Assembly (NCBI RefSeq): GCF_002215035.1
Contig: NZ_NKFP01000006.1
Span: 1,686,530 to 1,750,529, forward strand
Length of the DNA stretch: 64,000 nucleotides
Direction of reading: 5' to 3'
Source: Leptolyngbya ohadii IS1
Lineage (GTDB): Bacteria > Cyanobacteriota > Cyanobacteriia > Elainellales > Elainellaceae
This document shows, piece by piece, positions 1 through 64,000 of this stretch. The translations under genes were made by a program, and so were the position numbers. Numbering within the stretch: position 1 is the stretch's first letter; each line of letters begins with the position of its first letter. The notes under the pieces were generated by a model. That model ran no database searches. It was given only the letters and a program-made list of their open reading frames with translations, and was not told where the DNA came from.

Positions 1-15
1 GCCCCCTACCTTATC

Positions 16-1740
16 ATGAAAAACATTCTCTTTTTAGCCGCCAATCCTAAGGGAACGTCACCCTTACGACTGGATCAGGAATTTCGCGAAATTGGTGAAG
101 AACTGAGACGCGCCCATCAGGATCATCAATTTCATCTGGATCAACGCCTGGCTGTCCGTCCGAGGGATATTCAGCAAGCCATGCTGGATATTAATCCTCA
201 AATCGTTCACTTCTCTGGTCATGGACAGGGTACTAAGCTGGTCTTTCCTCCTCAGGAAACGTCCTACCGCTCTTCTGCAACCCTGGAAAGAAAGGCTACT
301 CCCGTTTCGGAATCCCTGGAACCCGTTGATGAACCAGAACCTGTTGATGAAGAAGGACTGGTATTTGAAGATGATCAGGGACAGGCAAAGCTGGTGAGCG
401 GCGCAGCCCTGGCAGGGTTATTCGAGCTATTTACAGACGAAGTGGAGTGCGTCCTCCTGAACGGCTGTTACTCGGCAACTCAGGCGATGGTGATTTCTCA
501 GCATGTTCCTTATGTGATTGGAATGAGCGATGCCATCAGTGATAAAGCGGCGATCGAGTTTGCCATCGGTTTCTACAAAGCGCTGGGAGCGGGTCGCGGA
601 ATTGAGTTTGCCTATCGGATGGGCTGCAATGCCATCCAGATGCACGGAATTCCTGAACATCTCACCCCCGTTTTAATTTCCAAATCCAACGCATCTCCCG
701 CCCCCCGCCTGCCGCAAACCAAACTCTCGTCTCCTCCCGAATTTCCATCGGGTCCCGTTGGTTTAGAATCCCAGTTTTATATCGAGCGATTGCCAAACGA
801 GACTCGTCATTACCGCTCCATCCGGAATCCAGGCTGTCTACTGCGAATTATGGCTCCTGATCTGATGGGCAAAACCTCTTTGATGGCAAGAATTTTACAT
901 TCTGCGACTGAACAGAATTACCACACCATCTACCTCAACCTGCGGGATGCGGAACAAAGAGTTTTAGTGGATTTGAATAGCTTCCTGTACTGGCTGATTG
1001 AGCGGATTATTGCTGAATTGGGTCTAAAGAATCAGCTCAATGAACATTGGGACGATAAAACGATGGGCTGTATCTCAAACTGCACTCACTACTTTGAAAA
1101 ATTCATTCTCAGGAAGCTAGAGCAGCCGATCGTCCTGGGCGTGGATGAAGTCGATCGCATCTTCCCCTATTCCGACATTGCCACCGATTTTTTTGGCATG
1201 TTACGCAACTGGTTTGAAAAGGGAAGAACTCAAGCGGACTGGAAAGCGCTGAGGTTAGTTCTAGCCTATTCCACCGAAGACTACAGCCAGTTTCGCATCA
1301 ATCAGTCTCCCTTTAATGTGGGAGAACCGCTGCGCCTCCGAGAGCTAACCCGGCAACAGGTGCAGGAACTTGGCAACCGCTATGGCTTGAGCTGGGCTGA
1401 TCAACAAATCGACAGCCTGATGGCAATGGTAGGAGGTCATCCTTACCTGGTGCGCTTAGCCATGTACTACATCAGCGATCAGGAGGTCACGCTGGAGCAG
1501 CTTTTGCAGGAAGCCCCCACGGAGGACGGAATTTACAGCGATCATTTACACCGCTACTGGAAAACGCTATCCAGTAACGCTCAACTCGCAGAAACCATTC
1601 AGATCGTCATGAGTGCTAAAGAGCCAGTCGCAGTAGAGCGATCGCTCGGCTACCAGCTCCGCAGCATGGGATTAGTGCAGTACGAAGGGAACAGTATTCG
1701 ACCGAGCTGTAGTTTGTATCGCCTTTATTTCCGTAAATAG
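16..1740 (+). CDS. CHAT-domain protease-like / AAA-like ATPase fusion protein
   Basis: 574 residues. The N-terminal ~220 residues look like a CHAT (caspase-like) peptidase: His69 lies in SGHG and Cys151 in LLNGCYS, the expected catalytic dyad, with a charged low-complexity insert (about 85-120) between them. From ~245 an AAA-like (AAA_35 type) NTPase follows, with a Walker [10 protein letters not shown] at 280-288 and a Walker B region [10 protein letters not shown] at about 372-381. The first Gly of a classical P-loop is missing, which is common in this family. A winged-helix-like tail closes the protein. It is followed after 29 nt by a second AAA-like gene, so the two are probably co-transcribed. 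A role as an NTP-regulated protease effector is inferred from the family. Only 15 nt precede the ATG, so the promoter is outside the window. Confidence 0.85.
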
Positions 1741-1769
1741 CCCCCTTAGCCAATTATCAGGAGAAATCC

Positions 1770-4700
1770 ATGACAATGAACCCCCCACGGTCTACTTATC
1801 ACTATGAAATTGGCGGTAGTCTATCTAGCGATGCTCCCACCTACGTGGTGCGGCAAGCCGATGAAGATCTCTATGAAACCCTGAAGGCGGGTAAGTTCTG
1901 CTACGTCCTGAATTCGCGTCAGATGGGTAAGTCCAGCTTGCGGGTGCGAACCATGCAGCGGTTAAAGGAAGAGGGCATTGCCTGTGCTGAAGTAGATTTA
2001 ACCGGAGTCGGCAGCCAGGGCTTGACCGAAGAGCAGTGGTACGGCGGGGTTGTGAATGAATTAATCCGAGGCTTGCAGCTGCCCGAAAGCTTTGACTGGC
2101 GGAGCTGGTGGCGTGAACGGGCACCCCTGGCACATGTACAGCGGTGGGGCAGATTTATTGAGGAAGTGCTGCTAACTCACATTCAGCAGAATATTGTCAT
2201 TTTCATTGATGAAATTGATAGCGTATTAGGGCTACAGTTTCCCTTTGATGACTTTTTTGCTCAAATTCGGTTTTGTCATAATAAGCGGGCAGATGATCCT
2301 GCCTATCAGCGTTTAACCTTCTGTCTGCTAGGGGTGGCAACGCCATCAGACTTGATTCAGGATCGTCGTCGAACCCCCTTTAATATTGGTCGGGCGATCG
2401 AGTTATCCGGCTTCCAGCTCAATGAGGCAGCACCCCTGGCAAAAGGATTGGTCAACAATACAAAAAGCCCCCAGGCTGTCCTGGAAGCAGTTCTGAAGTG
2501 GACGGGTGGACAGCCCTTCCTGACGCAAAAAGTGTGTCAACTCATTATTGAGAACAGCTCAACCATTCCCGCAGGGCAGGAAACAAGCTGGATTGAACAG
2601 TTTGTCCAAACGAAAGTGATTGAGAATTGGGAAACCCAGGATGAACCGGAACACTTACGAACGATCCGCAACCGGATTTTTAGAAGTGAACAAAATGCGA
2701 GTCATGTGCTGAAACTTTATCAGCAAATTCTGGAACAGTCCCAAATTCCGGCAGATAATAGTCCCGAACAGGCAGAGCTACGGTTATCGGGACTGGTGGT
2801 GAAACAGCAAGGAATGCTGGAGGCATATAACCCGATCTATCGAGCGGTATTTAACCAGCAGTGGGTTGAGGAAGCGATCGCAAAACTCCAGCCCCAGGAT
2901 GAGGCGATCGCAGAACGGCTGGGGGCAATCCGGGATACGATTCTTCAGAATAAGAGCTGTATCAAGCTGCTTGAACTTTATCAGCGCATTCTTCAGCAGC
3001 CCAGCGTTGCAGCGGAGGATACCCCTGAGGCAAAATTACTGCTGAACCTGGGATTGATTAAAGTGAATGAGGGGCATTTGCAGGTTGCAAACCGGGTTTA
3101 TGCCAATTTCTTCAACCAGGATTGGGTCGAGCAGGAATTAGCAAAATCGAGACAGCGACGCATCATTCGCCAGCGCTACGAAGTAATCGAGAAGCTGGAT
3201 AGCGGCAGCTCAATTCAAACCTATCTGGTTAAAGATCTTCAGCACCCCAGCAAGCTACAGTGCATTCTCAAGCAAATTACGCCGCCGGATGAGGTGGAAG
3301 CTTTTGCCAGAATGCACAATCAATTTACTAACACCTATCTTGAACTTCAGCAGTTAAATACCCACCCCGATCGCCAGGTTGCGAATCTGATTGCCTGCTT
3401 TGATGAGGATGAGAAGTTTTACATCGTTCAGGAGTTCGTTCAGGGACATAACCTGGACTGCGAGATCAATCCAGAGCATGAATGGAGCGAAGCACAGGTG
3501 ATTGATCTGCTGATCGAAACCCTGGAAATTCTCAACTTCGTACATGCCCTTGAGCTATCCCACCTCAACCTGAAGCCCTCAAACATCAGACGGCGAGGCA
3601 GCGATAACAAGCTGGTTTTGATCGATTTTGGCACATTAAAACGTCTCTGTGTTTCGGCTCAGAGCGCTGAATCGGAGGAGCGTCCTCAATTCTTTGGCTC
3701 AGCCGGGTACGTTCCTCCAGAAGGAATCGAGACAATGACTGAGACCGATCTGGATATTTATGCTACTGGCATGATTGGCATTCAGGCTCTCACCGGAATT
3801 GAGCCTAAAGATCTAGCCATCAATCGAATTTCAGGGGAAGTGATCTGGCGTTTCTCCACGCTGACAAATCCAGGTCGAACCATTAGTCCAGAGCTAACCA
3901 CGATTCTGGATAGAATGATCGATCTACAACCTGATGTTCGCTATCCTGACATCGCACAAATTATTCAGGATCTCCAGCAGGTTCGGGAGCAGGGCACCCA
4001 TTCATTGCACAAACACAGCCGCTTTAAGCTGCTAGAGAAGCGACTCATTGCAGGGGCAGCTCTGGGGTTAGTCACGGCTGGACTGGCTGGCTTTAGCTGG
4101 CATCAGCGATCGTTGACGACTCAGAAAAACAGATCGCTCATGGCAACCTGTACCAGCGTATTGCAATCCCTCAAAACCGGAAAAGATCCAATCAATGCCG
4201 ATTTAACTGCTGAAGCAAAGAAGATTGATGAGAGCTGCGATACAATCCTTCAGGGGGCATTAAGCGCAGAGCAGAGGTTAGATATCCTAAACCGCAGAGG
4301 ACAGGCGCTGCTTCTGCTGGGTAAGAGTTCACAAATGCTGAACCAAGGGGATGATTCAACTCAATATGTTGAAAAAGCTCAAAAGAGTTTCCAAGAGGCT
4401 TTAAGCATTGACGATAAAAATCCTCAGGTTCGCTTCTATCTAGGGCTTGCCAAGCAGCTGAAGAAGGACTTTAGCTTTAAAGACGATTTCAATAGTGCGG
4501 TCGAGCTGTATCTCAAGCAAGACCTCAATCAGACAAAGGCTTCAGACTATCCCATCCTGGCAAAGTTAGCCTCTTATCTGCCGCAGCAGCAGGATAAACC
4601 GGATAATAACTTCAACCGGGCAAACCAACTCTATGAAAAGGCAATTCAGCTCTATATGCAGGAGAACAACCAGCAATTGGATAAAGAGTACGTGATGAAT

Positions 4701-5081
4701 CTCTACATCAACCAGGGGATATTAAATTACAGAACCAATAACCGCCTGGAGGGGGCTAATATCCTGGGAAATGCCCGTAAGATTGATCTGCAAAATCCTG
4801 CTCCACAACTCTATTTCAACTATTTTGACGCATGCTCCGTGACAAATAGTTCTGCATTTTCATGTGAGCCGACCGCTCCCTCTCCTGCTGCAACTCCTAA
4901 CGCCCCCTCTGGCGGTAACTCAGCTCCTATTCGCAATTCCGTCTCAGGCAGCCAGTCCACTAATCAACCCAGGACAAACCCCTCACTGCCTCCGATCCTG
5001 CCAGTCTATTCCTGTAAAGATTATCCCGTTCTAGCGATCGCCAGACTGGGTTCTGCCAACCCTGATCCTCTCTGTCGTTGA
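1770..5081 (+). CDS. AAA-like ATPase - pseudokinase - TM - TPR protein
   Basis: 1103 residues in several modules. An AAA_35-like NTPase (about 12-290) carries Walker [10 protein letters not shown] and Walker [12 protein letters not shown]. Two similar winged-helix-like units follow (about 296-372 and 388-462, both with a Y..FNQ.WV.. signature). A Ser/Thr-kinase-like fold (about 470-740) has a degenerate Gly loop, HLNLKPSN at 598-605 and IDFG at 618-621. One membrane helix lies at ~757-776, then a TPR-like helical region to ~1030 and a Ser/Pro-rich tail. The catalytic Asp of HRD is Asn600, so the kinase is probably inactive or impaired. GGAGAA lies upstream of the ATG. The preceding CHAT gene is the likely partner, this protein acting as membrane-bound sensor or scaffold (inference). 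Confidence 0.85.
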
Positions 5082-5116
5082 GTGGGTTAGCTTACTAGAG
5101 GAAAAGTGAAATAGAA

Positions 5117-5188
<72 letters not shown>

Positions 5189-5320
5189 TTGTTTTGCCAG
5201 AATCATTGCCTAAACGCTTGAATTCAAACCGCATAATTCAAGCCGTATCAAGCACTGCGTTTCTGACCTTGCTAATCATAGCACGTAAAATCCGCCTTTT
5301 GTAAACCCGACCGCTTCGCG

Positions 5321-6742
5321 CCAGCAATTCTCATTTTGGCGAAAAGCTGTTCAAGTCATGGAAATGCCTGTATTGTGAGGACATCTGAGAGAGCCAAGAG
5401 AGCCAGAACCGTTGAAAGAACGGGGGTTGTTTGACATAATAGTCGGTTCTTTTCGCCAGCGACTGTCCTCGCTACCGGACAAACGGACTGGCAAGAATAC
5501 TCGCTATGGAATGGAAGATGCAGCTTTAAGCGCGTTTAGCGTGTTTTTCACCCAGACCCCTTCATTTCTGGCATATCAGCGGATGATGGAGGGCAGCAAA
5601 GGCAAAAGCAATGCTCAAAGCCTGTTTGGTGTCTATCAGATTCCCAGCGACAACCAAATCCGGGACTTGTTAGATTCGGTAGCACCTGAGCACGTGTTTC
5701 CGGTGTTTGAGGAAATCTTGCAGGGGTTAGAGCAGCAGGGGCAGTTAGCGGACTTCCGCTCTACTGCGGATACTCTGTTGATTGCCTTGGATGGCACCGA
5801 ATACTTCAGTTCAAGCCAAATTCACTGCGCTAACTGTTCAAAGCGCACGCTGAAGTCGGGAGAAACTCACTACTTCCATAGCGTTATCACGCCGGTCATC
5901 GTCTGTCCGGGACAGAGCCACGTGATCCCCTTGGTTCCTGAGTTCATCGTGCCGCAGGATGGACATGACAAGCAGGACTGTGAGAATGCCGCCGCGAAAC
6001 GCTGGTTGGCGCAGCAGGGGCAACGCTGGAGTGGCTTGAACGTCACTGTTCTAGGGGACGACCTTTATTGCCGCCAGCCCTTATGCCAGCAGCTTTTAGA
6101 CCAGCAGTTCAACTTTATCCTGGTGTGTCGTCCCGAATCCCACACCACCCTCTATGAGCATCTTGCAGGCATTGCTCTGCCAACCGTCACGACCAAGCGG
6201 TGGACCGGGAAAGTTGAGGAGACCTATACCTACCGCTATCTCAACTCAGTGCCTCTAAGAGATAGCGAGGATGCTTTGTTGGTTAACTGGTGTGAGGTCA
6301 CAGTCAGTCGTCCTGACGGCAAGGTGACGTATCAGAATTCGTTTGCCACCAATCACTCTCTGAGCAATGAAAACGTAGCCCAGATCGTTCTGGCAGGGCG
6401 TACCCGTTGGAAGGTCGAAAACGAGAATAACAACACGCTTAAGACTAAGGGCTACAATCTGGAACACAATTTCGGGCACGGGAAACAGCACCTCTCCTCA
6501 CTGCTTGCGACCCTGAATATCCTGTCCCTGCTATTCCACACGTTGTTGGAGTTGCTCGACCAGAAGTACAAGCTGCTGCGATCTCACTTGCCGACACGTA
6601 AGACCTTTTTTGATGACTTGCGGGCGTTAACCCGTTACATGTATTTCGACAGTTGGGATCATCTGCTCACCTTCATGCTCGAAGGGCTAGAGCTAGACAT
6701 TCCGCCCAATACCAGTTGAATCGCCATACTGAGAATTGCTGG
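5321..6742 (+). mobile_element. Complete insertion sequence with 22-bp inverted repeats and 7-bp target duplication
   Basis: The ends form a 22-bp inverted repeat with two mismatches: 5321-5342 begins CCAGCAATTCTCA and ends TGGCGA, and 6721-6742 is its reverse complement. The heptamer CTTCGCG is present directly outside both ends (5314-5320 and 6743-6749), as expected for a target-site duplication. The element is 1422 bp and carries one transposase. Intact ends and an open reading frame suggest a recent insertion. The family is probably IS4-like or ISNCY; it was not identified further. Confidence 0.9.
5412..6719 (+). CDS. DDE transposase (IS4-like / ISNCY type)
   Basis: 435 residues filling the insertion sequence. 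A DDE-type core is visible: a first Asp in LIALDGTEYF, a second in VTVLGDDLYC, and a Glu in RTRWKVENENNNTLK, which resembles the Y/W-x-x-E signature of IS4-like enzymes. A CxxC pair (HCANCSKRTL) follows the first Asp, perhaps a zinc knuckle. The frame opens at a TTG (5412); the first in-frame ATG is at 5508, inside what looks like conserved sequence, so TTG is preferred. No frameshift or stop is seen. The gene starts about 70 nt inside the left repeat, and its stop directly abuts the right repeat. Confidence 0.85.
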   Translation: MKERGLFDIIVGSFRQRLSSLPDKRTGKNTRYGMEDAALSAFSVFFTQTPSFLAYQRMMEGSKGKSNAQSLFGVYQIPSDNQIRDLLDSVAPEHVFPVFEEILQGLEQQGQLADFRSTADTLLIALDGTEYFSSSQIHCANCSKRTLKSGETHYFHSVITPVIVCPGQSHVIPLVPEFIVPQDGHDKQDCENAAAKRWLAQQGQRWSGLNVTVLGDDLYCRQPLCQQLLDQQFNFILVCRPESHTTLYEHLAGIALPTVTTKRWTGKVEETYTYRYLNSVPLRDSEDALLVNWCEVTVSRPDGKVTYQNSFATNHSLSNENVAQIVLAGRTRWKVENENNNTLKTKGYNLEHNFGHGKQHLSSLLATLNILSLLFHTLLELLDQKYKLLRSHLPTRKTFFDDLRALTRYMYFDSWDHLLTFMLEGLELDIPPNTS

Positions 6743-6862
6743 CTTCGCGCAACCGTCATAGACGGATCGCCCGGTCGATTCAATTCGCCCGTCTTTAGAG
6801 GGGTGATAGCTGCCCTGGGCAGTGTCTAGGATCGCCAGGGTACTGGAAATTAGGAGGCGATT

Positions 6863-7843
6863 ATGCTGAGCCAAGAGCAAAAGACGATGCCAACGAGACC
6901 GCTGGGCGATTCAGATCTCCACATTACGCCGATCGGCTATGGGGCTTGGGCAATTGGGGGCGGAAATTGGGAGTTTGGCTGGGGGCATCAGGAAGACCAG
7001 GACTCGATCGCAGCCATTCATCGGGCGCTAGATTTGGGAGTGAACTGGATTGATACGGCGGCGGTGTATGGGTTGGGGCATTCTGAGGAAGTGGTGGGAA
7101 AGGTTCTGAAGGAGCGGTCGGAGCGTCCCTATGTGTTTACGAAATGTTCGATGGTCTGGAATGAGGCGCGAGAAATTAGCCATGTGCTAAAAGCAGATTC
7201 GCTGCGGCGGGAATTGGAAAGCAGTTTGCGTCGGCTTCAGGTGGAGACGATCGATCTGTACCAGATTCACTGGCCCAACCCGGATGAGGATATTGAGGAG
7301 GGCTGGAGTACGCTGGCGAAGTTTAAGGAAGAAGGGAAGGTGCGCTACATTGGCGTGTCTAACTTCAGTGTGCAGCAGATACGACGTGCCCAGGAGATTG
7401 CCCCAATTACTTCGCTTCAGCCGCCCTACTCGCTGGTGAAGCCCGGTGTGCAGCAGGAGATTTTACCCTACTGTCAGCAGAATGATATTGGCGTGATTGT
7501 TTATTCGCCGATGCAGTCGGGTCTGTTGACTGGAAAGATGACGGCGGAGCGGATTGCCAAGCTTCCACAGGATGACTGGCGCAAGGGAAGCTCGGAATTT
7601 CAGGAGCCGCGTTTGTCTCGAAATTTGAAGCTAGTGGAGCTGCTACGACAAATTGGTGAGGGAAATGGGCGATCGCCGGGAGAAGTAGCCATTGCCTGGA
7701 CGCTGAGAAATCCTGCGGTAACGGGTGCGATCGTGGGAGGACGGAACGCGAAGCAGGTGGCGGGCATTATTGGGGCAGCGCAGTTTCGACTGAATGAGGA
7801 TGAGCTACGCCAGATTGATACATTTCTGAAAGAGAATCCGTAG
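6863..7843 (+). CDS. Aldo/keto reductase
   Basis: 326 residues, the usual length of an NADPH-dependent aldo/keto reductase with a TIM barrel. The catalytic tetrad can be seen: Asp and Tyr in DTAAVYGLGHSEE, Lys in FTKCSM, His in YQIHWPN. The C-terminal cofactor-binding loop GAIVGGRNAKQV is present. Substrate unknown; probably a small carbonyl compound. AGGAGG precedes the ATG by a good spacing. The insertion sequence lies about 110 nt upstream, and its 3' end could affect expression. A second, only distantly similar aldo/keto reductase is encoded at 22542. Confidence 0.9.
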   Translation: MLSQEQKTMPTRPLGDSDLHITPIGYGAWAIGGGNWEFGWGHQEDQDSIAAIHRALDLGVNWIDTAAVYGLGHSEEVVGKVLKERSERPYVFTKCSMVWNEAREISHVLKADSLRRELESSLRRLQVETIDLYQIHWPNPDEDIEEGWSTLAKFKEEGKVRYIGVSNFSVQQIRRAQEIAPITSLQPPYSLVKPGVQQEILPYCQQNDIGVIVYSPMQSGLLTGKMTAERIAKLPQDDWRKGSSEFQEPRLSRNLKLVELLRQIGEGNGRSPGEVAIAWTLRNPAVTGAIVGGRNAKQVAGIIGAAQFRLNEDELRQIDTFLKENP

Positions 7844-7944
7844 TCAATTTTGAGTAATGGGGTGTGAACGCTTTTACGTATGCAGGTGAGTAGCACCCCG
7901 TTTAATTTTTCATAGCTGGGTTATTACAGAATGCAACAGCGGCT

Positions 7945-7960
7945 TATGAGATAGCTCATA
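7945..7960. promoter_or_regulatory. 16-bp inverted repeat upstream of norB
   Basis: TATGAGATAGCTCATA has perfect 6-bp arms around ATAG. It lies about 90 nt before the nitric oxide reductase start, in a 209-nt intergenic stretch. It does not match the FNR/DNR-type TTGAT-N4-ATCAA site. It could be an operator or an RNA hairpin in the leader; no function is established. Confidence 0.35.
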
Positions 7961-8052
7961 GAAGTCGCCTATTCCTTTTGGCATAGTGGTCAACAGCTTC
8001 AGGAAAGACCGAAATCAACGGTATCACCCACCCAAGCTGTGAGAGATTCATT

Positions 8053-10389
8053 ATGACCAGTCCATCCATTAGCCTCAAATCTTCACAGACGACCACTCGA
8101 AAGCGACGCTTCAGTTTGCCTGCCTGGTTGGTTCTTGTCTGTGTCATTTCCTTTTCTGTGCTGCTGGGAGCGGGAGCGGCGATCGCTCGAAATGCGCCTC
8201 CGGTTCCGGTAGCGATTGAGTCTCCCCAATCTGAAATTCTCTTGACTCAGGCAAACATTCAGTCCGGTCAGGAAATTTATCTGGCGCGGGGCGGACAGCA
8301 TATTGGTAGCGTCTGGGGGCACGGCAGCTATCTGGCTCCCGATTGGACGGCTGACCTGCTGCACAAGTGGGGTTTGGCGACCGCAGGCGTACTTTACAAC
8401 GGTAATCCCGATTTTGATCAGGCGGGTCTAGAGGCATTACCTGTGGGCGATCGTGCCAGTCTAGAGGCGCAGGTGGCGGAGCAGTTTAAGGCAAATCGCT
8501 ACGATGCCAACACGAAAGTTCTGACGCTGACGAACGCTCAGACAAAGGCACTGCCCCAGGTGTTTGCGAGCTATCAAACGCTGCTGACGAACGGTTCGCG
8601 GGAACACTCGATTCCGAGCGGCTGGTTTAAAGACAATCAGCAGATCCATGACGTAACGGCATTCTTTGCCTGGACTGCCTGGGCTGCTTCTGCAAATCGT
8701 CCGAATGCGCCTTTCTCCTATACGGCGAACTTTCCCCACGATCCGCTAATTGGCAATACGGCTCCGGCTCAGTTTCTCATCTGGTCGATCGTCTCTGTGG
8801 TGCTGCTGGTGGCGGGAATTGGAGTGTTCCTGTTCGTGCAGCTGTCCCAGGAAGACGCGGAAGAAGTGCAAGTGGTGGCTGAACGTCCGGCACTGCGAAT
8901 TCCGACTGCTAGCCAGAAAGTGACGACGCTGTTTTTTGGTGTGGCAATGGCGCTGTTCCTCGTCCAGATTGGCATGGGGATGGTGACGGCTCACTACGCA
9001 GTTGAGGGCGATGGATTTTATGGGATTCCGCTCGATCGCTTCCTGCCCTATGCGGCTTCTCGTACCTGGCACTTGCAGTTAGCGGTGTTCTGGATTGCAA
9101 CCTGCTGGTTAGCGGCTGGACTCTACTTTGCGCCTCGCTTTGGCAAACAAGAACCGAAGGCTCAGGCGATCGGCAATGGTGTCCTACTCGGTGCACTAAC
9201 GGTTGTGGTGGTTGGTTCGATGGTAGGTTCCTGGGCAGCGGTGCAGGGCATTCTGGGCACAAAACTCAGCTTCCTCTGGGGACACCAGGGCTACGAATAC
9301 GTTGAATTGGGTCGCGTCTGGCAAATCCTGCTGATTGGCGGCATGACCTTCTGGCTGTGGCTGATGTATCGCGCCCTCAAACCTGCCCTGAAGCGTGAAG
9401 GCTCAAAAACGGGACTAAATCACTTCTTCCTATACTCCGCGATCACGATTCCCCTGTTCTACAGTGCGGGTCTGATGTACACGAATCACACTCCCATGAG
9501 CGTCGCGGAATACTGGCGGTGGTGGGTGGTTCACCTGTGGGTGGAAGGGTTCTTTGAAGTGTTTGCCACGGTGGCGATCGCCTATCTGTGCAGCGAGTTG
9601 GGATTCATCAAGAAGGCTGCGGCGCTGCAAGCCACTTACCTGACGACAATTCTCTACCTGGGCAGCGGTCTGATTGGCACGCTTCACCACCTCTACTTTG
9701 CCGGAACGCCCGTGTTCATTACCGCAATGGGTTCGGTTGCCTCGGCGCTGGAAGTGGTTCCCCTGACGCTGATTGGTTTTGAAGTCGCGAAATCCCTCAA
9801 GTTTTCCCGAAATGCCCAGGGCTTCTACAGAATGCCAATGCGCTTCTTTATCGCGACCTGTGTGTGGAATTTAGTGGGGGCAGGTGTGTTTGGTTTCCTG
9901 ATCAATCCGCCGATCGTCCTCTACTATTCGCAAGGTTTGAACACGACTCCAATTCATGCCCACGCGGCTCTGTTTGGGGTTTACGGTTCGCTGGCACTCG
10001 CACTGATGCTGTTTGCCCTGCGGGAAATTACGCCGGAGAAAGCCTGGAATGAACGGCTGCTCAACTTTGCCTTCTGGCACATTAACGGCGGTCTGGTGAT
10101 CATGCTGGCATTTGGTTTGATTCCCAACGGGTTCTATCAGCTAGTGCAATCGGTTAACCACGGCACCTGGTATGCCCGCAGTGCAGAAGTCATCAGCTCT
10201 CCGTGGATGCACTGGACAACGTGGCTGCGAATTCCCGGTGACATCATCTTTACCGTCGGTGCGATCGCAATGGCATGGTTTGTGGCACAGGCAATTGTTG
10301 CAGTCCTGCGTCAGCCCACTCAAAATCAGTCTCAGGATCAGCTAGAACTACCAGAAGTGAAAGAGATGAAGCAAATCGCTGAAGTGTAG
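8053..10389 (+). CDS. norB: Quinol-dependent nitric oxide reductase (qNOR, NorB/NorZ)
   Basis: 778 residues, the typical length of the single-subunit qNOR that reduces two NO to N2O in the cytoplasmic membrane with quinol as donor. An N-terminal helix is followed by a periplasmic cytochrome-c-like fold without heme-binding CxxCH but with the family signature GGQHIGSVWGHGSYLAPDWTAD. About twelve helices of the heme-copper oxidase fold follow. Metal-ligand His and the nearby acidic residues appear in YTNHTPMSVAEYW, WWVVHLWVEGFFE and LYYSQGLNTTPIHAHAALFG. The gene stands alone, with no norC, norD or norQ, as expected for qNOR. Probable role: NO detoxification. A hairpin terminator follows. Confidence 0.95.
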   Translation: MTSPSISLKSSQTTTRKRRFSLPAWLVLVCVISFSVLLGAGAAIARNAPPVPVAIESPQSEILLTQANIQSGQEIYLARGGQHIGSVWGHGSYLAPDWTADLLHKWGLATAGVLYNGNPDFDQAGLEALPVGDRASLEAQVAEQFKANRYDANTKVLTLTNAQTKALPQVFASYQTLLTNGSREHSIPSGWFKDNQQIHDVTAFFAWTAWAASANRPNAPFSYTANFPHDPLIGNTAPAQFLIWSIVSVVLLVAGIGVFLFVQLSQEDAEEVQVVAERPALRIPTASQKVTTLFFGVAMALFLVQIGMGMVTAHYAVEGDGFYGIPLDRFLPYAASRTWHLQLAVFWIATCWLAAGLYFAPRFGKQEPKAQAIGNGVLLGALTVVVVGSMVGSWAAVQGILGTKLSFLWGHQGYEYVELGRVWQILLIGGMTFWLWLMYRALKPALKREGSKTGLNHFFLYSAITIPLFYSAGLMYTNHTPMSVAEYWRWWVVHLWVEGFFEVFATVAIAYLCSELGFIKKAAALQATYLTTILYLGSGLIGTLHHLYFAGTPVFITAMGSVASALEVVPLTLIGFEVAKSLKFSRNAQGFYRMPMRFFIATCVWNLVGAGVFGFLINPPIVLYYSQGLNTTPIHAHAALFGVYGSLALALMLFALREITPEKAWNERLLNFAFWHINGGLVIMLAFGLIPNGFYQLVQSVNHGTWYARSAEVISSPWMHWTTWLRIPGDIIFTVGAIAMAWFVAQAIVAVLRQPTQNQSQDQLELPEVKEMKQIAEV

Positions 10390-10457
10390 ATCGGAGTTTG
10401 ACTCAAGTTTGACTCAAGTTTAATTGAGTTTCGTTTCACTCGATAAGTACAGAAGAT

Positions 10458-10488
10458 ATCCCCTGCTGAATAGAGTGGGGGATTTTTT
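10458..10488 (+). terminator. Rho-independent terminator after norB
   Basis: ATCCCC and GGGGAT form a short stem around a 14-nt partly paired loop, followed directly by a T6 run, 69 nt after the norB stop. It may also slow transcripts from the convergent glycosyltransferase gene. Confidence 0.6.
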
Positions 10489-10514
10489 AGTAGGGCAATC
10501 GAATTAAACAGCTA

Positions 10515-12116
10515 TCATTTCTGAAGTTGATAAAGAGAAAAAATAAATGTATCGTCCTGAAATTGATAAACGATTTCTGGTTGAATATTCTGCTGCTGGA
10601 TTGCGGTAATGAGGCGATCGGTTGGATTATAGACAAAGACAGGATTAGATTGCTCAGGGAGGGTCAAGGACTCTGGCTCTGTGAGCAGGAGATAGCGGGT
10701 TTCGGGATGTAATCGGTGACTGATCGGCAGGATCACCCCCAGCGGCATATCGGAAATGACGAGCGGATTGGATGAACGATTGATGATCCGGGCAATGTCT
10801 ACATCAAACTCAGACCATCCCCACCATGTTGATGCGTGGACGGCGATCGCGCAGATGATGATACTGCTTGTGATCAGTGCTGCTGAAATAAAATGCTGGT
10901 ATTTTATAGAAACCTGCGTGAATTTGTAACTGAAGGAATTCGTTAGGAAGTAGGCGACTGCCAAATTCATTCCCAGATAGCTTGGCAGGAAATAGCGTGG
11001 ATTGATTGAGATCCTGCCTGCTGAGACAAGATCCGGTACAACGAGCGGAAGCGCCGTCACACTCATCAGAAGCACAATAAAGAGCCATACTGGCTTTACA
11101 GCTTGGCGACAAGTGGTATAAACCGCAGCAACAATTAAGGATGAAATTGGAATTGCCAGGTACACCAAGATATCATCGTAGCGAAAATGCCACGCAACAA
11201 AGAGCTGGCAAATATTGATGCCCCAGGCTTTCACCAGCGACAGAAAAGATAGAGGTTCGCTAATCCATCCCGTTGTTGCCTCTACAGTTTCTCGATGCTG
11301 CCAGATTGTTTGTAACCACGGTATGAATGTGGCGATCGCAGCAGACGCGACTAGCAGATAGCGAATAACTGTTTTGTTTAAACGAAATCGCTCGATCGCA
11401 ATGACGTAAAACCCATGCGCTAAAATCAGGAGGATAAACAGGATATGGCAGTAAAGACCTGCTATGAGCGTTAATCCATAAAGGCTCCAGTTCCGAGCTG
11501 TTTGTAAACGTATTGCCCGCATAAGTGTCGCACTGGAGAGCAAAATGATCACCATCCAGAGGCTATATTGACGGGCTTCCTGAGCATAGCGAAGATAAAT
11601 GGGAGACACTGCGGCAAGGCTAACAGCCAGCCAGCCCACAGCCGAAGAGCCAAAGAGTTCCAGGCACAGCCAGTACATCGCTGGAAATACCAGCAAACTG
11701 ATTAAAGCAGGAAGCATCCGCATGGCAGAAATAGAAGACCCAAACCACCCTGCCCACCCGTGAGCGATCGCGTAGTACAGCGGTGGGTGCTGGGAGTTTT
11801 CGGTTGCCAGTCCATGAATCGTATCAGCGACAGTTTTTTCGGAAGACCATTGCTGATACTTTTGGATGTCCTCTGATCCAATGACCTTTCCTGTGTAAAG
11901 CGCCTGAACCGCTTCGCTGTAGCTATAGCCAGAAACGCGAAGTGAGGTATAGGTTTCATCCTGCCAGTAGGGCTTTTGATCCAGGTTGAAAAATCGAAAC
12001 AGAGCGCCCAGCAACAGCACAATTAAAAAAATGACCTTGAGCCATTTTATGGACGGCTTCGGCTTCATAAATTTCCTGATCTGAACAATGATTTGGTGCT
12101 CCCAATCATTGATCAA
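10515..12116 (-). CDS. GT39-family membrane glycosyltransferase (PMT/ArnT-like)
   Basis: 533 residues with an N-terminal helix (about 23-45) and at least nine further hydrophobic segments. Directly after the first helix lies PYWQDETYTSL, the acidic DE motif in the first extracytoplasmic loop of PMT/ArnT-type enzymes that use polyprenyl-phosphate sugars. Other conserved marks are the QHPPLYY and LRYAQEARQYSLW segments typical of the family. It probably transfers a sugar to a protein or envelope lipid outside the membrane; the acceptor is unknown. No flanking sugar genes are present, so it is a singleton. Confidence 0.85.
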   Translation of the reverse strand: MINDWEHQIIVQIRKFMKPKPSIKWLKVIFLIVLLLGALFRFFNLDQKPYWQDETYTSLRVSGYSYSEAVQALYTGKVIGSEDIQKYQQWSSEKTVADTIHGLATENSQHPPLYYAIAHGWAGWFGSSISAMRMLPALISLLVFPAMYWLCLELFGSSAVGWLAVSLAAVSPIYLRYAQEARQYSLWMVIILLSSATLMRAIRLQTARNWSLYGLTLIAGLYCHILFILLILAHGFYVIAIERFRLNKTVIRYLLVASAAIATFIPWLQTIWQHRETVEATTGWISEPLSFLSLVKAWGINICQLFVAWHFRYDDILVYLAIPISSLIVAAVYTTCRQAVKPVWLFIVLLMSVTALPLVVPDLVSAGRISINPRYFLPSYLGMNLAVAYFLTNSFSYKFTQVSIKYQHFISAALITSSIIICAIAVHASTWWGWSEFDVDIARIINRSSNPLVISDMPLGVILPISHRLHPETRYLLLTEPESLTLPEQSNPVFVYNPTDRLITAIQQQNIQPEIVYQFQDDTFIFSLYQLQK

Positions 12117-12271
12117 ACCATATTTTGCCTATTAATTCTTTAAAGAAGTAAAATCAGATCGCCCCATTTCAGCCGATCGATTCCCTTGATTTTTCTGAGC
12201 GATGCATTAAAAATCAGCTCGATTTGTACCGCTCCTCTTTCAATTCAGCAACGGCGAAAACTATTCTCGCA

Positions 12272-14749
12272 CTACTCCTGTCTAGGGGCGGCTGACTTTG
12301 CCCAGGTAAAGTAAAACGTTGCTCCCTTACCCGCCTGCGATTCGACCCAGACTTTGCCACCGCGCATCTCGACGGTTTTTTGCACCACGGATAAGCCGAT
12401 TCCCGTTCCTTCTACCTGGTCACGGGCTTCGAGTCGCTGGAAAATTCCCCAGATTTTGGGCTGATATTCTGGTGCAATGCCGGGTCCGTTATCGGCAACG
12501 GCAAACTCGTAGAACTGATCCTGCTCCCGCACGCGAATCTCGATTTTGGGCTGGGCAGATTGTCCGTACTTCAGCGCATTTCCAATCAGATTCAGGAAGA
12601 CTTGCTCCAGGGGAATTTTTTCGGTGAGCAGGGTAGGCATTCCGGGGGCGATCGTAATCTGAACTTCCGGTGGAGGAGAGAGGAGTTCGATCATTTCCTG
12701 TACAAGTCGCTGCACGTTGACCCGCTCCAATTTGCCCTTAAACCGTCCGGCTCTCGAATACTGCAAGATGCCTTCAATCAGTGCCTCCATGCGATGCACC
12801 CGTCCCCGCAGCAGCTTCATTTGCTGCCGAGAATCGTCCGTCAAACTATCTTCCAGATCTTCTTCCAGCCAGGTCGAGAGATTGGCGATCGCCCGCAGGG
12901 GAGCCTTTAGATCATGGGAGGCAATGTAGGCAAACTGATCCAGTTCCTTGTTGCTGGCTTCCAGGGCGCGGGTAAGCTGCAATAGCTCCTCTGCTTTCTT
13001 CTCGACTTCCTGCCGCGATCGCACCTGATCCGTAACGTTCATCGCGTGAACCATGATGCCATAAACCTGCTGATTAGCATCAAACAGCGGCTGATACACA
13101 TAGTCCCAGAAGCTTTCCTCGACCTGACCATCTCCGTTGTGATCAAAAACTGCTCGCTCTTCTTTGCCAACATGAGCCACACCGCTCTGATACACCTGAT
13201 CCAGCAGATCGATGAAGCCCTGATCAATTAATGCGGGCAACACTTCGCGCACAGGTTTGCCAAGACAGTCTAACCCTAAGCCATTAAACTGCTGAAATAC
13301 AGCGTTTGCAGTCTGAATGATGTGCGTGGGACCGTGGGTAGTCCAGATGGATGCCGGAGCCTGGGCAAAGACGCCCTGAAGCTCTGCTTTGGCTGCCTGA
13401 GCCTCTGCCAGGGCACGATCGCGCATTTCCCGTTCCTGCTTGCGTTCGGTAATATCGCGGGACACGCCAACAATTTCAACCACCTGTCCGGTGATGTCAA
13501 AAATAGGGGATTTGATTGTATGGAAGAATCGTACTTCTCCATCGGCGCGAACATTAGGTTCTTCGGCGAGTTCGATCGGCTGCCCGGTAGCAAAGACTTC
13601 GGCATTCGTTTCGGAATGGAGCGTGTAGTGAAATCGAAGTTCCTCCAGCGTTTTGCCGTAGTAGTCCTGGGTTGCCTGGTTCGCGTAAATCAGATGGGAG
13701 TTGGGTGCCATGCTGTAAACCATATCCTGCACCGAGTTAAGGATCTGGGCATAGCGATATTCACTGTCCCGCAGGGCAATTTCAATTTTCTTGCGTTCGG
13801 TGATATCGGTGTGAATGCCAATCCATTCGCGAACGGCTCCATCTGTCTCTAACACCGGCACAGCCCGCACAGACATTTCGCGATAGACGCCATCCGATCG
13901 CCGCAGTCGATGCTCGACCTGATACATGGTTTGGGTTGCCAGGGCATGATTCCAGGCTTGCGCAGTATGGGCACGATCGTCTGGATGAACAGCATCAAGC
14001 CAGCCCCAGCCCAGATATTCATCCGGCGTTTGTCCAGTAAACGTACTCCAGCCCGCCTGTTCGGAATACAGTTCGCCTGCTGCATTCGTATTCCAGACCA
14101 TCTGCGAAGAGGCTTCTATGAGCGATCGATAGCGTTCTTCACTTTTCCTCAAGGCTTCTTTTGCAGCTTCTAAATCCTGTCGCTCTGCCCGTTCCCGCTG
14201 CAATTCACGATTGCTTTTTTCAGCTTCCTGTTCCTTTGTCTTTTCTTTCGTGATATCCAGCATAATGCCGCGTAACATCTGCGGTTTGTTCTGGCTGTCT
14301 TTTATCACGCGCACTATATCTTTTAGCCAGACAATTCGCCCATCTGCGGCGATCGCCCGGTACTCAAACTCGTGATCCTGTCCTTCCAGGGTAGCGGACA
14401 TACAAAAGCAAATACTGCGATCGCGATCCTCTGGATGGAGAAGCGTATCCTGCCAGAAAGTCGGTTCCGTTAACCACTGCTGAGTGGAATAGCCTAGAAT
14501 CTGCTCAGCCCGATCGCTGACAAAACTAAACTGCCAGGTGGTCAGATCCATCTCCCAGACGATCGCATCAATATCCCGGAGGAGGGCAAGGAAACGATTA
14601 TTCTGTAGCTGATTCTCCTGGCTCATTGCCTGTTCCGCTGTTTGGCTCACGGATTGATCCCCAGGTTGATCGACTGGTAAATTTTCTTCCGACTGTTCCG
14701 AGGACAGGATTTGAGCGCTTGCAGCTTTCGAGACTTCAGCTTGAGCCAT
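12272..14749 (-). CDS. Four-PAS hybrid-free sensor histidine kinase
   Basis: 825 residues, apparently soluble, with no membrane helix. Four PAS/PAC modules are seen at about 50-165, 205-320, 328-440 and 455-565. A HisKA dimerisation domain follows (phospho-acceptor His in FAYIASHDLKAPLRAI, about residue 600) and a HATPase_c domain with N box NLIGNALKYG, DNGPGIAP and GTGIGLSVV. The C-terminal half resembles phytochrome-type kinases, but no GAF/PHY domain is present. No response regulator lies next to it, so it is an orphan kinase. Ligands of the PAS domains cannot be told from sequence. Confidence 0.95.
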   Translation of the reverse strand: MAQAEVSKAASAQILSSEQSEENLPVDQPGDQSVSQTAEQAMSQENQLQNNRFLALLRDIDAIVWEMDLTTWQFSFVSDRAEQILGYSTQQWLTEPTFWQDTLLHPEDRDRSICFCMSATLEGQDHEFEYRAIAADGRIVWLKDIVRVIKDSQNKPQMLRGIMLDITKEKTKEQEAEKSNRELQRERAERQDLEAAKEALRKSEERYRSLIEASSQMVWNTNAAGELYSEQAGWSTFTGQTPDEYLGWGWLDAVHPDDRAHTAQAWNHALATQTMYQVEHRLRRSDGVYREMSVRAVPVLETDGAVREWIGIHTDITERKKIEIALRDSEYRYAQILNSVQDMVYSMAPNSHLIYANQATQDYYGKTLEELRFHYTLHSETNAEVFATGQPIELAEEPNVRADGEVRFFHTIKSPIFDITGQVVEIVGVSRDITERKQEREMRDRALAEAQAAKAELQGVFAQAPASIWTTHGPTHIIQTANAVFQQFNGLGLDCLGKPVREVLPALIDQGFIDLLDQVYQSGVAHVGKEERAVFDHNGDGQVEESFWDYVYQPLFDANQQVYGIMVHAMNVTDQVRSRQEVEKKAEELLQLTRALEASNKELDQFAYIASHDLKAPLRAIANLSTWLEEDLEDSLTDDSRQQMKLLRGRVHRMEALIEGILQYSRAGRFKGKLERVNVQRLVQEMIELLSPPPEVQITIAPGMPTLLTEKIPLEQVFLNLIGNALKYGQSAQPKIEIRVREQDQFYEFAVADNGPGIAPEYQPKIWGIFQRLEARDQVEGTGIGLSVVQKTVEMRGGKVWVESQAGKGATFYFTWAKSAAPRQE

Positions 14750-14981
14750 ACTAGATCTTTCCTACAACTCCTATTCCGTAAGGCTGATTATTGACGACGA
14801 AGCTTCAAGCAGACATCTACATACAGGTTGATTCTGCTGGGTTTGGATCATTAGTCAGACGATCGGGCTATCGCAGCTTTACTATGCGAAGGCTTCAGTT
14901 TTACGATTCTCAGCTATTCTTACGATAGAGTTTACCTGCGTCTACTCGCCTGATTGGTATTCAGCTGATCGTCACAGGGAC

Positions 14982-15398
14982 ATGAATCAACCGAGGGTCG
15001 GTGTTGGAGTGATTGTTGTGGACGGAACCCAGGTTTTGCTGGGAAAACGCTCTGGTTCCCACGGTAGAGATACCTGGTCTTTTCCGGGCGGACATTTAGA
15101 GTTTGGTGAATCGCCGCTGACCTGTGCCGCTCGCGAGCTGTTGGAGGAAACAGGTTTGACCGCAGACCATTGGGAAGTGGGTCCCTACACAAACGACATT
15201 TTCGAGCAGGAAGGAAAACACTACGTGACTCTGTTTGTCCTTACCCAGTACAGTGGCGGCACCCCTGAAGTGCGAGAGCCTGATCGCTGTCAGGAATGGC
15301 GATGGTTCCAGTGGAATAATCTGCCCGCTCCGCTTTTCCTGCCGATTCAAAATCTACTGAAGCAGGGCTTTCACATTGAGTCTTTGAAAGAGAATTGA
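14982..15398 (+). CDS. NUDIX hydrolase (NUDT15/MutT-like)
   Basis: 138 residues. The NUDIX box is complete: G at the start of GGHLEFGESP, then REL and EETG (pattern Gx5Ex7REUxEExGU). The N-terminal strand GVGVIVVDGTQVLLGKRSG and the FPGGH motif fit nucleotide-triphosphate pyrophosphohydrolases of the NUDT15/MutT kind, which clean modified nucleotides. The substrate is inferred only from the family. It is convergent with the YkgJ-like gene; the two stops lie 14 nt apart. Confidence 0.9.
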   Translation: MNQPRVGVGVIVVDGTQVLLGKRSGSHGRDTWSFPGGHLEFGESPLTCAARELLEETGLTADHWEVGPYTNDIFEQEGKHYVTLFVLTQYSGGTPEVREPDRCQEWRWFQWNNLPAPLFLPIQNLLKQGFHIESLKEN

Positions 15399-15412
15399 GG
15401 GAATTTCAAAGA

Positions 15413-15973
15413 TCAATCGCCATAATGCTGCTCAAAGGAAACTGCTGCGCCTCCAATTTGTTCGAGTTTTTTGCGAATTGCTTCCGCGTTGCCCCACACG
15501 ATCGTCCCTTCACCCCGATGAGCGATTTCATCTCTAATTTGCTGACAGTACTGCTCTTCATGGCGGGCAGCAAAGAAACCATAGGTGCGGCAGGCGATGG
15601 GGCGAGCATCGTAGATTCGACAGGCTCCCTCCTGCTCATTGAGATAGGGGCACACAACGGATAAACCAAGATTTCCTTCAGCGATTTGTTGGAGAAGCGC
15701 GTTAATTTTTTGCTCTACGATCGCCTGCTCTGAAACTGGCAATTGAGCCACTGCCGCATCAACTCGTTCCCATTCGATCGCAGTCAGGTCTGGCGGATGG
15801 TCGAGGTGACGACAGCAGTAATCGCAGCCTCGCTTGCAGAGCCACCCATCTCGTTCTGCCCGAATTGCCTGAACTCTCGATTCTATCCGCTGATCCAGGT
15901 TGTGAAGCTGCTGTCTTAACTCGTTCATTGCTTGGAATCGATTCTCCTTCCTGCCATTGTCCCCTTTTGTCAT
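15413..15973 (-). CDS. YkgJ-family cysteine-cluster protein
   Basis: 186 residues. The Cys-rich signature of the YkgJ family (putative Zn or Fe-S chelating proteins) is present: KRGCDYCCRH, VVCPYLNEQEGACRIYDARPIACRTYG. An N-terminal amphipathic helix precedes it. Function is not established for the family. The first ATG has a G-rich Shine-Dalgarno-like stretch 4 nt upstream; an internal ATG at 15928 is an alternative start that would remove 15 residues. Confidence 0.85.
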   Translation of the reverse strand: MTKGDNGRKENRFQAMNELRQQLHNLDQRIESRVQAIRAERDGWLCKRGCDYCCRHLDHPPDLTAIEWERVDAAVAQLPVSEQAIVEQKINALLQQIAEGNLGLSVVCPYLNEQEGACRIYDARPIACRTYGFFAARHEEQYCQQIRDEIAHRGEGTIVWGNAEAIRKKLEQIGGAAVSFEQHYGD

Positions 15974-16029
15974 TGTCCCCCTTAAACCAGTCTCCTACAA
16001 AATAACGTTCAGAAATGCGTGACTTGATT

Positions 16030-16140
16030 GAATGGGGTTTGGACGGGGTGTGGATAGAGTATGGATGTCCTATGGATATCGTACAGATGTTGGATAGACG
16101 CCGGATAGATGCCGGAAAGATGTTGGATAGATGTCGTGGA
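16030..16140. repeat. Degenerate short repeat (GGATAGATG-like)
   Basis: At least seven degenerate copies of a 9-11-nt motif (GGATAGA, GGATGTC, GGATATC, GGATAGATG) lie in this intergenic stretch upstream of the exonuclease gene. They look like a worn version of the GGATGAGT octamers found elsewhere in the window. A 65-codon frame crossing them has repeat-like composition and is not considered a gene. Confidence 0.5.
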
Positions 16141-16247
16141 AGATGGGGAATGCGATCGAGAAGCTTTGTATTAATTTGTGCATCTCAAGCCCTCTGGGAA
16201 GCTGCATTATGAGAGCATGATTTTGGAAATTTGCACCGCATGATGCC

Positions 16248-16775
16248 ATGACGACTTTCGTTGCCCTCGACTTTGAAACCGCCGATAACGGCAGAGACAG
16301 TGCTTGCGCGATCGGACTGGTTCGGGTGGAAAACTGGCAGATTATCGAGCGAATTCACTATCTGATTCGACCTCCGCGCCCACGGGTGCAGTTTACCCAC
16401 ATCCACGGGATTCGGTGGAAAGATGTTGCCCAGCAACCCTGCTTTGGGGAACTGTGGGAGGCGATCGAACCGATCCTGAAGGATGCCGATTTTCTAGCAG
16501 CGCACAATGCCACTTTCGATCGGGGGGTACTTCATGCCTGCTGCGACGCTCATGGGTTAGCTCGACCCTCCCAATCGTTTGTTTGTACCGTGCAGTTGGC
16601 TCGCAAGGTCTGGAATATTCGCCCCACCAAGCTACCCGATGTGTGCCAGTTCTTGGACATTGAATTAAACCATCACCAAGCGTTATCCGATGCGGAAGCC
16701 TGTGCCCGGATTGTGATTGCAGCCAATTTAACCGGAGTGCCAGCAGCAAGTTCTAAGCAGGGTTCACTGGGTTAG
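16248..16775 (+). CDS. DnaQ-like 3'-5' exonuclease (DEDDh)
   Basis: 175 residues, a stand-alone exonuclease domain. Exo I is FVALDFETAD (Asp and Glu), Exo II FLAAHNATFDRGVL (Asp), Exo III HQALSDAEACA (His and Asp), giving the DEDDh set. It lacks a polymerase or BRCT partner. Such single-domain proteins are generally epsilon-like proofreading or DNA/RNA trimming nucleases; the particular role is unknown. Its stop overlaps that of the convergent isochorismatase gene by 4 nt. A HIP1-like octamer lies within the gene, as is usual here. Confidence 0.9.
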   Translation: MTTFVALDFETADNGRDSACAIGLVRVENWQIIERIHYLIRPPRPRVQFTHIHGIRWKDVAQQPCFGELWEAIEPILKDADFLAAHNATFDRGVLHACCDAHGLARPSQSFVCTVQLARKVWNIRPTKLPDVCQFLDIELNHHQALSDAEACARIVIAANLTGVPAASSKQGSLG

Positions 16776-17320
16776 CTGTCCGATTTGACTTCAGGAGCCG
16801 CCAGCAGTCCTTCGCCCAAGCCCGCATCTCGCAAACGCTGGGCACCAATATTGCGGCTGAGAACGGCTAAACCTGCCAGGTGTGCCTGCAATCCTGCGGT
16901 ACTGGCACAGCAATCTGTGAGGACGATCGGCTCAATTCCCTGGTCAAATAAATCCATCGCAATTTTTAAGACACACATATCCGTATCAATTCCGGCGACG
17001 GCAATCTGCTGAACCTGATGATCACCGAGATAGCGAACTAATTCTTGCGGCAATCCACACAATCCTGGTTTGCTGAAAATCCGCTTAGATTGAACGTAGG
17101 GAGCCAGATCCGCTGCCAGCTCAGTTTCCGGTTCGCGATCGCAGCTATCCCACTGGAGCAGGCGCGTGTAGGGACTATCGGGCGAATTAATAAAGCGGGT
17201 AAATAGTATCGGAGCGTAGGTCTGCTGCTGGATAAGGCGAGCAATTCTTTGGGGAATGTGATGGGTAAAGTCGTTAATAAATCCGGTCTGGACATCGACA
17301 ACTAATAAAGGAATAGTCAT
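16772..17320 (-). CDS. Isochorismatase-family cysteine hydrolase
   Basis: 182 residues. The catalytic triad of the family is visible: Asp in LLVVDVQTGF, Lys in IFSKPGLCGL, and Cys in AGIDTDMCVLKIAMDLF, with the cis-peptide neighbourhood before the Cys conserved. Family members include nicotinamidases and other amide or enol-ether hydrolases; the substrate here is unknown. It is probably cytosolic. The adjacent minus-strand NUDIX gene (ADP-ribose type) might suggest NAD-related salvage, but this is only a hint from position. Confidence 0.85.
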   Translation of the reverse strand: MTIPLLVVDVQTGFINDFTHHIPQRIARLIQQQTYAPILFTRFINSPDSPYTRLLQWDSCDREPETELAADLAPYVQSKRIFSKPGLCGLPQELVRYLGDHQVQQIAVAGIDTDMCVLKIAMDLFDQGIEPIVLTDCCASTAGLQAHLAGLAVLSRNIGAQRLRDAGLGEGLLAAPEVKSDS

Positions 17321-17359
17321 AGCACATTTAGTAAGCAGTTTATAGAATGACGCTGAGGG

Positions 17360-17908
17360 CTACTCGATCGCTGTAAGGAGATGCCAGGCTTTTAAAATCA
17401 GAATGCAGCTTGGAGCATGGGTGATCGCTCCCTCCATTACCGAGGTGAATGCCTGTGCGAATGGCATCTTGCACGTTTTGATCGTCTCCGTTCCTTCTGG
17501 GTGGCTTTCAATCGAGGTTAAGGATTTTGCCAGGAAAAGATGAACGGGACAGTGAACGATCGAAGTATCGAGATTAAACTTGCCTAAATCCCGCCAATCG
17601 GCTGCATGAATGCCTGCTTCTTCGGCTAATTCTCGCTGTGCGGCTTCCATAAGGGGTTCGTCACTTTCTAATGCACCCGTGATCACTTCCAGGCTTTCCT
17701 GACCCAGGGCGTAGCGAAATTGCCTGACCAAATACACGTTGTCCTGCTCATCAAGGGGAAGAACGGTAATTCCTGGTTTCATTGCAACGGTGCTGTAGGT
17801 TCCTCGTTGCCCATCCGGTCGAATCACCTGATCTTCAACCACCGTAATAAAGGAGTTCTGGTACTGCCGAATTGTTTTCTCGATCGTCCAGGGTCCATTT
17901 TTCTGCAT
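17360..17908 (-). CDS. NUDIX hydrolase (ADP-sugar pyrophosphatase-like)
   Basis: 182 residues. The NUDIX box reads GALESDEPLMEAAQRELAEE followed by AG, matching Gx5Ex7REUxEExGU. Upstream VYLVRQFRYALGQESLEVITG is typical of ADP-ribose/ADP-sugar pyrophosphatases, in which the aromatic and Arg residues hold the ADP part. It lies 39 nt downstream of the isochorismatase start side on the same strand and could be transcribed with it. A perfect 7-bp inverted repeat about 100 nt upstream may regulate it. Confidence 0.9.
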   Translation of the reverse strand: MQKNGPWTIEKTIRQYQNSFITVVEDQVIRPDGQRGTYSTVAMKPGITVLPLDEQDNVYLVRQFRYALGQESLEVITGALESDEPLMEAAQRELAEEAGIHAADWRDLGKFNLDTSIVHCPVHLFLAKSLTSIESHPEGTETIKTCKMPFAQAFTSVMEGAITHAPSCILILKAWHLLTAIE

Positions 17909-18011
17909 TGATTGCTCCCCGCATTCTTCTAACAGGTTTTTTCCAGCAGGTTTTTATCGGCGTGAAAGAGTGAAATCCTGATTTAGCAGCGCAGCAAATG
18001 TGGCGATCGAC

Positions 18012-18031
18012 CTGTACATTTAGCTGTACAG
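18012..18031. promoter_or_regulatory. 20-bp inverted repeat upstream of the NUDIX gene
   Basis: CTGTACATTTAGCTGTACAG has perfect 7-bp arms separated by 6 nt. Its spacing does not fit the published cyanobacterial LexA consensus. Just downstream, AGTCAACTCAA occurs twice (18044-18075 region), 21 nt apart. Together they could be binding sites for a regulator of the minus-strand NUDIX gene; this is untested. Confidence 0.35.
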
Positions 18032-18113
18032 CCAACTTAATAGTCAACTCAACATTCGACCTAACAGTCAACTCAAGTTATACCGTGCCAGAGTTATCAA
18101 TCCATCTGCCCGG

Positions 18114-18773
18114 CTACCGATTCTCGATGCGCTGCCGCAATCCCAAACTATAGCGGGTCGATCGAATATCCATCACGAAATGAAAGGGACGCACGGAGGC
18201 GTTGAGAAAACCGGGGGCACGCAGGAAAATTACATTGCCGGGAGTCGTATCGAGGGGGACAGCATGAGTGCCCTGGCGATCGTCACAGCGGTAAAACTTA
18301 GCTTGTCCACTCAGGTTCACGAGGGCAATCAGATTAATTGCTCTTAAGCTATCCCGATGGGGAGTAATACCAAGCTGTCCTGGAAGATACCGCTGAATCA
18401 CCAGTTCGGTAAATTGGAGGGGTGTGCTGAAGGGGTAGTCATCCAATCGATCGAATGCCTGATCCAGAAGGGACTGAAATGCCTGCTTGAACTCTGGATA
18501 TAGTCCTACTTCGGGGAGCTGGTTACAGGCACTATATTCGGTTCTGACGATATTCTCGCCGACTCCGACGGTTTTGACCTCTGGCTCATAGTGAAAGCTT
18601 TCTGCCTCCTGTTGAAGGGCTTGCCTCGCCGTTTGGGTCAGCAGGGGAATTGAAATTGCCCCTTTGGTTGTAAGGGCATGGATCAGAGCGTGACTCTCAA
18701 GGGGTGCGCTAAAGAAGGGACTGCCTCCGAACGTTACAGAAGTTTGCGTTTTGGCAATTTATTCGTATTTCAT
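18114..18773 (-). pseudogene. 2OG-Fe(II) oxygenase-like protein with stop at codon 5 (or non-canonical start)
   Basis: The C-terminal half carries the double-stranded beta-helix iron site: His and Asp in ITPHRDSLRAINLI and a distal His in PFHFVMDIRSTRYSLGLRQR. The frame stays open far upstream of the only canonical internal start (TTG at 18446), to 18758, and reads like protein (AESFHYEPEVKTVG, NQLPEVGLYPEFKQAF). No ATG, GTG or TTG occurs in that stretch. An ATG with a GGAAG Shine-Dalgarno lies in the same frame at 18773, but it gives M-K-Y-E-stop (TAA 18761-18759). Either a nonsense change has hit codon 5, or translation starts at the ATT next to the stop. Related proteins act on small molecules or nucleic acid bases; the substrate is unknown. 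Confidence 0.65.
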
Positions 18774-18893
18774 CTATAACACTTCCAAAAGATTTCTGCG
18801 AAGGGTATAAGAGCGTATAGCTGAACTTTCAGTGATCCATTGTCCGTGCCAGAAAATGTCCTCTAACAGGAATGTCCCCCAACGGAAAAAATT

Positions 18894-19169
18894 ATGTCCT
18901 GCCAGCACCTCAACGCAGTCACCCTAGAAAATCTGATCTTCAAGTCCAACTATCCCGTGTTTCGATGCGAGGAATGCATTCAGACAGGCGATCGCTGGGT
19001 TCACCTACGAATTTGTCAGACCTGCGGCAAGATGCTTTGCTGCGACTCTTCCAAAAATCAACACGCCCGACGGCACTACGAAGAAAGCGGACATCCGGTG
19101 ATTAGCTCCGCAGAATTGGGCGAGGAATGGCTTTGGTGCTTTGTGGATGATCAGACCAAGAACTTTTAA
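18894..19169 (+). CDS. UBP-type zinc finger protein
   Basis: 91 residues that are almost all one ZnF-UBP domain: Cys/His ligands in MSCQHL, FRCEEC, LRICQTCGKMLCCDSSKNQHARRHYEESGHP, ending EEWLWCFVDDQ. In eukaryotes this fold binds the ubiquitin C-terminus; in bacteria stand-alone copies are of unknown function. The ATG at 18894 is chosen because the domain begins at once; the overlapping +2 frame is a shadow. The final codons (K-N-F-stop) are the first unit of a 12-bp tandem repeat that runs on downstream. Confidence 0.85.
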   Translation: MSCQHLNAVTLENLIFKSNYPVFRCEECIQTGDRWVHLRICQTCGKMLCCDSSKNQHARRHYEESGHPVISSAELGEEWLWCFVDDQTKNF

Positions 19170-19216
19170 AAGAACTTTTAAAAGAACTTTTAAGAGAACT
19201 ATTAAAAGAACCATTA
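19157..19216. repeat. Five tandem 12-bp units at the 3' end of the zinc-finger gene
   Basis: Units at 19157, 19169, 19181, 19193 and 19205 follow AAAGAACTTTTA with one to three changes. The first unit is the end of the zinc-finger gene including its stop codon. Neighbouring units form overlapping AAAAG/CTTTT palindromes. Confidence 0.85.
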
Positions 19217-19412
19217 ATCGGGAGCTTTGAGAGATACTTTAGTAAAATCATGAGTCAAATCATGCGGAAAACTCGAAAAATAGTGGAGTTATTACACCTA
19301 TTCATTCCTGGATAGAAAACAGGAGAATCAACGCAGTAGGAAGTTTGAAGGTTGCGGGAAAGCGGTCTTCTGGCTTTTTACGGTTTCCCTCGTCAGACCA
19401 GGAATAGATGCA

Positions 19413-21176
19413 ATGAAAACAGAGTCCGGCGCACAGTCGTCCTACCGCATATTTGTGGATCAGGTCAAAGCTTCCCAGGTGCAGCAAGTCACCCTTCAAT
19501 CGGGTCGCATTGACTACGTTCTTAAACCCGAATTTGGAGGGCAGCACTATTACGCCAATTTCGTGGGCAGCACGGAGAATTTAACCCGCCTTTTACAGAC
19601 TCACAACGTTGAATTCACAGCCCTGAATGGTGGAGCTGATACGGCGTCTGGGCTGCTGGGACTGCTGCTATCGACCGGATTGCTGGTGGGTGCCTTTGCA
19701 TGGCTGATGAAGCTAAGCAGCGCAGGCGGGGGAATTGGGGTTGGCATGGGCATGGGAAAGAGTAATGCACGGGTGTACGACGAGAAGAAAAGCCGGATTA
19801 CCTTTGCCGATGTCGCCGGAGTGGATGAAGCGAAACAGGAATTGCAAGAAGTTGTTGATTTCCTGAAGAATGGCGAAAAGTATCGCCGCATTGGGGCAAA
19901 GATTCCCAAAGGTGTGCTGCTGGTCGGACCTCCCGGAACGGGTAAAACGCTGCTGGCAAAGGCGGTTGCCGGAGAAGCAGGCGTACCTTTCCTGAGTATG
20001 TCGGGTTCAGAGTTTGTTGAACTCTACGTCGGCGTGGGTGCTTCCAGAGTGCGGGATTTGTTCAATCGCGCTAAGCGTCAGGCTCCCTGCATTGTGTTTA
20101 TTGACGAACTGGATGCGATCGGTAAAACGCGGGGCGGCGGCGTTCCCAACGGTGGAAACGATGAGCGGGAACAAACGCTAAACCAGCTTCTCACCGAAAT
20201 GGATGGCTTCGACGGCAATGAAGGCGTGATTCTGATTGCGGCAACCAACCGTCCTGAAACCCTTGATGCGGCACTGCGGCGTCCCGGTCGCTTCGATCGC
20301 CAGGTATTAGTCGATCGTCCTGATAAGAGCGGCAGACTGGAAATTTTACAGGTTCATGCCCGTCCCGTAACGCTGGGCGAAGATGTGAGTCTAGAAACGA
20401 TCGCGGCTCAAACCTTTGGCTTTGCGGGAGCAGATCTGGCAAATCTGGTCAACGAAGCGGCGCTAATGGCGGCTCGTAACAATCGTCAGGCAGTCCTGAT
20501 GGCGGACTTCAAAGAGGCGATCGAACGGGTCGTAGCTGGACTGGAGAAGCGATCGCGGGTTCTGACGCCAATCGAACGGCAAACGGTGGCTTACCATGAG
20601 GTCGGTCATGCCCTGGTGGGGGCGCTAATGCCCGGCGGCAGCAAAGTCTCGAAAATTTCGATCGTTCCCCGTGGATTAGGCGCATTGGGCTACACCCTGC
20701 AAATGCCGGAAACCGATCGCTATCTGCTGATGGAAGATGAACTGCGCGGACAATTGGCAACGCTGCTGGGCGGACGCTCCGCTGAGGAAACGGTCTTCGG
20801 CAAGGTGTCCACGGGAGCCAGCGACGACATTCAAAAAGCGACGGAACTGGCTGAGCGAGCCATTACCCAGTACGGCATGAGCAGCACTCTGGGTCCGGTA
20901 GCCTTCGAGAAAAATTCCGCGCAATTCCTGGAAGGAGGTAGCACTCGTCGATCGATCAGTCCGGAAGTTGCAGTGGAAATCGATCGTCAGGTGAAGCAAA
21001 GCATCGAAAAAGCTCACGACATGGCGCTAGCCATTCTGCGGCTGAATCGGGACTTACTGGAATCTGCGACTCAACGCCTGCTGCAAACTGAAGGACTGGA
21101 GGGCGATGAACTGCAAGCCATTCTGGATCAGGTGAAGGCACCGATTGAGATGAAGGAGTGGCTGGCGAAGGGCTAG
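19413..21176 (+). CDS. ftsH: FtsH-family ATP-dependent zinc metalloprotease
   Basis: 587 residues. One membrane helix (about 76-100) is followed by the AAA+ module with Walker A GPPGTGKT (about 172-179), Walker [13 protein letters not shown] and second region of homology [20 protein letters not shown]. The zinc site is HEVGH (His395-His399), with the third ligand region further on. It degrades membrane and damaged proteins as a hexamer. Cyanobacterial FtsH proteins usually have two N-terminal helices; here the first is missing from the ATG start. The frame is open upstream to 19282 and encodes a hydrophobic stretch ([11 protein letters not shown]) but without a canonical start codon. Compare paralogues to settle the N-terminus. 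Confidence 0.9.
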
Positions 21177-21207
21177 AGCGATGCGGGGATGCGTGAATGT
21201 CTGAATA

Positions 21208-21281
21208 AGTAGATGAGTGGATGAGTGGATGGGCGGATGAGTAGATGAGTGGATGAGTAGATGAGTGGATGGGCGGATGAG
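21208..21281. repeat. Octamer tandem repeat (GGATGAGT-type)
   Basis: Nine to ten direct copies of an 8-bp unit (GAGTGGAT / GAGTAGAT / GGGCGGAT) starting 32 nt after the ftsH stop. The block has a higher-order pattern: one ~40-nt array appears twice. It belongs with the arrays at 43504 and 54103. Confidence 0.9.
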
Positions 21282-21698
21282 CGATTAGAACGGTTTAAAC
21301 GTCTATTGCTCTGATCCGCCCTTTTAGTGCCCCAATTCTGGGCTGCTGCGTACACACATCTTCAGATGGGCACCGCAACGGATGGCGCTCCTTCAGGTAA
21401 GATTTCGGGTGCAAAAATTAAGTGCAAAAGTGCAGGTCAAGACCTAAAAATTCAGTCCGCTGCGTCCCGCTATTGCCCTTGTTCCCCGTCGCATCCTTCT
21501 TTATGCATAGAACGGTGTCCTTAGCCGGGGAACGACTCCGTGTTCAGATAGAGAATCCAGCAATTCTAACTACCCCTCTTGTCGCAATTGGTTTATTTCT
21601 TCTGATAGTTTAGCCCGTTTCGATCGGCTGTTAAATTAGTCAACATAGGAACGCAAAGTTCAAACGCTCATTAATAGATTTTGTAACGGAGAATCAAG

Positions 21699-21971
21699 AT
21701 GAATATTCTGGCTTGGATCGTATTAGGTTTGATTGCTGGTGCGCTGGCTAAGGCAATTTATCCCGGTCATCAGGGTGGCGGCATCCTGGGAACGATGATT
21801 CTGGGAATCATTGGTGCATTTGTGGGGGGTAGCCTCTACAATCTGCTGACGACGGGTTCGCTGGCTCTGACTGCATCTGCCCTGAGCATTGGCGGCATCG
21901 TTGTTGCAGTGCTGGGTGCAATTATCGCGCTGTTCATCTACTATGCGATCGCTCGTCGCGGTGCATACTAA
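21699..21971 (+). CDS. GlsB/YeaQ/YmgE-family stress-response membrane protein
   Basis: 90 residues, three hydrophobic helices rich in Gly and Ala. NILAWIVLGLIAGALAKAIYPG and the GGILGTMILGIIGAFVGG segment are the family marks (transglycosylase-associated protein). It resides in the cytoplasmic membrane; the biochemical role is not known, though members are often stress induced. A Shine-Dalgarno-like GGAG lies 8 nt before the ATG. It has its own intergenic surroundings on both sides and a likely terminator 127 nt downstream. Confidence 0.9.
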   Translation: MNILAWIVLGLIAGALAKAIYPGHQGGGILGTMILGIIGAFVGGSLYNLLTTGSLALTASALSIGGIVVAVLGAIIALFIYYAIARRGAY

Positions 21972-22098
21972 GTTAAACAGTTAAACTTTGATTTCGTCTT
22001 TTGACTTCATTTTTTGATTTTGTCATTCTGGCTGTGGGCTGGTGGATTTCCAAAAGGTCGATCCTCAGTATCATAGCCCGGAGATCACTTAACGGAAG

Positions 22099-22127
22099 CC
22101 TCTGCGATCGCAGGGGTTTTCTTTTTT
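22099..22127 (+). terminator. Terminator after the GlsB-like gene, stem containing HIP1
   Basis: CCTCTGCGATCGCAGGGG forms a stem built around the palindrome GCGATCGC and is followed by TTTTCTTTTTT. It lies 127 nt after the stop. Confidence 0.65.
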
Positions 22128-22541
22128 AAATTATTTTTTTAATTATGGGTTTCTGTTGAGAAAAGACAACACTTCTGCGAAGAGTTTAGCCCCCACCCGA
22201 AGGCAGAGGCTAAGCGATCAAGATACCTGGCTTGGTTATTCGATCTTCTTATAAGTTAGAAGTGAACAATTCAACAGCACGTCTATCAATAGTTAGGGAT
22301 ATACCTCCTAATTTACGCGCAGACTCTCGCTCTTTCGAGCTATAAACAAGCCAGAAAAGCCGCGACAGTTAAATTTGGCTAAATTAGAAGTTAGGTTAAA
22401 AGATAGTTTAGAAGACTGTTTAAAATCGGCTAAAGCGTGCCGAAGTGTCCCCACCTGCTAACCTCCCCGCTCTCAAAAAAAGCTGCTAACTGTCAGGAGA
22501 GACTGTAACAGGAGAGACTGCAAGGAAAGAATAAGGAGAGA
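22128..22541. other. Intergenic stretch without a recognised gene
   Basis: AT-rich spacer ahead of the aldo/keto reductase. It holds a repeated GGAGAGACTG motif (twice, 22496-22521) just before the start codon region and no convincing reading frame or RNA fold. Confidence 0.5.
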
Positions 22542-23378
22542 ATGATGAGAACGATTACCCTGCCCTCTGGTCGATCGATTCCGGTGCTGGGAATGGGAAC
22601 CTGGCAAATGGGAGAACAATCGCGCAGCCGCGAAACCGAAATTAATGCCCTGAAACGCGGTATGGAGTTGGGCATTACGCTGATCGATACGGCTGAAATG
22701 TACGGTGAGGGAGGTGCAGAGGAAATCATTTCCGCCGCGATCGCAGGTCGCCGAGATGACGTATTTCTGGTCAGCAAAGTCTACCCCCATAATGCCAGCC
22801 GCAAGGGAACGATCGCTGCCTGTGAGCGCAGTTTACGTCGCCTCAAAACCGATTATCTCGATCTCTATCTGCTGCACTGGCGCGGCTCTATTCCCCTGTC
22901 CCAAACCCTGGAAGCCCTACAGGAACTCCAGCAAGCTGGAAAGATTCGCGACTATGGCGTCAGCAATTTTGACCTCTCCGACATGCAGGAAGCCCGATCG
23001 CTGCCGGGAGGGAATGCCATTGCCACGAATCAAGTGCTGTATAACCTGATGCGGCGCGGCGCTGAATGGGATCTGCTGCCCTGGTGTCGTCAGCATGGGG
23101 TTCCCATCATGGCATATTCGCCTGTCGAACAGGGACGCCTGCTCAAAAACCGTCAGCTTGAGTCCCTGGCTGCCCTCTTAGGGGTGACATCTGCTCAGGT
23201 GGCGATCGCCTGGCTGCTGCATCAGGAAAACGTGATTGTAATCCCTAAAGCCAGTAACCTTACCCACGTTGAGCAAAACCGGGCTGCCCTGGATCTGAAG
23301 CTCTCGGAAACCGATTTACAGGAACTCGATCGGATTTTTCCGCCACCGTCTCGCCGCGTCGCTTTAGAGATGCTGTAA
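22542..23378 (+). CDS. Aldo/keto reductase (short form)
   Basis: 278 residues. Tetrad residues are Asp and Tyr in LIDTAEMYGEGGAEE, Lys in FLVSKVYPHN and His in YLLHWRG. The C-terminal IPKASNLTHVEQN loop binds the NADPH phosphate. Its length and the GMGTWQMGE opening fit the AKR5-like bacterial enzymes that act on glyoxals and small aldehydes. Two ATGs stand next to each other; the first has GGAGAG at a good distance. It is convergent to the SNF2 gene with a 45-nt gap. Confidence 0.9.
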   Translation: MMRTITLPSGRSIPVLGMGTWQMGEQSRSRETEINALKRGMELGITLIDTAEMYGEGGAEEIISAAIAGRRDDVFLVSKVYPHNASRKGTIAACERSLRRLKTDYLDLYLLHWRGSIPLSQTLEALQELQQAGKIRDYGVSNFDLSDMQEARSLPGGNAIATNQVLYNLMRRGAEWDLLPWCRQHGVPIMAYSPVEQGRLLKNRQLESLAALLGVTSAQVAIAWLLHQENVIVIPKASNLTHVEQNRAALDLKLSETDLQELDRIFPPPSRRVALEML

Positions 23379-23423
23379 TTCTTGAGTTGGCGGGTGCCGC
23401 ACCACGGCAGTAGTAGCGCTTAA

Positions 23424-26400
23424 TCAGGCATCCTCGTCCTCAATCACAGCCGATCGATCGAGCAACAGCAAATTCCTCAGCGCATCGGTATCCAGCTCCG
23501 TCAGCCAGTTTTCACCCGCACCGACCACCTGTTCCGAGAGGGCTTTTTTGCTTTCGATCAGTTCGTGAATTCGCTCCTCTAAGGTGCCGCTACAGACGAA
23601 TTTGTGAACCTGGACGTTGCGCTTTTGGCCGATGCGGAAGACGCGATCGGTTGCCTGGTTTTCCACTGCCGGATTCCACCAGCGATCGAAGTGAAAGACG
23701 TGATTGGCGCGAGTGAGGTTTAGTCCAACGCCGCCCGCCTTGAGGGACAAAATGAAAATTCGCGGAGCCTGCGGATCGTTCTGGAAGCGATCGATCATTT
23801 CTTCCCGCTGCTTCTTACTGGTGCTGCCGTAGAGGAAGAAGACTTCGCGGCTAAAGCGGTCTTTGAGATAGGCTTGCAGGAGTTTACCCCACTCGGCGAA
23901 CTGGGTGAAGATGAGGGATCGATCGCCTTCCGCTAACACTTCTTCCAGCATGGCTTCGAGTCGCTGCACTTTGCCGGAATGGTTGTCGAGCAGGGCGATC
24001 GGGGAAACGTTTGGCTCTTCTTCCAATAGGGCGGGATGATTGCAAATTTGCTTCAGGCGGGTGATCAGGGCGAGGATCTTGCCTTTGCGCTGGATGCCTT
24101 CGGCGGAGTCGATATCGGTGAGCGACTGTTCCACAAATTTCTGATACAGATCTGCCTGATCGGAGGTGAGTCCGCAGAAGACGGTCATCTCCTGCTTTTC
24201 GGGCAAGTCTTGAATGATCGAGCGATCGGTTTTGAGACGACGCAGCATAAAGGGCTGGACGAGCGATCGCAGGGTTTTGAGGGAAGCGGTATCGCCGTAG
24301 CGTTCGATCGGGATGGCAAAGCGTCGCTGAAAGAAATTTTTGGGTCCTAGATAGCCGGGATTGAGAAAATCCATGATCGACCAGAGTTCCGCCAGTCGGT
24401 TTTCCACGGGGGTTCCGGTGAGGGCAACGCGAAACTGTGCCTGAAGTTGACGCACTGCCTGGGACTGCTTGGCATCAGCGTTTTTAATGTTCTGCGCTTC
24501 GTCCAGCACAATACCCTGCCAGGTGACGGTTTGCAAATCCTTCAGGTCGCGATAAATGAGCGGATAGCTGGTAATCACCAGATGCTTGCCCTTCACCGCT
24601 TTGGCAAAGGCTTTCCCCTGAGATCGTTTGTCGCCATGATGCACATGGGTTTTGAGATTCGGCGCAAATCGCTTGACTTCCCGTTCCCAGTTGCCCAGTA
24701 CCGAAGTTGGACAGACCACCAGTACCGGATCGGCGAGGACATCCTGTTCTAGCAAGTGCAGCAGGAATGCAATACATTGGGGAGTCTTTCCTAAGCCCAT
24801 ATCGTCCGCGAGGCAGGCTCCCAAGCCCCACCGCTCCAGGAATGCCAGCCAGGAAGCTCCCCGGATCTGATAGGGACGCAGTTCTCCCTGAAAGTGATCG
24901 GGAACGGCGATCGCCTCAACGCTCTGATTCCCTTTGGTCAGGGTATTGACTAATTCTTGCAGTGCCCCGTTTGCTTCAAATCCCAGAACGGGCAGCTTTT
25001 CAATCACCTGGGTATCGCCGGTGCTGATGCGAAGGGCATCTTCCAGCGAGAGTGCCATCTGATCCTTGCGGCTCTCAAAGAAGGTCTGGGCAGCGCGGAT
25101 ATCCTGCGATCGCAGCTCGACCCATTCGCCGTTAATTTCAACCAGGGGGGTGTTGAGGGCGACAAGGCGATCGAATTCTGCTTTGGATAATCTCTGTCCG
25201 CCGATCGTCAGTTCCCACTTGAAGTTGAGCAGGCTTTGTAGTCCTAATCTCTGGTTGGGCTTCAGCTTCGGCGTTTCTGCCTGAATCCGCAGACCGAGCC
25301 GATTTGCCCATCCCTCCTGCTGCGACAGACTGGGCGGCAACACCACGCCAAACCCGCTGTCCTGCAATCGCCATGCCGTGGACTTGATAAACTCGTACAC
25401 CTGCAACGGATTCAGTTTAGAAGACTGGGGCTGCTGCTGCTGAAGGCTCGGTTCCAGCAATGGATACAGCCGTGAGGCTAACCCCAATCCTGCCAGTAAA
25501 GTCTCCTGCGGTGCGTCGATCGTCCGTCCCAGGTATTCCAGCCGCGCTACCGGATTCTGCCAGACCGTCCGGGCACTCACCAGAAATTCCGGATCGTTGG
25601 TTGCCTGCAAGAAATATTCCAGCGTCCAATCCTGCTGACCTTCCCTCGGCGGATGCAGATAAAAACAGGTACGAAACGCCGCGATTTGCTGCGAAAGATA
25701 GGGCTGAACGGGCGTCAACCACTGTTTGAGCGTAGTGTGCAGGCGATCGAGCCTCACCGGGTCAGCGGTCAGCGAAGTCTGAGAACCCAACGCTTGAAGC
25801 CATTCCCGCAGCGGCAAATCCTTGATGAGGGGGGCTGTCGGCAGTGAAGTGTTGGCGGCGATCGATCGCACTTGCGTATGGGTTGCCTGGTTCAGAAAGC
25901 TCAACAGCAGTTCATGGGCGTCGATCGCATCACGCTGCGGTGCTCGCGTAGCAGGCAAGCCGATCGGCGAAATCGAATCTTCTGAGTTCTCAGACTGTTC
26001 TATCCCGTAAGTTCGGCTCCCATAAGTTCGACACAGTGGCGGCATCTGACGGGCAAACTGTTCCAGCCTCGCCTGATCCGTGGCGCTATCGATCAAGACC
26101 TGCCAATGGACTATCGCCCCATCCCCCTCCGCCTGAAGTACCTGCGCCTGAAGCAATGGCAAAAACTTCGCCCGCGCCATCAGGTCTAAATGCCAGCGAC
26201 GAATATGCGACCAGAAACGCAAATCCGCTCCCATCCAGGAAGTTAGATCGTCATTTACAGAACTGAGCGGCAGGGATTGTAAGAAATTCAGTGCCTCTTC
26301 AATCGTCAGCCGAATTCCCTCAACCTGCCAGGATTGCAGCGCCAGATCCGGCGGATTTTCCGCAAACTCATCCGGCAGCACATCGGCGGCGGAATGCTGG

Positions 26401-26786
26401 GGCAAGACCGAATCAGTCGTTAAAAGATAGGTGGGAAGGGCGATCGAAACTGCCTGCCAGCGAGGAGAAGGCGGAAATTCTGCCACAGCCGTCGATTTCT
26501 TGCGGGAGCGACCCGATCCAGCCGTCGCCAACACCTCCAGCGCAAATTCGGCAACCGTCCAGCTAATGGTTTGAGCCTTGTGGAGCGATCGTAGCCAGTC
26601 CCGCAGTTCCCCTTCCGTCATGCAAAACGGATTTAGAGGGGCATGGGTTAAACCAGAATCAGAGCCAATCGGCTCAACGCGCCGCCAGATTTCACCCCAG
26701 AGCAGAAAGTATCCGTCTGCTGCGCTAGATGCGGCTGAATTGGGGGAGGGTGAAGGCGTAATCCAGTTGCCGTGTAAAATTGCCAT
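23424..26786 (-). CDS. SNF2-family DEAD/DEAH-box ATPase (RapA/HepA-like)
   Basis: 1120 residues. The N-terminal ~550 residues form the SNF2-associated region seen in bacterial members, then the ATPase core: motif I DDMGLGKTPQC (Lys near residue 666), DEAQNIKN as the DExx box, GTPVENRLAELWSI, and the C-terminal helicase half with SLKAGGVGLNLTRANHVFHFDRWWNPAVENQATDRVFRIGQ. It is a dsDNA or nucleoprotein translocase; whether it serves transcription recycling, repair or defence is unknown. A SWIM zinc-finger partner, common next to such genes, is not seen. The start ATG lies in a 600-nt gene-free region. Confidence 0.92.
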   Translation of the reverse strand: MAILHGNWITPSPSPNSAASSAADGYFLLWGEIWRRVEPIGSDSGLTHAPLNPFCMTEGELRDWLRSLHKAQTISWTVAEFALEVLATAGSGRSRKKSTAVAEFPPSPRWQAVSIALPTYLLTTDSVLPQHSAADVLPDEFAENPPDLALQSWQVEGIRLTIEEALNFLQSLPLSSVNDDLTSWMGADLRFWSHIRRWHLDLMARAKFLPLLQAQVLQAEGDGAIVHWQVLIDSATDQARLEQFARQMPPLCRTYGSRTYGIEQSENSEDSISPIGLPATRAPQRDAIDAHELLLSFLNQATHTQVRSIAANTSLPTAPLIKDLPLREWLQALGSQTSLTADPVRLDRLHTTLKQWLTPVQPYLSQQIAAFRTCFYLHPPREGQQDWTLEYFLQATNDPEFLVSARTVWQNPVARLEYLGRTIDAPQETLLAGLGLASRLYPLLEPSLQQQQPQSSKLNPLQVYEFIKSTAWRLQDSGFGVVLPPSLSQQEGWANRLGLRIQAETPKLKPNQRLGLQSLLNFKWELTIGGQRLSKAEFDRLVALNTPLVEINGEWVELRSQDIRAAQTFFESRKDQMALSLEDALRISTGDTQVIEKLPVLGFEANGALQELVNTLTKGNQSVEAIAVPDHFQGELRPYQIRGASWLAFLERWGLGACLADDMGLGKTPQCIAFLLHLLEQDVLADPVLVVCPTSVLGNWEREVKRFAPNLKTHVHHGDKRSQGKAFAKAVKGKHLVITSYPLIYRDLKDLQTVTWQGIVLDEAQNIKNADAKQSQAVRQLQAQFRVALTGTPVENRLAELWSIMDFLNPGYLGPKNFFQRRFAIPIERYGDTASLKTLRSLVQPFMLRRLKTDRSIIQDLPEKQEMTVFCGLTSDQADLYQKFVEQSLTDIDSAEGIQRKGKILALITRLKQICNHPALLEEEPNVSPIALLDNHSGKVQRLEAMLEEVLAEGDRSLIFTQFAEWGKLLQAYLKDRFSREVFFLYGSTSKKQREEMIDRFQNDPQAPRIFILSLKAGGVGLNLTRANHVFHFDRWWNPAVENQATDRVFRIGQKRNVQVHKFVCSGTLEERIHELIESKKALSEQVVGAGENWLTELDTDALRNLLLLDRSAVIEDEDA

Positions 26787-27421
26787 GCCAACTGATAGTT
26801 AGAAGGGGGGTAAGGCGAAGGGGCGAAGGCTGCTTCCTTACAAAAGGGAGAGCAGTCAAAGAATTTGCTGAACCCTTTCCTCACTGTCAGTCGTTTTACC
26901 CATCGTTCTACCCGTCGCTCTACAGACCTGTAGACCTTTGGAGATGGGTGGCACTACGCGCCAGGGCAGCAAATCGGATTCGGCAGATTTGACCGTGCAG
27001 AAAACCCTGCTATTCAGCGAAATCCTGCTTACCCTCTCAGAAATGGTTTAGAGATGGCGATCGCAGCGGCTCCGGTGAATCATGCAGTCTTGCCTGCCAG
27101 GATTGCTTCATTTTACATCGCCCTTCCGAAATGGAAAGAGGTCGCACGTCACACGCGAATTTTAGTAAACGACCTATTGAGCATCCGGTTCGATACCCGG
27201 TGCGCTGCTCTGCTGACTGTGCTGCCCGTACTAGTGCGGCGCATTCGTCTGGGAGACAGAACGAATTAGATCGGGGGTTGGGCGATCCGCCTTTGGCTGC
27301 AATGCGAAGCGATCGATCAAGCCCACCCAAAAAGGGGGATTCCCACGCTTCCGGAATTAAACGGCAATATCAGGTAGTCGTTAGGGAATAATTGCTCCAT
27401 ACCGATCTGCTCCTATTCTGT
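26787..27421. other. Gene-free stretch between the SNF2 and PIN/NYN genes
   Basis: Several short frames overlap here, but none has a start with a Shine-Dalgarno sequence or a recognisable product. The region must hold the divergent promoters of the two flanking genes. A TTCGATA sequence near 27190 resembles a T loop but its stem does not pair. Confidence 0.5.
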
Positions 27422-28041
27422 ATGAGTCAAACGCTGAAAAAGACTGTTCTGCTGGTGGACTACGAGAATGTCCAGAAGGTTGATCTGTCGCTGATTCAGG
27501 AACAGGACATCGACATCAAAATATTTGTGGGACAAGCGCAAAACAAAATCCCGATCGATTTAGTGCAGGCGACTCAGCAGCTAGGGCAACGGGTAGAGTG
27601 GGTCAAAATCGATGGGGCAGGCAACAACGCGCTGGATTTTCATATCGCCTTCTACCTGGGCAGATTCAGCAGCGATGCGGAAGGCAGATTTTTTCTGATT
27701 CTGTCGAAAGATAAGGGATTTGACCCTCTGCTTAAGTACGTCAACAAAAATAATAAAATTAAGTGCCGCAGAATTAATAGTTTGGTTGAGCTAAGTCAGG
27801 AAAAAACAAAGGCAAAAGAAACCTTAATTTCTCAAGATACCGATTCCATTACTAAAATCATCCACGTTCTACAAAGATTGCTAAGAATAGCCGTTCCAAA
27901 ACACGCAAAAGCCTGCACCAGCACGTTAAGTCCGTGTTTCAGAAGAAGCTAAGCGATCAGGCGATCGAATCTCTAGTGGAAACGCTATTTCTGCAAAAGA
28001 AAATCGCTGAAGTGAATAATCGCCTCACCTATAATTTCTGA
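27422..28041 (+). pseudogene. PIN/NYN-like nuclease gene with a single-base frameshift
   Basis: Residues 1-155 show a PIN/NYN-type fold: TVLLVDYENVQK with the first acidic residues, KIDGAGNNALDFHIAFYLG, and FFLILSKDKGFDPLLKY, all expected metal-site segments of RNA-cleaving nucleases. Around 27880 the frame breaks: the original frame ends at 27952 with unrelated residues, while the next frame continues naturally (AKNSRSKTRKSLHQHVKSVF to NNRLTYNF) and stops at 28041. Loss of one G from TTGGCT would explain it. The catalytic part precedes the break, so a truncated active protein is conceivable. The ATG at 27422 is preferred over the upstream TTG. Confidence 0.75.
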
Positions 28042-28167
28042 GGATTCTTTGATTGAAGGGGCGCTCGGTTAAGGCAAATTTGTTAATAAATATTTGATAT
28101 AAGTACAGTATTTTCTTAACCAGTTTTATTCCTTCAAGTATTGTCCTTATCCTCGCTTAATTGCCGC
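28042..28167. other. Short AT-rich spacer
   Basis: Spacer between the PIN/NYN pseudogene and the broken toxin gene. No gene, terminator or attC-like sequence was found. Confidence 0.4.
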
Positions 28168-28509
28168 TCATACTCTGTAATGATGCTTCCGGATCTCTTC
28201 TGCGGCAATATCAAATTGCTCCGATTTCGAGTAGATCGTTAGTAGAACAATTCCCGTTACCGTTTTGACGTAGTAAATCAAACGATAGCCGCCGCTTTTA
28301 CCTTTCTGGACATCACTATTACGGACTCTCAGCTTAAAAACCAAATAACTAACCCCAGAAATTTGATCTCCTGGCAGCTCTCCCCTCTAAAGCTGTCCAA
28401 TGATAGGCTGTATATCTTTTTTAATGCTGCGATATTTCTTGGCAAGCGCACGTAGACTTCGATTGAATGTCAGCGAGGCTTCAACTTGAATAAAAGGCTG
28501 ATCAACCAT
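28168..28509 (-). pseudogene. RelE/ParE-type toxin interrupted by an amber stop
   Basis: Translation from the ATG at 28509 gives MVDQPFIQVEASLTFN and continues to IIGQL, then meets TAG (28389-28387). The same frame resumes at once with RGELPGDQISGVSYLVFKLR, then GGYRLIYYVK and VLLTIYSKSEQFDIA, ending at 28168. This is the body of a RelE/ParE-like mRNA-cleaving or gyrase-targeting toxin of 113 residues in which one codon, expected to be Gln or similar, has become TAG. The start overlaps the end of the antitoxin gene by 8 nt, the usual order and coupling of such operons. Confidence 0.8.
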
Positions 28510-28741
28510 CTTCCAGCCCGTTTAACACTTGATCGATCGGAATTGTTTGTCCAGTCATCGCTTCATGCCAAGACTGTCGAAAATTCGCCAAAAGCTCGGA
28601 TTTAGATAGCTCCTCTGATAATTCCTCTTCTGGAATTAGAACAATAACCTCTACACGACTGTTCTTCTCAGCTATCAGGGGATAGTCTAATGCAAGTTGT
28701 CCCTGTTCATCGATCGTTCCCATGACTTTAAGGGCTTTCAT
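28502..28741 (-). CDS. Type II antitoxin
   Basis: 79 residues. The N-terminal half (KVMGTIDEQGQLALDYPLIAEKNSRVEVIVLIPEEE) looks like a swapped-hairpin DNA-binding domain, the acidic C-terminal half (SELLANFRQSWHEAMTGQT) like a toxin-binding tail. It is upstream of and overlaps the toxin gene. It would neutralise the toxin and repress the operon. With the toxin broken, this gene may be free of selection or may act against related toxins elsewhere. Confidence 0.8.
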   Translation of the reverse strand: MKALKVMGTIDEQGQLALDYPLIAEKNSRVEVIVLIPEEELSEELSKSELLANFRQSWHEAMTGQTIPIDQVLNGLEDG

Positions 28742-29086
28742 GACTTATCCCAGGTGTAAAGTGCTAGCTCTATTATCTTATCTAACTGCTAAAGTTGCTC
28801 TACGATAGGGCGACCGAGGTCCTGATTGAGGGCTTTGCGATCGATTGGCATGACGGAAAGGTAGGCGGGATATCTTTAAAGGGGCGATCGGTAAATTCAT
28901 GATTACAGCAAATTCAGCGATCGCTTTGCTGAGGGAGGTTAGAAGACAGCTTATTAGAGCAGTGGCTTAAACATGAAGGTTTTGCTGTCAAATCTCGCCA
29001 ACGTGCTTTCAACTATGGAGTACAAGTTATTCTATATAGCTGTCAGCCTGCCAGCGTTACAACTACATCTATAGCGGAGTAAGGCA
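28742..29086. other. Gene-poor stretch with remnant-like frames
   Basis: A plus-strand frame ending at 29081 (LEDSLLEQWLKHEGFAVKSR in part) and a short minus-strand frame near 28800-28860 look protein-like but have no start codons. They could be remains of genes truncated on either side. No complete gene is supported. Confidence 0.4.
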
Positions 29087-29168
29087 GATTAACGATCCCA
29101 ATCACCCGCCGCAGACAAACTTACGCTCCAACCGATAACCTCTCGACAGTCGGGTGCATTGGGCTTGT
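29087..29168 (-). repeat. attC-like recombination site 1 (interrupted by the group II intron)
   Basis: Read on the minus strand and joined with 31107-31111, this gives an 87-nt site starting GTATAACAAGCCCAATGCAC and ending GGTGATTGGGATCGTTAATC. The arms pair (CCCAAT with ATTGGG, then CAC/GTG and CCG/CGG). The 5' arm carries extra unpaired bases (a G after CCCAAT, an A in CGAC), as in integron attC sites, and unpaired spacers separate the TAAC/GTTA cores from the stem. It is very similar to site 2 at 34479. Confidence 0.7.
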
Positions 29169-29671
29169 GTACGCCCGGCATGGGCGTGAACTAATGGGGT
29201 GCAAGTCCCCTGGAGGAGAACCAGCGTCCAAATGCTCGAAAGTTCTTGGAGCCGAGTGACGACAACTCCTAGCTTAAGGCAAGGGCACTTCCGCGAGGAA
29301 GGGTCTGAAGGAAGCCAGCGGCAAACCTGCGAGCCGACGAACAGAAACGTCATAGAAGGCTGAGATAGTCCTGGGGCGAGTTGGCACAACACAACGAAGC
29401 CTTCTGGTTCAAGGAACACAGTAAATGACGCGGTTGTGCAGGGACAGTTCACGGTCTTATCCAGGGAGGTCTGTGCGGTAGCGGTCTGGCGGTCTAGGGG
29501 AGTCTGACTGAGGTCTCGCGGGAAACGGCGAGGGAGCCACAGAACCCTAAGGAGAACCAGACAGCGCGGTTGAGGGCAACTTCAAGCGTTCACCGTGCAG
29601 AAGTCAGCAGAGTCCATAGTAGTTCCCGCAGGGGAACGAAGGGACGAACATGAACGAACTAAGGAGGAGCG

Positions 29672-31006
29672 ATGAACAACTCAAACACATTTATGAACCC
29701 GGAGGGGGGAGATGGCGTTTGGCGTGCTGACAGAGAGCCAGCCTTAGACAACCTGATGGCGCGAGTCTTAGAGCGCGACAATGTGCAACGAGCCTGGCAA
29801 CGGGTGAAGTCCAACCAGGGTGCACCCGGCAGTGACGGGATGAGCCTAGAGGAATTCCCGTCTTATGCTCGCGAACATTGGTATGAGATTCGCCAATCCC
29901 TGATGGAGGGCAGCTATCAACCTCGTCCGGTGCGGCGGGTTGTAATCCCCAAGCCGAAAGGCAAGGGAGAGCGCAAGTTGGGTGTCCCTTGTGTCCTAGA
30001 CCGGGTAATCCAGCAAGCCATCCTCCAAGTGCTGACGCCTCTGTTTGACCCTGGATTCTCCGAGTCAAGCTATGGGTGTCGCCCAAATCGCTCGGCTCAC
30101 AGCGCTATCCGACAGGTGAAAACGATCCTGAAGGCGGGTTATCGCATCTGTGTCGATCTGGATCTGGAGAAATTCTTTGATACGGTCAACCACGATGTCT
30201 TGATGTCCCGCGTTGCCCGCAAAGTCGCTGATAAAGTGCTGTTGCAGCTAATTGGTCGTTACCTGCGAGCCGTGGTTTTGGTGGGAAGCACCGTTGAACC
30301 GACCGAATGGGGAACACCGCAAGGGTCTCCGCTTTCACCCCTGTTGTCCAACATCCTGCTGGATGACTTGGATAAGGAACTGGAAGCAAGAGGGCATCGC
30401 TTTGTTCGCTATGTAGACGACCTGGTGATCCTGGTCAAAAGTAGACGGGCAGGGCGACGGGTGATGGTGAAAATTAGCCGTTACCTCACTCAAGTGCTCA
30501 AGCTGAAAGTGAATCGGGAAAAGAGCCGAGTGGTCAAGATCGAGGATCTGAATTATCTGGGATTCACGTTTCGGGGAATTCGTATCTTCGCCTCTGATGC
30601 TGCCATGCAAGCGTTCAAGCACCGACTGCGCGGCTTCACCTCACGCAGTTGGGGTGTCTCGATGGCAGAACGATTTGAGCGATTGAACCGATACTTGCGC
30701 GGGTGGATGAATTACTTTGGCATTTCCCAGCATTACACCCCAATCGAAGAGCTAGACGGTTGGTTAAGGCGGCGGATTCGGATGTGCTATTGGAAGCAGT
30801 GGCGCAGACCGAGAACCCGCATTGCTAACCTGCTCAAGCTTGGAACCAGTAAGCGTCACGCGATTTTGACCGGCATTAGTCGCAAAGGCTATTGGCGATT
30901 ATCGAAAACGCTGGCGACGCAGACGGGAATGACGAATGAATGGTTGGAACAACAGGGTTTGTTATCGATTCGGCAGCTTTGGATGAAAGTTCAAGGATAT
31001 GCCTGA
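29672..31006 (+). CDS. ltrA: Group II intron reverse transcriptase/maturase
   Basis: 444 residues. Reverse transcriptase blocks 1-7 are present, including LDLEKFFDTVNHD, GTPQGSPLSPLLSNILLDDLD and the active-site motif RYVDDLVIL (YVDD in place of the more usual YADD). The maturase X domain SWGVSMAERFERLNRYLRGW and a C-terminal KQWRRPRTRIANLLKLG segment follow. No HNH endonuclease is attached, fitting class C. It splices its host RNA and drives insertion. AAGGAGGAGC lies 5 nt before the ATG. Confidence 0.95.
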   Translation: MNNSNTFMNPEGGDGVWRADREPALDNLMARVLERDNVQRAWQRVKSNQGAPGSDGMSLEEFPSYAREHWYEIRQSLMEGSYQPRPVRRVVIPKPKGKGERKLGVPCVLDRVIQQAILQVLTPLFDPGFSESSYGCRPNRSAHSAIRQVKTILKAGYRICVDLDLEKFFDTVNHDVLMSRVARKVADKVLLQLIGRYLRAVVLVGSTVEPTEWGTPQGSPLSPLLSNILLDDLDKELEARGHRFVRYVDDLVILVKSRRAGRRVMVKISRYLTQVLKLKVNREKSRVVKIEDLNYLGFTFRGIRIFASDAAMQAFKHRLRGFTSRSWGVSMAERFERLNRYLRGWMNYFGISQHYTPIEELDGWLRRRIRMCYWKQWRRPRTRIANLLKLGTSKRHAILTGISRKGYWRLSKTLATQTGMTNEWLEQQGLLSIRQLWMKVQGYA

Positions 31007-31035
31007 AGCCATTAGTGTTGTTTGCGCGTCTTCAT

Positions 31036-31069
31036 GAACCGCCCATTGCGGACCCGCACGATGGGTGGT
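31036..31069 (+). ncRNA. Group II intron domain V
   Basis: A 34-nt hairpin: GAACCGCCCAT pairs with ATGGGTGGT around TGCGGACCCGCACG. It carries the catalytic core of the ribozyme. The following nucleotides to 31106 form domain VI (GGGGAGAG/CTCTCCTC stem). Confidence 0.8.
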
Positions 31070-31117
31070 GTGGGAGGGGAGAGTTAAATGCTCTCCTCGA
31101 CCCGATTATACAGCGTT

Positions 31118-31342
31118 TCAGCAATGTTCTTCTGGCAAATCCAACTCATCACGCATTAGTTGATCAGTAGTTACGTCGAAAGTATCTGCTACCCTAAGAA
31201 TCATTTCAGCGTTAGGAACCTTTCTGCCCTTCTCTAATTGCGATACAAATGTATTGTGAACACTTAATAAATTACCTAGCTCTGTCAGTGTTAAGCCCCG
31301 CCGAATTCTTAGTTGATACAGCTTTTCTCCAAATCGCCTCAT
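31118..31342 (-). CDS. XRE-family regulator, probable controller protein of the R-M module
   Basis: 74 residues that are essentially one helix-turn-helix domain of the Cro/C1 type: FGEKLYQLRIRRGLTLTELGNLLSVHNTFVSQLEKGRKVPN. Size and position match controller (C) proteins of type II restriction-modification systems, which time nuclease expression. It is divergent from the methyltransferase gene with 89 nt between the starts; a 20-bp palindrome lies in that gap. Its 3' end nearly touches the attC-like site 1. Confidence 0.85.
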   Translation of the reverse strand: MRRFGEKLYQLRIRRGLTLTELGNLLSVHNTFVSQLEKGRKVPNAEMILRVADTFDVTTDQLMRDELDLPEEHC

Positions 31343-31380
31343 AAATTTAGTTGACTCAGCAGTAAGGATGACGCTATGCT

Positions 31381-31400
31381 TTCATAGCAATAGCTATGAA
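31381..31400. promoter_or_regulatory. 20-bp palindromic operator between regulator and methyltransferase
   Basis: TTCATAGCAATAGCTATGAA has perfect 8-bp arms around AATA. It is centred about 48 nt from the regulator start and 42 nt from the methyltransferase start. A further GCTATG half-site lies at 31373. This fits a binding site for the neighbouring XRE protein (inference). Confidence 0.65.
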
Positions 31401-31431
31401 TTTGCTTCTATAAATTGCTAACGTAAGCACT

Positions 31432-32616
31432 ATGCCCCTTTCGGTGATGAAAAACAAGGCTTTAGTCGGCGTAGGAGAGGCTACAAGTCTTTACGGTGAC
31501 TTAACCTGTGCAGAGTACTTTGCAGGGATTGGGCTAGTCCGATTAGGACTAGAACAGGTAGGTTGGAAGGTTGTCTTCGCGAATGACTGGGCACATAGCA
31601 AGTTTGAAATGTACTCAGCCCACTTTAAGGATGCGAGTAAACATTATAAGGTTCAAGATATTTTTTCCATTTGTCCTGCTGATATTCCTGCCACAATACT
31701 TGCAACAGCATCATTTCCTTGTATTGATTTATCTTTAGCAGGTAATTTAGAAGGTATTGATGGAAAGCATTCCAGCGCTTTTTGGGGATTTACTAAGATT
31801 CTTGACAAGCAAGTAAATAAGCCTAAGCTTGTGATGCTGGAAAATGTAGCTGGTTGGCTAACATCAAACAGCGGACAAGACTTCCGAATTACAATTCAAG
31901 AATTGAATCGACTAGGCTATGCTTGTGATGTTTTCACTATTGATGCGGCTCATTTTGTACCTCAAAGTAGACCAAGAGTATTTGTGGTCGGAATGCAGTC
32001 ATCTAACGTTAATCAGGATATATTCGTTTTCTCTAAGCGCTCTTCTTCACTTAAAACGCAAGCGCTTGAGAAGGCAGTTATAAACAATATCGATCTATGC
32101 TGGAACTTTTTGGATATTCCAGCACTACCAGACAAAATAAAAGCTGACTTGAGCTTTGTTATAGAAAACATTGCAGATGACGATAAGCGCTGGTGGTCTG
32201 ACAACGAAGTAAAGCGCCATTTGAATATGATGTCACCCATCAATCTCGCATACTTACAAAGACTACAGGAGTTATCAACATATTCATACTGCCCTATGTA
32301 TAGGCGGGTTCGCGGAGGTAAGCAAAGGGCAGAACTTAGAAAAGATGGTCTTGCTGGTTGTCTAAGAACTGCTAGAGGTGGTAGTAGTAGGCAAATGCTT
32401 GTTAGAGTTGGACAAAGAACTCTTAAAATGCGCTTAATGACACCTCGGGAGTATGCAAGATTGCAAGGTGTCCCAGATGATTATCCACTTCCACTACAAA
32501 TTAATCAAGCTCTGACAGGGTTTGGTGATGCTGTTTGTGTACCTGTGATTGTCTGGATTGCTGAAAATATCTTAAACCCTCTAGTACTTGGCGGCACAAG
32601 TAAGCCAACGAATTAG
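31432..32616 (+). CDS. DNA (cytosine-5) methyltransferase
   Basis: 394 residues. Motif I is [19 protein letters not shown] (SAM binding), motif [14 protein letters not shown] with the catalytic Cys (PCID in place of PCQ), motif VI LENVAGW, motif [14 protein letters not shown], and motifs IX-X at the end ([29 protein letters not shown]). The recognition sequence cannot be read from this. Codon use is more AT-rich than in the surrounding core genes, suggesting transfer. The last eleven codons (after NPL) come from the end of an inserted IS630 element; without it the frame would run 17 codons past the target into the nuclease gene's 3' end. Confidence 0.92.
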
Positions 32617-33413
32617 ATTACCAACAATTTACCCTTAAACGTCCATTGCAGGGGCTTTGCCATCGTCTGGTTGAAGTAGTCAATGAACGCTAAAAGTTGC
32701 CCCTTCAAGTCGGCTTTCGAGCAGAAGTTGCCACGCCTCAACAGTTTTCGCGTCAAAATACTGAACCACACCTCAATTTGATTCAGCCAGGAGCAATGTT
32801 TAGGCGTGTAGTGGAAGACAATGCGATGCGTGGGGTCGGATAAGAACGCAGCACGGGAGTGCATCGATTGCAGAATCCCACACTTGCCTTTGATGCCCAA
32901 GTCAGTGTCGATGCCTTCCCACTGTGCCACTAGACGCACTAAGCTCTCAGACTGATGAGTGTTGAGACAATCACTTACCAAATGCCAGCGTTGCACACTC
33001 TTGTCACTTGTCAGGAGTTGTTGCACATGAGCGGCAAAATCGGCTTCAGTGCGACGCTCACCAATCGTGGGACTGACAATGCTGCCAGTGGCGACATCAA
33101 AGTTGGCAATCAAACATTGCGTGCCATGCCGAATGTACTCAAACTCGCGTTTCTGGACCTGCCCCGGACGAGTTGGTGCATCAGTGTACTGGCGTTGCAA
33201 GGCTTGAATCCCCGTCATCTCGTCGATTGATATCACCCGTTCTCCTTGCTGCAACAGCGTTGGCGCGTCCAGGTACAGTTGCGAGACTTCAGCCACTTTC
33301 GTCTCAAATTCTGGGTCGTAGGGGGGGGTGAAGCCAGTAACGGCTTTTGTGCGGTTTGATTTCGGCTTGCTCCAGCAACCGTTCCACATGACGCGGACTA
33401 ATACTTTCGACAA
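32613..33413 (-). CDS. IS630-family transposase, catalytic part (second frame)
   Basis: The DDE_3-type catalytic domain: a first Asp in [16 protein letters not shown], a second in [16 protein letters not shown], and a Glu in [20 protein letters not shown]. It has no sensible start of its own. Alignment with the first frame shows that SRYWLHPP should continue into [13 protein letters not shown], so it is made by a +1 shift at a run of eight C (33321-33328), or an extra C has inactivated it. Confidence 0.85.
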
Positions 33414-33816
33414 TGCCCCGTTTGACTAACTCATCCGCCAGCTCCCGCCCCGTCCAATGGCTAATCGGTCGTCCGCTTAACCCTGGGTCTTCACAAGCGA
33501 TTGCCATTAATTGCACCTGTTGTTCCAGTGTAAATTTCGCTGGTGCGCCCGGACGTTCAGCATCGGATAATCGCTCTGCTATCGGCAAGTTGCTCTCGGC
33601 TAACTCTAACCAGCGGTGTCGCCATAGCCTTGCCATATCCAGACTGATATCTAACTCACGCGCGATCTGAGCATGATTCTTGCCTTCATTGGCTTTCAGC
33701 ACGATGCGTCCCCGTTGCGCGATCTGCTGCGGCGTACTCGGACGTTTGACGATCTGTTCGAGGCTGGCTTTTTCACTCTCGGTCAAACTCAACGATTGCG
33801 GGCGGCGTCCAGGCAT
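33304..33816 (-). CDS. IS630-family transposase, DNA-binding part (first frame)
   Basis: 170 residues with two helix-turn-helix regions: [20 protein letters not shown] and the following [19 protein letters not shown], then [19 protein letters not shown]. The last residues after the eight-C run (LRPRI) are out of frame with the rest of the transposase. The same arrangement of two frames with a homopolymer at the junction is known in other IS630 elements. Confidence 0.85.
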
Positions 33817-33875
33817 ACAGCATTCTCTAAACCCTACCCCTCAATAATAGGTTTACTTCTGCCGCCAAGTACTAG

Positions 33876-34397
33876 CTAAGTCACTTCGAGAAAGTAGCTT
33901 AGTTCTCCATCAGTGATTTCTAGCAGTCGAACGCCTTGATTCCTAACAAAACCGTAAGTCACTGAACGCCGAAATCTTTGCCTGTCTGCGGCTTCATAAT
34001 TCTGGATAAGTTCAGGCAGCCACCTATCAAATGTAGGGATCATTTTAGTACGCTCAACCAACCAAACTTCAACATTCATATAGGTTTCACTTCTAGCGAC
34101 GAAAATGTGATCTACATCCCTATCATCAGTTAGTTTATTTAGTCCGCGATTTCTGTGGTACTGGTACTCAAAGCTACCTCCAATCGTGGCAGATTTCACT
34201 TCGTAGTTAACCAAATCTGCCCCATCACCTCTTCTTGCTCTATCGTTCACTAAAATTGCCGCAAATACTTCCCAATCTTTTGAACCCACACTACCTTGCA
34301 AGGAAAAACCGTACTGCTCGTAAATTTCGGCTTTATTACGGCTGTAATCAAGGATGTATGTTCTGTAGAAAGAGTAAGCTTCTTGGACTTGAAGCAT
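33876..34397 (-). CDS. Probable type II restriction endonuclease of the R-M module
   Basis: 173 residues from the ATG at 34397. A PD-(D/E)XK-like site is seen at GADLVNYEVKSA (Asp61, Glu66, Lys68), followed by FEYQYHRNRGLNKL and VDHIFVARSE, a layout found in several restriction enzymes. No close family was recognised. It faces the cytosine methyltransferase tail to tail; without the IS630 copy the two would overlap. A frame opening upstream at a TTG reaches back into the attC-like site and is less likely to be the true start. The role as cognate nuclease is inferred from motif and position. Confidence 0.6.
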   Translation of the reverse strand: MLQVQEAYSFYRTYILDYSRNKAEIYEQYGFSLQGSVGSKDWEVFAAILVNDRARRGDGADLVNYEVKSATIGGSFEYQYHRNRGLNKLTDDRDVDHIFVARSETYMNVEVWLVERTKMIPTFDRWLPELIQNYEAADRQRFRRSVTYGFVRNQGVRLLEITDGELSYFLEVT

Positions 34398-34478
34398 TGG
34401 CACGCGAATCACCCTCACAAGTACTGCACGTCGAGGATGAGTATACGAAAGAATGTGTCCTTGCGCACAGTCCAGGCT

Positions 34479-34566
34479 GTATAACGTTCCCAATCACCCG
34501 CCGCAGACAATCTCGGATGCTCACAGATAACCTCTCGGCGGTCGGTGTGCATTGGGGTTGTTATGC
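34479..34566 (-). repeat. attC-like recombination site 2 (intact)
   Basis: On the minus strand: GCATAACAACCCCAATGCAC to GTGATTGGGAACGTTATAC. The arms align as AAC-[AAC/GTT]-CCCAAT-(G)-CAC-(A)-CCG-(A)-CCGC: the 5' arm has three extra bases that would stick out of the folded stem, and the cores are TAAC/GTTA. The TAA stop codon of the upstream 533-residue gene is part of the GCATAAC core, as is common for integron cassettes. The centre (GAGAGGTTATC...TTGTCTGCGG) is shared with site 1. Confidence 0.75.
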
Positions 34567-36162
34567 CTCGCCGCTGCTAGCACTTTTGTCTTTCTTGCTT
34601 CTTGTAGGAACTTTATCAGGAATATCAAGGCGTTGATATAGCTCTTCTTGTTTGGGATACAAGAAGGAATGAGCAAAAGTTCTATTAGTTTGAGATATTA
34701 AATCTTGGAGGACATCATTAAATGTCTTTTGCAATAAGTCATCTAAAACTTTAGATAAGCTAAAGCCAGCAGCAATGTGTGGTTGCAAGGCTTCAAGCTC
34801 ATGAATTGATAGTATTTGCCAATTTAGAGCAGTGATGCCTTCAGCAAGTAACAGGCTATCAATATGCTCTCGGAAAAAAGTGCTGTTAATCAAGTGTAGT
34901 GGTTCTAACGATACTAAAATTGGTTTAAACGTAATACAAGCATGAAATTTTTGAAGTTCCTGAACTTTAGCCTGACAAGCAGATATAAAACTAGCAAGCT
35001 GCTTCAAGCCTTTTTTAACCTGCGCTAAGCTATTGTTGACAGCATCTTCACTAGCTATCGCTTGTGCTGCCCTAGAGAAGCGAGTCGTTTTACACTCAAA
35101 AAGGATTGCTGTTGAACCATCAATTAGAATCCAGTCGGGAGACTTCCCTTTATTAATTGGATAAAATTTACGGATATCTAGCTCTGAGAGCAACTCTTCG
35201 GAGGTAATACAATTCTGCAACACAAGACCAACATACCTTTCAAACACATATCCAAAGTAGGTGGAAAATTCTTCACCATATTCATTAAACATTTGATAAA
35301 AAATTCCTGTAGAGATTCTTGAGCCTACTAGCTCAGGGACAGGAGCATGAATAAAATCTTGATCTGCTGTGGAAAATTGCTTGTCCTGACAAGGTTTAAT
35401 GACTGGATAAGATAAGAGTGGATTGAAATCGTACATTTTAAAACGGCGATCCTTATTTTTCCACTTTTCATATACTTTTATTAATGTGTTTTTATCTGCC
35501 ACAAGCTGATTAAGAATAGCTCTAATGGTTTGGTCATCTGGTATTGTAATTCCTTGATTACGAGTCTTCTTAAAATAGTTTTTGTTAACTGAAAAATTAC
35601 CATGTGATGCGGAAGAGATGACAAAACCAGTAGTTATAAAGTCAAGAACAGAAACTCCAGTAATAGCTTGAAATTTATTTTCAAAATCAAACTGTGGAAC
35701 ATCTGCTGAGCTTTTTAGCTGCTGAGGAATGTCATGAAACAATAAAGCTGGGCGTGAGAACTCGCTAAACATTCCTGGCTCAAAAGGAAACTGACTACTA
35801 ACGAGCCTCAGCATCATAAAAACCGGGTTTGATTCCATAAACTCATCATGCAAATCCTTGTCAAAAGTTATTGGATCAGCAAGATAAAACTTATTAGATA
35901 AATCAACTAATAATCGAATATCGTAATTATTGATTAGCTGAGATGCCTTGCTGGGAGGACAAAATCTAGCAGCAAACAAAGCAACTCCAGCAACCATGAA
36001 AGGTCTAAGTTCTGGTGAGCTTTTTCTCAATAAATATAGGGAATGTAAAACATCGCCTAACTTAAGCCTTCCAAAAGCCTTTGCTATCTGAGCTTCTACC
36101 TTGTTCAAGTCAGTTAGAGAGCAGATTTCCATATACAGCTTATCAAAAGCAACAAAGACCAA
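34561..36162 (-). CDS. PD-(D/E)XK nuclease-domain protein of unknown function in a cassette
   Basis: 533 residues, not recognised as a known family. A nuclease core is visible in the middle: KGKSPDWILIDGSTAILFEC with Asp343, Glu356 and Lys358 (D-x12-E-x-K), preceded by a helix region FGYVFERYVGLVLQN. The N-terminal ~300 residues are helical and without obvious motifs; the C-terminal part is charged and perhaps coiled. AT-rich codon use sets it apart from the core genome. The stop codon lies inside attC-like site 2. Defence against phage or plasmids is a guess from the motif and from the neighbouring restriction-modification genes. Confidence 0.75.
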   Translation of the reverse strand: MVFVAFDKLYMEICSLTDLNKVEAQIAKAFGRLKLGDVLHSLYLLRKSSPELRPFMVAGVALFAARFCPPSKASQLINNYDIRLLVDLSNKFYLADPITFDKDLHDEFMESNPVFMMLRLVSSQFPFEPGMFSEFSRPALLFHDIPQQLKSSADVPQFDFENKFQAITGVSVLDFITTGFVISSASHGNFSVNKNYFKKTRNQGITIPDDQTIRAILNQLVADKNTLIKVYEKWKNKDRRFKMYDFNPLLSYPVIKPCQDKQFSTADQDFIHAPVPELVGSRISTGIFYQMFNEYGEEFSTYFGYVFERYVGLVLQNCITSEELLSELDIRKFYPINKGKSPDWILIDGSTAILFECKTTRFSRAAQAIASEDAVNNSLAQVKKGLKQLASFISACQAKVQELQKFHACITFKPILVSLEPLHLINSTFFREHIDSLLLAEGITALNWQILSIHELEALQPHIAAGFSLSKVLDDLLQKTFNDVLQDLISQTNRTFAHSFLYPKQEELYQRLDIPDKVPTRSKKDKSASSGEA

Positions 36163-36337
36163 TTGTGCAGCTTGATCCTAACCTATCTATTAGCTGCCCA
36201 AACCTAATACAAGCACTTATCTTCTCACCAGTATCCTCACAGCAGCTTAAATGCTGATCACAAACAGATGGCTTTGGGGTACAGCCTAACCGATCACCCA
36301 GAGGCATAACTAGTAATTAGGCTGAATCTTTCTGCCC
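36163..36337. other. Leader of the cassette nuclease gene
   Basis: AT-rich sequence upstream of the 533-residue gene. A promoter is expected here, but no clear -35/-10 pair stands out. The AGCAGCTTAAATGCTGAT stretch (36242-36259) could form a small hairpin. Confidence 0.4.
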
Positions 36338-36454
36338 AAGATCCCAAATTGGCGATATAGGCAGAAATAGTTCCGCCTAAGATCCCAATTTAGGTGTTTA
36401 TGTAGAAATAGTTCCGTCTAAGATCCCAATTTAGGCGTTTAGGCAGAAAAGTTC
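36338..36454. repeat. 41-bp tandem repeat, nearly three copies
   Basis: Units start at 36338, 36379 and 36420, each opening with AAGATCCCAA and holding GCAGAAATAGTTCC (or TAGAAATAGTTCC) near the end; the third is incomplete. Units 2 and 3 are closest. The array fills the space between the core site at 36456 and the nuclease gene leader, so it could hold repeated operator sites. Confidence 0.85.
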
Positions 36455-36455
36455 A

Positions 36456-36463
36456 GTATAACG
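36456..36463 (-). other. Lone attC-type core site at the outer edge of the cassette region
   Basis: CGTTATAC on the minus strand is identical to the last 8 nt of attC-like site 2. No partner arm is found next to it. If recombination occurs at G/TT, the first cassette would start here, and this would be an attI-like or secondary insertion point. Confidence 0.45.
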
Positions 36464-36929
36464 ACCTCTCTCTGGCGTCGTCACTATTTCAAATTTGCTT
36501 GTAGCTTGGGGGCTTTGTGGATATGCGTAAACCCGATCGCTTCACGCAGCTGACACAGACGATCGCCTCTCTCAACGGCAGTGAAACCAGGCAAAACATT
36601 AGTATTGCTATCAGAGAAAAACGTTGGTAGCGTGATGGGTGGCTACCTTATCGTAAGAAGTAAGCCAAGCTTTTCCTAGAGATAGACTGAGGGAGTTTCG
36701 AGTACTTGAAGGGGAACTGCAAAGCACTCAACAGGAGACTGCACAGCATTTGTCCCAATCAAATGATCGATCGCCAACTATGAGTGCGACCAACACCCAT
36801 AGTCAGCTAACCTCCCCGACTGTCGGGGCAGTCTGAAAGGCTAGGATGATTATACGTTCTGGCTTGTCAGTCTTGTTTAACAGTATTCAGCCTCATCTCT
36901 AGGGTTCCTATACCCTCGGAGATTTGAAT
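36464..36929. other. Gene-free stretch outside the cassette region
   Basis: No complete gene. A perfect hairpin CCCCGACTGTCGGGG is at 36813-36827 without a T run. The rest may contain degraded coding remnants and the promoter of the small downstream gene. Confidence 0.5.
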
Positions 36930-37202
36930 ATGACTTACCCTACCGAGCCACAATCGGCTGTCGATCAACTGTTGCACGATCGTTTTGAGCGAGAAGCGGT
37001 AAAGCTATTGCTGATTGGCAATCCCGCTGCCGTAGAGCAGTGCATCCTCGAACTGGAGCGCAAAGGCTTTTGTGATAGCTACGCCTGGAGTGCATCCCTG
37101 CCGATCAATGCCAATTCAGCGATCGTCGTTCCCCGTCCGGGCGAGAAAATGCGGCTGTACAAACGCTGGTATCCGCCCACCGTGCAGCGCATCCCCCTTT
37201 AA
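36930..37202 (+). CDS. Small conserved-looking hypothetical protein
   Basis: 90 residues from the ATG at 36930, with GGAG about 9 nt upstream; a TTG two codons earlier is less likely. The sequence (AVDQLLHDRFEREAVKLLL, VEQCILELERKGFCDSYAW, VPRPGEKMRLYKRWYPP) looks like a single small alpha/beta domain with no membrane part. Coding character agrees with the core genes. No family was recognised with certainty. Confidence 0.7.
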   Translation: MTYPTEPQSAVDQLLHDRFEREAVKLLLIGNPAAVEQCILELERKGFCDSYAWSASLPINANSAIVVPRPGEKMRLYKRWYPPTVQRIPL

Positions 37203-37242
37203 GCAACCGACTGTATAGCTACAAATTCTGGCTGAGGTACGC

Positions 37243-37432
37243 AACTCCTGACGCCCCCTAAATCCCCCATTTATGATTTGCCGCTCCACAAGAGCGAGGC
37301 AGGCTTCCGAACCTTATAGCAATGCAGTTCCCCCCAGCATTGGGGGGCTAGGAGGGCGTTCTAAACCTATCACGCTGAAATAGGCATTTTTGGATACACG
37401 GTAGCCAGACTTAGGGAATTTAGGGGGTGCAG
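37243..37432. repeat. GC-rich dispersed inverted-repeat element
   Basis: Begins AACTCCTGACGCCCCCTAAA, and TAGGGAATTTAGGGGGTGCAG is at the other end as a worn inverted copy. An inner hairpin (CCCCCCAGCATTGGGGGG) lies at 37330-37347. The same opening sequence, inverted, ends the element at 40406-40580. Confidence 0.7.
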
Positions 37433-37485
37433 AATTTCTGCCGCTTCTCAACACCACCCTGCCCCGATCGCCAGCTTACAGCCAT

Positions 37486-37517
37486 AAAAAAACCGCCTCC
37501 CATTGTTGAGAAGCAGT
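37486..37517 (-). terminator. Rho-independent terminator of pnp
   Basis: On the minus strand ACTGCTTCTC pairs with GGGAGGCGGT (several G-U pairs) around AACAAT, followed by a T7 run. It lies 64 nt after the pnp stop. Confidence 0.75.
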
Positions 37518-37580
37518 CTTCAGAATGGATGGGACGACGCCCATCCTCTAACTTAACTAAATTGAGCTAAATCAACCCAA

Positions 37581-39731
37581 CTACTTTGCAGCGGCTTCCC
37601 GTGCAGCAGCGGCTTCATCCGGATGGATGCCCAGACGAGTCAGGTTGACCCGTCCCCGGTTGTCGATTTCGCGGATCTTGATGATGACCTCATCGCCGAC
37701 CGCGACTTCATCCTCAACTTTGCCCACGCGATAGTCCGCAAGCTGGGAGATGTGAATCATGCCTTCCTTGCCGGGGAGGAATTCCACGAACGCACCGATC
37801 GGGATAATCCGGGTGACTTTGCCTACATAGACATCGCCTGCGCTCAGCTTCCGGGTCATGCCTTCGATGATCGAACGCGCCTGTTTTGCCTTATCGCGAT
37901 CGACTGCGGAAATGGTGACAGTCCCATCGTCCTGGATGTCGATCTTGGCTCCCGTTTGTTCCGTGATGCCCTTGATATTCTTGCCGCCCGGACCAATAAT
38001 CATGCCGATGAATTCGGGATCGATCTTGATCGTCAGCAGACGGGGAGCATAGGGAGACAGTTCGCCACGCGGTTGGTCGATCGCCTCCAGCATTTTGCCC
38101 AGAATGTGCAGGCGGGCTTCCCTTGCCTGTGCGATCGATCGAGCGACCACATCCAGCGGCAGTCCGGTGATCTTCATGTCCATTTGCAGGGCAGTGATCC
38201 CATCCTCGGTTCCGGCAACCTTAAAGTCCATGTCGCCCAGAAAGTCCTCAATGCCCTGAATGTCCGTTAGGATACGCACTTCGTCGCCTTCCTTGATCAG
38301 ACCCATTGCCGCACCGCTTACAGGTTTGACGATCGGCACGCCTGCGTCCATCAGCGACAGGGTAGAACCGCACACAGAACCCATTGAGGTCGAACCGTTG
38401 GAAGACAGCACCTCGGACACGACCCGGACAACATAGGGAAATTTGTCCTTCGGCGGAAGCACCGGAATCAGTGCCCGTTCTGCCAGCGCCCCGTGACCGA
38501 TTTCTCGGCGACCCGGAGAGCGCATCGGCTTCGTTTCACCCACCGAGTAGGGCGGGAAGTTGTAGTGGTGCATATACCGCTTTTCTTCGTCGGGATGCAG
38601 GTCGTCCATTTCCTGCTCCTCTCCCGGCGTTCCCAGCGTCACCACGGACAAAACCTGAGTCAAACCACGCTGAAACAGGGCACTGCCATGCACGCGAGAA
38701 GGCAGCAGACCTGTACGGCAGCTAATGGGGCGCACTTCATCCAGCTTACGACCGTCTACCCGCACGTTGTCTTCCACGATCTGGCGGCGCATCAGCTTCT
38801 TAGTAATGTCCTTGAAGGTGTTGCCCACGGCTTTGCTGTTTGCCGCTGCCGCAGTTTTAACCGGATCTTCTTCGGGCAACGCTTCGATTTCTGTGACGAT
38901 CGACGCTTTTACCGCATCCAGTTCCGTATCGCGATCGGTTTTGGTAAGTTCAAAGCGGGACAGAATTTGCTTCACCGGATCTTTCGCCCGCTCGGTGATG
39001 AAATTCTCCAGGGTGGTATCGACTTCCGGCGGCGTTGCCACAACAGGCTGAATGCCCAGTTCTGCCATCAGATCCCGTTGTGCCTGGATCAGGTCACGGA
39101 TCACCTCGTAGCCAAAATCGATCGCCTCGATCACGTCCTGTTCCGGAAGCTGATTGGCTCCGGCTTCCACCATGATCACGCCATCGGGCGAACCTGCCAC
39201 CACCAGATCCAGATCGCCGCGCTCGATCTCGTCATAGGTGGGGTTAATAATAAAGTCATCGCCGACTAATCCGACCCGCACAGCCGCCATTGGACCATTA
39301 AACGGAATTCCGGCAAGCAATGTGGCGATCGAGGCTCCCGTGACTGCCATCACATCCGGGGGAACCCGCTCATCCAGGGACATGGTGGTGGCGACAATTT
39401 GGATATCATCGCGCAGCCAGCCTGGAAACAAAGGACGCATGGGGCGATCGATCAAACGGCTGATTAGCGTTGCCCGCTCTGGGGGACGACCTTCTCGCCT
39501 CAAAAAGCCGCCGGGAATCCGTCCCGCTGCATAAAGCCGCTCCTCATAGTCCACAGTTAACGGCAGAAAATCGATTCCTTCCCTTGCCGCCGCCCGCGTT
39601 GCGGTGACAAAAACTGCGGTGTCTTCCGACTGAATTAATACCGAACCGCCTGCCTGCGGTGCTAGCAGACCTACTTTGAGTCGAATATCCCTTCCATCGA
39701 CGGATATTGACTTATCTACTTCTTGCAACAT
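37581..39731 (-). CDS. pnp: Polyribonucleotide nucleotidyltransferase (PNPase)
   Basis: 716 residues, full length. Two RNase PH folds (about 1-225 and 310-545) are joined by a helical linker, then a KH domain ([20 protein letters not shown]) and an S1 domain ([20 protein letters not shown]). Phosphate-binding and catalytic segments such as [15 protein letters not shown] and [12 protein letters not shown] are intact. It degrades RNA from the 3' end using phosphate and, in cyanobacteria, also adds heteropolymeric tails. It stands alone, without the rpsO neighbour usual in many bacteria. Confidence 0.98.
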
Positions 39732-40036
39732 GAAGCGTTTTTCCTTCTTGGTGTCCTCATTTCTTCTTCTTGAGGAAATCCTAGCACTGATATCCTTGTA
39801 CTGACCTCACGTACTGACCCACAAGCCGGGTTTCCTACCACTATTGTCGCTTGAATGTACAGAGAATTTAAATAACTTTTAATTTATTTCCAATCTTTTC
39901 GTACCAACGGCGACAGCACTCAGGGAAAATCAACCAGGAAGCCGCGCCCCAATTAGGAATGATTTGCAATTACCTTGAGAACAGGCTTTAATCGATCCAG
40001 GTTCATTGCATCCTTAGAACCTCCTGCCACCACCAG

Positions 40037-40309
40037 TTGAGTCATTCAATCGAAAGTGCCGTTGGCTTCCGCGACGTCGGACGCACCATGATGGAGCAGC
40101 TTGAGGCAAAGGGCTATACGGTGCGCCTCAGAGATGACCTGGAAGACGACACGGGACGGAAGGTGTATGAGGTTTCCAAAGACGAAGAAACCCGATATCT
40201 CAGCGTCCTATCTGCTCTGGAACTGGGAAGAACCGTCTATGTGCTAGCAGCGGAGCCAATGACGATCGAGGATTTGCAGGCTGAGAATGGGGCTGTGCCG
40301 GAGGGCTAG
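40037..40309 (+). CDS. Small hypothetical protein
   Basis: 90 residues from a TTG start, or 73 from the ATG at 40088. The shorter form begins MMEQLEAKGYTVRLRDDLED and continues ETRYLSVLSALELGRTVYVLAAEP, a compact alpha/beta sequence. It has no membrane or signal features. Coding bias supports it as a real gene; the family is not recognised. Its start region lacks a clear Shine-Dalgarno sequence in either case. Confidence 0.55.
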   Translation: MSHSIESAVGFRDVGRTMMEQLEAKGYTVRLRDDLEDDTGRKVYEVSKDEETRYLSVLSALELGRTVYVLAAEPMTIEDLQAENGAVPEG

Positions 40310-40405
40310 CGATCGGGCGTTTTGGGGTTTGTAGTTTTCTAGGATTTCCCAACTTGGGTCAGAGCGTGTCCATTGGGTTTGGTCTGTGGGTGTTCTAGTC
40401 CTTGT

Positions 40406-40580
40406 CGCCCCCTAAATCCCCCAATTTTGGGGAACTTCCGATCCTTTTGCATTCCAGTTAAGTTATGGCGATCAGCAACATATTGGGTTAGGAATGCGAT
40501 TTACAAAAAGAGAGCGATCGGGTTTAGCTTTTTGAACTTGAGGTTTCAAAGTCCCCCAAGCTTGGGGGATTTAGGGGGCG
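40406..40580. repeat. MITE-like element with GC-rich terminal inverted repeats
   Basis: 175 bp. CGCCCCCTAAATCCCCCAA at the left is matched by its reverse complement at the right end, and each end continues into a small hairpin (CCCCCAATTTTGGGG; CCCCCAAGCTTGGGGG). There is no coding capacity. Related copies are at 37243 and 44917. Confidence 0.75.
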
Positions 40581-40630
40581 TCAGGAGTTATGCCACTCGA
40601 CAAAGGATCTATGTGTACACCGTATCTGCT

Positions 40631-41713
40631 TCACTTTTCACTAAAAACCCTGAGCAAACCAGAATTCACCTCAGCCATAACGGACGAACCAACCGCCAGA
40701 GGACGATCGGCAGCAGTCCGAACCACTAGCGTCTCCCCGATCGCATTCTGCAATGAGTATCGATATTCCCGTCCGAGGAACTGCCGATCGCGGATAATCC
40801 ATTCTCCCTGCGGGTGGGGCTGAATCTGCACGTCTTCCTGGCGAATCATTAGAATCGATCGCTCTAGTGTAGTGATGTCGCTTGAGTCTGCTGCGATCGT
40901 TTGGGTGAGGGGAATGGAGCCGATCGCCGTTTTCCAGGAATCCGCGTGACGCTGGGCAGGCAGAAAATTTGCCTGGGTGACAAACTCTGCCACGAAGCGG
41001 GAAGTGGGTTCGCGATAGAGTTCTTCGGGAGTACCGATTTGCTCTAGGTGTCCTTGCCTCATGACTGCCACGCGATCGGCGATCGAGAGGGCTTCTTCCT
41101 GATCGTGGGTGACAAAAATTGCCGTCGTGCCTGCCGACTTGAGGATGTCGCGGAGTTCCTGACGCAGGCGCAGTCTAACCTGAATATCCAGATTGCTGAG
41201 CGGCTCATCCAGGAGAACCAGCGACGGATAGGGAGCCAGTGCTCTCGCGAGCGCCACCCGCTGCTGCTGACCGCCCGAAAGCTGATGGGGATACCGCTGC
41301 TCCATGCCCTCTAAACCCACCAGGGCAATCGATTCCTGAACTCTTTGTTTCACTAATTCAGCAGGCTTCTGGTGTTTTTGCAGCCCAAAGGCAACGTTCT
41401 GATAAACAGTTAGATGGGGAAACAGGGCGTAATCCTGAAACACCATGCCGACGCTGCGCCGCTCTGGGGGAAGCCATTTGCCCGACCCCGCCACCGTTTG
41501 TCCCGCAATCTCGATCGTCCCACTCTGAGGCGTTTCAAATCCGGCGATCAGTCTCAGCAGCGTGGTTTTGCCGCACCCAGAAGGACCCAGCATTGCCAGC
41601 AGTTCTCCTAGAGGCAGATCCAGACTCACGGCGGAAACGGCAGGCGGGATGTTGGGCGCAAACTGACGGGTGATGCGATCGATCCTTAAAACCGGGGAAG
41701 CAGGAGAAACCAT
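40631..41713 (-). CDS. futC: Iron(III) ABC transporter ATP-binding protein (FutC/FbpC)
   Basis: 360 residues. Walker A GPSGCGKTT, Q loop VFQDYALFPH, signature LSGGQQQRVALARAL, Walker B LVLLDEPLSNLD and the H loop IFVTHDQEEAL are all present, followed by a TOBE domain (about 240-360). It most resembles FbpC/FutC proteins that power ferric iron uptake. It is divergent from the permease gene, with a Fur-like site between the two. The MITE-like element lies just 3' of the gene. Confidence 0.88.
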   Translation of the reverse strand: MVSPASPVLRIDRITRQFAPNIPPAVSAVSLDLPLGELLAMLGPSGCGKTTLLRLIAGFETPQSGTIEIAGQTVAGSGKWLPPERRSVGMVFQDYALFPHLTVYQNVAFGLQKHQKPAELVKQRVQESIALVGLEGMEQRYPHQLSGGQQQRVALARALAPYPSLVLLDEPLSNLDIQVRLRLRQELRDILKSAGTTAIFVTHDQEEALSIADRVAVMRQGHLEQIGTPEELYREPTSRFVAEFVTQANFLPAQRHADSWKTAIGSIPLTQTIAADSSDITTLERSILMIRQEDVQIQPHPQGEWIIRDRQFLGREYRYSLQNAIGETLVVRTAADRPLAVGSSVMAEVNSGLLRVFSEK

Positions 41714-41800
41714 ACGAAAATTTTTGCAATGAATCGTGCAATGAATCGTGAACGGGGCATTTGCTGAAACGGCACTAGCCTCTATAGTTTAAAGGGTCAA

Positions 41801-41815
41801 TGCAAGTAATTCTCA
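41801..41815. promoter_or_regulatory. Candidate Fur box between futC and futB
   Basis: TGCAAGTAATTCTCA, read as TGAGAATTACTTGCA on the other strand, matches TGATAAT-N-ATTATCA at 10 of 14 positions. It lies 17 nt before the permease start and about 90 nt before futC, placed to repress the divergent pair when iron is sufficient. Confidence 0.55.
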
Positions 41816-41831
41816 TTAAGCATCGATTTTT

Positions 41832-43511
41832 GTGGCATTTTCCCCTGAATCTCCTCTTTCTTTCCCCGCTGCGCTCCGAGGATTGACCCGTTTCTGGAAT
41901 GGCTGGACGATCGCCGTTAGCCTGATTGCGCTGCTCATTGCGACCCCAATTCTGGTGGTATTAAGCAGCGTGTTTGTGGATGCGCGGCAGGTCTGGCAAC
42001 ACCTCGCGGAAACCGTTCTGGCAGGCTATCTGCTCAATTCCCTCTGGCTGATGCTGGGGGTGGGCGTGGGTGTCCTGGCGATCGGGGTTTCGACGGCATG
42101 GTGCGTGACGATGTGCCGCTTTCCCGGAAGTCGATCGCTGGAGTGGCTGCTGCTCTTGCCGCTGGCGGTTCCGGCGTATCTGATGGCGTATGTTTATACG
42201 GAACTGCTGGAATTCTACGGTCCGGTACAGATGACCCTGCGCGGCATCTTTGGCTGGACAGAGGTGGGAGACTACTGGTTTCCGCAGATCCGCTCGATCG
42301 GGGGGGCGATCGTCCTCTTCAGTCTGGTTTTGTATCCCTACGTCTATTTAATGGCGCGGGTGGCGTTTCTGGAGCAGTCGGTTTGTACGCTGGAGGCAAG
42401 TCGTTCCCTCGGCTGTTCTCCCTGGCGGAGCTTCTGGAAGGTGGCGTTACCGCTGGCACGTCCGGCGATCGTTGCAGGCCTGGCTCTGGCGCTGATGGAA
42501 ACCCTGAGCGACTTTGGGGCAGTGCAGTATTTCGGGGTGAACACCTTTACGGTGGGCATTTATCGCACCTGGTTTGGCATGGGGGAACGGATTGCGGCTT
42601 CCCAACTTTCTGCTCTGCTGCTGGGGATTGTGCTGCTCTTGCTGTTTCTAGAACGGTTCTCGCGTCGTCAAACCCGCTACTACCAGACTTCTAGCCGCTA
42701 TCAGCGATCGTCTCCCTTTGTGCTGCAAAGCTGGCGATCGGTTCTGGCGCTCATCGTTTGTTGGATTCCGGTAGTTCTGGGATTTCTGCTGCCTGCGATC
42801 GTGCTGCTGCAAATGTCGTTAAGCAACGTCACGAAGAACTTTAGCGAAAGGTTCTGGCAGTTAGCCGCGAATAGTCTGCTGGTGTCGGGCATTACGGCGG
42901 CGATCGGGGTGGTGCTGGCGTTAGTCCTGGCGTATGGGCTGCGGCTGCGTCCGAGTCCAGCGATGAATTTGGCAGTGCGATCGGCGGCGATCGGCTATGC
43001 GGTTCCGGGCACGGTGATTGCAGTGGGGGTACTCATTCCCCTCGGTCAGTTTGATAATCGCCTGGATGCCTGGATGAAAGCAACCTTTGGCATCTCCACG
43101 GGACTGCTGCTGAGTGGAACGATCGTGGCTCTCGTATTCGCTTACTTGGTGCGCTTCCTCACCGTTGCCTTTAATTCCACCGAATCCAGCCTGAACCGGA
43201 TTAAGCCCAACATGGATGAAGCGAGTCGATCGCTCGGCTACAGCCCCACCCAAACCCTACTAAAAATCCATGCGCCCCTCATGGGAAGCGGACTGATCAC
43301 CGCTGCGCTGCTGGTGTTTGTAGACGTAATGAAAGAGCTACCCGCCACCCTGATTGTGCGTCCCTTTAACTTCGATACTCTAGCGATCGAGGTTTACAAG
43401 CTTGCCTCTGATGAACGACTGGCGGAAGCGGCTGCCCCGGCGCTGGCGATCGTGCTGGTGGGGATTGTGCCGGTGGTGCTTTTGAGTCGGCAGGTGAGGA
43501 GGGGTGGATGA
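41832..43511 (+). CDS. futB: Iron(III) ABC transporter permease (FutB/FbpB)
   Basis: 559 residues with about twelve membrane helices forming two fused permease halves. Each half holds an EAA loop: EASRSLGCSPWRSFWKVALPLARPAI and EASRSLGYSPTQTLLKIHAPL. This two-domain layout is typical of FbpB/FutB. The start is GTG. The substrate-binding FutA is not in the window. Together with FutC it forms the membrane part of the importer. The TGA stop is within the first units of an octamer repeat. Confidence 0.88.
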   Translation: MAFSPESPLSFPAALRGLTRFWNGWTIAVSLIALLIATPILVVLSSVFVDARQVWQHLAETVLAGYLLNSLWLMLGVGVGVLAIGVSTAWCVTMCRFPGSRSLEWLLLLPLAVPAYLMAYVYTELLEFYGPVQMTLRGIFGWTEVGDYWFPQIRSIGGAIVLFSLVLYPYVYLMARVAFLEQSVCTLEASRSLGCSPWRSFWKVALPLARPAIVAGLALALMETLSDFGAVQYFGVNTFTVGIYRTWFGMGERIAASQLSALLLGIVLLLLFLERFSRRQTRYYQTSSRYQRSSPFVLQSWRSVLALIVCWIPVVLGFLLPAIVLLQMSLSNVTKNFSERFWQLAANSLLVSGITAAIGVVLALVLAYGLRLRPSPAMNLAVRSAAIGYAVPGTVIAVGVLIPLGQFDNRLDAWMKATFGISTGLLLSGTIVALVFAYLVRFLTVAFNSTESSLNRIKPNMDEASRSLGYSPTQTLLKIHAPLMGSGLITAALLVFVDVMKELPATLIVRPFNFDTLAIEVYKLASDERLAEAAAPALAIVLVGIVPVVLLSRQVRRGG

Positions 43512-43548
43512 GGGGATGAGTGGATGAGTGGATGAGTGGATGAGGGGG
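43504..43548. repeat. Octamer tandem repeat (GGATGAGT-type)
   Basis: Five to six units of GGATGAGT/GGATGAGG; the first provides the futB stop codon. A purine-rich GGGGGGGAGCAGGGAGCAGG tail follows, the same kind of tail as after the array at 54103. Confidence 0.9.
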
Positions 43549-43588
43549 GGAGCAGGGAGCAGGGGAAAAAAGATGATTTGAGTAAATT

Positions 43589-43617
43589 CTCTTGTGGGGT
43601 GGGCATCTTGTCCGCCA
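43589..43617. repeat. Short dispersed repeat (CTTGTGGGGTGGGC family)
   Basis: CTTGTGGGGTGGGCATCTTG-TCCGCC. Similar copies are at 50441-50467 (complete), 54251-54275 (worn) and, inverted, around 51526-51552. The core can fold (GGGCATCTTGTCC / GGGCGTCTCGCCC). Confidence 0.65.
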
Positions 43618-43683
43618 TCGGGGTCTATCCCACTTCTTCAAGTTGTCTGTGTGAATTCGACCTTTTGACGCTGGATTAAAAAG

Positions 43684-44175
43684 ATGAAACGAAATTTTCA
43701 GGTTGTTCTTTCGACGATCGTTCTTCTATCCCTGCTGGTAGGCTGTGCAAAACCTTCTCCGCAGGAGCAACTGAAGAGCGAGAAGCAGTGTGCAAAATGC
43801 GATTTGCAAAATGTGGATTTGAGTCAGGCGGATCTGAAGAAGGCACAGTTAAACGGCGCAAATTTGAGTAGCGCAAATCTGAGCCAGTCAGACCTGAGTG
43901 GGGCACTGCTAGATAGCAGCAATCTAAGCGGGACGAATTTGCAGGGAGCAAACCTTAGCGCAGCCGGACTGTCTGCCGCAAACTTCAGCAATGCCAACTT
44001 ACAGGGAGCAAACCTGCAAGGGGCATACCTGAGAAATGCGGATTTAAAGGGGGCAGACTTAACGGGGGCGAATCTAGAAAATGCCGATCTGAGTGAGGCA
44101 AAGATCGATGGAGCCAAACTGGATGGAGCGAAGTTGACTGGCGCAATTATGCCGGACGGAACGGTGAAGAAGTAG
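43684..44175 (+). CDS. Pentapeptide-repeat lipoprotein
   Basis: 163 residues. A lipoprotein signal peptide ends in LLSLLVGC (Cys about residue 20). After a short linker with CAKCDL, about 20 pentapeptide units of the A(D/N)LxX kind follow (LSQADLKKAQLNGANLSSAN and on), predicted to form a right-handed quadrilateral beta-helix. It would be membrane anchored and face the periplasm or the thylakoid lumen. Such proteins are numerous in cyanobacteria and mostly of unknown role. It is a stand-alone gene. Confidence 0.92.
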   Translation: MKRNFQVVLSTIVLLSLLVGCAKPSPQEQLKSEKQCAKCDLQNVDLSQADLKKAQLNGANLSSANLSQSDLSGALLDSSNLSGTNLQGANLSAAGLSAANFSNANLQGANLQGAYLRNADLKGADLTGANLENADLSEAKIDGAKLDGAKLTGAIMPDGTVKK

Positions 44176-44300
44176 CTGGGGATTGGTGGAAGATAAACGG
44201 AGTAACGTTAGAGAACCTGAATATCCCCCCTAGCCGTCCTTAAGAAAGGGGGGAACTGAACTGATGCATGCAAACGATCGGCAAGTCGTAAACCTCCTGT

Positions 44301-44732
44301 TTATCGGGGAGCTCCGACAGGGACTTTCTCTTCGATCGCGCTGACACTGTCCAGGTTTAGATCATCCTGTTCGCTGAGTTCGGGGTCAGCAATTTGCAGA
44401 TGGCGTTCCAGCAGTACCAGGTTGCGGATATTGGACTTGAAGAAAGCATCGAACAGGTCGCCCACCAGCGGCACAGAACCGACGATCGCTTCCAGACCCA
44501 CATTAAAAATCATCCAGCCCAGAACCGATCGCGGTAAACCAAAGCGAGCCGCCATGAGAATAATGTAAGCAGAAATGCCCGTATCGATCGCGTCGCCCAA
44601 TCCCGGAATCAAACCGATAATGGGGTCCCAACCAATGCGAAAGGGCGTGCCCGGAATCCGAAAAGCACTGTCCATCAGACGGCTAAATGTCCGAATTCGA
44701 TTCAGCGTGGCAAGGCGATCGAGGTTGTTCAT
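44301..44732 (-). CDS. DUF4112 protein
   Basis: 143 residues. The signature DSAFRIPGTPFRIGWDPIIGLIPGLGDAIDTGISAYI is typical of DUF4112, with two hydrophobic hairpin-like segments (about 36-60 and 76-100). It is probably membrane associated. Function unknown. A GC-rich region, possibly repeat derived, lies 3' of the gene (CCCCCCTAGCCGTCCTTAAG). Confidence 0.88.
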   Translation of the reverse strand: MNNLDRLATLNRIRTFSRLMDSAFRIPGTPFRIGWDPIIGLIPGLGDAIDTGISAYIILMAARFGLPRSVLGWMIFNVGLEAIVGSVPLVGDLFDAFFKSNIRNLVLLERHLQIADPELSEQDDLNLDSVSAIEEKVPVGAPR

Positions 44733-44916
44733 TGCTTCAGTTGGAACACTCCAAAAATGTGGCTTTACTTAAAGAATAGAATTACTGCTTTAAAGTGACC
44801 TGACCCGATCGGGCTATTCATTTTGATTAAATAGAAATAAAGTGCTTTTTTAGGTTTTTAAGCAACAGAAACACATAGCCGTTAAAAAAACAATTCGTGC
44901 GAACCGAACTGCCTCT

Positions 44917-45000
44917 CTAGCCCCCAATTTAAGGGAAAACTCAGCTACTTCCTAATACTGGTTCGGAAGTCCCCCATAGATGGGGGATTTAGGGGGCTAC
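44917..45000. repeat. GC-rich dispersed inverted-repeat element
   Basis: CTAGCCCCCAATTTAAGGG and, 40 nt on, CCCCCATAGATGGGGG followed by ATTTAGGGGGCTA. These are inverted ends of the same family as the element at 40406, in a shorter form. Confidence 0.65.
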
Positions 45001-45014
45001 AGGGTCTAGAACAC

Positions 45015-45554
45015 TTACAGATTCGACTTCTTTGCCTCATTTCGATCGAGTAAGACCTGCGCTGCCCTCATGGCTTCAGGTAGGGATAGCACAACGGAAG
45101 CGGCGGAACAGAGGGTTGCTACCTGGCAGTAGGCGCAGAATGCCTTATTTTCGCTCCACTCTTCACGGGCAAGCTCCAGAGAAGCAACGGTGTCAATCAT
45201 TGTCTTCGCAGACATGGCGATCGGCAAAAGCGGATTTTGTTCTGCGCGATTTGCACCGCCTGCACCCGCCAGCCAGCCCGTAATCGCATAGTTTGCCAGC
45301 ATCATAAAGCCGTCTGCGGTTTGAAGCCGACTATAGGCATACTCAGAGGCATCCACGCGATCGGAGTCGAAGCCGGGAACAGGCGGATCGGGCAAGCCTT
45401 TGAGGATTCCGGTCTGGTACATCGAAACGACTTGCGCCATCGTGGAGCCAACCATCGACAAACCGATAATCCAGCGACGACGCACCATATCCGGGTGGTT
45501 ACTCGTCCGCATTTCTTCACTCAGTTGAGTCGGGCTAAGTTCAGTAATATTCAT
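45015..45554 (-). CDS. VKOR-like membrane protein
   Basis: 179 residues with three to four hydrophobic segments. The RRRWIIGLSMVGSTMAQVVS opening and an active-site-like ENKAFCAYCQVATLCS (CxxC) are found in the vitamin K epoxide reductase-type family of cyanobacteria. The second cysteine pair of classical VKOR is not obvious, so a role in disulfide formation is uncertain. A 16-residue soluble N-terminus precedes the first helix. It is followed 290 nt upstream by DUF2231, also a membrane protein. Confidence 0.7.
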   Translation of the reverse strand: MNITELSPTQLSEEMRTSNHPDMVRRRWIIGLSMVGSTMAQVVSMYQTGILKGLPDPPVPGFDSDRVDASEYAYSRLQTADGFMMLANYAITGWLAGAGGANRAEQNPLLPIAMSAKTMIDTVASLELAREEWSENKAFCAYCQVATLCSAASVVLSLPEAMRAAQVLLDRNEAKKSNL

Positions 45555-45844
45555 GGGATTTTCTCAATCTGCAAAGCTGGAAAGATAATCTTTTGAACTG
45601 GCATCTTTTTTTAAGCTAAAAAGTTGCGGTTCCAATGCCCTCTCTCAATTGAGTGAGAATTTAATGCCCATCTGTAAGGGCAAAGTATTTGCAATGAAAT
45701 TCCTTCGCCAAAATTCAGAATATCTAATGCAAATTGCTTCGCCCCTGCGTTTTGCAGAAATCATCCTTCTGCATAAGAAAAACCCATTCCCAAGATTCTG
45801 GAAATGGGGTTAATTGATTGCACAGCGAACAAGAAATTTAGACT

Positions 45845-46366
45845 TTATTCGTGGCGGCTGTTGTATCCAATCACGGCAACTTTATGACGATAAATTAGCT
45901 CTGCTCCATACCAGCCCGTAATCGCCAAAGCACCTGCCACGATCGTCGAAATAATAATTCCGATCGGCAAAATTGCACTCGTGTAGTTATCGCCTAAACG
46001 GATCAGCCAGTTCACCAGAGTCAATGCCAGCAGCGCAATATTGCCTATCATGTGAATCCAGCCTGCCCGACGCTTGCGAACGCGATTAATCCGCAAGAAG
46101 TCAGACATTCCGGTAGCGGCTGCAACGAGTCCACTGATAAAGCCTGCCCCAATTAACCAGATTGAAGCCCTTGCCCAGAAGCTATCGCCCGTGAACCAGT
46201 AAGCCACATCTGTCAGAAAAACTGAACTCAGCAGAGCGATCGGAAACGTGACAAGCAATGGATGAAGCGGATGCCCTGCAATTGCAACAGTGCTGACAAT
46301 GCCACTATCGCGATATTCGCTTTCATGACTTTCAATTACAGGGGGAATATCAGGAGTTTGGGTCAT
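45845..46366 (-). CDS. DUF2231 membrane protein
   Basis: 173 residues. Four helices start with AIAGHPLHPLLVTFPIALL, the family mark of DUF2231, and continue with IWLIGAGFISGLVAAATGMSDFL and two more. His residues in the first helix could bind a metal or heme in related proteins, but this is not proven. It sits in a run of four minus-strand membrane or lipid-related genes (45.0-48.2 kb), each with its own spacer. Confidence 0.85.
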   Translation of the reverse strand: MTQTPDIPPVIESHESEYRDSGIVSTVAIAGHPLHPLLVTFPIALLSSVFLTDVAYWFTGDSFWARASIWLIGAGFISGLVAAATGMSDFLRINRVRKRRAGWIHMIGNIALLALTLVNWLIRLGDNYTSAILPIGIIISTIVAGALAITGWYGAELIYRHKVAVIGYNSRHE

Positions 46367-46480
46367 GGTTGTTTCCTTGCAGGTAGCGTCCAGATGCCAG
46401 CAACGGCACGATGAGAAGATGTATTGTTAATTTAGGAAGCCAGAGAAATATAAGCGTCTTTCCGAGGATATAGTTTGCAT

Positions 46481-47218
46481 TCAGGCAGAGGGAAATTCCT
46501 CGATCGTCGTTGTCGTATGCAGCGTCAGGCGATCGGCATCCATCTTGAGCTGCTGAAGCGTGAGCGACATCCCCTCCAGGCTGAAATTTCGCAGATCGAG
46601 AAACTCCATCATGGTGCTACATAAAGCATCGGTTAATTCGGGGGAGAGTCCTTCTGCTTCGGTGGATAAAATTTCCAGCCCGATTCGCTGCCCCTGAGCC
46701 TGAACCTTGGGTTTCGCGATCGTCTTAAAGTGATGAGTTTCGTTCGTTTCCTTCAGCAAAACGTCTGCTTCTAGCTCTAGCCTTTGTTCATCAAGCAAAT
46801 CAATTTTCGCGTTTGTAATGTCAAAGGGAACCGTCTTCCCATCCGCCTGAATTTCTAAATTTTGTAGCTTATCCCGCAGAAAATCCGAGCTAAAGGCACG
46901 GTTCAAATCATCTTCGTGCAGAACAAATTTGGCATTCGCGTCCGCAGGCTGGGTTAGCTCGATTTTGCCGAACAGAACACCGCCCGGATTAATCGCGATC
47001 GTCCCTGTTCTAAGTTCAAAAGACTCTACGCGCAAGTCTTCCTTCATCACTGCCCCTTCTCCGGCGATCGTGACGGAATCGACTTTACCCTGCATCATCT
47101 GAATTGGATTCGTCCGGATATCCACATCCAGATTCTCAACATCATCAAGCTGACTGGAAATTCCCACCTCCGCAACTTTGCTAATTGCCTGTTCTCCAAA
47201 ATCCGGTTCGCCGATCAT
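46481..47218 (-). CDS. DUF2993 (LmeA-like) protein
   Basis: 245 residues without a signal peptide. The DVENLDVDIRTNPIQMMQGKVDSVTIAGEG segment is the DUF2993 mark. These proteins are related to tubular lipid-binding folds; LmeA of mycobacteria binds phospholipids. Cyanobacterial members are common and not characterised. Alternating beta strands fill most of the sequence. An adjacent YihY-like gene lies upstream on the same strand, 145 nt away. Confidence 0.82.
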   Translation of the reverse strand: MIGEPDFGEQAISKVAEVGISSQLDDVENLDVDIRTNPIQMMQGKVDSVTIAGEGAVMKEDLRVESFELRTGTIAINPGGVLFGKIELTQPADANAKFVLHEDDLNRAFSSDFLRDKLQNLEIQADGKTVPFDITNAKIDLLDEQRLELEADVLLKETNETHHFKTIAKPKVQAQGQRIGLEILSTEAEGLSPELTDALCSTMMEFLDLRNFSLEGMSLTLQQLKMDADRLTLHTTTTIEEFPSA

Positions 47219-47362
47219 CTTGCTTTCCTTTCGGGTTTCAATTTTTTAATTTACTGTTCTCATTTGCTTGCGCTGCTGTAGCCAATTTATGGGAATCTGC
47301 GGATGGGCAAATCTACACAGCAGTAGAACCCGGATCGCAATTCTCCCTATCCTGAGAAGGAG

Positions 47363-48244
47363 CTAGCGATCGACCAATACTGCCTGTTTGGTTGGACGAA
47401 TTCGCATTCCACGAGCCTGACTGTAGACCTTAATAAACTCAGCTCCTGTCAGCAGAATTTGCACCGAGTAGAACACCCAGATTAGAACGATCGCCAGGGA
47501 AGCCGCTGCCCCATAGGACGAAGTAATGCCGCTGCTGCCCAAATAGGAACCCAGGAAATATTTACCCAGGTTGAACAGCAGTGCCGTAATAATTGAACCC
47601 ACCCAGACTGCCCGCATCGGCACTTTTACATCTGGCAAAACTTTGTAAATAAGCGCAAACAAAACGGCGATCACGCCAAAGGACAGCAGGAAATTCACCA
47701 CGCGAGCCAGCGCAGTCAGAGCCGGGAAGAAATGACCGATGTAAGCACTGATACCCGCCAGTACCGCACTCAAGACCAGCGACACCAGCAGCAAAAAGCC
47801 GATCACCAGAATCATTGCAAAGGAGAGAAAGCGATCGCGCAAAAAGTTCTTCACTCCCGCACCCGGACGAGGTTCGACGTGCCAGATGGCATTGAGTGCA
47901 TCCTGAAGCTGACCAAACACACCGGACGCACCAAACAACAGCGTGACAATACTGGCGATCGTGGCAAAGATTCCGCCCGAACCCGCACGATAGGCATTTT
48001 GCAGCATTGCCTGAATCGCTTCGGCTCCCTGCTGTCCTACCAGTCCCTGGATCTGTCCAACAATCTCTCCGCGCACGGCTTCCTGCCCAAACACGGCTCC
48101 CGCGATCGCAATCACCAGTACCAGCAGCGGCGCCAGGGAAAAGGTCGTGTAATAAGCCAGTGCTGCCGCCCAGAGTGAAATTTTATCGGTCTGCCAGCCG
48201 ATCGCAGTCTCTTTTAAAATTCTCCAAAATGTCTTTATCTTCAT
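47363..48244 (-). CDS. YihY/BrkB-family membrane protein
   Basis: 293 residues from the ATG at 48244 (MKIKTFWRILKETAIGW); the frame is open for 29 codons further upstream, but the domain begins here. Six helices are expected. Typical segments: LWAAALAYYTTFSLAPLLVL, FGQLQDALNAIWHV and YGAAASLAIVLIWVFYSVQILLTGAEF. The family was once thought to be RNase BN, which is not supported. Some are suggested to be transporters. An AT-rich 350-nt spacer separates it from the divergent small gene. Confidence 0.9.
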   Translation of the reverse strand: MKIKTFWRILKETAIGWQTDKISLWAAALAYYTTFSLAPLLVLVIAIAGAVFGQEAVRGEIVGQIQGLVGQQGAEAIQAMLQNAYRAGSGGIFATIASIVTLLFGASGVFGQLQDALNAIWHVEPRPGAGVKNFLRDRFLSFAMILVIGFLLLVSLVLSAVLAGISAYIGHFFPALTALARVVNFLLSFGVIAVLFALIYKVLPDVKVPMRAVWVGSIITALLFNLGKYFLGSYLGSSGITSSYGAAASLAIVLIWVFYSVQILLTGAEFIKVYSQARGMRIRPTKQAVLVDR

Positions 48245-48598
48245 CGCTTTCAGGTTGATAAGCAGCAGAGTTAGTATTTGTATTAATTCCCAAACTTGAT
48301 TCTCAAGCCGAGTTCTCAAACTGGGTTTCAAATTGAGTTCTCAAATTTATTAAGCAGCAGATTAAGATCATTCGCCTCTCTCATCAGGGTGTTTAAGCAT
48401 CTTCATTAATAAATATTTCTTTAACTCTGCGTTCAAAAATGCTCGTTTTGCCTTCCATTTAGCCTATTCCCCAGGAAAGACGATCGGGTTTTCTAATCCT
48501 GCTAGGGTACGAATTAAGGCTGAGTCAGAAACTTGAGTCAAAAACTTGAGTTAAAAATCTGCGTTAACAAAGTTGTAGCAATATAAGAAATAAACGTT
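48245..48598. other. Intergenic region with divergent promoters
   Basis: No gene. Several copies of a GAGTTCTCAA / CAAACTTGAGT-like motif occur (48290-48350 and 48520-48560: ACTTGAGTCAAAAACTTGAG), which may be regulatory or chance repeats. Confidence 0.45.
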
Positions 48599-49102
48599 AT
48601 GTTCCCCTATGAAACCAACTCTTATTTCAATGCGGGTTCCGGCATAAATCAGGCATCAACCGATTCCACCTCCGTTCAATTAGTTGCCCTTCAGCCGGGT
48701 GAACCCTCTGCCAGTGAAAACTCTGGGAAATTGCTCTCCCGTGCCCAGATGCGGCAGATCGCCGAACAACGGGAACCGCCTCCCCCAGCCGTTAAGCCGA
48801 GCGATTTCTTTACCAGTCCGCTCGTATGGCTTCTGCCCGTTTGGGGAGCGATCGTATGGCTGCTGCTGCTCGGAACCGCCTCGGAAGCGTTGAAACTGCT
48901 GCGCTACAATACGACCACACTAAAACAGGGACAGCGTGTTCCCTGCAAAAACTGTCAATTCTTCTCCAGCAATTTCTACTTAAAGTGCGCCGTGCGTCCC
49001 TCCGATGCCCTGACCGAACGGGCGATCGACTGTACCGATTTCTGCCAAAAATCCGCTGTTGATGAATCCAAGCCGCAAGCAAAAGGAGGAATTAGACGTT
49101 AG
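48599..49102 (+). CDS. Hypothetical protein with one TM helix and a Cys cluster
   Basis: 167 residues. A disordered N-terminus (to ~75) is followed by one membrane helix (SPLVWLLPVWGAIVWLLLLG) and a cytosolic tail with six Cys: PCKNCQFFSSNFYLKCAVRP and AIDCTDFCQK. The Cys pattern suggests a zinc or iron-sulfur site. This layout is seen in cyanobacterial hypothetical proteins, but no function is known to me. The ATG directly follows an AT-rich leader without a strong Shine-Dalgarno sequence. Confidence 0.75.
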   Translation: MFPYETNSYFNAGSGINQASTDSTSVQLVALQPGEPSASENSGKLLSRAQMRQIAEQREPPPPAVKPSDFFTSPLVWLLPVWGAIVWLLLLGTASEALKLLRYNTTTLKQGQRVPCKNCQFFSSNFYLKCAVRPSDALTERAIDCTDFCQKSAVDESKPQAKGGIRR

Positions 49103-49236
49103 GTTGCTATTGGTTCCCCGTCATGGGTTTAGGTCGTTTGTTCCAAGGTCGTTCCAAGATCATTCGTTTCAAATAGTGGCAAAGGACTAAAGACTCAAGA
49201 CAGCTTTTCTCGTCTAAGTCTCTCTTATCCAGAAGT

Positions 49237-49737
49237 TTGAGGTTCGCAATGCAGGGAATCGCTGCAACAGAGTCATCCTCCGCCTATCTTCCCCTCAGCT
49301 TTCAAGAACTGCTGTTTCGTTTGACGATCGCGCTTATTCTAGGAGCGATCATAGGACTGGAGCGACAGATTCGCCGCAAGTCTGCTGGGCTCAGAACCTA
49401 CATGTTGACCTGCCTGGGAACAGCGTTTCTGGTACTTGTGCCGATTCAAGCAGGCATGGCAGTGCAGGATTTTGGGGGAATTAGCCGGATTATGCAGGGG
49501 ACAATCACGGGAATTGGATTCATCGGCGGCGGCACGATTCTTCACGGCAATCGCAACGGAAACAAGGAAGAAATGCGCGCCCACGGTTTAACCAGTGCAG
49601 CTTCGATCTGGGTATCCTGTGGCTTAGGCTTTGCGGCAGGGTTTGGACTCTGGGAACTGGGCTTAATTGGTGCAGTCCTGACCTGGTTCATTCTGGACAT
49701 TGTGAAGCGAGTTGAACCCCATCCCGAACATGATTAG
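49237..49737 (+). CDS. MgtC/SapB-family membrane protein
   Basis: 166 residues from a TTG; the ATG at 49249 may be the true start. Five helices are seen. LILGAIIGLERQIRRKSAGLRTYMLTCLGTA and MQGTITGIGFIGGGTILH are the MgtC signatures. Only the membrane domain is present, without the ACT-like tail of MgtC proper, so it is the short SapB-like form. A role in magnesium or membrane-potential homeostasis is suggested from the family. Confidence 0.88.
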   Translation: MRFAMQGIAATESSSAYLPLSFQELLFRLTIALILGAIIGLERQIRRKSAGLRTYMLTCLGTAFLVLVPIQAGMAVQDFGGISRIMQGTITGIGFIGGGTILHGNRNGNKEEMRAHGLTSAASIWVSCGLGFAAGFGLWELGLIGAVLTWFILDIVKRVEPHPEHD

Positions 49738-49853
49738 GCAAAGCAAGTCTCGCTATTCCTTAGACATTTTCTTACCGCAGCGGCAGCAAAATCCCTATCA
49801 TAGACAAGTCCGAGGCGATAAACTTGATTGCCTGACCTGCCTCCCTAGCTGGA

Positions 49854-50375
49854 ATGACTCAAACAGGAATGACTCAAACGGAAAAGGTTCAACAGCCCTA
49901 CAAGCTTCTGTTCGTTTGCCTGGGAAATATTTGCCGATCGCCCTCCGCCGAAAACATCATGAATTACCTGATTCGGCAGCGAGGACTTCAGGATCAAATT
50001 GTCTGCGATTCTGCCGGAACGTCGAGCTATCACATCGGTAGCCCTCCCGATCGCCGCATGACTGCTGCCGCTGCCAAAAGAGGGATTGTGCTGGAAGGAC
50101 GCGCCCGCCAGTTTAAGCCCCATGACCTAGAACGGTTTGACCTGATTCTGGCAATGGACAAAGACAACTACGCCGATATTCTTGCCCTCGACCCCGCAGG
50201 CAAGTATCACGATCGGGTGAAGCTCATGTGCGACTTTTGCCGCCATCACCCAGATCGCGAAGTGCCAGACCCCTACTACGGCGGCGAATCTGGCTTTAAC
50301 TACGTGATCGACTTACTGCTGGATGCCTGCGAAGGACTGCTCGATCAGGTTCTATCTCAAAAGTCTCAAAGCTAA
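49854..50375 (+). CDS. Low-molecular-weight protein-tyrosine phosphatase
   Basis: 173 residues. The P loop CLGNICRSPSAE gives Cys-x5-Arg, and VPDPYYGGESGF carries the general-acid Asp. Two close ATGs (49854, 49866) are both preceded by similar CAGGAATGACTC repeats; either could start translation. It would dephosphorylate Tyr residues of proteins, for example in polysaccharide export control; no kinase partner is next to it. Confidence 0.92.
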   Translation: MTQTGMTQTEKVQQPYKLLFVCLGNICRSPSAENIMNYLIRQRGLQDQIVCDSAGTSSYHIGSPPDRRMTAAAAKRGIVLEGRARQFKPHDLERFDLILAMDKDNYADILALDPAGKYHDRVKLMCDFCRHHPDREVPDPYYGGESGFNYVIDLLLDACEGLLDQVLSQKSQS

Positions 50376-50665
50376 CCCCTGACTGCTCCTGAATCAAACA
50401 CCTGTCCTAAATCAAACAACTATCCTGAATTAAACAGCCTCTTGTGGGGTGGGCGTCTCGCCCGCCAAGTGCAGCCAAGTTTCACTCAGACCGATCGGCT
50501 GAATCATGAAAGCTTTCCAGTCCCCACGCTCAACCTCTTTCTTAACCTCTTTTTCAACAGATTCAGTAGACCTCCTGCATGAATGGTGGAGAGTGTGCCA
50601 GTTGGGGCAAGAGGCTTGCAAAAACGGAGTGAGCATGGCAGAAGTAAGTTCAAGGAGGAATAGCC

Positions 50666-51100
50666 ATGCCCTACCGAGAACTGGAACGCCTGAGTGCCGG
50701 AGAATTCAAGCGATTGTGCGGCGTAAGCCGTCAGACTTTCGACGAAATGGTCGAGGAGTTGCGTCCCCACCTGGAACGCCAGGGCAAGCGAGGCGGACAA
50801 AACAAGCTGAGTGTAGAAGACCAACTGCTGGTGGCATTGGAATATTGGCGGGAGTATCGCACCCAATTTCACATCGGCACGAGTTGGGGGATGCATGAAA
50901 CGACAGTAGGGCGCATCATCAGGAAAGTCGAAGACATCCTCGTCAAATGCGGCAAGTTTCGCTTACCGAGCCAGCGGCAGTTGTACCAACCGGGCTGGGA
51001 ATGGAAGGTGCTGCTGGTGGATGTGGGCGAGGTCGAAATCGAACGCCCGAAAAAAAACAGAAACGCTACTACAGTGGCAAGCAAAAATGCCATACGCTGA
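50666..51100 (+). CDS. IS5-family transposase, first frame
   Basis: 144 residues. The N-terminal DNA-binding part includes CGVSRQTFDEMVEELRPHL and a helix-turn-helix near FHIGTSWGMHETTVGRIIRK; the first catalytic Asp is probably in VLLVDVGEVEIERPKK. The last residues after KK are out of frame. The shift site A-AAA-AAC (51052-51058) is a perfect X-XXY-YYZ heptamer in the proper phase. The start ATG is preceded by AAGGAGGAA. Confidence 0.85.
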   Translation: MPYRELERLSAGEFKRLCGVSRQTFDEMVEELRPHLERQGKRGGQNKLSVEDQLLVALEYWREYRTQFHIGTSWGMHETTVGRIIRKVEDILVKCGKFRLPSQRQLYQPGWEWKVLLVDVGEVEIERPKKNRNATTVASKNAIR

Positions 51101-51495
51101 AGGCGCAACTGCTGGTGGATTTTGACACGGGGCAAGTGATTGCCACCGCCACTGACAAAGGCAAGACCCATGACTTCAAACTGCTCAAGCGCAGCCGTTT
51201 ACCCTTTGTTTCATCGCAGTTATGTTTAGCCGACCGAGGGTATCAGGGGTTTGCCAAGCGTCACGCGGGGGCTTGTACGCCCACCAAGAAGCCGCGCAAG
51301 CAGCCATTAGCTCCAGACGAAAAGCAGCATAATCGGGCATTAGCCAAACTGCGGGTGCGAGTCGAGCATGTGATTCGTCGCTTCAAGGTGTTTCGCATCT
51401 TCTCAGGACGCTACCGCAATCGAAGGCGGCGATTTGGCTTGCGCTTGAACTTGATTGCGGGACTGCTCAACTACGAACTGGCACATCCCTCCTGA
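51049..51495 (+). CDS. IS5-family transposase, second frame (read by -1 shift)
   Basis: Continues the transposase from the shift site: KKQKRYYSGKQKCHTLKAQL, the second Asp in LCLADRGYQGF, and the Glu in LAKLRVRVEHVIRRFKVFRI. It ends NYELAHPS, just inside the right inverted repeat. Conserved residues are intact, so the fused product could be active. Start shown is the frameshift point, not an initiation codon. Confidence 0.82.
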   Translation, partial: EKKQKRYYSGKQKCHTLKAQLLVDFDTGQVIATATDKGKTHDFKLLKRSRLPFVSSQLCLADRGYQGFAKRHAGACTPTKKPRKQPLAPDEKQHNRALAKLRVRVEHVIRRFKVFRIFSGRYRNRRRRFGLRLNLIAGLLNYELAHPS

Positions 51496-51608
51496 TTCGT
51501 GCAGGAGGTCTAGTGAACGGGGAAGTTTTTACACTGGGCAGGCAAGATGCCCAACCTATAAGCAACCCTGCTGATTGAGAGCCAAGATTTCAGGCAGATG
51601 AATCAGCA

Positions 51609-52217
51609 TTAAGCACGTTTCTTTGCCTGCCGATGGCGAATAAACCAGACGATCGCTCCGACCGCAATTAGCCCCAGGGCAATCTTGGAGACGGGAGCCA
51701 GATACTCGTCTACCAGGGTATAGTTATCGCCCAGCAGATACCCCGCATAGGTGAGCAGCATGACCCATGCCACTGTTCCCAGCGTCGAGAAGATCAGGAA
51801 GGGAGCAAGCCGCATTTCGCTGAATCCGGCGGGGAGGGAAATCAGGGTGCGGATGCCGGGAACCAGCCGCCCAAAGAAGACTGCCTTGGTACCATGCCGA
51901 TAAAACCACTGCTGGGACTTGGTAATTTCTTCGGAGGAGATTCCTAGCCATTTGCCGTGGCGATCGATCCAGCCCTTAATCCGCTCCTCCCCCAGGACTT
52001 TACCGAGGTAATACCAGGGAATTGCGCCCAGCATCGTGCCGATCACGCCCGCCAGAATCACAGGCACAAAGCTCATTTTGCCCTGGGCGATCGTGAACCC
52101 TGCCAGCGGCATGATCAGCTCAGACGGAATCGGCGGAAACAGATTTTCCAGAAACATGAGCAGCGCAATTCCCACGTAGCCCAGCGAATTCATTGTGTTG
52201 GTAATCCATTCAGCCAT
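51609..52217 (-). CDS. DedA-family membrane protein
   Basis: 202 residues with four to five helices. LMFLENLFPPIPSELIMPLAGF and FFGRLVPGIRTLISLPAGFSEM are the DedA/SNARE-associated marks, including the Arg and Gly residues important in E. coli DedA proteins. The family flips undecaprenyl phosphate or phosphatidylethanolamine-like lipids. It could share a transcript with the ahcY gene 83 nt upstream on the same strand. Confidence 0.9.
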   Translation of the reverse strand: MAEWITNTMNSLGYVGIALLMFLENLFPPIPSELIMPLAGFTIAQGKMSFVPVILAGVIGTMLGAIPWYYLGKVLGEERIKGWIDRHGKWLGISSEEITKSQQWFYRHGTKAVFFGRLVPGIRTLISLPAGFSEMRLAPFLIFSTLGTVAWVMLLTYAGYLLGDNYTLVDEYLAPVSKIALGLIAVGAIVWFIRHRQAKKRA

Positions 52218-52300
52218 AAGCGGGTTCCCTCAGTGACGGCAATATCACGAAAAAGGGCAGGCATTTGCCCACCCCTTGTTTAGCGATTCACGATGACCAA

Positions 52301-53605
<1,305 letters not shown>

Positions 53606-53654
53606 TTACACGGGAAACCTACACTAGCTTAACCGATAGGGGGAGAAGAAATGT

Positions 53655-54104
53655 CTACCCTGCGGGGTTTGCTCCAGGCTGGCTCTGGGTTTTCAGGGTT
53701 TCCAAGTCCTGCCGCACCCGATCAAGCCCCGTCTGATTATCCTGCTCCAGATAGCGATCGCTCGCCTTCAGCAATTCCCCGATCGCCTCTGTGACCTGAT
53801 TTAAATTTGCCGTTGCCCGTCCGCAGTTATGAAATGCCTCTGCAAAGGTCGGATCAAGCCGAAGTGCCTGTTGGAAATGAGCGATCGCCTGCCGATACTG
53901 CTTTTCCTGGAATGCCGTACAGCCTTTTTCAAATTCCAGGGCGGCTTCCTCGTTGAGCGTCGGCGTCGGCGTGGGCTGGATAACGTCCACAAAAATTAGC
54001 TTCAGGCTCCCCGTCCCACGATATGCTCGCACCATTGAGCCAACGCCAAAGGCAAAGATAAATCCAATAACAAGAATCCAGAGGGTGAAGGGGAGGGGTT
54101 CCAT
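53655..54104 (-). CDS. Membrane-anchored TPR protein
   Basis: 149 residues. One N-terminal helix (LPFTLWILVIGFIFAFGVGSMV) is followed by two to three TPR-like units (ALEFEKGCTAFQEKQYRQAI, HFQQALRLDPTFAEAFHNCG, ATANLNQVTEAIGELLKASD). It likely presents a protein-protein interaction surface at the membrane. The start codon falls at the edge of an octamer repeat that makes up its whole leader, and no Shine-Dalgarno sequence is seen. Confidence 0.82.
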   Translation of the reverse strand: MEPLPFTLWILVIGFIFAFGVGSMVRAYRGTGSLKLIFVDVIQPTPTPTLNEEAALEFEKGCTAFQEKQYRQAIAHFQQALRLDPTFAEAFHNCGRATANLNQVTEAIGELLKASDRYLEQDNQTGLDRVRQDLETLKTQSQPGANPAG

Positions 54105-54190
54105 GAGTGGATGGGTAGATGAGTAGATGAGTAGATGAGTAGATGAGTAGATGAGTAGATGAGTAGATGGGTAGATGAGTAGATGAGTAG
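54103..54190. repeat. Octamer tandem repeat forming the leader of the TPR gene
   Basis: Ten to eleven units of GAGTAGAT with few changes (GAGTGGAT, GGGTAGAT). On the minus strand the array runs into the ATG of the TPR gene. This is the longest and most regular array in the window. Confidence 0.92.
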
Positions 54191-54339
54191 CAGGGGAGCA
54201 GGGAGCGGGGGAGAGGAGGAGGGTGGGGGATAGGGGATGTCAGTGTGTTTCTTGTAGTGTGGGCATTTTGTCCAACTTTCAGAATCTATGCGCTCAAGCG
54301 ATCGCTTTCAGCCTACCGCCTTTGGGGTTAGCGTCTTGC

Positions 54340-54798
54340 TCACGTTTCGAGTGAATCTTGATTGGCTTCTCCGATTAATTTTTCCATGTGCTGATCGGGA
54401 GATCGGAGAGAAGTGAAGCCTATTTGCTGGTAGAGAGCCTGAGCATCTTGAGTGACCAGTCGCCAGCGGGGAATCGATCGAAGTTCAGGAGATTCCAGAA
54501 CAGTTTGCACCAGCCAGCGTCCTAAGCCCTGTCCGCGAAAGGGTTGCAGCACAAATACGTCCGCAAGGTAGGCAAAGGTCGTGTAGTCAGTAATCGCTCT
54601 GGCAAACCCAATTTGCTCCCCGGTCTGATTCGAGTACAGCCCAAACGGCTGCGAATGCTCGATCGACTTCTCCACCGTTTCCAGCGATCGTCCCTTTGCC
54701 CAGTAGGATTCTGTCAAAAACCCGTGAATTACTTTTAAGTCAAGGCGATCGCGACTCGTACTAATCGTATAGTCCCCCCAACCCCATTCCTGTCCCAA
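54340..54798 (-). CDS. GNAT-family N-acetyltransferase
   Basis: 152 residues from a TTG at 54798, chosen because GGGAGG lies 5-6 nt upstream and the domain starts here; the longer open frame adds 56 Arg/Lys-rich residues that do not look like the family. The acetyl-CoA site is VFVLQPFRGQGLGRWLVQTV (Q/RxxGxG/A). ALYQQIGFTSL is the usual last strand. Substrate unknown. Confidence 0.85.
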   Translation of the reverse strand: MGQEWGWGDYTISTSRDRLDLKVIHGFLTESYWAKGRSLETVEKSIEHSQPFGLYSNQTGEQIGFARAITDYTTFAYLADVFVLQPFRGQGLGRWLVQTVLESPELRSIPRWRLVTQDAQALYQQIGFTSLRSPDQHMEKLIGEANQDSLET

Positions 54799-55057
54799 AA
54801 ATTCCTCCCATTTCTCGCAGATTATTGTGAGGCGATTGATTCTTCTCGTTCCTCTCGTTTTTCTTGCTCGTTTCCGACTCGTCTTAATCTTTACGTTCCA
54901 TTGCTCAGCATTGAAATGCGCGTAGGAGACTCTGCCTCCCGAATGTAGTAAGCGACAGAGCTGCATCCGATCCTTAGCTGAGCCTGGACACCAAATTTAA
55001 ACCAGATTCAAATGCTCCCCTGCTCCCCTGCTCCCCACTCCCCACTCCCTACTCCCC

Positions 55058-55888
55058 CTACCGCTTCCGATCCCAATCCCCATCATCATCCACAAAATCC
55101 CACTCATCATCGGGCGCAGGATCAGCCGCACGAGGAGGCGGCGGAGTTTCTTCAGGGGCAGGGCGGAAAGGCGGTGTAATCACCCGAAATTCGGCATCGT
55201 AGACGCTGTTGCTGCGGGCTGGGGGTGGTTCGTCTTCGATCGGGTCATCCTCTGGTTCTTCCGGCGGACGATAGCTGTAGGAATAGACAGAACCGGACTG
55301 CGATCGGCTTGTGGGGCGCTGATCGGCTTCAAAATTGATGGGCGGGCGATTCTCGCGATAGGGAATGGGTTCGGCATCAGGGGGCGGCTGACGACGGGGT
55401 GATTCTTCGTAGCCCTGCCAGTCTGACCAGGCAGCATCTTCACGATCGCGAATCGGAGGTTGCTGGGCAGGGTTTGGGGTTTGGGGAGGAGTCGATCGGG
55501 GCGAGGGTTCGTCCCAGTTTTCCCAGGCGGCGGAGTCTCGATCGCTGTCCCAGTCCTCATCGCGAGCAGCAGATCTGCGGGCAGTGGATTTTGCGGCTTC
55601 CGTCGAGGCGGCTGACCATCCTCCCGTGCGAAAGTTACTGAACCGATCGCCAATTGGACGGCTCTTCGGCTGAGAGGCAGGGCGGCTCACTGGACGGGAA
55701 ACCTCGATCAAGCCTGCCATCAAAATTGTCGTCAAGACTCCTGCCCCGATCGCCCCCAATACCCAGAAGGAAAGCGGGAAGGCTACGGTTGGAATGCCCA
55801 GAATCACTAGCGATACGGGAGCCAGGTTTTGCACCGCAAAGAGTGTCAGGGCACCCAGAATGGCAATCAAAAGCAGGAGTCGAATCAT
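55058..55888 (-). CDS. LapA-like two-helix membrane protein with disordered tail
   Basis: 276 residues. Two N-terminal helices (LLLLIAILGALTLFAVQNLA and FWVLGAIGAGVLTTILMAG) resemble LapA/DUF1049 proteins. The remaining ~200 residues are Pro, Arg, Asp and Ser rich and predicted disordered, with repeats such as DREDAAWSDWQGYEE and AAWENWDEP. In E. coli LapA helps assemble lipopolysaccharide; the cyanobacterial long-tailed form is not characterised. Confidence 0.75.
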   Translation of the reverse strand: MIRLLLLIAILGALTLFAVQNLAPVSLVILGIPTVAFPLSFWVLGAIGAGVLTTILMAGLIEVSRPVSRPASQPKSRPIGDRFSNFRTGGWSAASTEAAKSTARRSAARDEDWDSDRDSAAWENWDEPSPRSTPPQTPNPAQQPPIRDREDAAWSDWQGYEESPRRQPPPDAEPIPYRENRPPINFEADQRPTSRSQSGSVYSYSYRPPEEPEDDPIEDEPPPARSNSVYDAEFRVITPPFRPAPEETPPPPRAADPAPDDEWDFVDDDGDWDRKR

Positions 55889-56021
55889 GGTCAGTTTTCT
55901 CTTACCGCGATCGTCTCAAGTCTATCTTTCTTGGGGGAATTCCCTGTATTGGAAGGCAATTATTAGTATTAGAAGGCGATTAAAGGGGATTACTAGAGGG
56001 CGAATATAAGGGAACAGTTAT

Positions 56022-56678
56022 TTAGAGATCGATCGGCTCACTTTCCCCAATGCCTCTTCCCTGCCATCGCTTCATCGGCACACAGTCCAGCCCGAACTGA
56101 TCGAGGGCACGGGCAATCACAAAATCCACCAGATCCTCGATCGTCTGCGGCTGATGGTACCAAGCGGGAATGGCAGGCACGATTCTGGCTCCGGCTTCCG
56201 TTAAGGTAGTGAGATTCCGCAGGTGAATCAGACTGAAGGGCGTTTCGCGCGGCACAATCACGAGTTTGCGACCTTCCTTTAGCTGCACATCGGCGGCACG
56301 TTCCAGTAAATCGGCACTCAGTCCAGCTGCGAGTTTGCCGACCGTACTCATGCTGCAAGGCATCACCACCATGCCCATTGTGCGAAACGATCCGCTGGCA
56401 ATATTAGCTCCCACATCGCCCCAGGGATGACAGCGCAGTTTACCCCCCGTTTCCACGCCTGCCTGCTGTCGCCAGAACTGCTCCTGCTGCACAGGTTCGA
56501 CGGGCATCCGAATCTGATGTTCCGCCTGCCACACCATATAGGTAGACTTCGAGGCAACGAGTTCGATCGCATGATCTGCCTCCAAGAGAAACTTGAGGGC
56601 GCGCACGGCGTAGATCAAGCCCGATGCACCTGTTACGCCCAGGATCAGCGGTAGAGAAGGTGAAGAAGAATTAGACAC
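56022..56678 (-). CDS. ubiX: Flavin prenyltransferase UbiX
   Basis: 218 residues. GVTGASGLIYAVRALKFLLE is the FMN-binding opening, VVMPCSMSTVGKLAAGLSADLLERAADV the conserved Ser/Thr region, and VPRETPFSLIHLRNL the prenyl-substrate part. It makes prenylated FMN for UbiD-type decarboxylases, in cyanobacteria used for plastoquinone-related steps. The UbiD partner is not in the window. The neighbouring miaB, upstream on the same strand, starts a separate unit about 85 nt away. Confidence 0.95.
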   Translation of the reverse strand: MSNSSSPSLPLILGVTGASGLIYAVRALKFLLEADHAIELVASKSTYMVWQAEHQIRMPVEPVQQEQFWRQQAGVETGGKLRCHPWGDVGANIASGSFRTMGMVVMPCSMSTVGKLAAGLSADLLERAADVQLKEGRKLVIVPRETPFSLIHLRNLTTLTEAGARIVPAIPAWYHQPQTIEDLVDFVIARALDQFGLDCVPMKRWQGRGIGESEPIDL

Positions 56679-56762
56679 AGGAATTCAGAATTGTCATACT
56701 TCTTCATCTTTACATTTTCACCTTTGGATTTTCAGAAGATTCTTGAGGAAAGGCGATCGTGC

Positions 56763-58145
56763 CTAAACACAAGCCACCTCAGCATTCCCCACCCGCTCGC
56801 CCTCAATCACAATCTCTCCCGTAAGGCTAAACGCCCGGACTTCGGTAATTTTCACTTTCACCGTCTGACCCCGGAGCTGCTCCAGGTTGCCCTCAAAGAA
56901 AGTGAGCCGATTGCCGCGCGTCCGTCCCATCACCTGAGCCGGATTCTTAGGATTCACTTCCTCCACCAGGACTTCTTCAATGCGTCCGGCATAGCGTAGC
57001 GATCGTTCAGCGGCTTTAGTTGCCACGAGATGATTCAACCGTTGCAGGCGATCGGCTTTCACGTCTTCGGGCAATTGATTGTCCCACAAGGCGGCGGGTG
57101 TGCCGGGGCGGGGAGAGTAGGCAGCGGTGTTGAGCTGATCGAAACCTATATCCTCTACGAGCTTCAGCGTGTTCTCAAACTGAGCTTCCGTTTCGCCAGG
57201 GAAACCGACGATCGCATCCGCACTGATAGCAGCATCGGGCATATAGCGACGAATGGTGTCGATGATGCGGCGGTACTTTTCGTGGGTATAGCCGCGCGAC
57301 ATTGCCTTGAGAACTTCGTTATCGCCGGACTGAAACGGAATGTGGAAATGTTCGCAGACTTTTGGCAGCTCCGCACAGGCGCGAATCAGTCGTTCGGTAA
57401 AATAGCGGGGATGGCTGGTGGCAAACCGGAGGCGATCGATTCCCGGTATGTCATGCACGAAGTACAGCAAATCGGTCAGGGTGTGCAGGTGTCGTCCGTC
57501 TGCTGTTGCGCCGGGTAAATCCCGTCCATAGGCGTCGATATTTTGCCCCAGCAGCGTCACTTCCTTGTAGCCCTGCCGTCCCAGTTCCTCCATTTCTGCC
57601 CGAATTGCCTCCGGTGTCCGGGATTGCTCAACTCCTCGCACATTGGGAACCACGCAGTAGGTACAGCGTTCGTTGCAGCCATAGATGACGTTAACCCAGG
57701 CGGTTACGGCACTGTCGCGGCGCGGCTTGGTGATGTCTTCAAAGATATGAACTGGCTCTGTGGCGACTACCTGATTTCCCGAAAAGACCTGCTCCAGCAA
57801 GTCTTGCAATCGATTGGCGTGCTGCGGACCCATCACCAGATCCAGCTCCGGAACACGACGCAATAAGGATTCGCCCTCCTGCTGCGCCACACAGCCAGCC
57901 ACAATCAGCGTCAGATCGGGCTGTTCGTGCTTCCGCTTTGCCTGCTTGCCCAGATAGGAGTAAACCTTTTGTTCGGCGTTGTCGCGAATGGTGCAGGTGT
58001 TGTAGAGAATAACGTTTGCGTCGTCGGGAGACTCTGACCACTCAAACCCCATGTCTTCAAGGATGCCTGCCATCCGCTCGGAGTCAGCTTTGTTCATCTG
58101 ACAGCCAAAGGTGGTGATGTGATAGCGACGCTGAGAGTCAGTCAT
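56763..58145 (-). CDS. miaB: tRNA-2-methylthio-N6-isopentenyladenosine synthase MiaB
   Basis: 460 residues. Three Cys of the N-terminal cluster are in [23 protein letters not shown] and GCVAQQEG. The radical-SAM motif [13 protein letters not shown] (CxxxCxxC) follows, with [14 protein letters not shown] and a C-terminal TRAM domain ([12 protein letters not shown]). It methylthiolates A37 in tRNAs that read UNN codons. Length is normal. Confidence 0.97.
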
Positions 58146-58282
58146 AGGTCGATAAAGTCAGGGTTTGCGAAATCAGGGAATGGGACAAACGCAGAATTGC
58201 CCGTTTTTCATTATAGGTTTTGTTGCGGATTCCTCTTTTTGTGCGACCGCCTCTCAATTCAAAATTTGACGTAATTTGACGC

Positions 58283-58309
58283 AAAAAAATCCCGGCTCTA
58301 TTGCCGGGA
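58283..58309 (-). terminator. Strong rho-independent terminator
   Basis: On the minus strand TCCCGGC-AATAGA-GCCGGGA followed by T7. It would stop transcripts coming from the small reading frame region at 58449-58568, ahead of miaB. Confidence 0.8.
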
Positions 58310-58413
58310 AATGTCCAATGGTGTGCTTACGGGTAGTATTCCCGCGTTTCAGCCAAAACGAACGGGTGTTTTGCACGTCATTCTTCCAACGTTCCTTCAA
58401 AAGTTTCTCCAGG

Positions 58414-58450
58414 AAAAAAGTTAGCCCCCCAGCATCACTGCCAGGAGGCT
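58414..58450 (-). terminator. GC-rich hairpin at the end of the small reading frame
   Basis: AGCCTCCTGGCAG and a G-rich 3' arm (CTGGGGGGCT) pair around TGATG, followed by AAC and T6. The stem starts at the stop codon of the small frame. It may be a first terminator or attenuator, with the one at 58283 as the second. Confidence 0.65.
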
Positions 58451-58568
58451 ACTCCCCTATCCGAAGGGTGGTTCCAGTATGCCCTATGTTGAGGGGTTTT
58501 ATGCGATCACGGGTGCGAATTTTTTCTTCCGTAATTTCTCCGTAGAAATGCTGAGCTGTGATTTCCAT
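58449..58568 (-). CDS. Possible 39-residue small protein
   Basis: Frame from ATG 58568 to TAG 58449: MEITAQHFYGEITEEKIRTR and on to GTTLRIGE. It reads like protein, begins after an AT-rich leader and ends at a hairpin terminator, so it is placed like a real short gene. A GTG directly precedes the ATG. No good Shine-Dalgarno sequence and no known family are seen. It could instead be part of a small RNA of about 290 nt. Curiously, the same frame is open for another 64 codons beyond the stop. Confidence 0.35.
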   Translation of the reverse strand: MEITAQHFYGEITEEKIRTRDRIKPLNIGHTGTTLRIGE

Positions 58569-58919
58569 CACGGATTAATTGGAAAAACCAACCCTCTGCT
58601 ATTTGTAAATATTATTTGCGTTTTGTAAACAAATCATGCAGTATGTGCATAGAGGTGATTACGCAAGAGTCCTTGCTCTTGATTCAAATCGCGAGTTCAG
58701 AAATCGTAGGTTCAGATCGTCAGTTCAAGTCCAGGAACAAATGGTTTTCTGAAAGGTTCAGCATCGGCTTTGCGAGAAGTTCACGGGCACCAAACGTCAG
58801 TTCGAGCAGCAGTCTCCGCAGCTGATCCTTGTGATAGGCTCTCGCAGCCAATCTACAGCCAATTCTCACGATCGCAGCTTTATTACTCTTGCAAACAAGC
58901 ACTCTTCCGAACAAAAACT

Positions 58920-59438
58920 ATGACTTACACCACAGAATTTCGTCCTACCGTTCTCTCCAACCCTTACCTGTCCAGCAACATTGCAGACGCTGTCACCGCT
59001 ACAACCGCTCAGTTCAAGCAGCTTAGCATCGACGACCAGCTTGCCGTGTTGTGGTACGCCTATACGGAAATGGGACGATCGATTACGCCTGCGGCTCCCG
59101 GTGCTGCTCGCCTCCAGTTTGCAGAGGGCATTCTGGCACAAATCAAAGCAATGTCCTACGATGAGCAGCTTCAGGTAATGCGCGACCTGGCAAGCAATGC
59201 TAATACCCCGCTCTGCCGCTCCTATGGCGTTCTCAGCGTCAACACCAAGCTGGCTTTCTGGTATCAGCTCGCAGAAATGATGGTTCAGGGCACAGTAGTT
59301 CCGATGCCTGCGGGCTATCAGCTCTCTGCACCGGGGCAAGCCGTTCTAGAATCCATCAAACAGCTCGATATGGGGCAGCAAATCACCGTCCTGCGAAACA
59401 CCGTTGTCAACATGGGTGTTGATCCCCTGGCTGACTAG
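58920..59438 (+). CDS. Helical carotenoid protein (OCP N-terminal-domain homologue)
   Basis: 172 residues from the ATG at 58920; a longer upstream frame is not supported. It matches the all-helical N-terminal domain of the orange carotenoid protein: TAQFKQLSIDDQLAVLWYAYTEMGRSIT, GAARLQFAEGILAQIKAMSYDEQLQVMRDL, FWYQLAEMM and QQITVLRNTVVNMG. HCPs bind a ketocarotenoid and act as singlet-oxygen quenchers or, in the HCP4 type, as phycobilisome quenchers. A CTD-homologue gene lies next on the same strand, the usual neighbour of HCP4/5-type genes. The subtype is not settled. Confidence 0.93.
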   Translation: MTYTTEFRPTVLSNPYLSSNIADAVTATTAQFKQLSIDDQLAVLWYAYTEMGRSITPAAPGAARLQFAEGILAQIKAMSYDEQLQVMRDLASNANTPLCRSYGVLSVNTKLAFWYQLAEMMVQGTVVPMPAGYQLSAPGQAVLESIKQLDMGQQITVLRNTVVNMGVDPLAD

Positions 59439-59524
59439 AATTTGACGATCATTCGGACGATCGCTCATTAAGTGAATGCATTTGCGGGGTGGGTTAATAC
59501 CTGCTCCGCTTGACTCTTTTTTAT

Positions 59525-59645
59525 ATAAGTAGGTGGTTGTAATTATTTATGAGATAGAGGGGGTCTGGGGCTTCGCCCCAGGGTGGGGGCACATCCCCCA
59601 CCACCCCCAAATACCATCCGTTGTTTAATTGCGCCCAGCTACTTA
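59525..59645. repeat. MITE-like palindromic element between the carotenoid-protein genes
   Basis: TAAGTAGGTGGTTGTAATTA at the left is an imperfect inverted match of TAATTGCGCCCAGCTACTTA-type sequence at the right. Inside are two strong hairpins, TGGGGCTTCGCCCCA and GGTGGGGGCACATCCCCCACC. No coding capacity. Confidence 0.7.
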
Positions 59646-59989
59646 CTTTCCTTTTCTATTACTTTCCTTTTCTATAAAATCTTCCTTTCTGTCAAATTTC
59701 TCTCAAAGGCAGGATGACTGTCCCTAAACGATCGCTTCTAATCGTGAGGATTGCTTCGAGTCTGGAGAGTCCTCTGGATCCTGGAAGTTCCCTGAATCCT
59801 GGAAGCCCTCTACCCCCCCATAGGAGACTTTGAAATGTGAAACCTTCTGTTTACAAAGGCATTTCTGTGGGATTTAGTTCCCTCTTGTTAGAAGGGGTTA
59901 GAGGGGAATCTCCGATCGCCAACATCCCTCCAGAATTTTCAGCTTTATATTTTTAGCCACTCTATTCTTCAGCCGCTGTGGAGAACTTT
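59646..59989. other. Leader region of the CTDH gene
   Basis: No gene. TTACTTTCCTTTTCTA occurs twice in tandem (59642-59673), and CCTGGA(A)G repeats at 59775-59805. A promoter for the CTDH gene is likely somewhere here. Confidence 0.45.
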
Positions 59990-60520
59990 ATGGATCGCCT
60001 TACTGACAAACTTCCTGCCGACCAGCCCGACCGCTTCGCGCAACTGCCACAGGCAAATCGCCCCACAGAAGAATCGGCTCACGATGTCTCAACGCCTGCC
60101 GAACATTCCGCAGATGCCCTGAGCGAAACTTTACTCGAAAGCCGAATCGATCCCGAAGTTGAAGCCATTATCACAAAGTATTTTGAGACGTTCAACGCAG
60201 GCGATTTTGCGGAAACTGCTGCGCTATTCGCTGAAGAGGGTGCCATGTTTCCCCCGTTTGAATCTGCTGTAGTAGGACCAGAGGCGATCGCAGCCTACCT
60301 GAGACAGGAAGCACAGGGCATGAAAATTGAGGTGCGGCAGTGCGTCCAGGAAACTCTGGAAACGGGCATTACGGAAGTAAAGGTAGCGGGTAAGGTGCAA
60401 ACGCCTTTGTTCGGCGTCAATGTCACCTGGATGTTTGGCTTAAACGATCGGCTAGAACTCCTGGCAGTCCGGATTAAACTGCTGGCGGCGCTGGAGGATT
60501 TGCTGAAGCTGAAGCAGTAG
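59990..60520 (+). CDS. OCP C-terminal-domain homologue (CTDH)
   Basis: 176 residues from the ATG at 59990, with GTGGAG 6 nt upstream. Residues ~55-176 form an NTF2-like domain matching the OCP C-terminal domain: IITKYFETFNAGDFAETAALFAEEGAMFPPFE, VKVAGKVQTPLFGVNVTW. CTDHs carry carotenoid as dimers and hand it to HCPs; some dimerise through a Cys, and Cys118 could play that part. The ~50-residue N-terminal extension, acidic and Ser/Thr rich, is longer than usual. Confidence 0.9.
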   Translation: MDRLTDKLPADQPDRFAQLPQANRPTEESAHDVSTPAEHSADALSETLLESRIDPEVEAIITKYFETFNAGDFAETAALFAEEGAMFPPFESAVVGPEAIAAYLRQEAQGMKIEVRQCVQETLETGITEVKVAGKVQTPLFGVNVTWMFGLNDRLELLAVRIKLLAALEDLLKLKQ

Positions 60521-60908
60521 GCAATTTTCCAGGCTCAAATTTAGTTAGTCAATTTAGTTAGTCTCAGTCTGGTGTCCCAGCTCAGCCTGGATACGATTCG
60601 GAGGTGGCTCCGCCGCTAACTAAGCTAACTAATTTGATTTGGGGGCAGAGCCTCCTACAAGTATTCCAACGCAGAGCATTGGAACGAGGAGAGGGAAGAG
60701 CCTAACAGAAACCGATCGCAATCGATCGCAGGGGAAACCCACGGGGGAACAAAAGGCTGCTTCTCAACGTATTACATAATATTCCCATCGCTTCAGACCG
60801 CTCCAAATTCCCATTCCTCGATCGCCATTGATGCCCGTTGATCATCCAATGGAGTCAAATCGTGCGACGATAGAATTTCTGGTGTCTTTGCTTTGATAAG
60901 ATTGTCCT
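60521..60908. other. Intergenic stretch with a direct repeat
   Basis: No gene. AATTTAGTTAGT is repeated at 60538 and 60550, and GCTAACTAAGCTAACTAA lies at 60616-60633 as a partly inverted copy. These could form a stem (TTAGTTAG with CTAACTAA). Confidence 0.5.
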
Positions 60909-61130
60909 GTGACCTGGATCACGCTAAGAACAACCAGTACGCAGTGGGAGGCAGAGCTGATGCAGCAAATGCTAGAAGCTCAGGGGATACCCGCTCGCCT
61001 CGTATTCGATCGCGCCATGCCGCATTGGGGTTGCGGTGTGCCGTTTACGTTGCAGGTTCGCGCCCAAGACCAATGGACTGCTCTCCTCCTGCTCAGCCCC
61101 ATCGAAGAAAACCTTGAAGAAAGCGTTTGA
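60909..61130 (+). CDS. DUF2007-like small protein
   Basis: 73 residues from a GTG. MTWITLRTTSTQWEAELMQQ and LEAQGIPARLVFD fit DUF2007 (putative signal-transducing proteins with a ferredoxin-like fold), though the C-terminal half (LQVRAQDQWTALLLLSPIEE) is only loosely similar. It ends 8 nt before accD, so the two are probably co-transcribed. Function unknown. Confidence 0.75.
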   Translation: MTWITLRTTSTQWEAELMQQMLEAQGIPARLVFDRAMPHWGCGVPFTLQVRAQDQWTALLLLSPIEENLEESV

Positions 61131-61138
61131 GAAGCTAA

Positions 61139-62074
61139 ATGTCTCTATTTGACTGGTTTGCCAATCGACGAAAATCGGGTTCGACGAACACGGAGCGACA
61201 GGAGCGCGAGATCGCAGACGGCTTGTGGAGTAAGTGCCCCGAATGCAGTGTCCTCACCTACACCAAAGACCTGCGGGCAAATCAAATGGTCTGCGCTGAG
61301 TGCGGTCATCACCTGCGAATCTTTAGCGACGAGCGCATTTACCAGCTCATTGATGCGAACACCTGGAAGCCCCTCGACACCGATATTTTGCCCACCGATC
61401 CGCTGTCCTTCCGCGATCGCAAATCCTACGGCGATCGGCTGCGGGAAACCCAGGAGCGGATCAAACTCACGGATGCCGTCCAAACCGGACTGGGACAGCT
61501 CGACGGTCTGCCGATCGGCTTGGGCGTGATGGATTTCCGCTTTATGGGCGGCAGTATGGGGTCTGTGGTGGGCGAAAAGCTGACCCGCATGATTGAGCGA
61601 TCGACTCGTGAGCGACTCCCGGTGGTGATCCTCTGTGCGTCCGGCGGAGCCAGAATGCAGGAGGGAATGCTGAGCCTGATGCAGATGGCAAAAATCTCAG
61701 CGGCGCTGGAGCGTCATCGGGAATCTTCGCTGCTGTACGTTCCGGTTCTCACCCACCCCACGACGGGCGGCGTGACGGCAAGCTTCGCCATGCTGGGCGA
61801 CGTTATTCTGGCAGAACCGAAGGCAACGATCGCCTTTGCGGGTCGGCGGGTGGTAGAACAAACCCTGCGCGAAAAGCTTCCCGACGACTTCCAAACATCT
61901 GAGTATTTGCTGACTCACGGCTTTGTGGATGCGATCGTGCCTCGCACACAGCTTAAGAAAACCCTGGCGCAGCTAATTCGTCTGCATCAGCCCTATCCGT
62001 CACCCACGGCAACCCATCCGGGTCATTTTGTCCATGTGGCAGAAACTTTGCCCGTAAATGGGAGAGTTCAGTAG
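61139..62074 (+). CDS. accD: Acetyl-CoA carboxylase carboxyltransferase subunit beta
   Basis: 311 residues. A Cys4 zinc finger ([20 protein letters not shown], then AECGH) precedes the crotonase-like carboxyltransferase core with [20 protein letters not shown] and [16 protein letters not shown]. With the alpha subunit (not in the window) it transfers CO2 from biotin to acetyl-CoA, the first step of fatty acid synthesis. Coupled to the small DUF2007-like gene. Convergent with hflX with only 10 nt between stops. Confidence 0.97.
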
Positions 62075-62084
62075 GGAGAGGACT

Positions 62085-63776
62085 TTAACCCAATTCCACT
62101 TCTCCCGGCTGTATCGTGATTCCTAACAGCTTCAGGACTTCCTGCTTCAGGCGATCGAGTCCGATCCTTTCCGTAGCAGAGATAAAGACGGCATCGGGAT
62201 AGTCCTGCTGTACCTGTTTCAGGACTTCGGGGGAGACGCGATCGGTTTTATTAAATGCTAAGAGGGCAGTGGGCGGCGTAGCGGGAAGGGCATCCAGCAC
62301 GGTTTCCACGGATGCGATGTGAGCTGCCCAGGCGGGATGGGACAGATCGACCAGATGCACCAGGGCGTTGGCTTCGGTAACTTCCTCCAGAGTGGCGCGG
62401 AAGGCATCCATCAGGGCAGGCGGCAGGTGATGGATAAAGCCCACCGTATCGGTGAGGAGAATTTCCTGTCTCACTCCGGTCATCTCATCGGCGATCGTCA
62501 GGCGGCGCGTCGTCGGATCGAGGGTGGCAAAAAGCTGATCCGCCACGTAGACATCTGCCTGGGTCATCACATTCAACAGCGTGGATTTACCTGCGTTCGT
62601 GTAGCCCACCAGCGAAACGACTGGAATTTGCTGCTGCTGTCGCTGCTGACGGAGGCGCGATCGATGTGCCTGGAGCTGATTCACTTCCTGCTGCAAAAGC
62701 TGAATCCGCCGCTGAATCGTCCGTCGTTCGGTTTCCAGCTTCGTTTCCCCTGGTCCTCTTGTGCCGATGCCTGCGCCTAATCGAGACAAATCCCGTCCCT
62801 GTCCCCGCAGTCTGGGTAGCCGATATTCAAGCTGTGCCAGTTCCACCTGAAGCTTACCCGCCTGAGACTGTGCCCGCTGCGCGAAAATATCCAGAATAAT
62901 CTCGGTGCGATCGACCACCCTTACCCCGATTTGCTCCTCCAGATTGCGAGCTTGAGACGGAGAAATATCCCGATCGATCACCACCAGATTCGCGCCCTGA
63001 GTCTGCACCTGAAGCGCAATTTCCTCCACCTTTCCCTGACCGACCACGGTTTGCGGATGGGGACTGCCTCGCCGCTGTTCAACCACTCCAATCACTTCAC
63101 CCCCTGCCGTGTCCACCAATCGCCGCAGTTCCGTCAGGCTATCCTCAAACTGTCGGGCATTCGTATCATCCGTCATCAAGCCCACCAGGAGGACGCGATC
63201 GCCATCCGTCGGAGCCTGAAACTGCTCCAGATCAAAGCCCGATTCGCGCAGATCCTTTTCCCAGTCGTAGACCAGATCATCCAGCTCTAGATTGACTAAC
63301 TTCTCCAGCGGCATTGCCTCCGAAACTGTCCAGGGCTGATCAAAGTCCGGTACGAGGTGCGCCAGATAGGTCGTTTCAATTTCGGCAGGTTCTTTGCGTT
63401 TCGATTCGGGAATCACCAGGACGGCTAGACTATCCCATCGCTGTTTCAGCATCGCGACCAGACTTCCCCGATCCGGCGGATGAGACATGACGGAAATACA
63501 GCGAATTCCACTGAGGCGATCGGCTCCCTGGCGCGGCAGTTCACTCTGGGGTAACTGGGTCTGAAGCGGTGTACCCACCCCAATCCGAATGACCTGTCCG
63601 CGTCGGTTGATATAGGCGCAAAGGGGATGATGGATCGTGCTGCTGAGTCGCGCCAACGATTGGGCAAACTCGGTCGAACAAACGCGATCGCCCGCCTGAC
63701 GCTGATCAGACAGTGCCTCGATTTGCTTAAGCTGAGTCGATCGAATTCCCTGAAGATTCCCGTAGACCGTTGGCAT
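62085..63776 (-). CDS. hflX: GTPase HflX
   Basis: 563 residues, with a cyanobacterial N-terminal extension of about 170 residues before the HflX domain (ERAL-like VLLVGLMTDDTNARQFEDSL). The Gly-rich linker GRDLSRLGAGIGTRGPGETK and the G domain with GYTNAGKSTLLN (G1), TVGFIHHLPPALMDAF (G3) and NKTD (G4) are intact. It binds ribosomes and splits stalled 70S particles, especially under heat stress. Confidence 0.95.
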   Translation of the reverse strand: MPTVYGNLQGIRSTQLKQIEALSDQRQAGDRVCSTEFAQSLARLSSTIHHPLCAYINRRGQVIRIGVGTPLQTQLPQSELPRQGADRLSGIRCISVMSHPPDRGSLVAMLKQRWDSLAVLVIPESKRKEPAEIETTYLAHLVPDFDQPWTVSEAMPLEKLVNLELDDLVYDWEKDLRESGFDLEQFQAPTDGDRVLLVGLMTDDTNARQFEDSLTELRRLVDTAGGEVIGVVEQRRGSPHPQTVVGQGKVEEIALQVQTQGANLVVIDRDISPSQARNLEEQIGVRVVDRTEIILDIFAQRAQSQAGKLQVELAQLEYRLPRLRGQGRDLSRLGAGIGTRGPGETKLETERRTIQRRIQLLQQEVNQLQAHRSRLRQQRQQQQIPVVSLVGYTNAGKSTLLNVMTQADVYVADQLFATLDPTTRRLTIADEMTGVRQEILLTDTVGFIHHLPPALMDAFRATLEEVTEANALVHLVDLSHPAWAAHIASVETVLDALPATPPTALLAFNKTDRVSPEVLKQVQQDYPDAVFISATERIGLDRLKQEVLKLLGITIQPGEVELG

Positions 63777-64000
63777 GGCAGCAGACTGAATGAACGACGA
63801 GATTTTTATTCTTTCATACTGGCTAGCGGGGGGTGGTTAGGGATCGGTCTGTGGATCAGTGTGGGGTGTGAGTGGGGAGTGGGGAAACTTCTGCCAATAA
63901 CTCGCAATAGGCTCTAAATTCATTGACTTCAACATCCTAGTCGATCGCCCTTCTGATCTCGCTGCAAATTCTATGGCGATCGTTCCATAATTACTTTTTC

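What the first reader, a model, noticed from the sequence alone, without database searches (positions are those of the whole stretch)
29169..31106. Group IIC intron inserted exactly in an attC-like site
Seen: removing 29169-31106 rejoins TTGT and TATAC and restores an attC-like end that matches the intact site 2 (TTGTTATGC). The intron runs antisense to the cassette direction. Known: IIC-attC introns pick the folded attC bottom strand with this orientation. The intron therefore gives independent support that the palindrome works as, or folds like, an attC site. The YVDD active site is a small deviation from the usual YADD.
Basis: partly seen in the sequence, partly recalled or inferred. Interest (0 to 1): 0.75.

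Follow-up and report, generated by a model that had tools for sequence, protein, structure and literature searches.

The report
Cyanobacterial intron inside integron recombination site
A self-splicing mobile intron has copied itself into the folding DNA site (attC) of an integron gene cassette in a cyanobacterium, exactly as a known bacterial intron family does; it is a well-supported new member of that family rather than a new kind of element.

Summary
The intron is 29169-31106. Removing it restores an 87-nt attC (29087-29168 plus 31107-31111). A covariance model built without the window's sites finds this attC at 54 bits. Relatives from class 1 integrons on named plasmids have the same termini and junction at an attC beside aadA cassettes (GAATTGT|GTACG...CCGAT|TAGAC).

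The protein falls in the attC lineage of class C introns (support 91/93), not with the terminator-targeting ones, inside a fully supported cyanobacterial clade. EBS1 ACAA pairs with IBS1 TTGT, and this pairing covaries across relatives. D5/D6 covary strongly.

The genome holds a full integron integrase with attC-bounded cassettes, about a dozen further attC sites, and a second intron copy (~98% identical) in another attC.

Additions: the intron starts GUACG, not GUGYG, with a matching change at nt 292 (63 of 63 introns); YVDD/YMDD/YIDD marks the whole cyanobacterial clade; the two copies share a 1,164-nt identical tract between divergent ends, a sign of gene conversion.

Verdict: a new cyanobacterial member of group IIC-attC introns. 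Splicing and mobility were not tested.

The parts
29169..31106 (+). Complete group IIC-attC intron, 1938 nt (5' GUACG ... CCGAU 3')
   Evidence: Shared termini with class 1 integron references and a second genomic copy; EBS1-IBS1 register
29087..29168 (+). attC site 1, bottom strand, part 5' of the intron: R' box GATTAAC (29087-29093), L arm 29097-29108, partner arm 29151-29163 with extrahelical C 29157, IBS1 TTGT 29165-29168
   Evidence: Fold, covariation, held-out model 54.0 bits
31107..31111 (+). attC site 1, remainder of R'' (TATAC); T31107 is IBS3
   Evidence: Sequence; same TTGT|T junction in references
29287..29455 (+). Ribozyme region, Rfam group-II-D1D4-3
   Evidence: 132.8 bits, gathering score 32
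29386..29389 (+). EBS1 (ACAA), pairs with IBS1 TTGT
   Evidence: Covariation across 54 introns
29171..29171 (+). Intron nt 3 = A (usual G of GUGYG); covaries with nt 292 (T29460)
   Evidence: A-T 42, G-C 21, no exception among 63
29460..29460 (+). Intron nt 292, covarying partner of nt 3
29565..29644 (+). Ribozyme region, Rfam group-II-D1D4-1
   Evidence: 59.4 bits, gathering score 35
29672..31006 (+). Intron-encoded reverse transcriptase/maturase, 444 aa, RVT_1 + GIIM, no endonuclease domain found; YVDD at 30410-30421
   Evidence: TIGR04416 404 bits, Pfam, tree
31038..31069 (+). Domain V
   Evidence: Fold; 100% of cells paired, 6 pairs changed on both sides
31072..31103 (+). Domain VI with candidate branch A31100
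   Evidence: Fold, covariation; A-CCC-GAU fits the AXX(X)XRAY end quoted in PMC7923331
34479..34566 (+). attC site 2, intact, bottom strand on +
   Evidence: Held-out model 52.2 bits; direct repeats with site 1
31118..31342 (-). Small HTH (XRE-type) gene, the cassette gene whose stop lies just before attC site 1
   Evidence: Pfam HTH_31/HTH_3
31432..32616 (+). C5 cytosine DNA methyltransferase in the same cassette
   Evidence: Pfam PF00145, 175 bits
32581..33875 (-). IS630-type insertion sequence inside the cassette (26-nt inverted repeats, split transposase)
33876..34493 (-). 205-aa ORF without family match in the cassette (possible partner of the methyltransferase)
34561..36162 (-). Gene distantly like antiphage GapS1, ending at attC site 2
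   Evidence: NF047931, 83.7 bits, below the cut-off of 320

Best explanation
This is a complete, probably mobile group IIC-attC intron. Inferred mechanism: the spliced intron RNA with its reverse transcriptase finds the folded, single-stranded bottom strand of an attC (hairpin plus TTGT/T). It pairs EBS1 (ACAA) with IBS1 (TTGT), reverse-splices between TTGT and T in the R'' half-site, and is copied into DNA. Because the protein has no endonuclease domain, the primer probably comes from replication. The result is an intron antisense to the cassettes, which splits the R box and so probably disables this attC for the integrase. Shown here: exact boundaries, the attC nature of the target, lineage, EBS1-IBS1 covariation, ribozyme covariation, and a second insertion in another attC. 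Inferred: splicing, reverse splicing, replication priming and the effect on recombination.
For: Junctions identical to class 1 integron IIC-attC introns. Reverse transcriptase in the attC-lineage clade and in a cyanobacterial clade at 100/99. The target is an attC by held-out model, with 25 compensatory cells against 10.7 shuffled. EBS1-IBS1 covariation. D5/D6 46 compensatory cells against 13.1. Second copy in a different attC. All ten cyanobacterial loci with a resolved 5' junction (eight distinct sites, window and second copy included) have an attC directly upstream of the intron. Full integron integrase and attC-bounded cassettes in the same genome.
Against: No expression, splicing or mobility data. 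The 5' end is GUACG, not the textbook GUGYG, though the class 1 integron references share it. The branch between attC-lineage and terminator-lineage is only moderately supported (91/93, very long outgroup branch). No empty version of this very site was found in 60 relatives.
Confidence: 0.95

Rival explanations
1. A class C intron of the ordinary terminator-targeting kind that landed by chance beside a hairpin that merely resembles attC.
For: Both kinds insert 3' of a DNA hairpin; attC-type introns are reported to keep some terminator targeting (PMC7923331).
Against: The protein groups with the attC lineage. The site matches an attC model trained without it. None of the 14 terminator-type introns scores as attC, while 69% of 51 attC-lineage introns exceed the 95th percentile of random positions. 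The second copy also sits in an attC.
Confidence: 0.02
2. The palindrome is a cyanobacterial repeat family unrelated to integrons, and the intron targets its fold only.
For: About a dozen sites are scattered over several contigs, most without an integrase nearby.
Against: Sites of the same type bound gene cassettes beside a full integron integrase. They have R boxes with AAC/GTT, an extrahelical base and compensatory stems. The model trained on them also finds attC sites of class 1 integrons.
Confidence: 0.03
3. The intron is a dead remnant that no longer splices or moves.
For: Non-canonical GUACG start; YVDD instead of YADD; no expression data.
Against: Intact 444-aa frame. A 1.9-kb copy lies in a second site. 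12 synonymous and 1 amino-acid-changing difference in the ORF between copies, although most of the ORF lies in a converted tract. D5/D6 stems are kept by compensatory changes. The nt 3/nt 292 pair is kept.
Confidence: 0.15

Closest known systems
Group IIC-attC introns of class 1 integrons (S.ma.I2-type; here L127, L129 and L130 from Klebsiella, Serratia and Pseudomonas plasmids)
   Same: Same termini, same TTGT/T target in the attC bottom strand, antisense to cassettes, En-minus class C protein, same EBS1
   Different: Only 52-53% protein identity; host is a cyanobacterium; target attC sites are about 87 nt; YVDD instead of YADD
Terminator-targeting class C introns (Brevibacillus, Anoxybacillus, Moorella loci L104-L125)
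   Same: Class C ribozyme and protein, hairpin upstream of the insertion
   Different: GUGCG or GUGUG start, mostly T-rich IBS1 after a terminator hairpin, separate branch of the tree
UHB.F1, truncated IIC-attC intron in a Tanatar-5 soda-lake cassette array (PMC7923331)
   Same: Environmental IIC-attC intron antisense to cassettes
   Different: Truncated at the 5' end and frameshifted; the present one is complete with a defined 5' end and a second genomic copy

Membership tests
Group IIC-attC intron | Class C reverse transcriptase/maturase without endonuclease domain | tested here: met
   TIGR04416 404 bits; RVT_1 and GIIM, no further domain; tree
Group IIC-attC intron | Protein falls in the attC lineage | tested here: met
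   One side of a branch with 42 attC-lineage rows, 91/93, terminator introns outside
Group IIC-attC intron | Group II ribozyme with D5 and D6 | tested here: met
   Rfam RF02001 and RF01998; D5/D6 covariation
Group IIC-attC intron | Termini as in the class 1 integron members | tested here: met
   GTACG ... CCGAT in window and in L127, L129, L130; differs from the general GUGYG consensus at nt 3
Group IIC-attC intron | Target TTGT/T with complementary EBS1 | tested here: met
   IBS3 is T, EBS3 not located
Group IIC-attC intron | Inserted in R'' of a folded attC bottom strand, antisense to cassettes | tested here: met
   XRE-type cassette gene on the - strand ends just before the site
Group IIC-attC intron | Splices and moves | not testable with these tools
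   No RNA or mobility data
attC site | R boxes (RYYYAAC/GTTRRRY), L stem, extrahelical base, compensatory stems | tested here: met
   (boxes match 6 of 7 consensus positions on each side)
attC site | Recombined by an integron integrase | not testable with these tools
   A full integron integrase gene exists on contig C4
CALIN (attC cluster without integrase) | At least two attC sites close together and no intI nearby | tested here: inconclusive
   Two sites, 3.4 kb apart without the intron and 5.3 kb with it; no full intI on this contig, the only one being on C4

The most novel reading that the evidence does not exclude
The two intron copies, 1.7 Mb apart on one contig, exchange sequence by homologous recombination (1,164-nt identical tract). 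In this cyanobacterium the introns could therefore act as portable homology that joins genes to attC sites, the step required by the Leon and Roy model of cassette formation. The non-canonical GUACG start, with its compensating partner, would be an adaptation of the attC lineage.
Probability: 0.15. Interest if true: 0.6.

Novelty: new member of a known kind. Interest (0 to 1): 0.38.

Why it matters
It extends the intron-integron partnership, known mainly from resistance integrons of proteobacteria, to a supported cyanobacterial clade with its own full integron integrase and attC cassettes. It gives an intact natural test system for attC-targeted retrohoming. The perfectly covarying nt 3/nt 292 pair fixes the 5' end of attC-lineage introns, which a published survey could not locate in its truncated example (PMC7923331).

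Tried and rejected
Start at 29167 (GTGTAC, nearer to GUGYG): rejected, because the references, the EBS1-IBS1 register and the nt 3 covariation place the start at 29169. An empty copy of this exact site: searched in 60 relatives with 31107-32500, only a 71% partial match to the HTH/methyltransferase junction in one genome and no attC there. The nt 3-4 pair as a two-base interaction with a dinucleotide: no two-column candidate held in both groups; the single column at nt 292 did. The 12:1 synonymous ratio as evidence of selection over the whole ORF: weakened, because all differences lie outside a 1,164-nt identical tract. My simple attC finder alone was too noisy over 64 kb (9 hits on the two strands; 2-6 hits per shuffled strand), so covariance models were used. 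Two Leon/Roy papers and the Leon 2010 paper are not in the library; Quiroga's papers are known here only through reference lists.

Full report
WHAT IS THERE. The window lies at G000:C6:1686530-1750529, in a 7.9-Mb genome; its nearest named relatives are Leptolyngbya-type cyanobacteria. At 29169-31106 on + lies a complete group II intron: two Rfam group II matches (132.8 and 59.4 bits) and a 444-aa reverse transcriptase/maturase (TIGR04416; RVT_1 and GIIM, no endonuclease domain found). The 3' end folds into D5 and D6. Across 12 relatives 97.7% of cells pair, with 46 compensatory cells against 13.1 in shuffles. The candidate branch A is 31100.

BOUNDARIES. The intron begins GTACGCCC, not GTGYG. 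A start two bases upstream (GTGTAC) would look more canonical, so this was tested. Class 1 integron introns on named plasmids (L127 Klebsiella, L129 Serratia, L130 Pseudomonas) have the same start. Two of them, L127 and L130, lie beside aadA genes at GAATTGT|GTACG ... CCGAT|TAGAC, which rejoins to the aadA-type attC end (recalled, not tested). EBS1 lies at 29386-29389 (ACAA) and pairs with TTGT 29165-29168. When IBS1 changes in other introns EBS1 changes with it (for example TTCG/CGAA, TTTA/TAAA, TTTC/GAAA, TGTT/AACA). For the 27 introns with other IBS1, 82 of 108 positions pair against 49 +/- 4 in permutations, 0 of 10,000 as high. Intron nt 3 is A in 42 and G in 21 introns, and a position in a conserved TTA[T/C]C motif (window nt 292, 29460) is T or C accordingly, without exception in 63. 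Each trait changes four times on the best tree; on starred branches alone only two independent pairs remain, too few for significance. I do not name this contact.

THE TARGET. Rejoining the flanks gives an 87-nt site whose bottom strand folds into an attC hairpin: R box, one mismatch as spacer, L box of 12 pairs with one extrahelical C. Of 20,000 random positions 0.02% score as high. Eleven attC sites from this genome and cyanobacterial relatives show 25 compensatory cells against 10.7 in shuffles, and pairing falls from 86% to 30-44% if the partner is slid. A covariance model built without the window's two sites finds 29087-29174 at 54.0 bits and site 2 at 52.2 bits; it also finds attC sites in class 1 integrons, and nothing in terminator-intron loci. 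With the intron present the model match runs into its first six bases.

GENOME CONTEXT. Contig C4 carries a full integron integrase (462.7 bits, cut-off 265) followed by cassettes and attC sites (L132:4457-4543, 5281-5367 and a weaker 6069-6155). A model search finds sixteen attC candidates in the genome, about a dozen of them strong. In the window the cassette between site 2 and site 1 holds a small HTH gene ending just before site 1, a C5 methyltransferase on the other strand, an IS630-type insertion and a 205-aa ORF without match. The next cassette gene upstream is distantly GapS1-like (83.7 bits, below cut-off). A second intron copy (97.6% over the aligned stretch) sits in another attC at C6:3424048, 1.8 kb from an integrase remnant. 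Integron integrases are frequent in this group: 26 of 60 relatives exceed the cut-off.

LINEAGE. The protein tree puts the window in a cyanobacterial clade (100/99) inside a 42-row attC lineage (91/93) that includes the class 1 integron references; the 11 terminator-targeting class C rows lie outside. None of 14 terminator-type introns has an attC-like 5' exon, while 69% of 51 attC-lineage introns exceed the 95th percentile of random positions. The active-site motif is YVDD, YMDD or YIDD in every cyanobacterial member with the region intact, and YADD elsewhere apart from one YCDD, among class C members.

TWO COPIES. The copies differ at 43 positions, all outside a 1,164-nt identical tract (29497-30661); none of 20,000 uniform placements gives such a run. 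This points to gene conversion or recombination between copies. In D5 and D6 several differences are compensatory (31044-31045 with 31061-31063; 31079 with 31095; 31082 with 31092), so both copies keep the fold.

MECHANISM. Shown: boundaries, target, lineage, EBS1-IBS1 pairing by covariation, conserved ribozyme, spread to two attC sites. Inferred from the family (PMC7923331, PMC4424553): splicing, reverse splicing into the folded bottom strand during replication, target-primed copying without endonuclease. Also inferred: the insertion splits R'' and changes GTT to GTG, leaving the R' side GATTAAC intact, so the site is probably disabled for the integrase.

COMPARISON. It works like and belongs to the group IIC-attC introns. 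I found no paper in the held library that reports them in cyanobacteria, but the two class C-attC surveys by Quiroga and the Leon/Roy papers are not held, so priority cannot be claimed.

Noticed in passing
window 29497-30661 and L005: The two intron copies are identical for 1,164 nt but differ at 43 positions outside it, a sign of gene conversion between copies 1.7 Mb apart.
   Followed up: yes
L093 (Gemmatales KatS3mg105): Three class C introns joined head to tail, CCCGAT directly followed by GTACGCC, with no exon between; L113 shows intron-T-intron. Assembly error not excluded.
   Followed up: no
window 34561-36162: Cassette gene distantly similar to the antiphage protein GapS1, ending at attC site 2; with the HTH/methyltransferase cassette this suggests defence cassettes.
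   Followed up: partly
L132:1531-4185: The integrase-linked cassette on contig C4 has the same layout (HTH, C5 methyltransferase on the other strand, unknown ORF) as the window cassette.
   Followed up: partly
L005 about 6247-6475 (C6:3427747-3427974): N-terminal remnant of an integron integrase 1.8 kb from the second intron copy: a decayed integron.
   Followed up: no
cyanobacterial loci L018-L022, L047-L051, L055: YVDD, YMDD or YIDD at the reverse transcriptase active site in all cyanobacterial members, YADD in nearly all others.
   Followed up: partly
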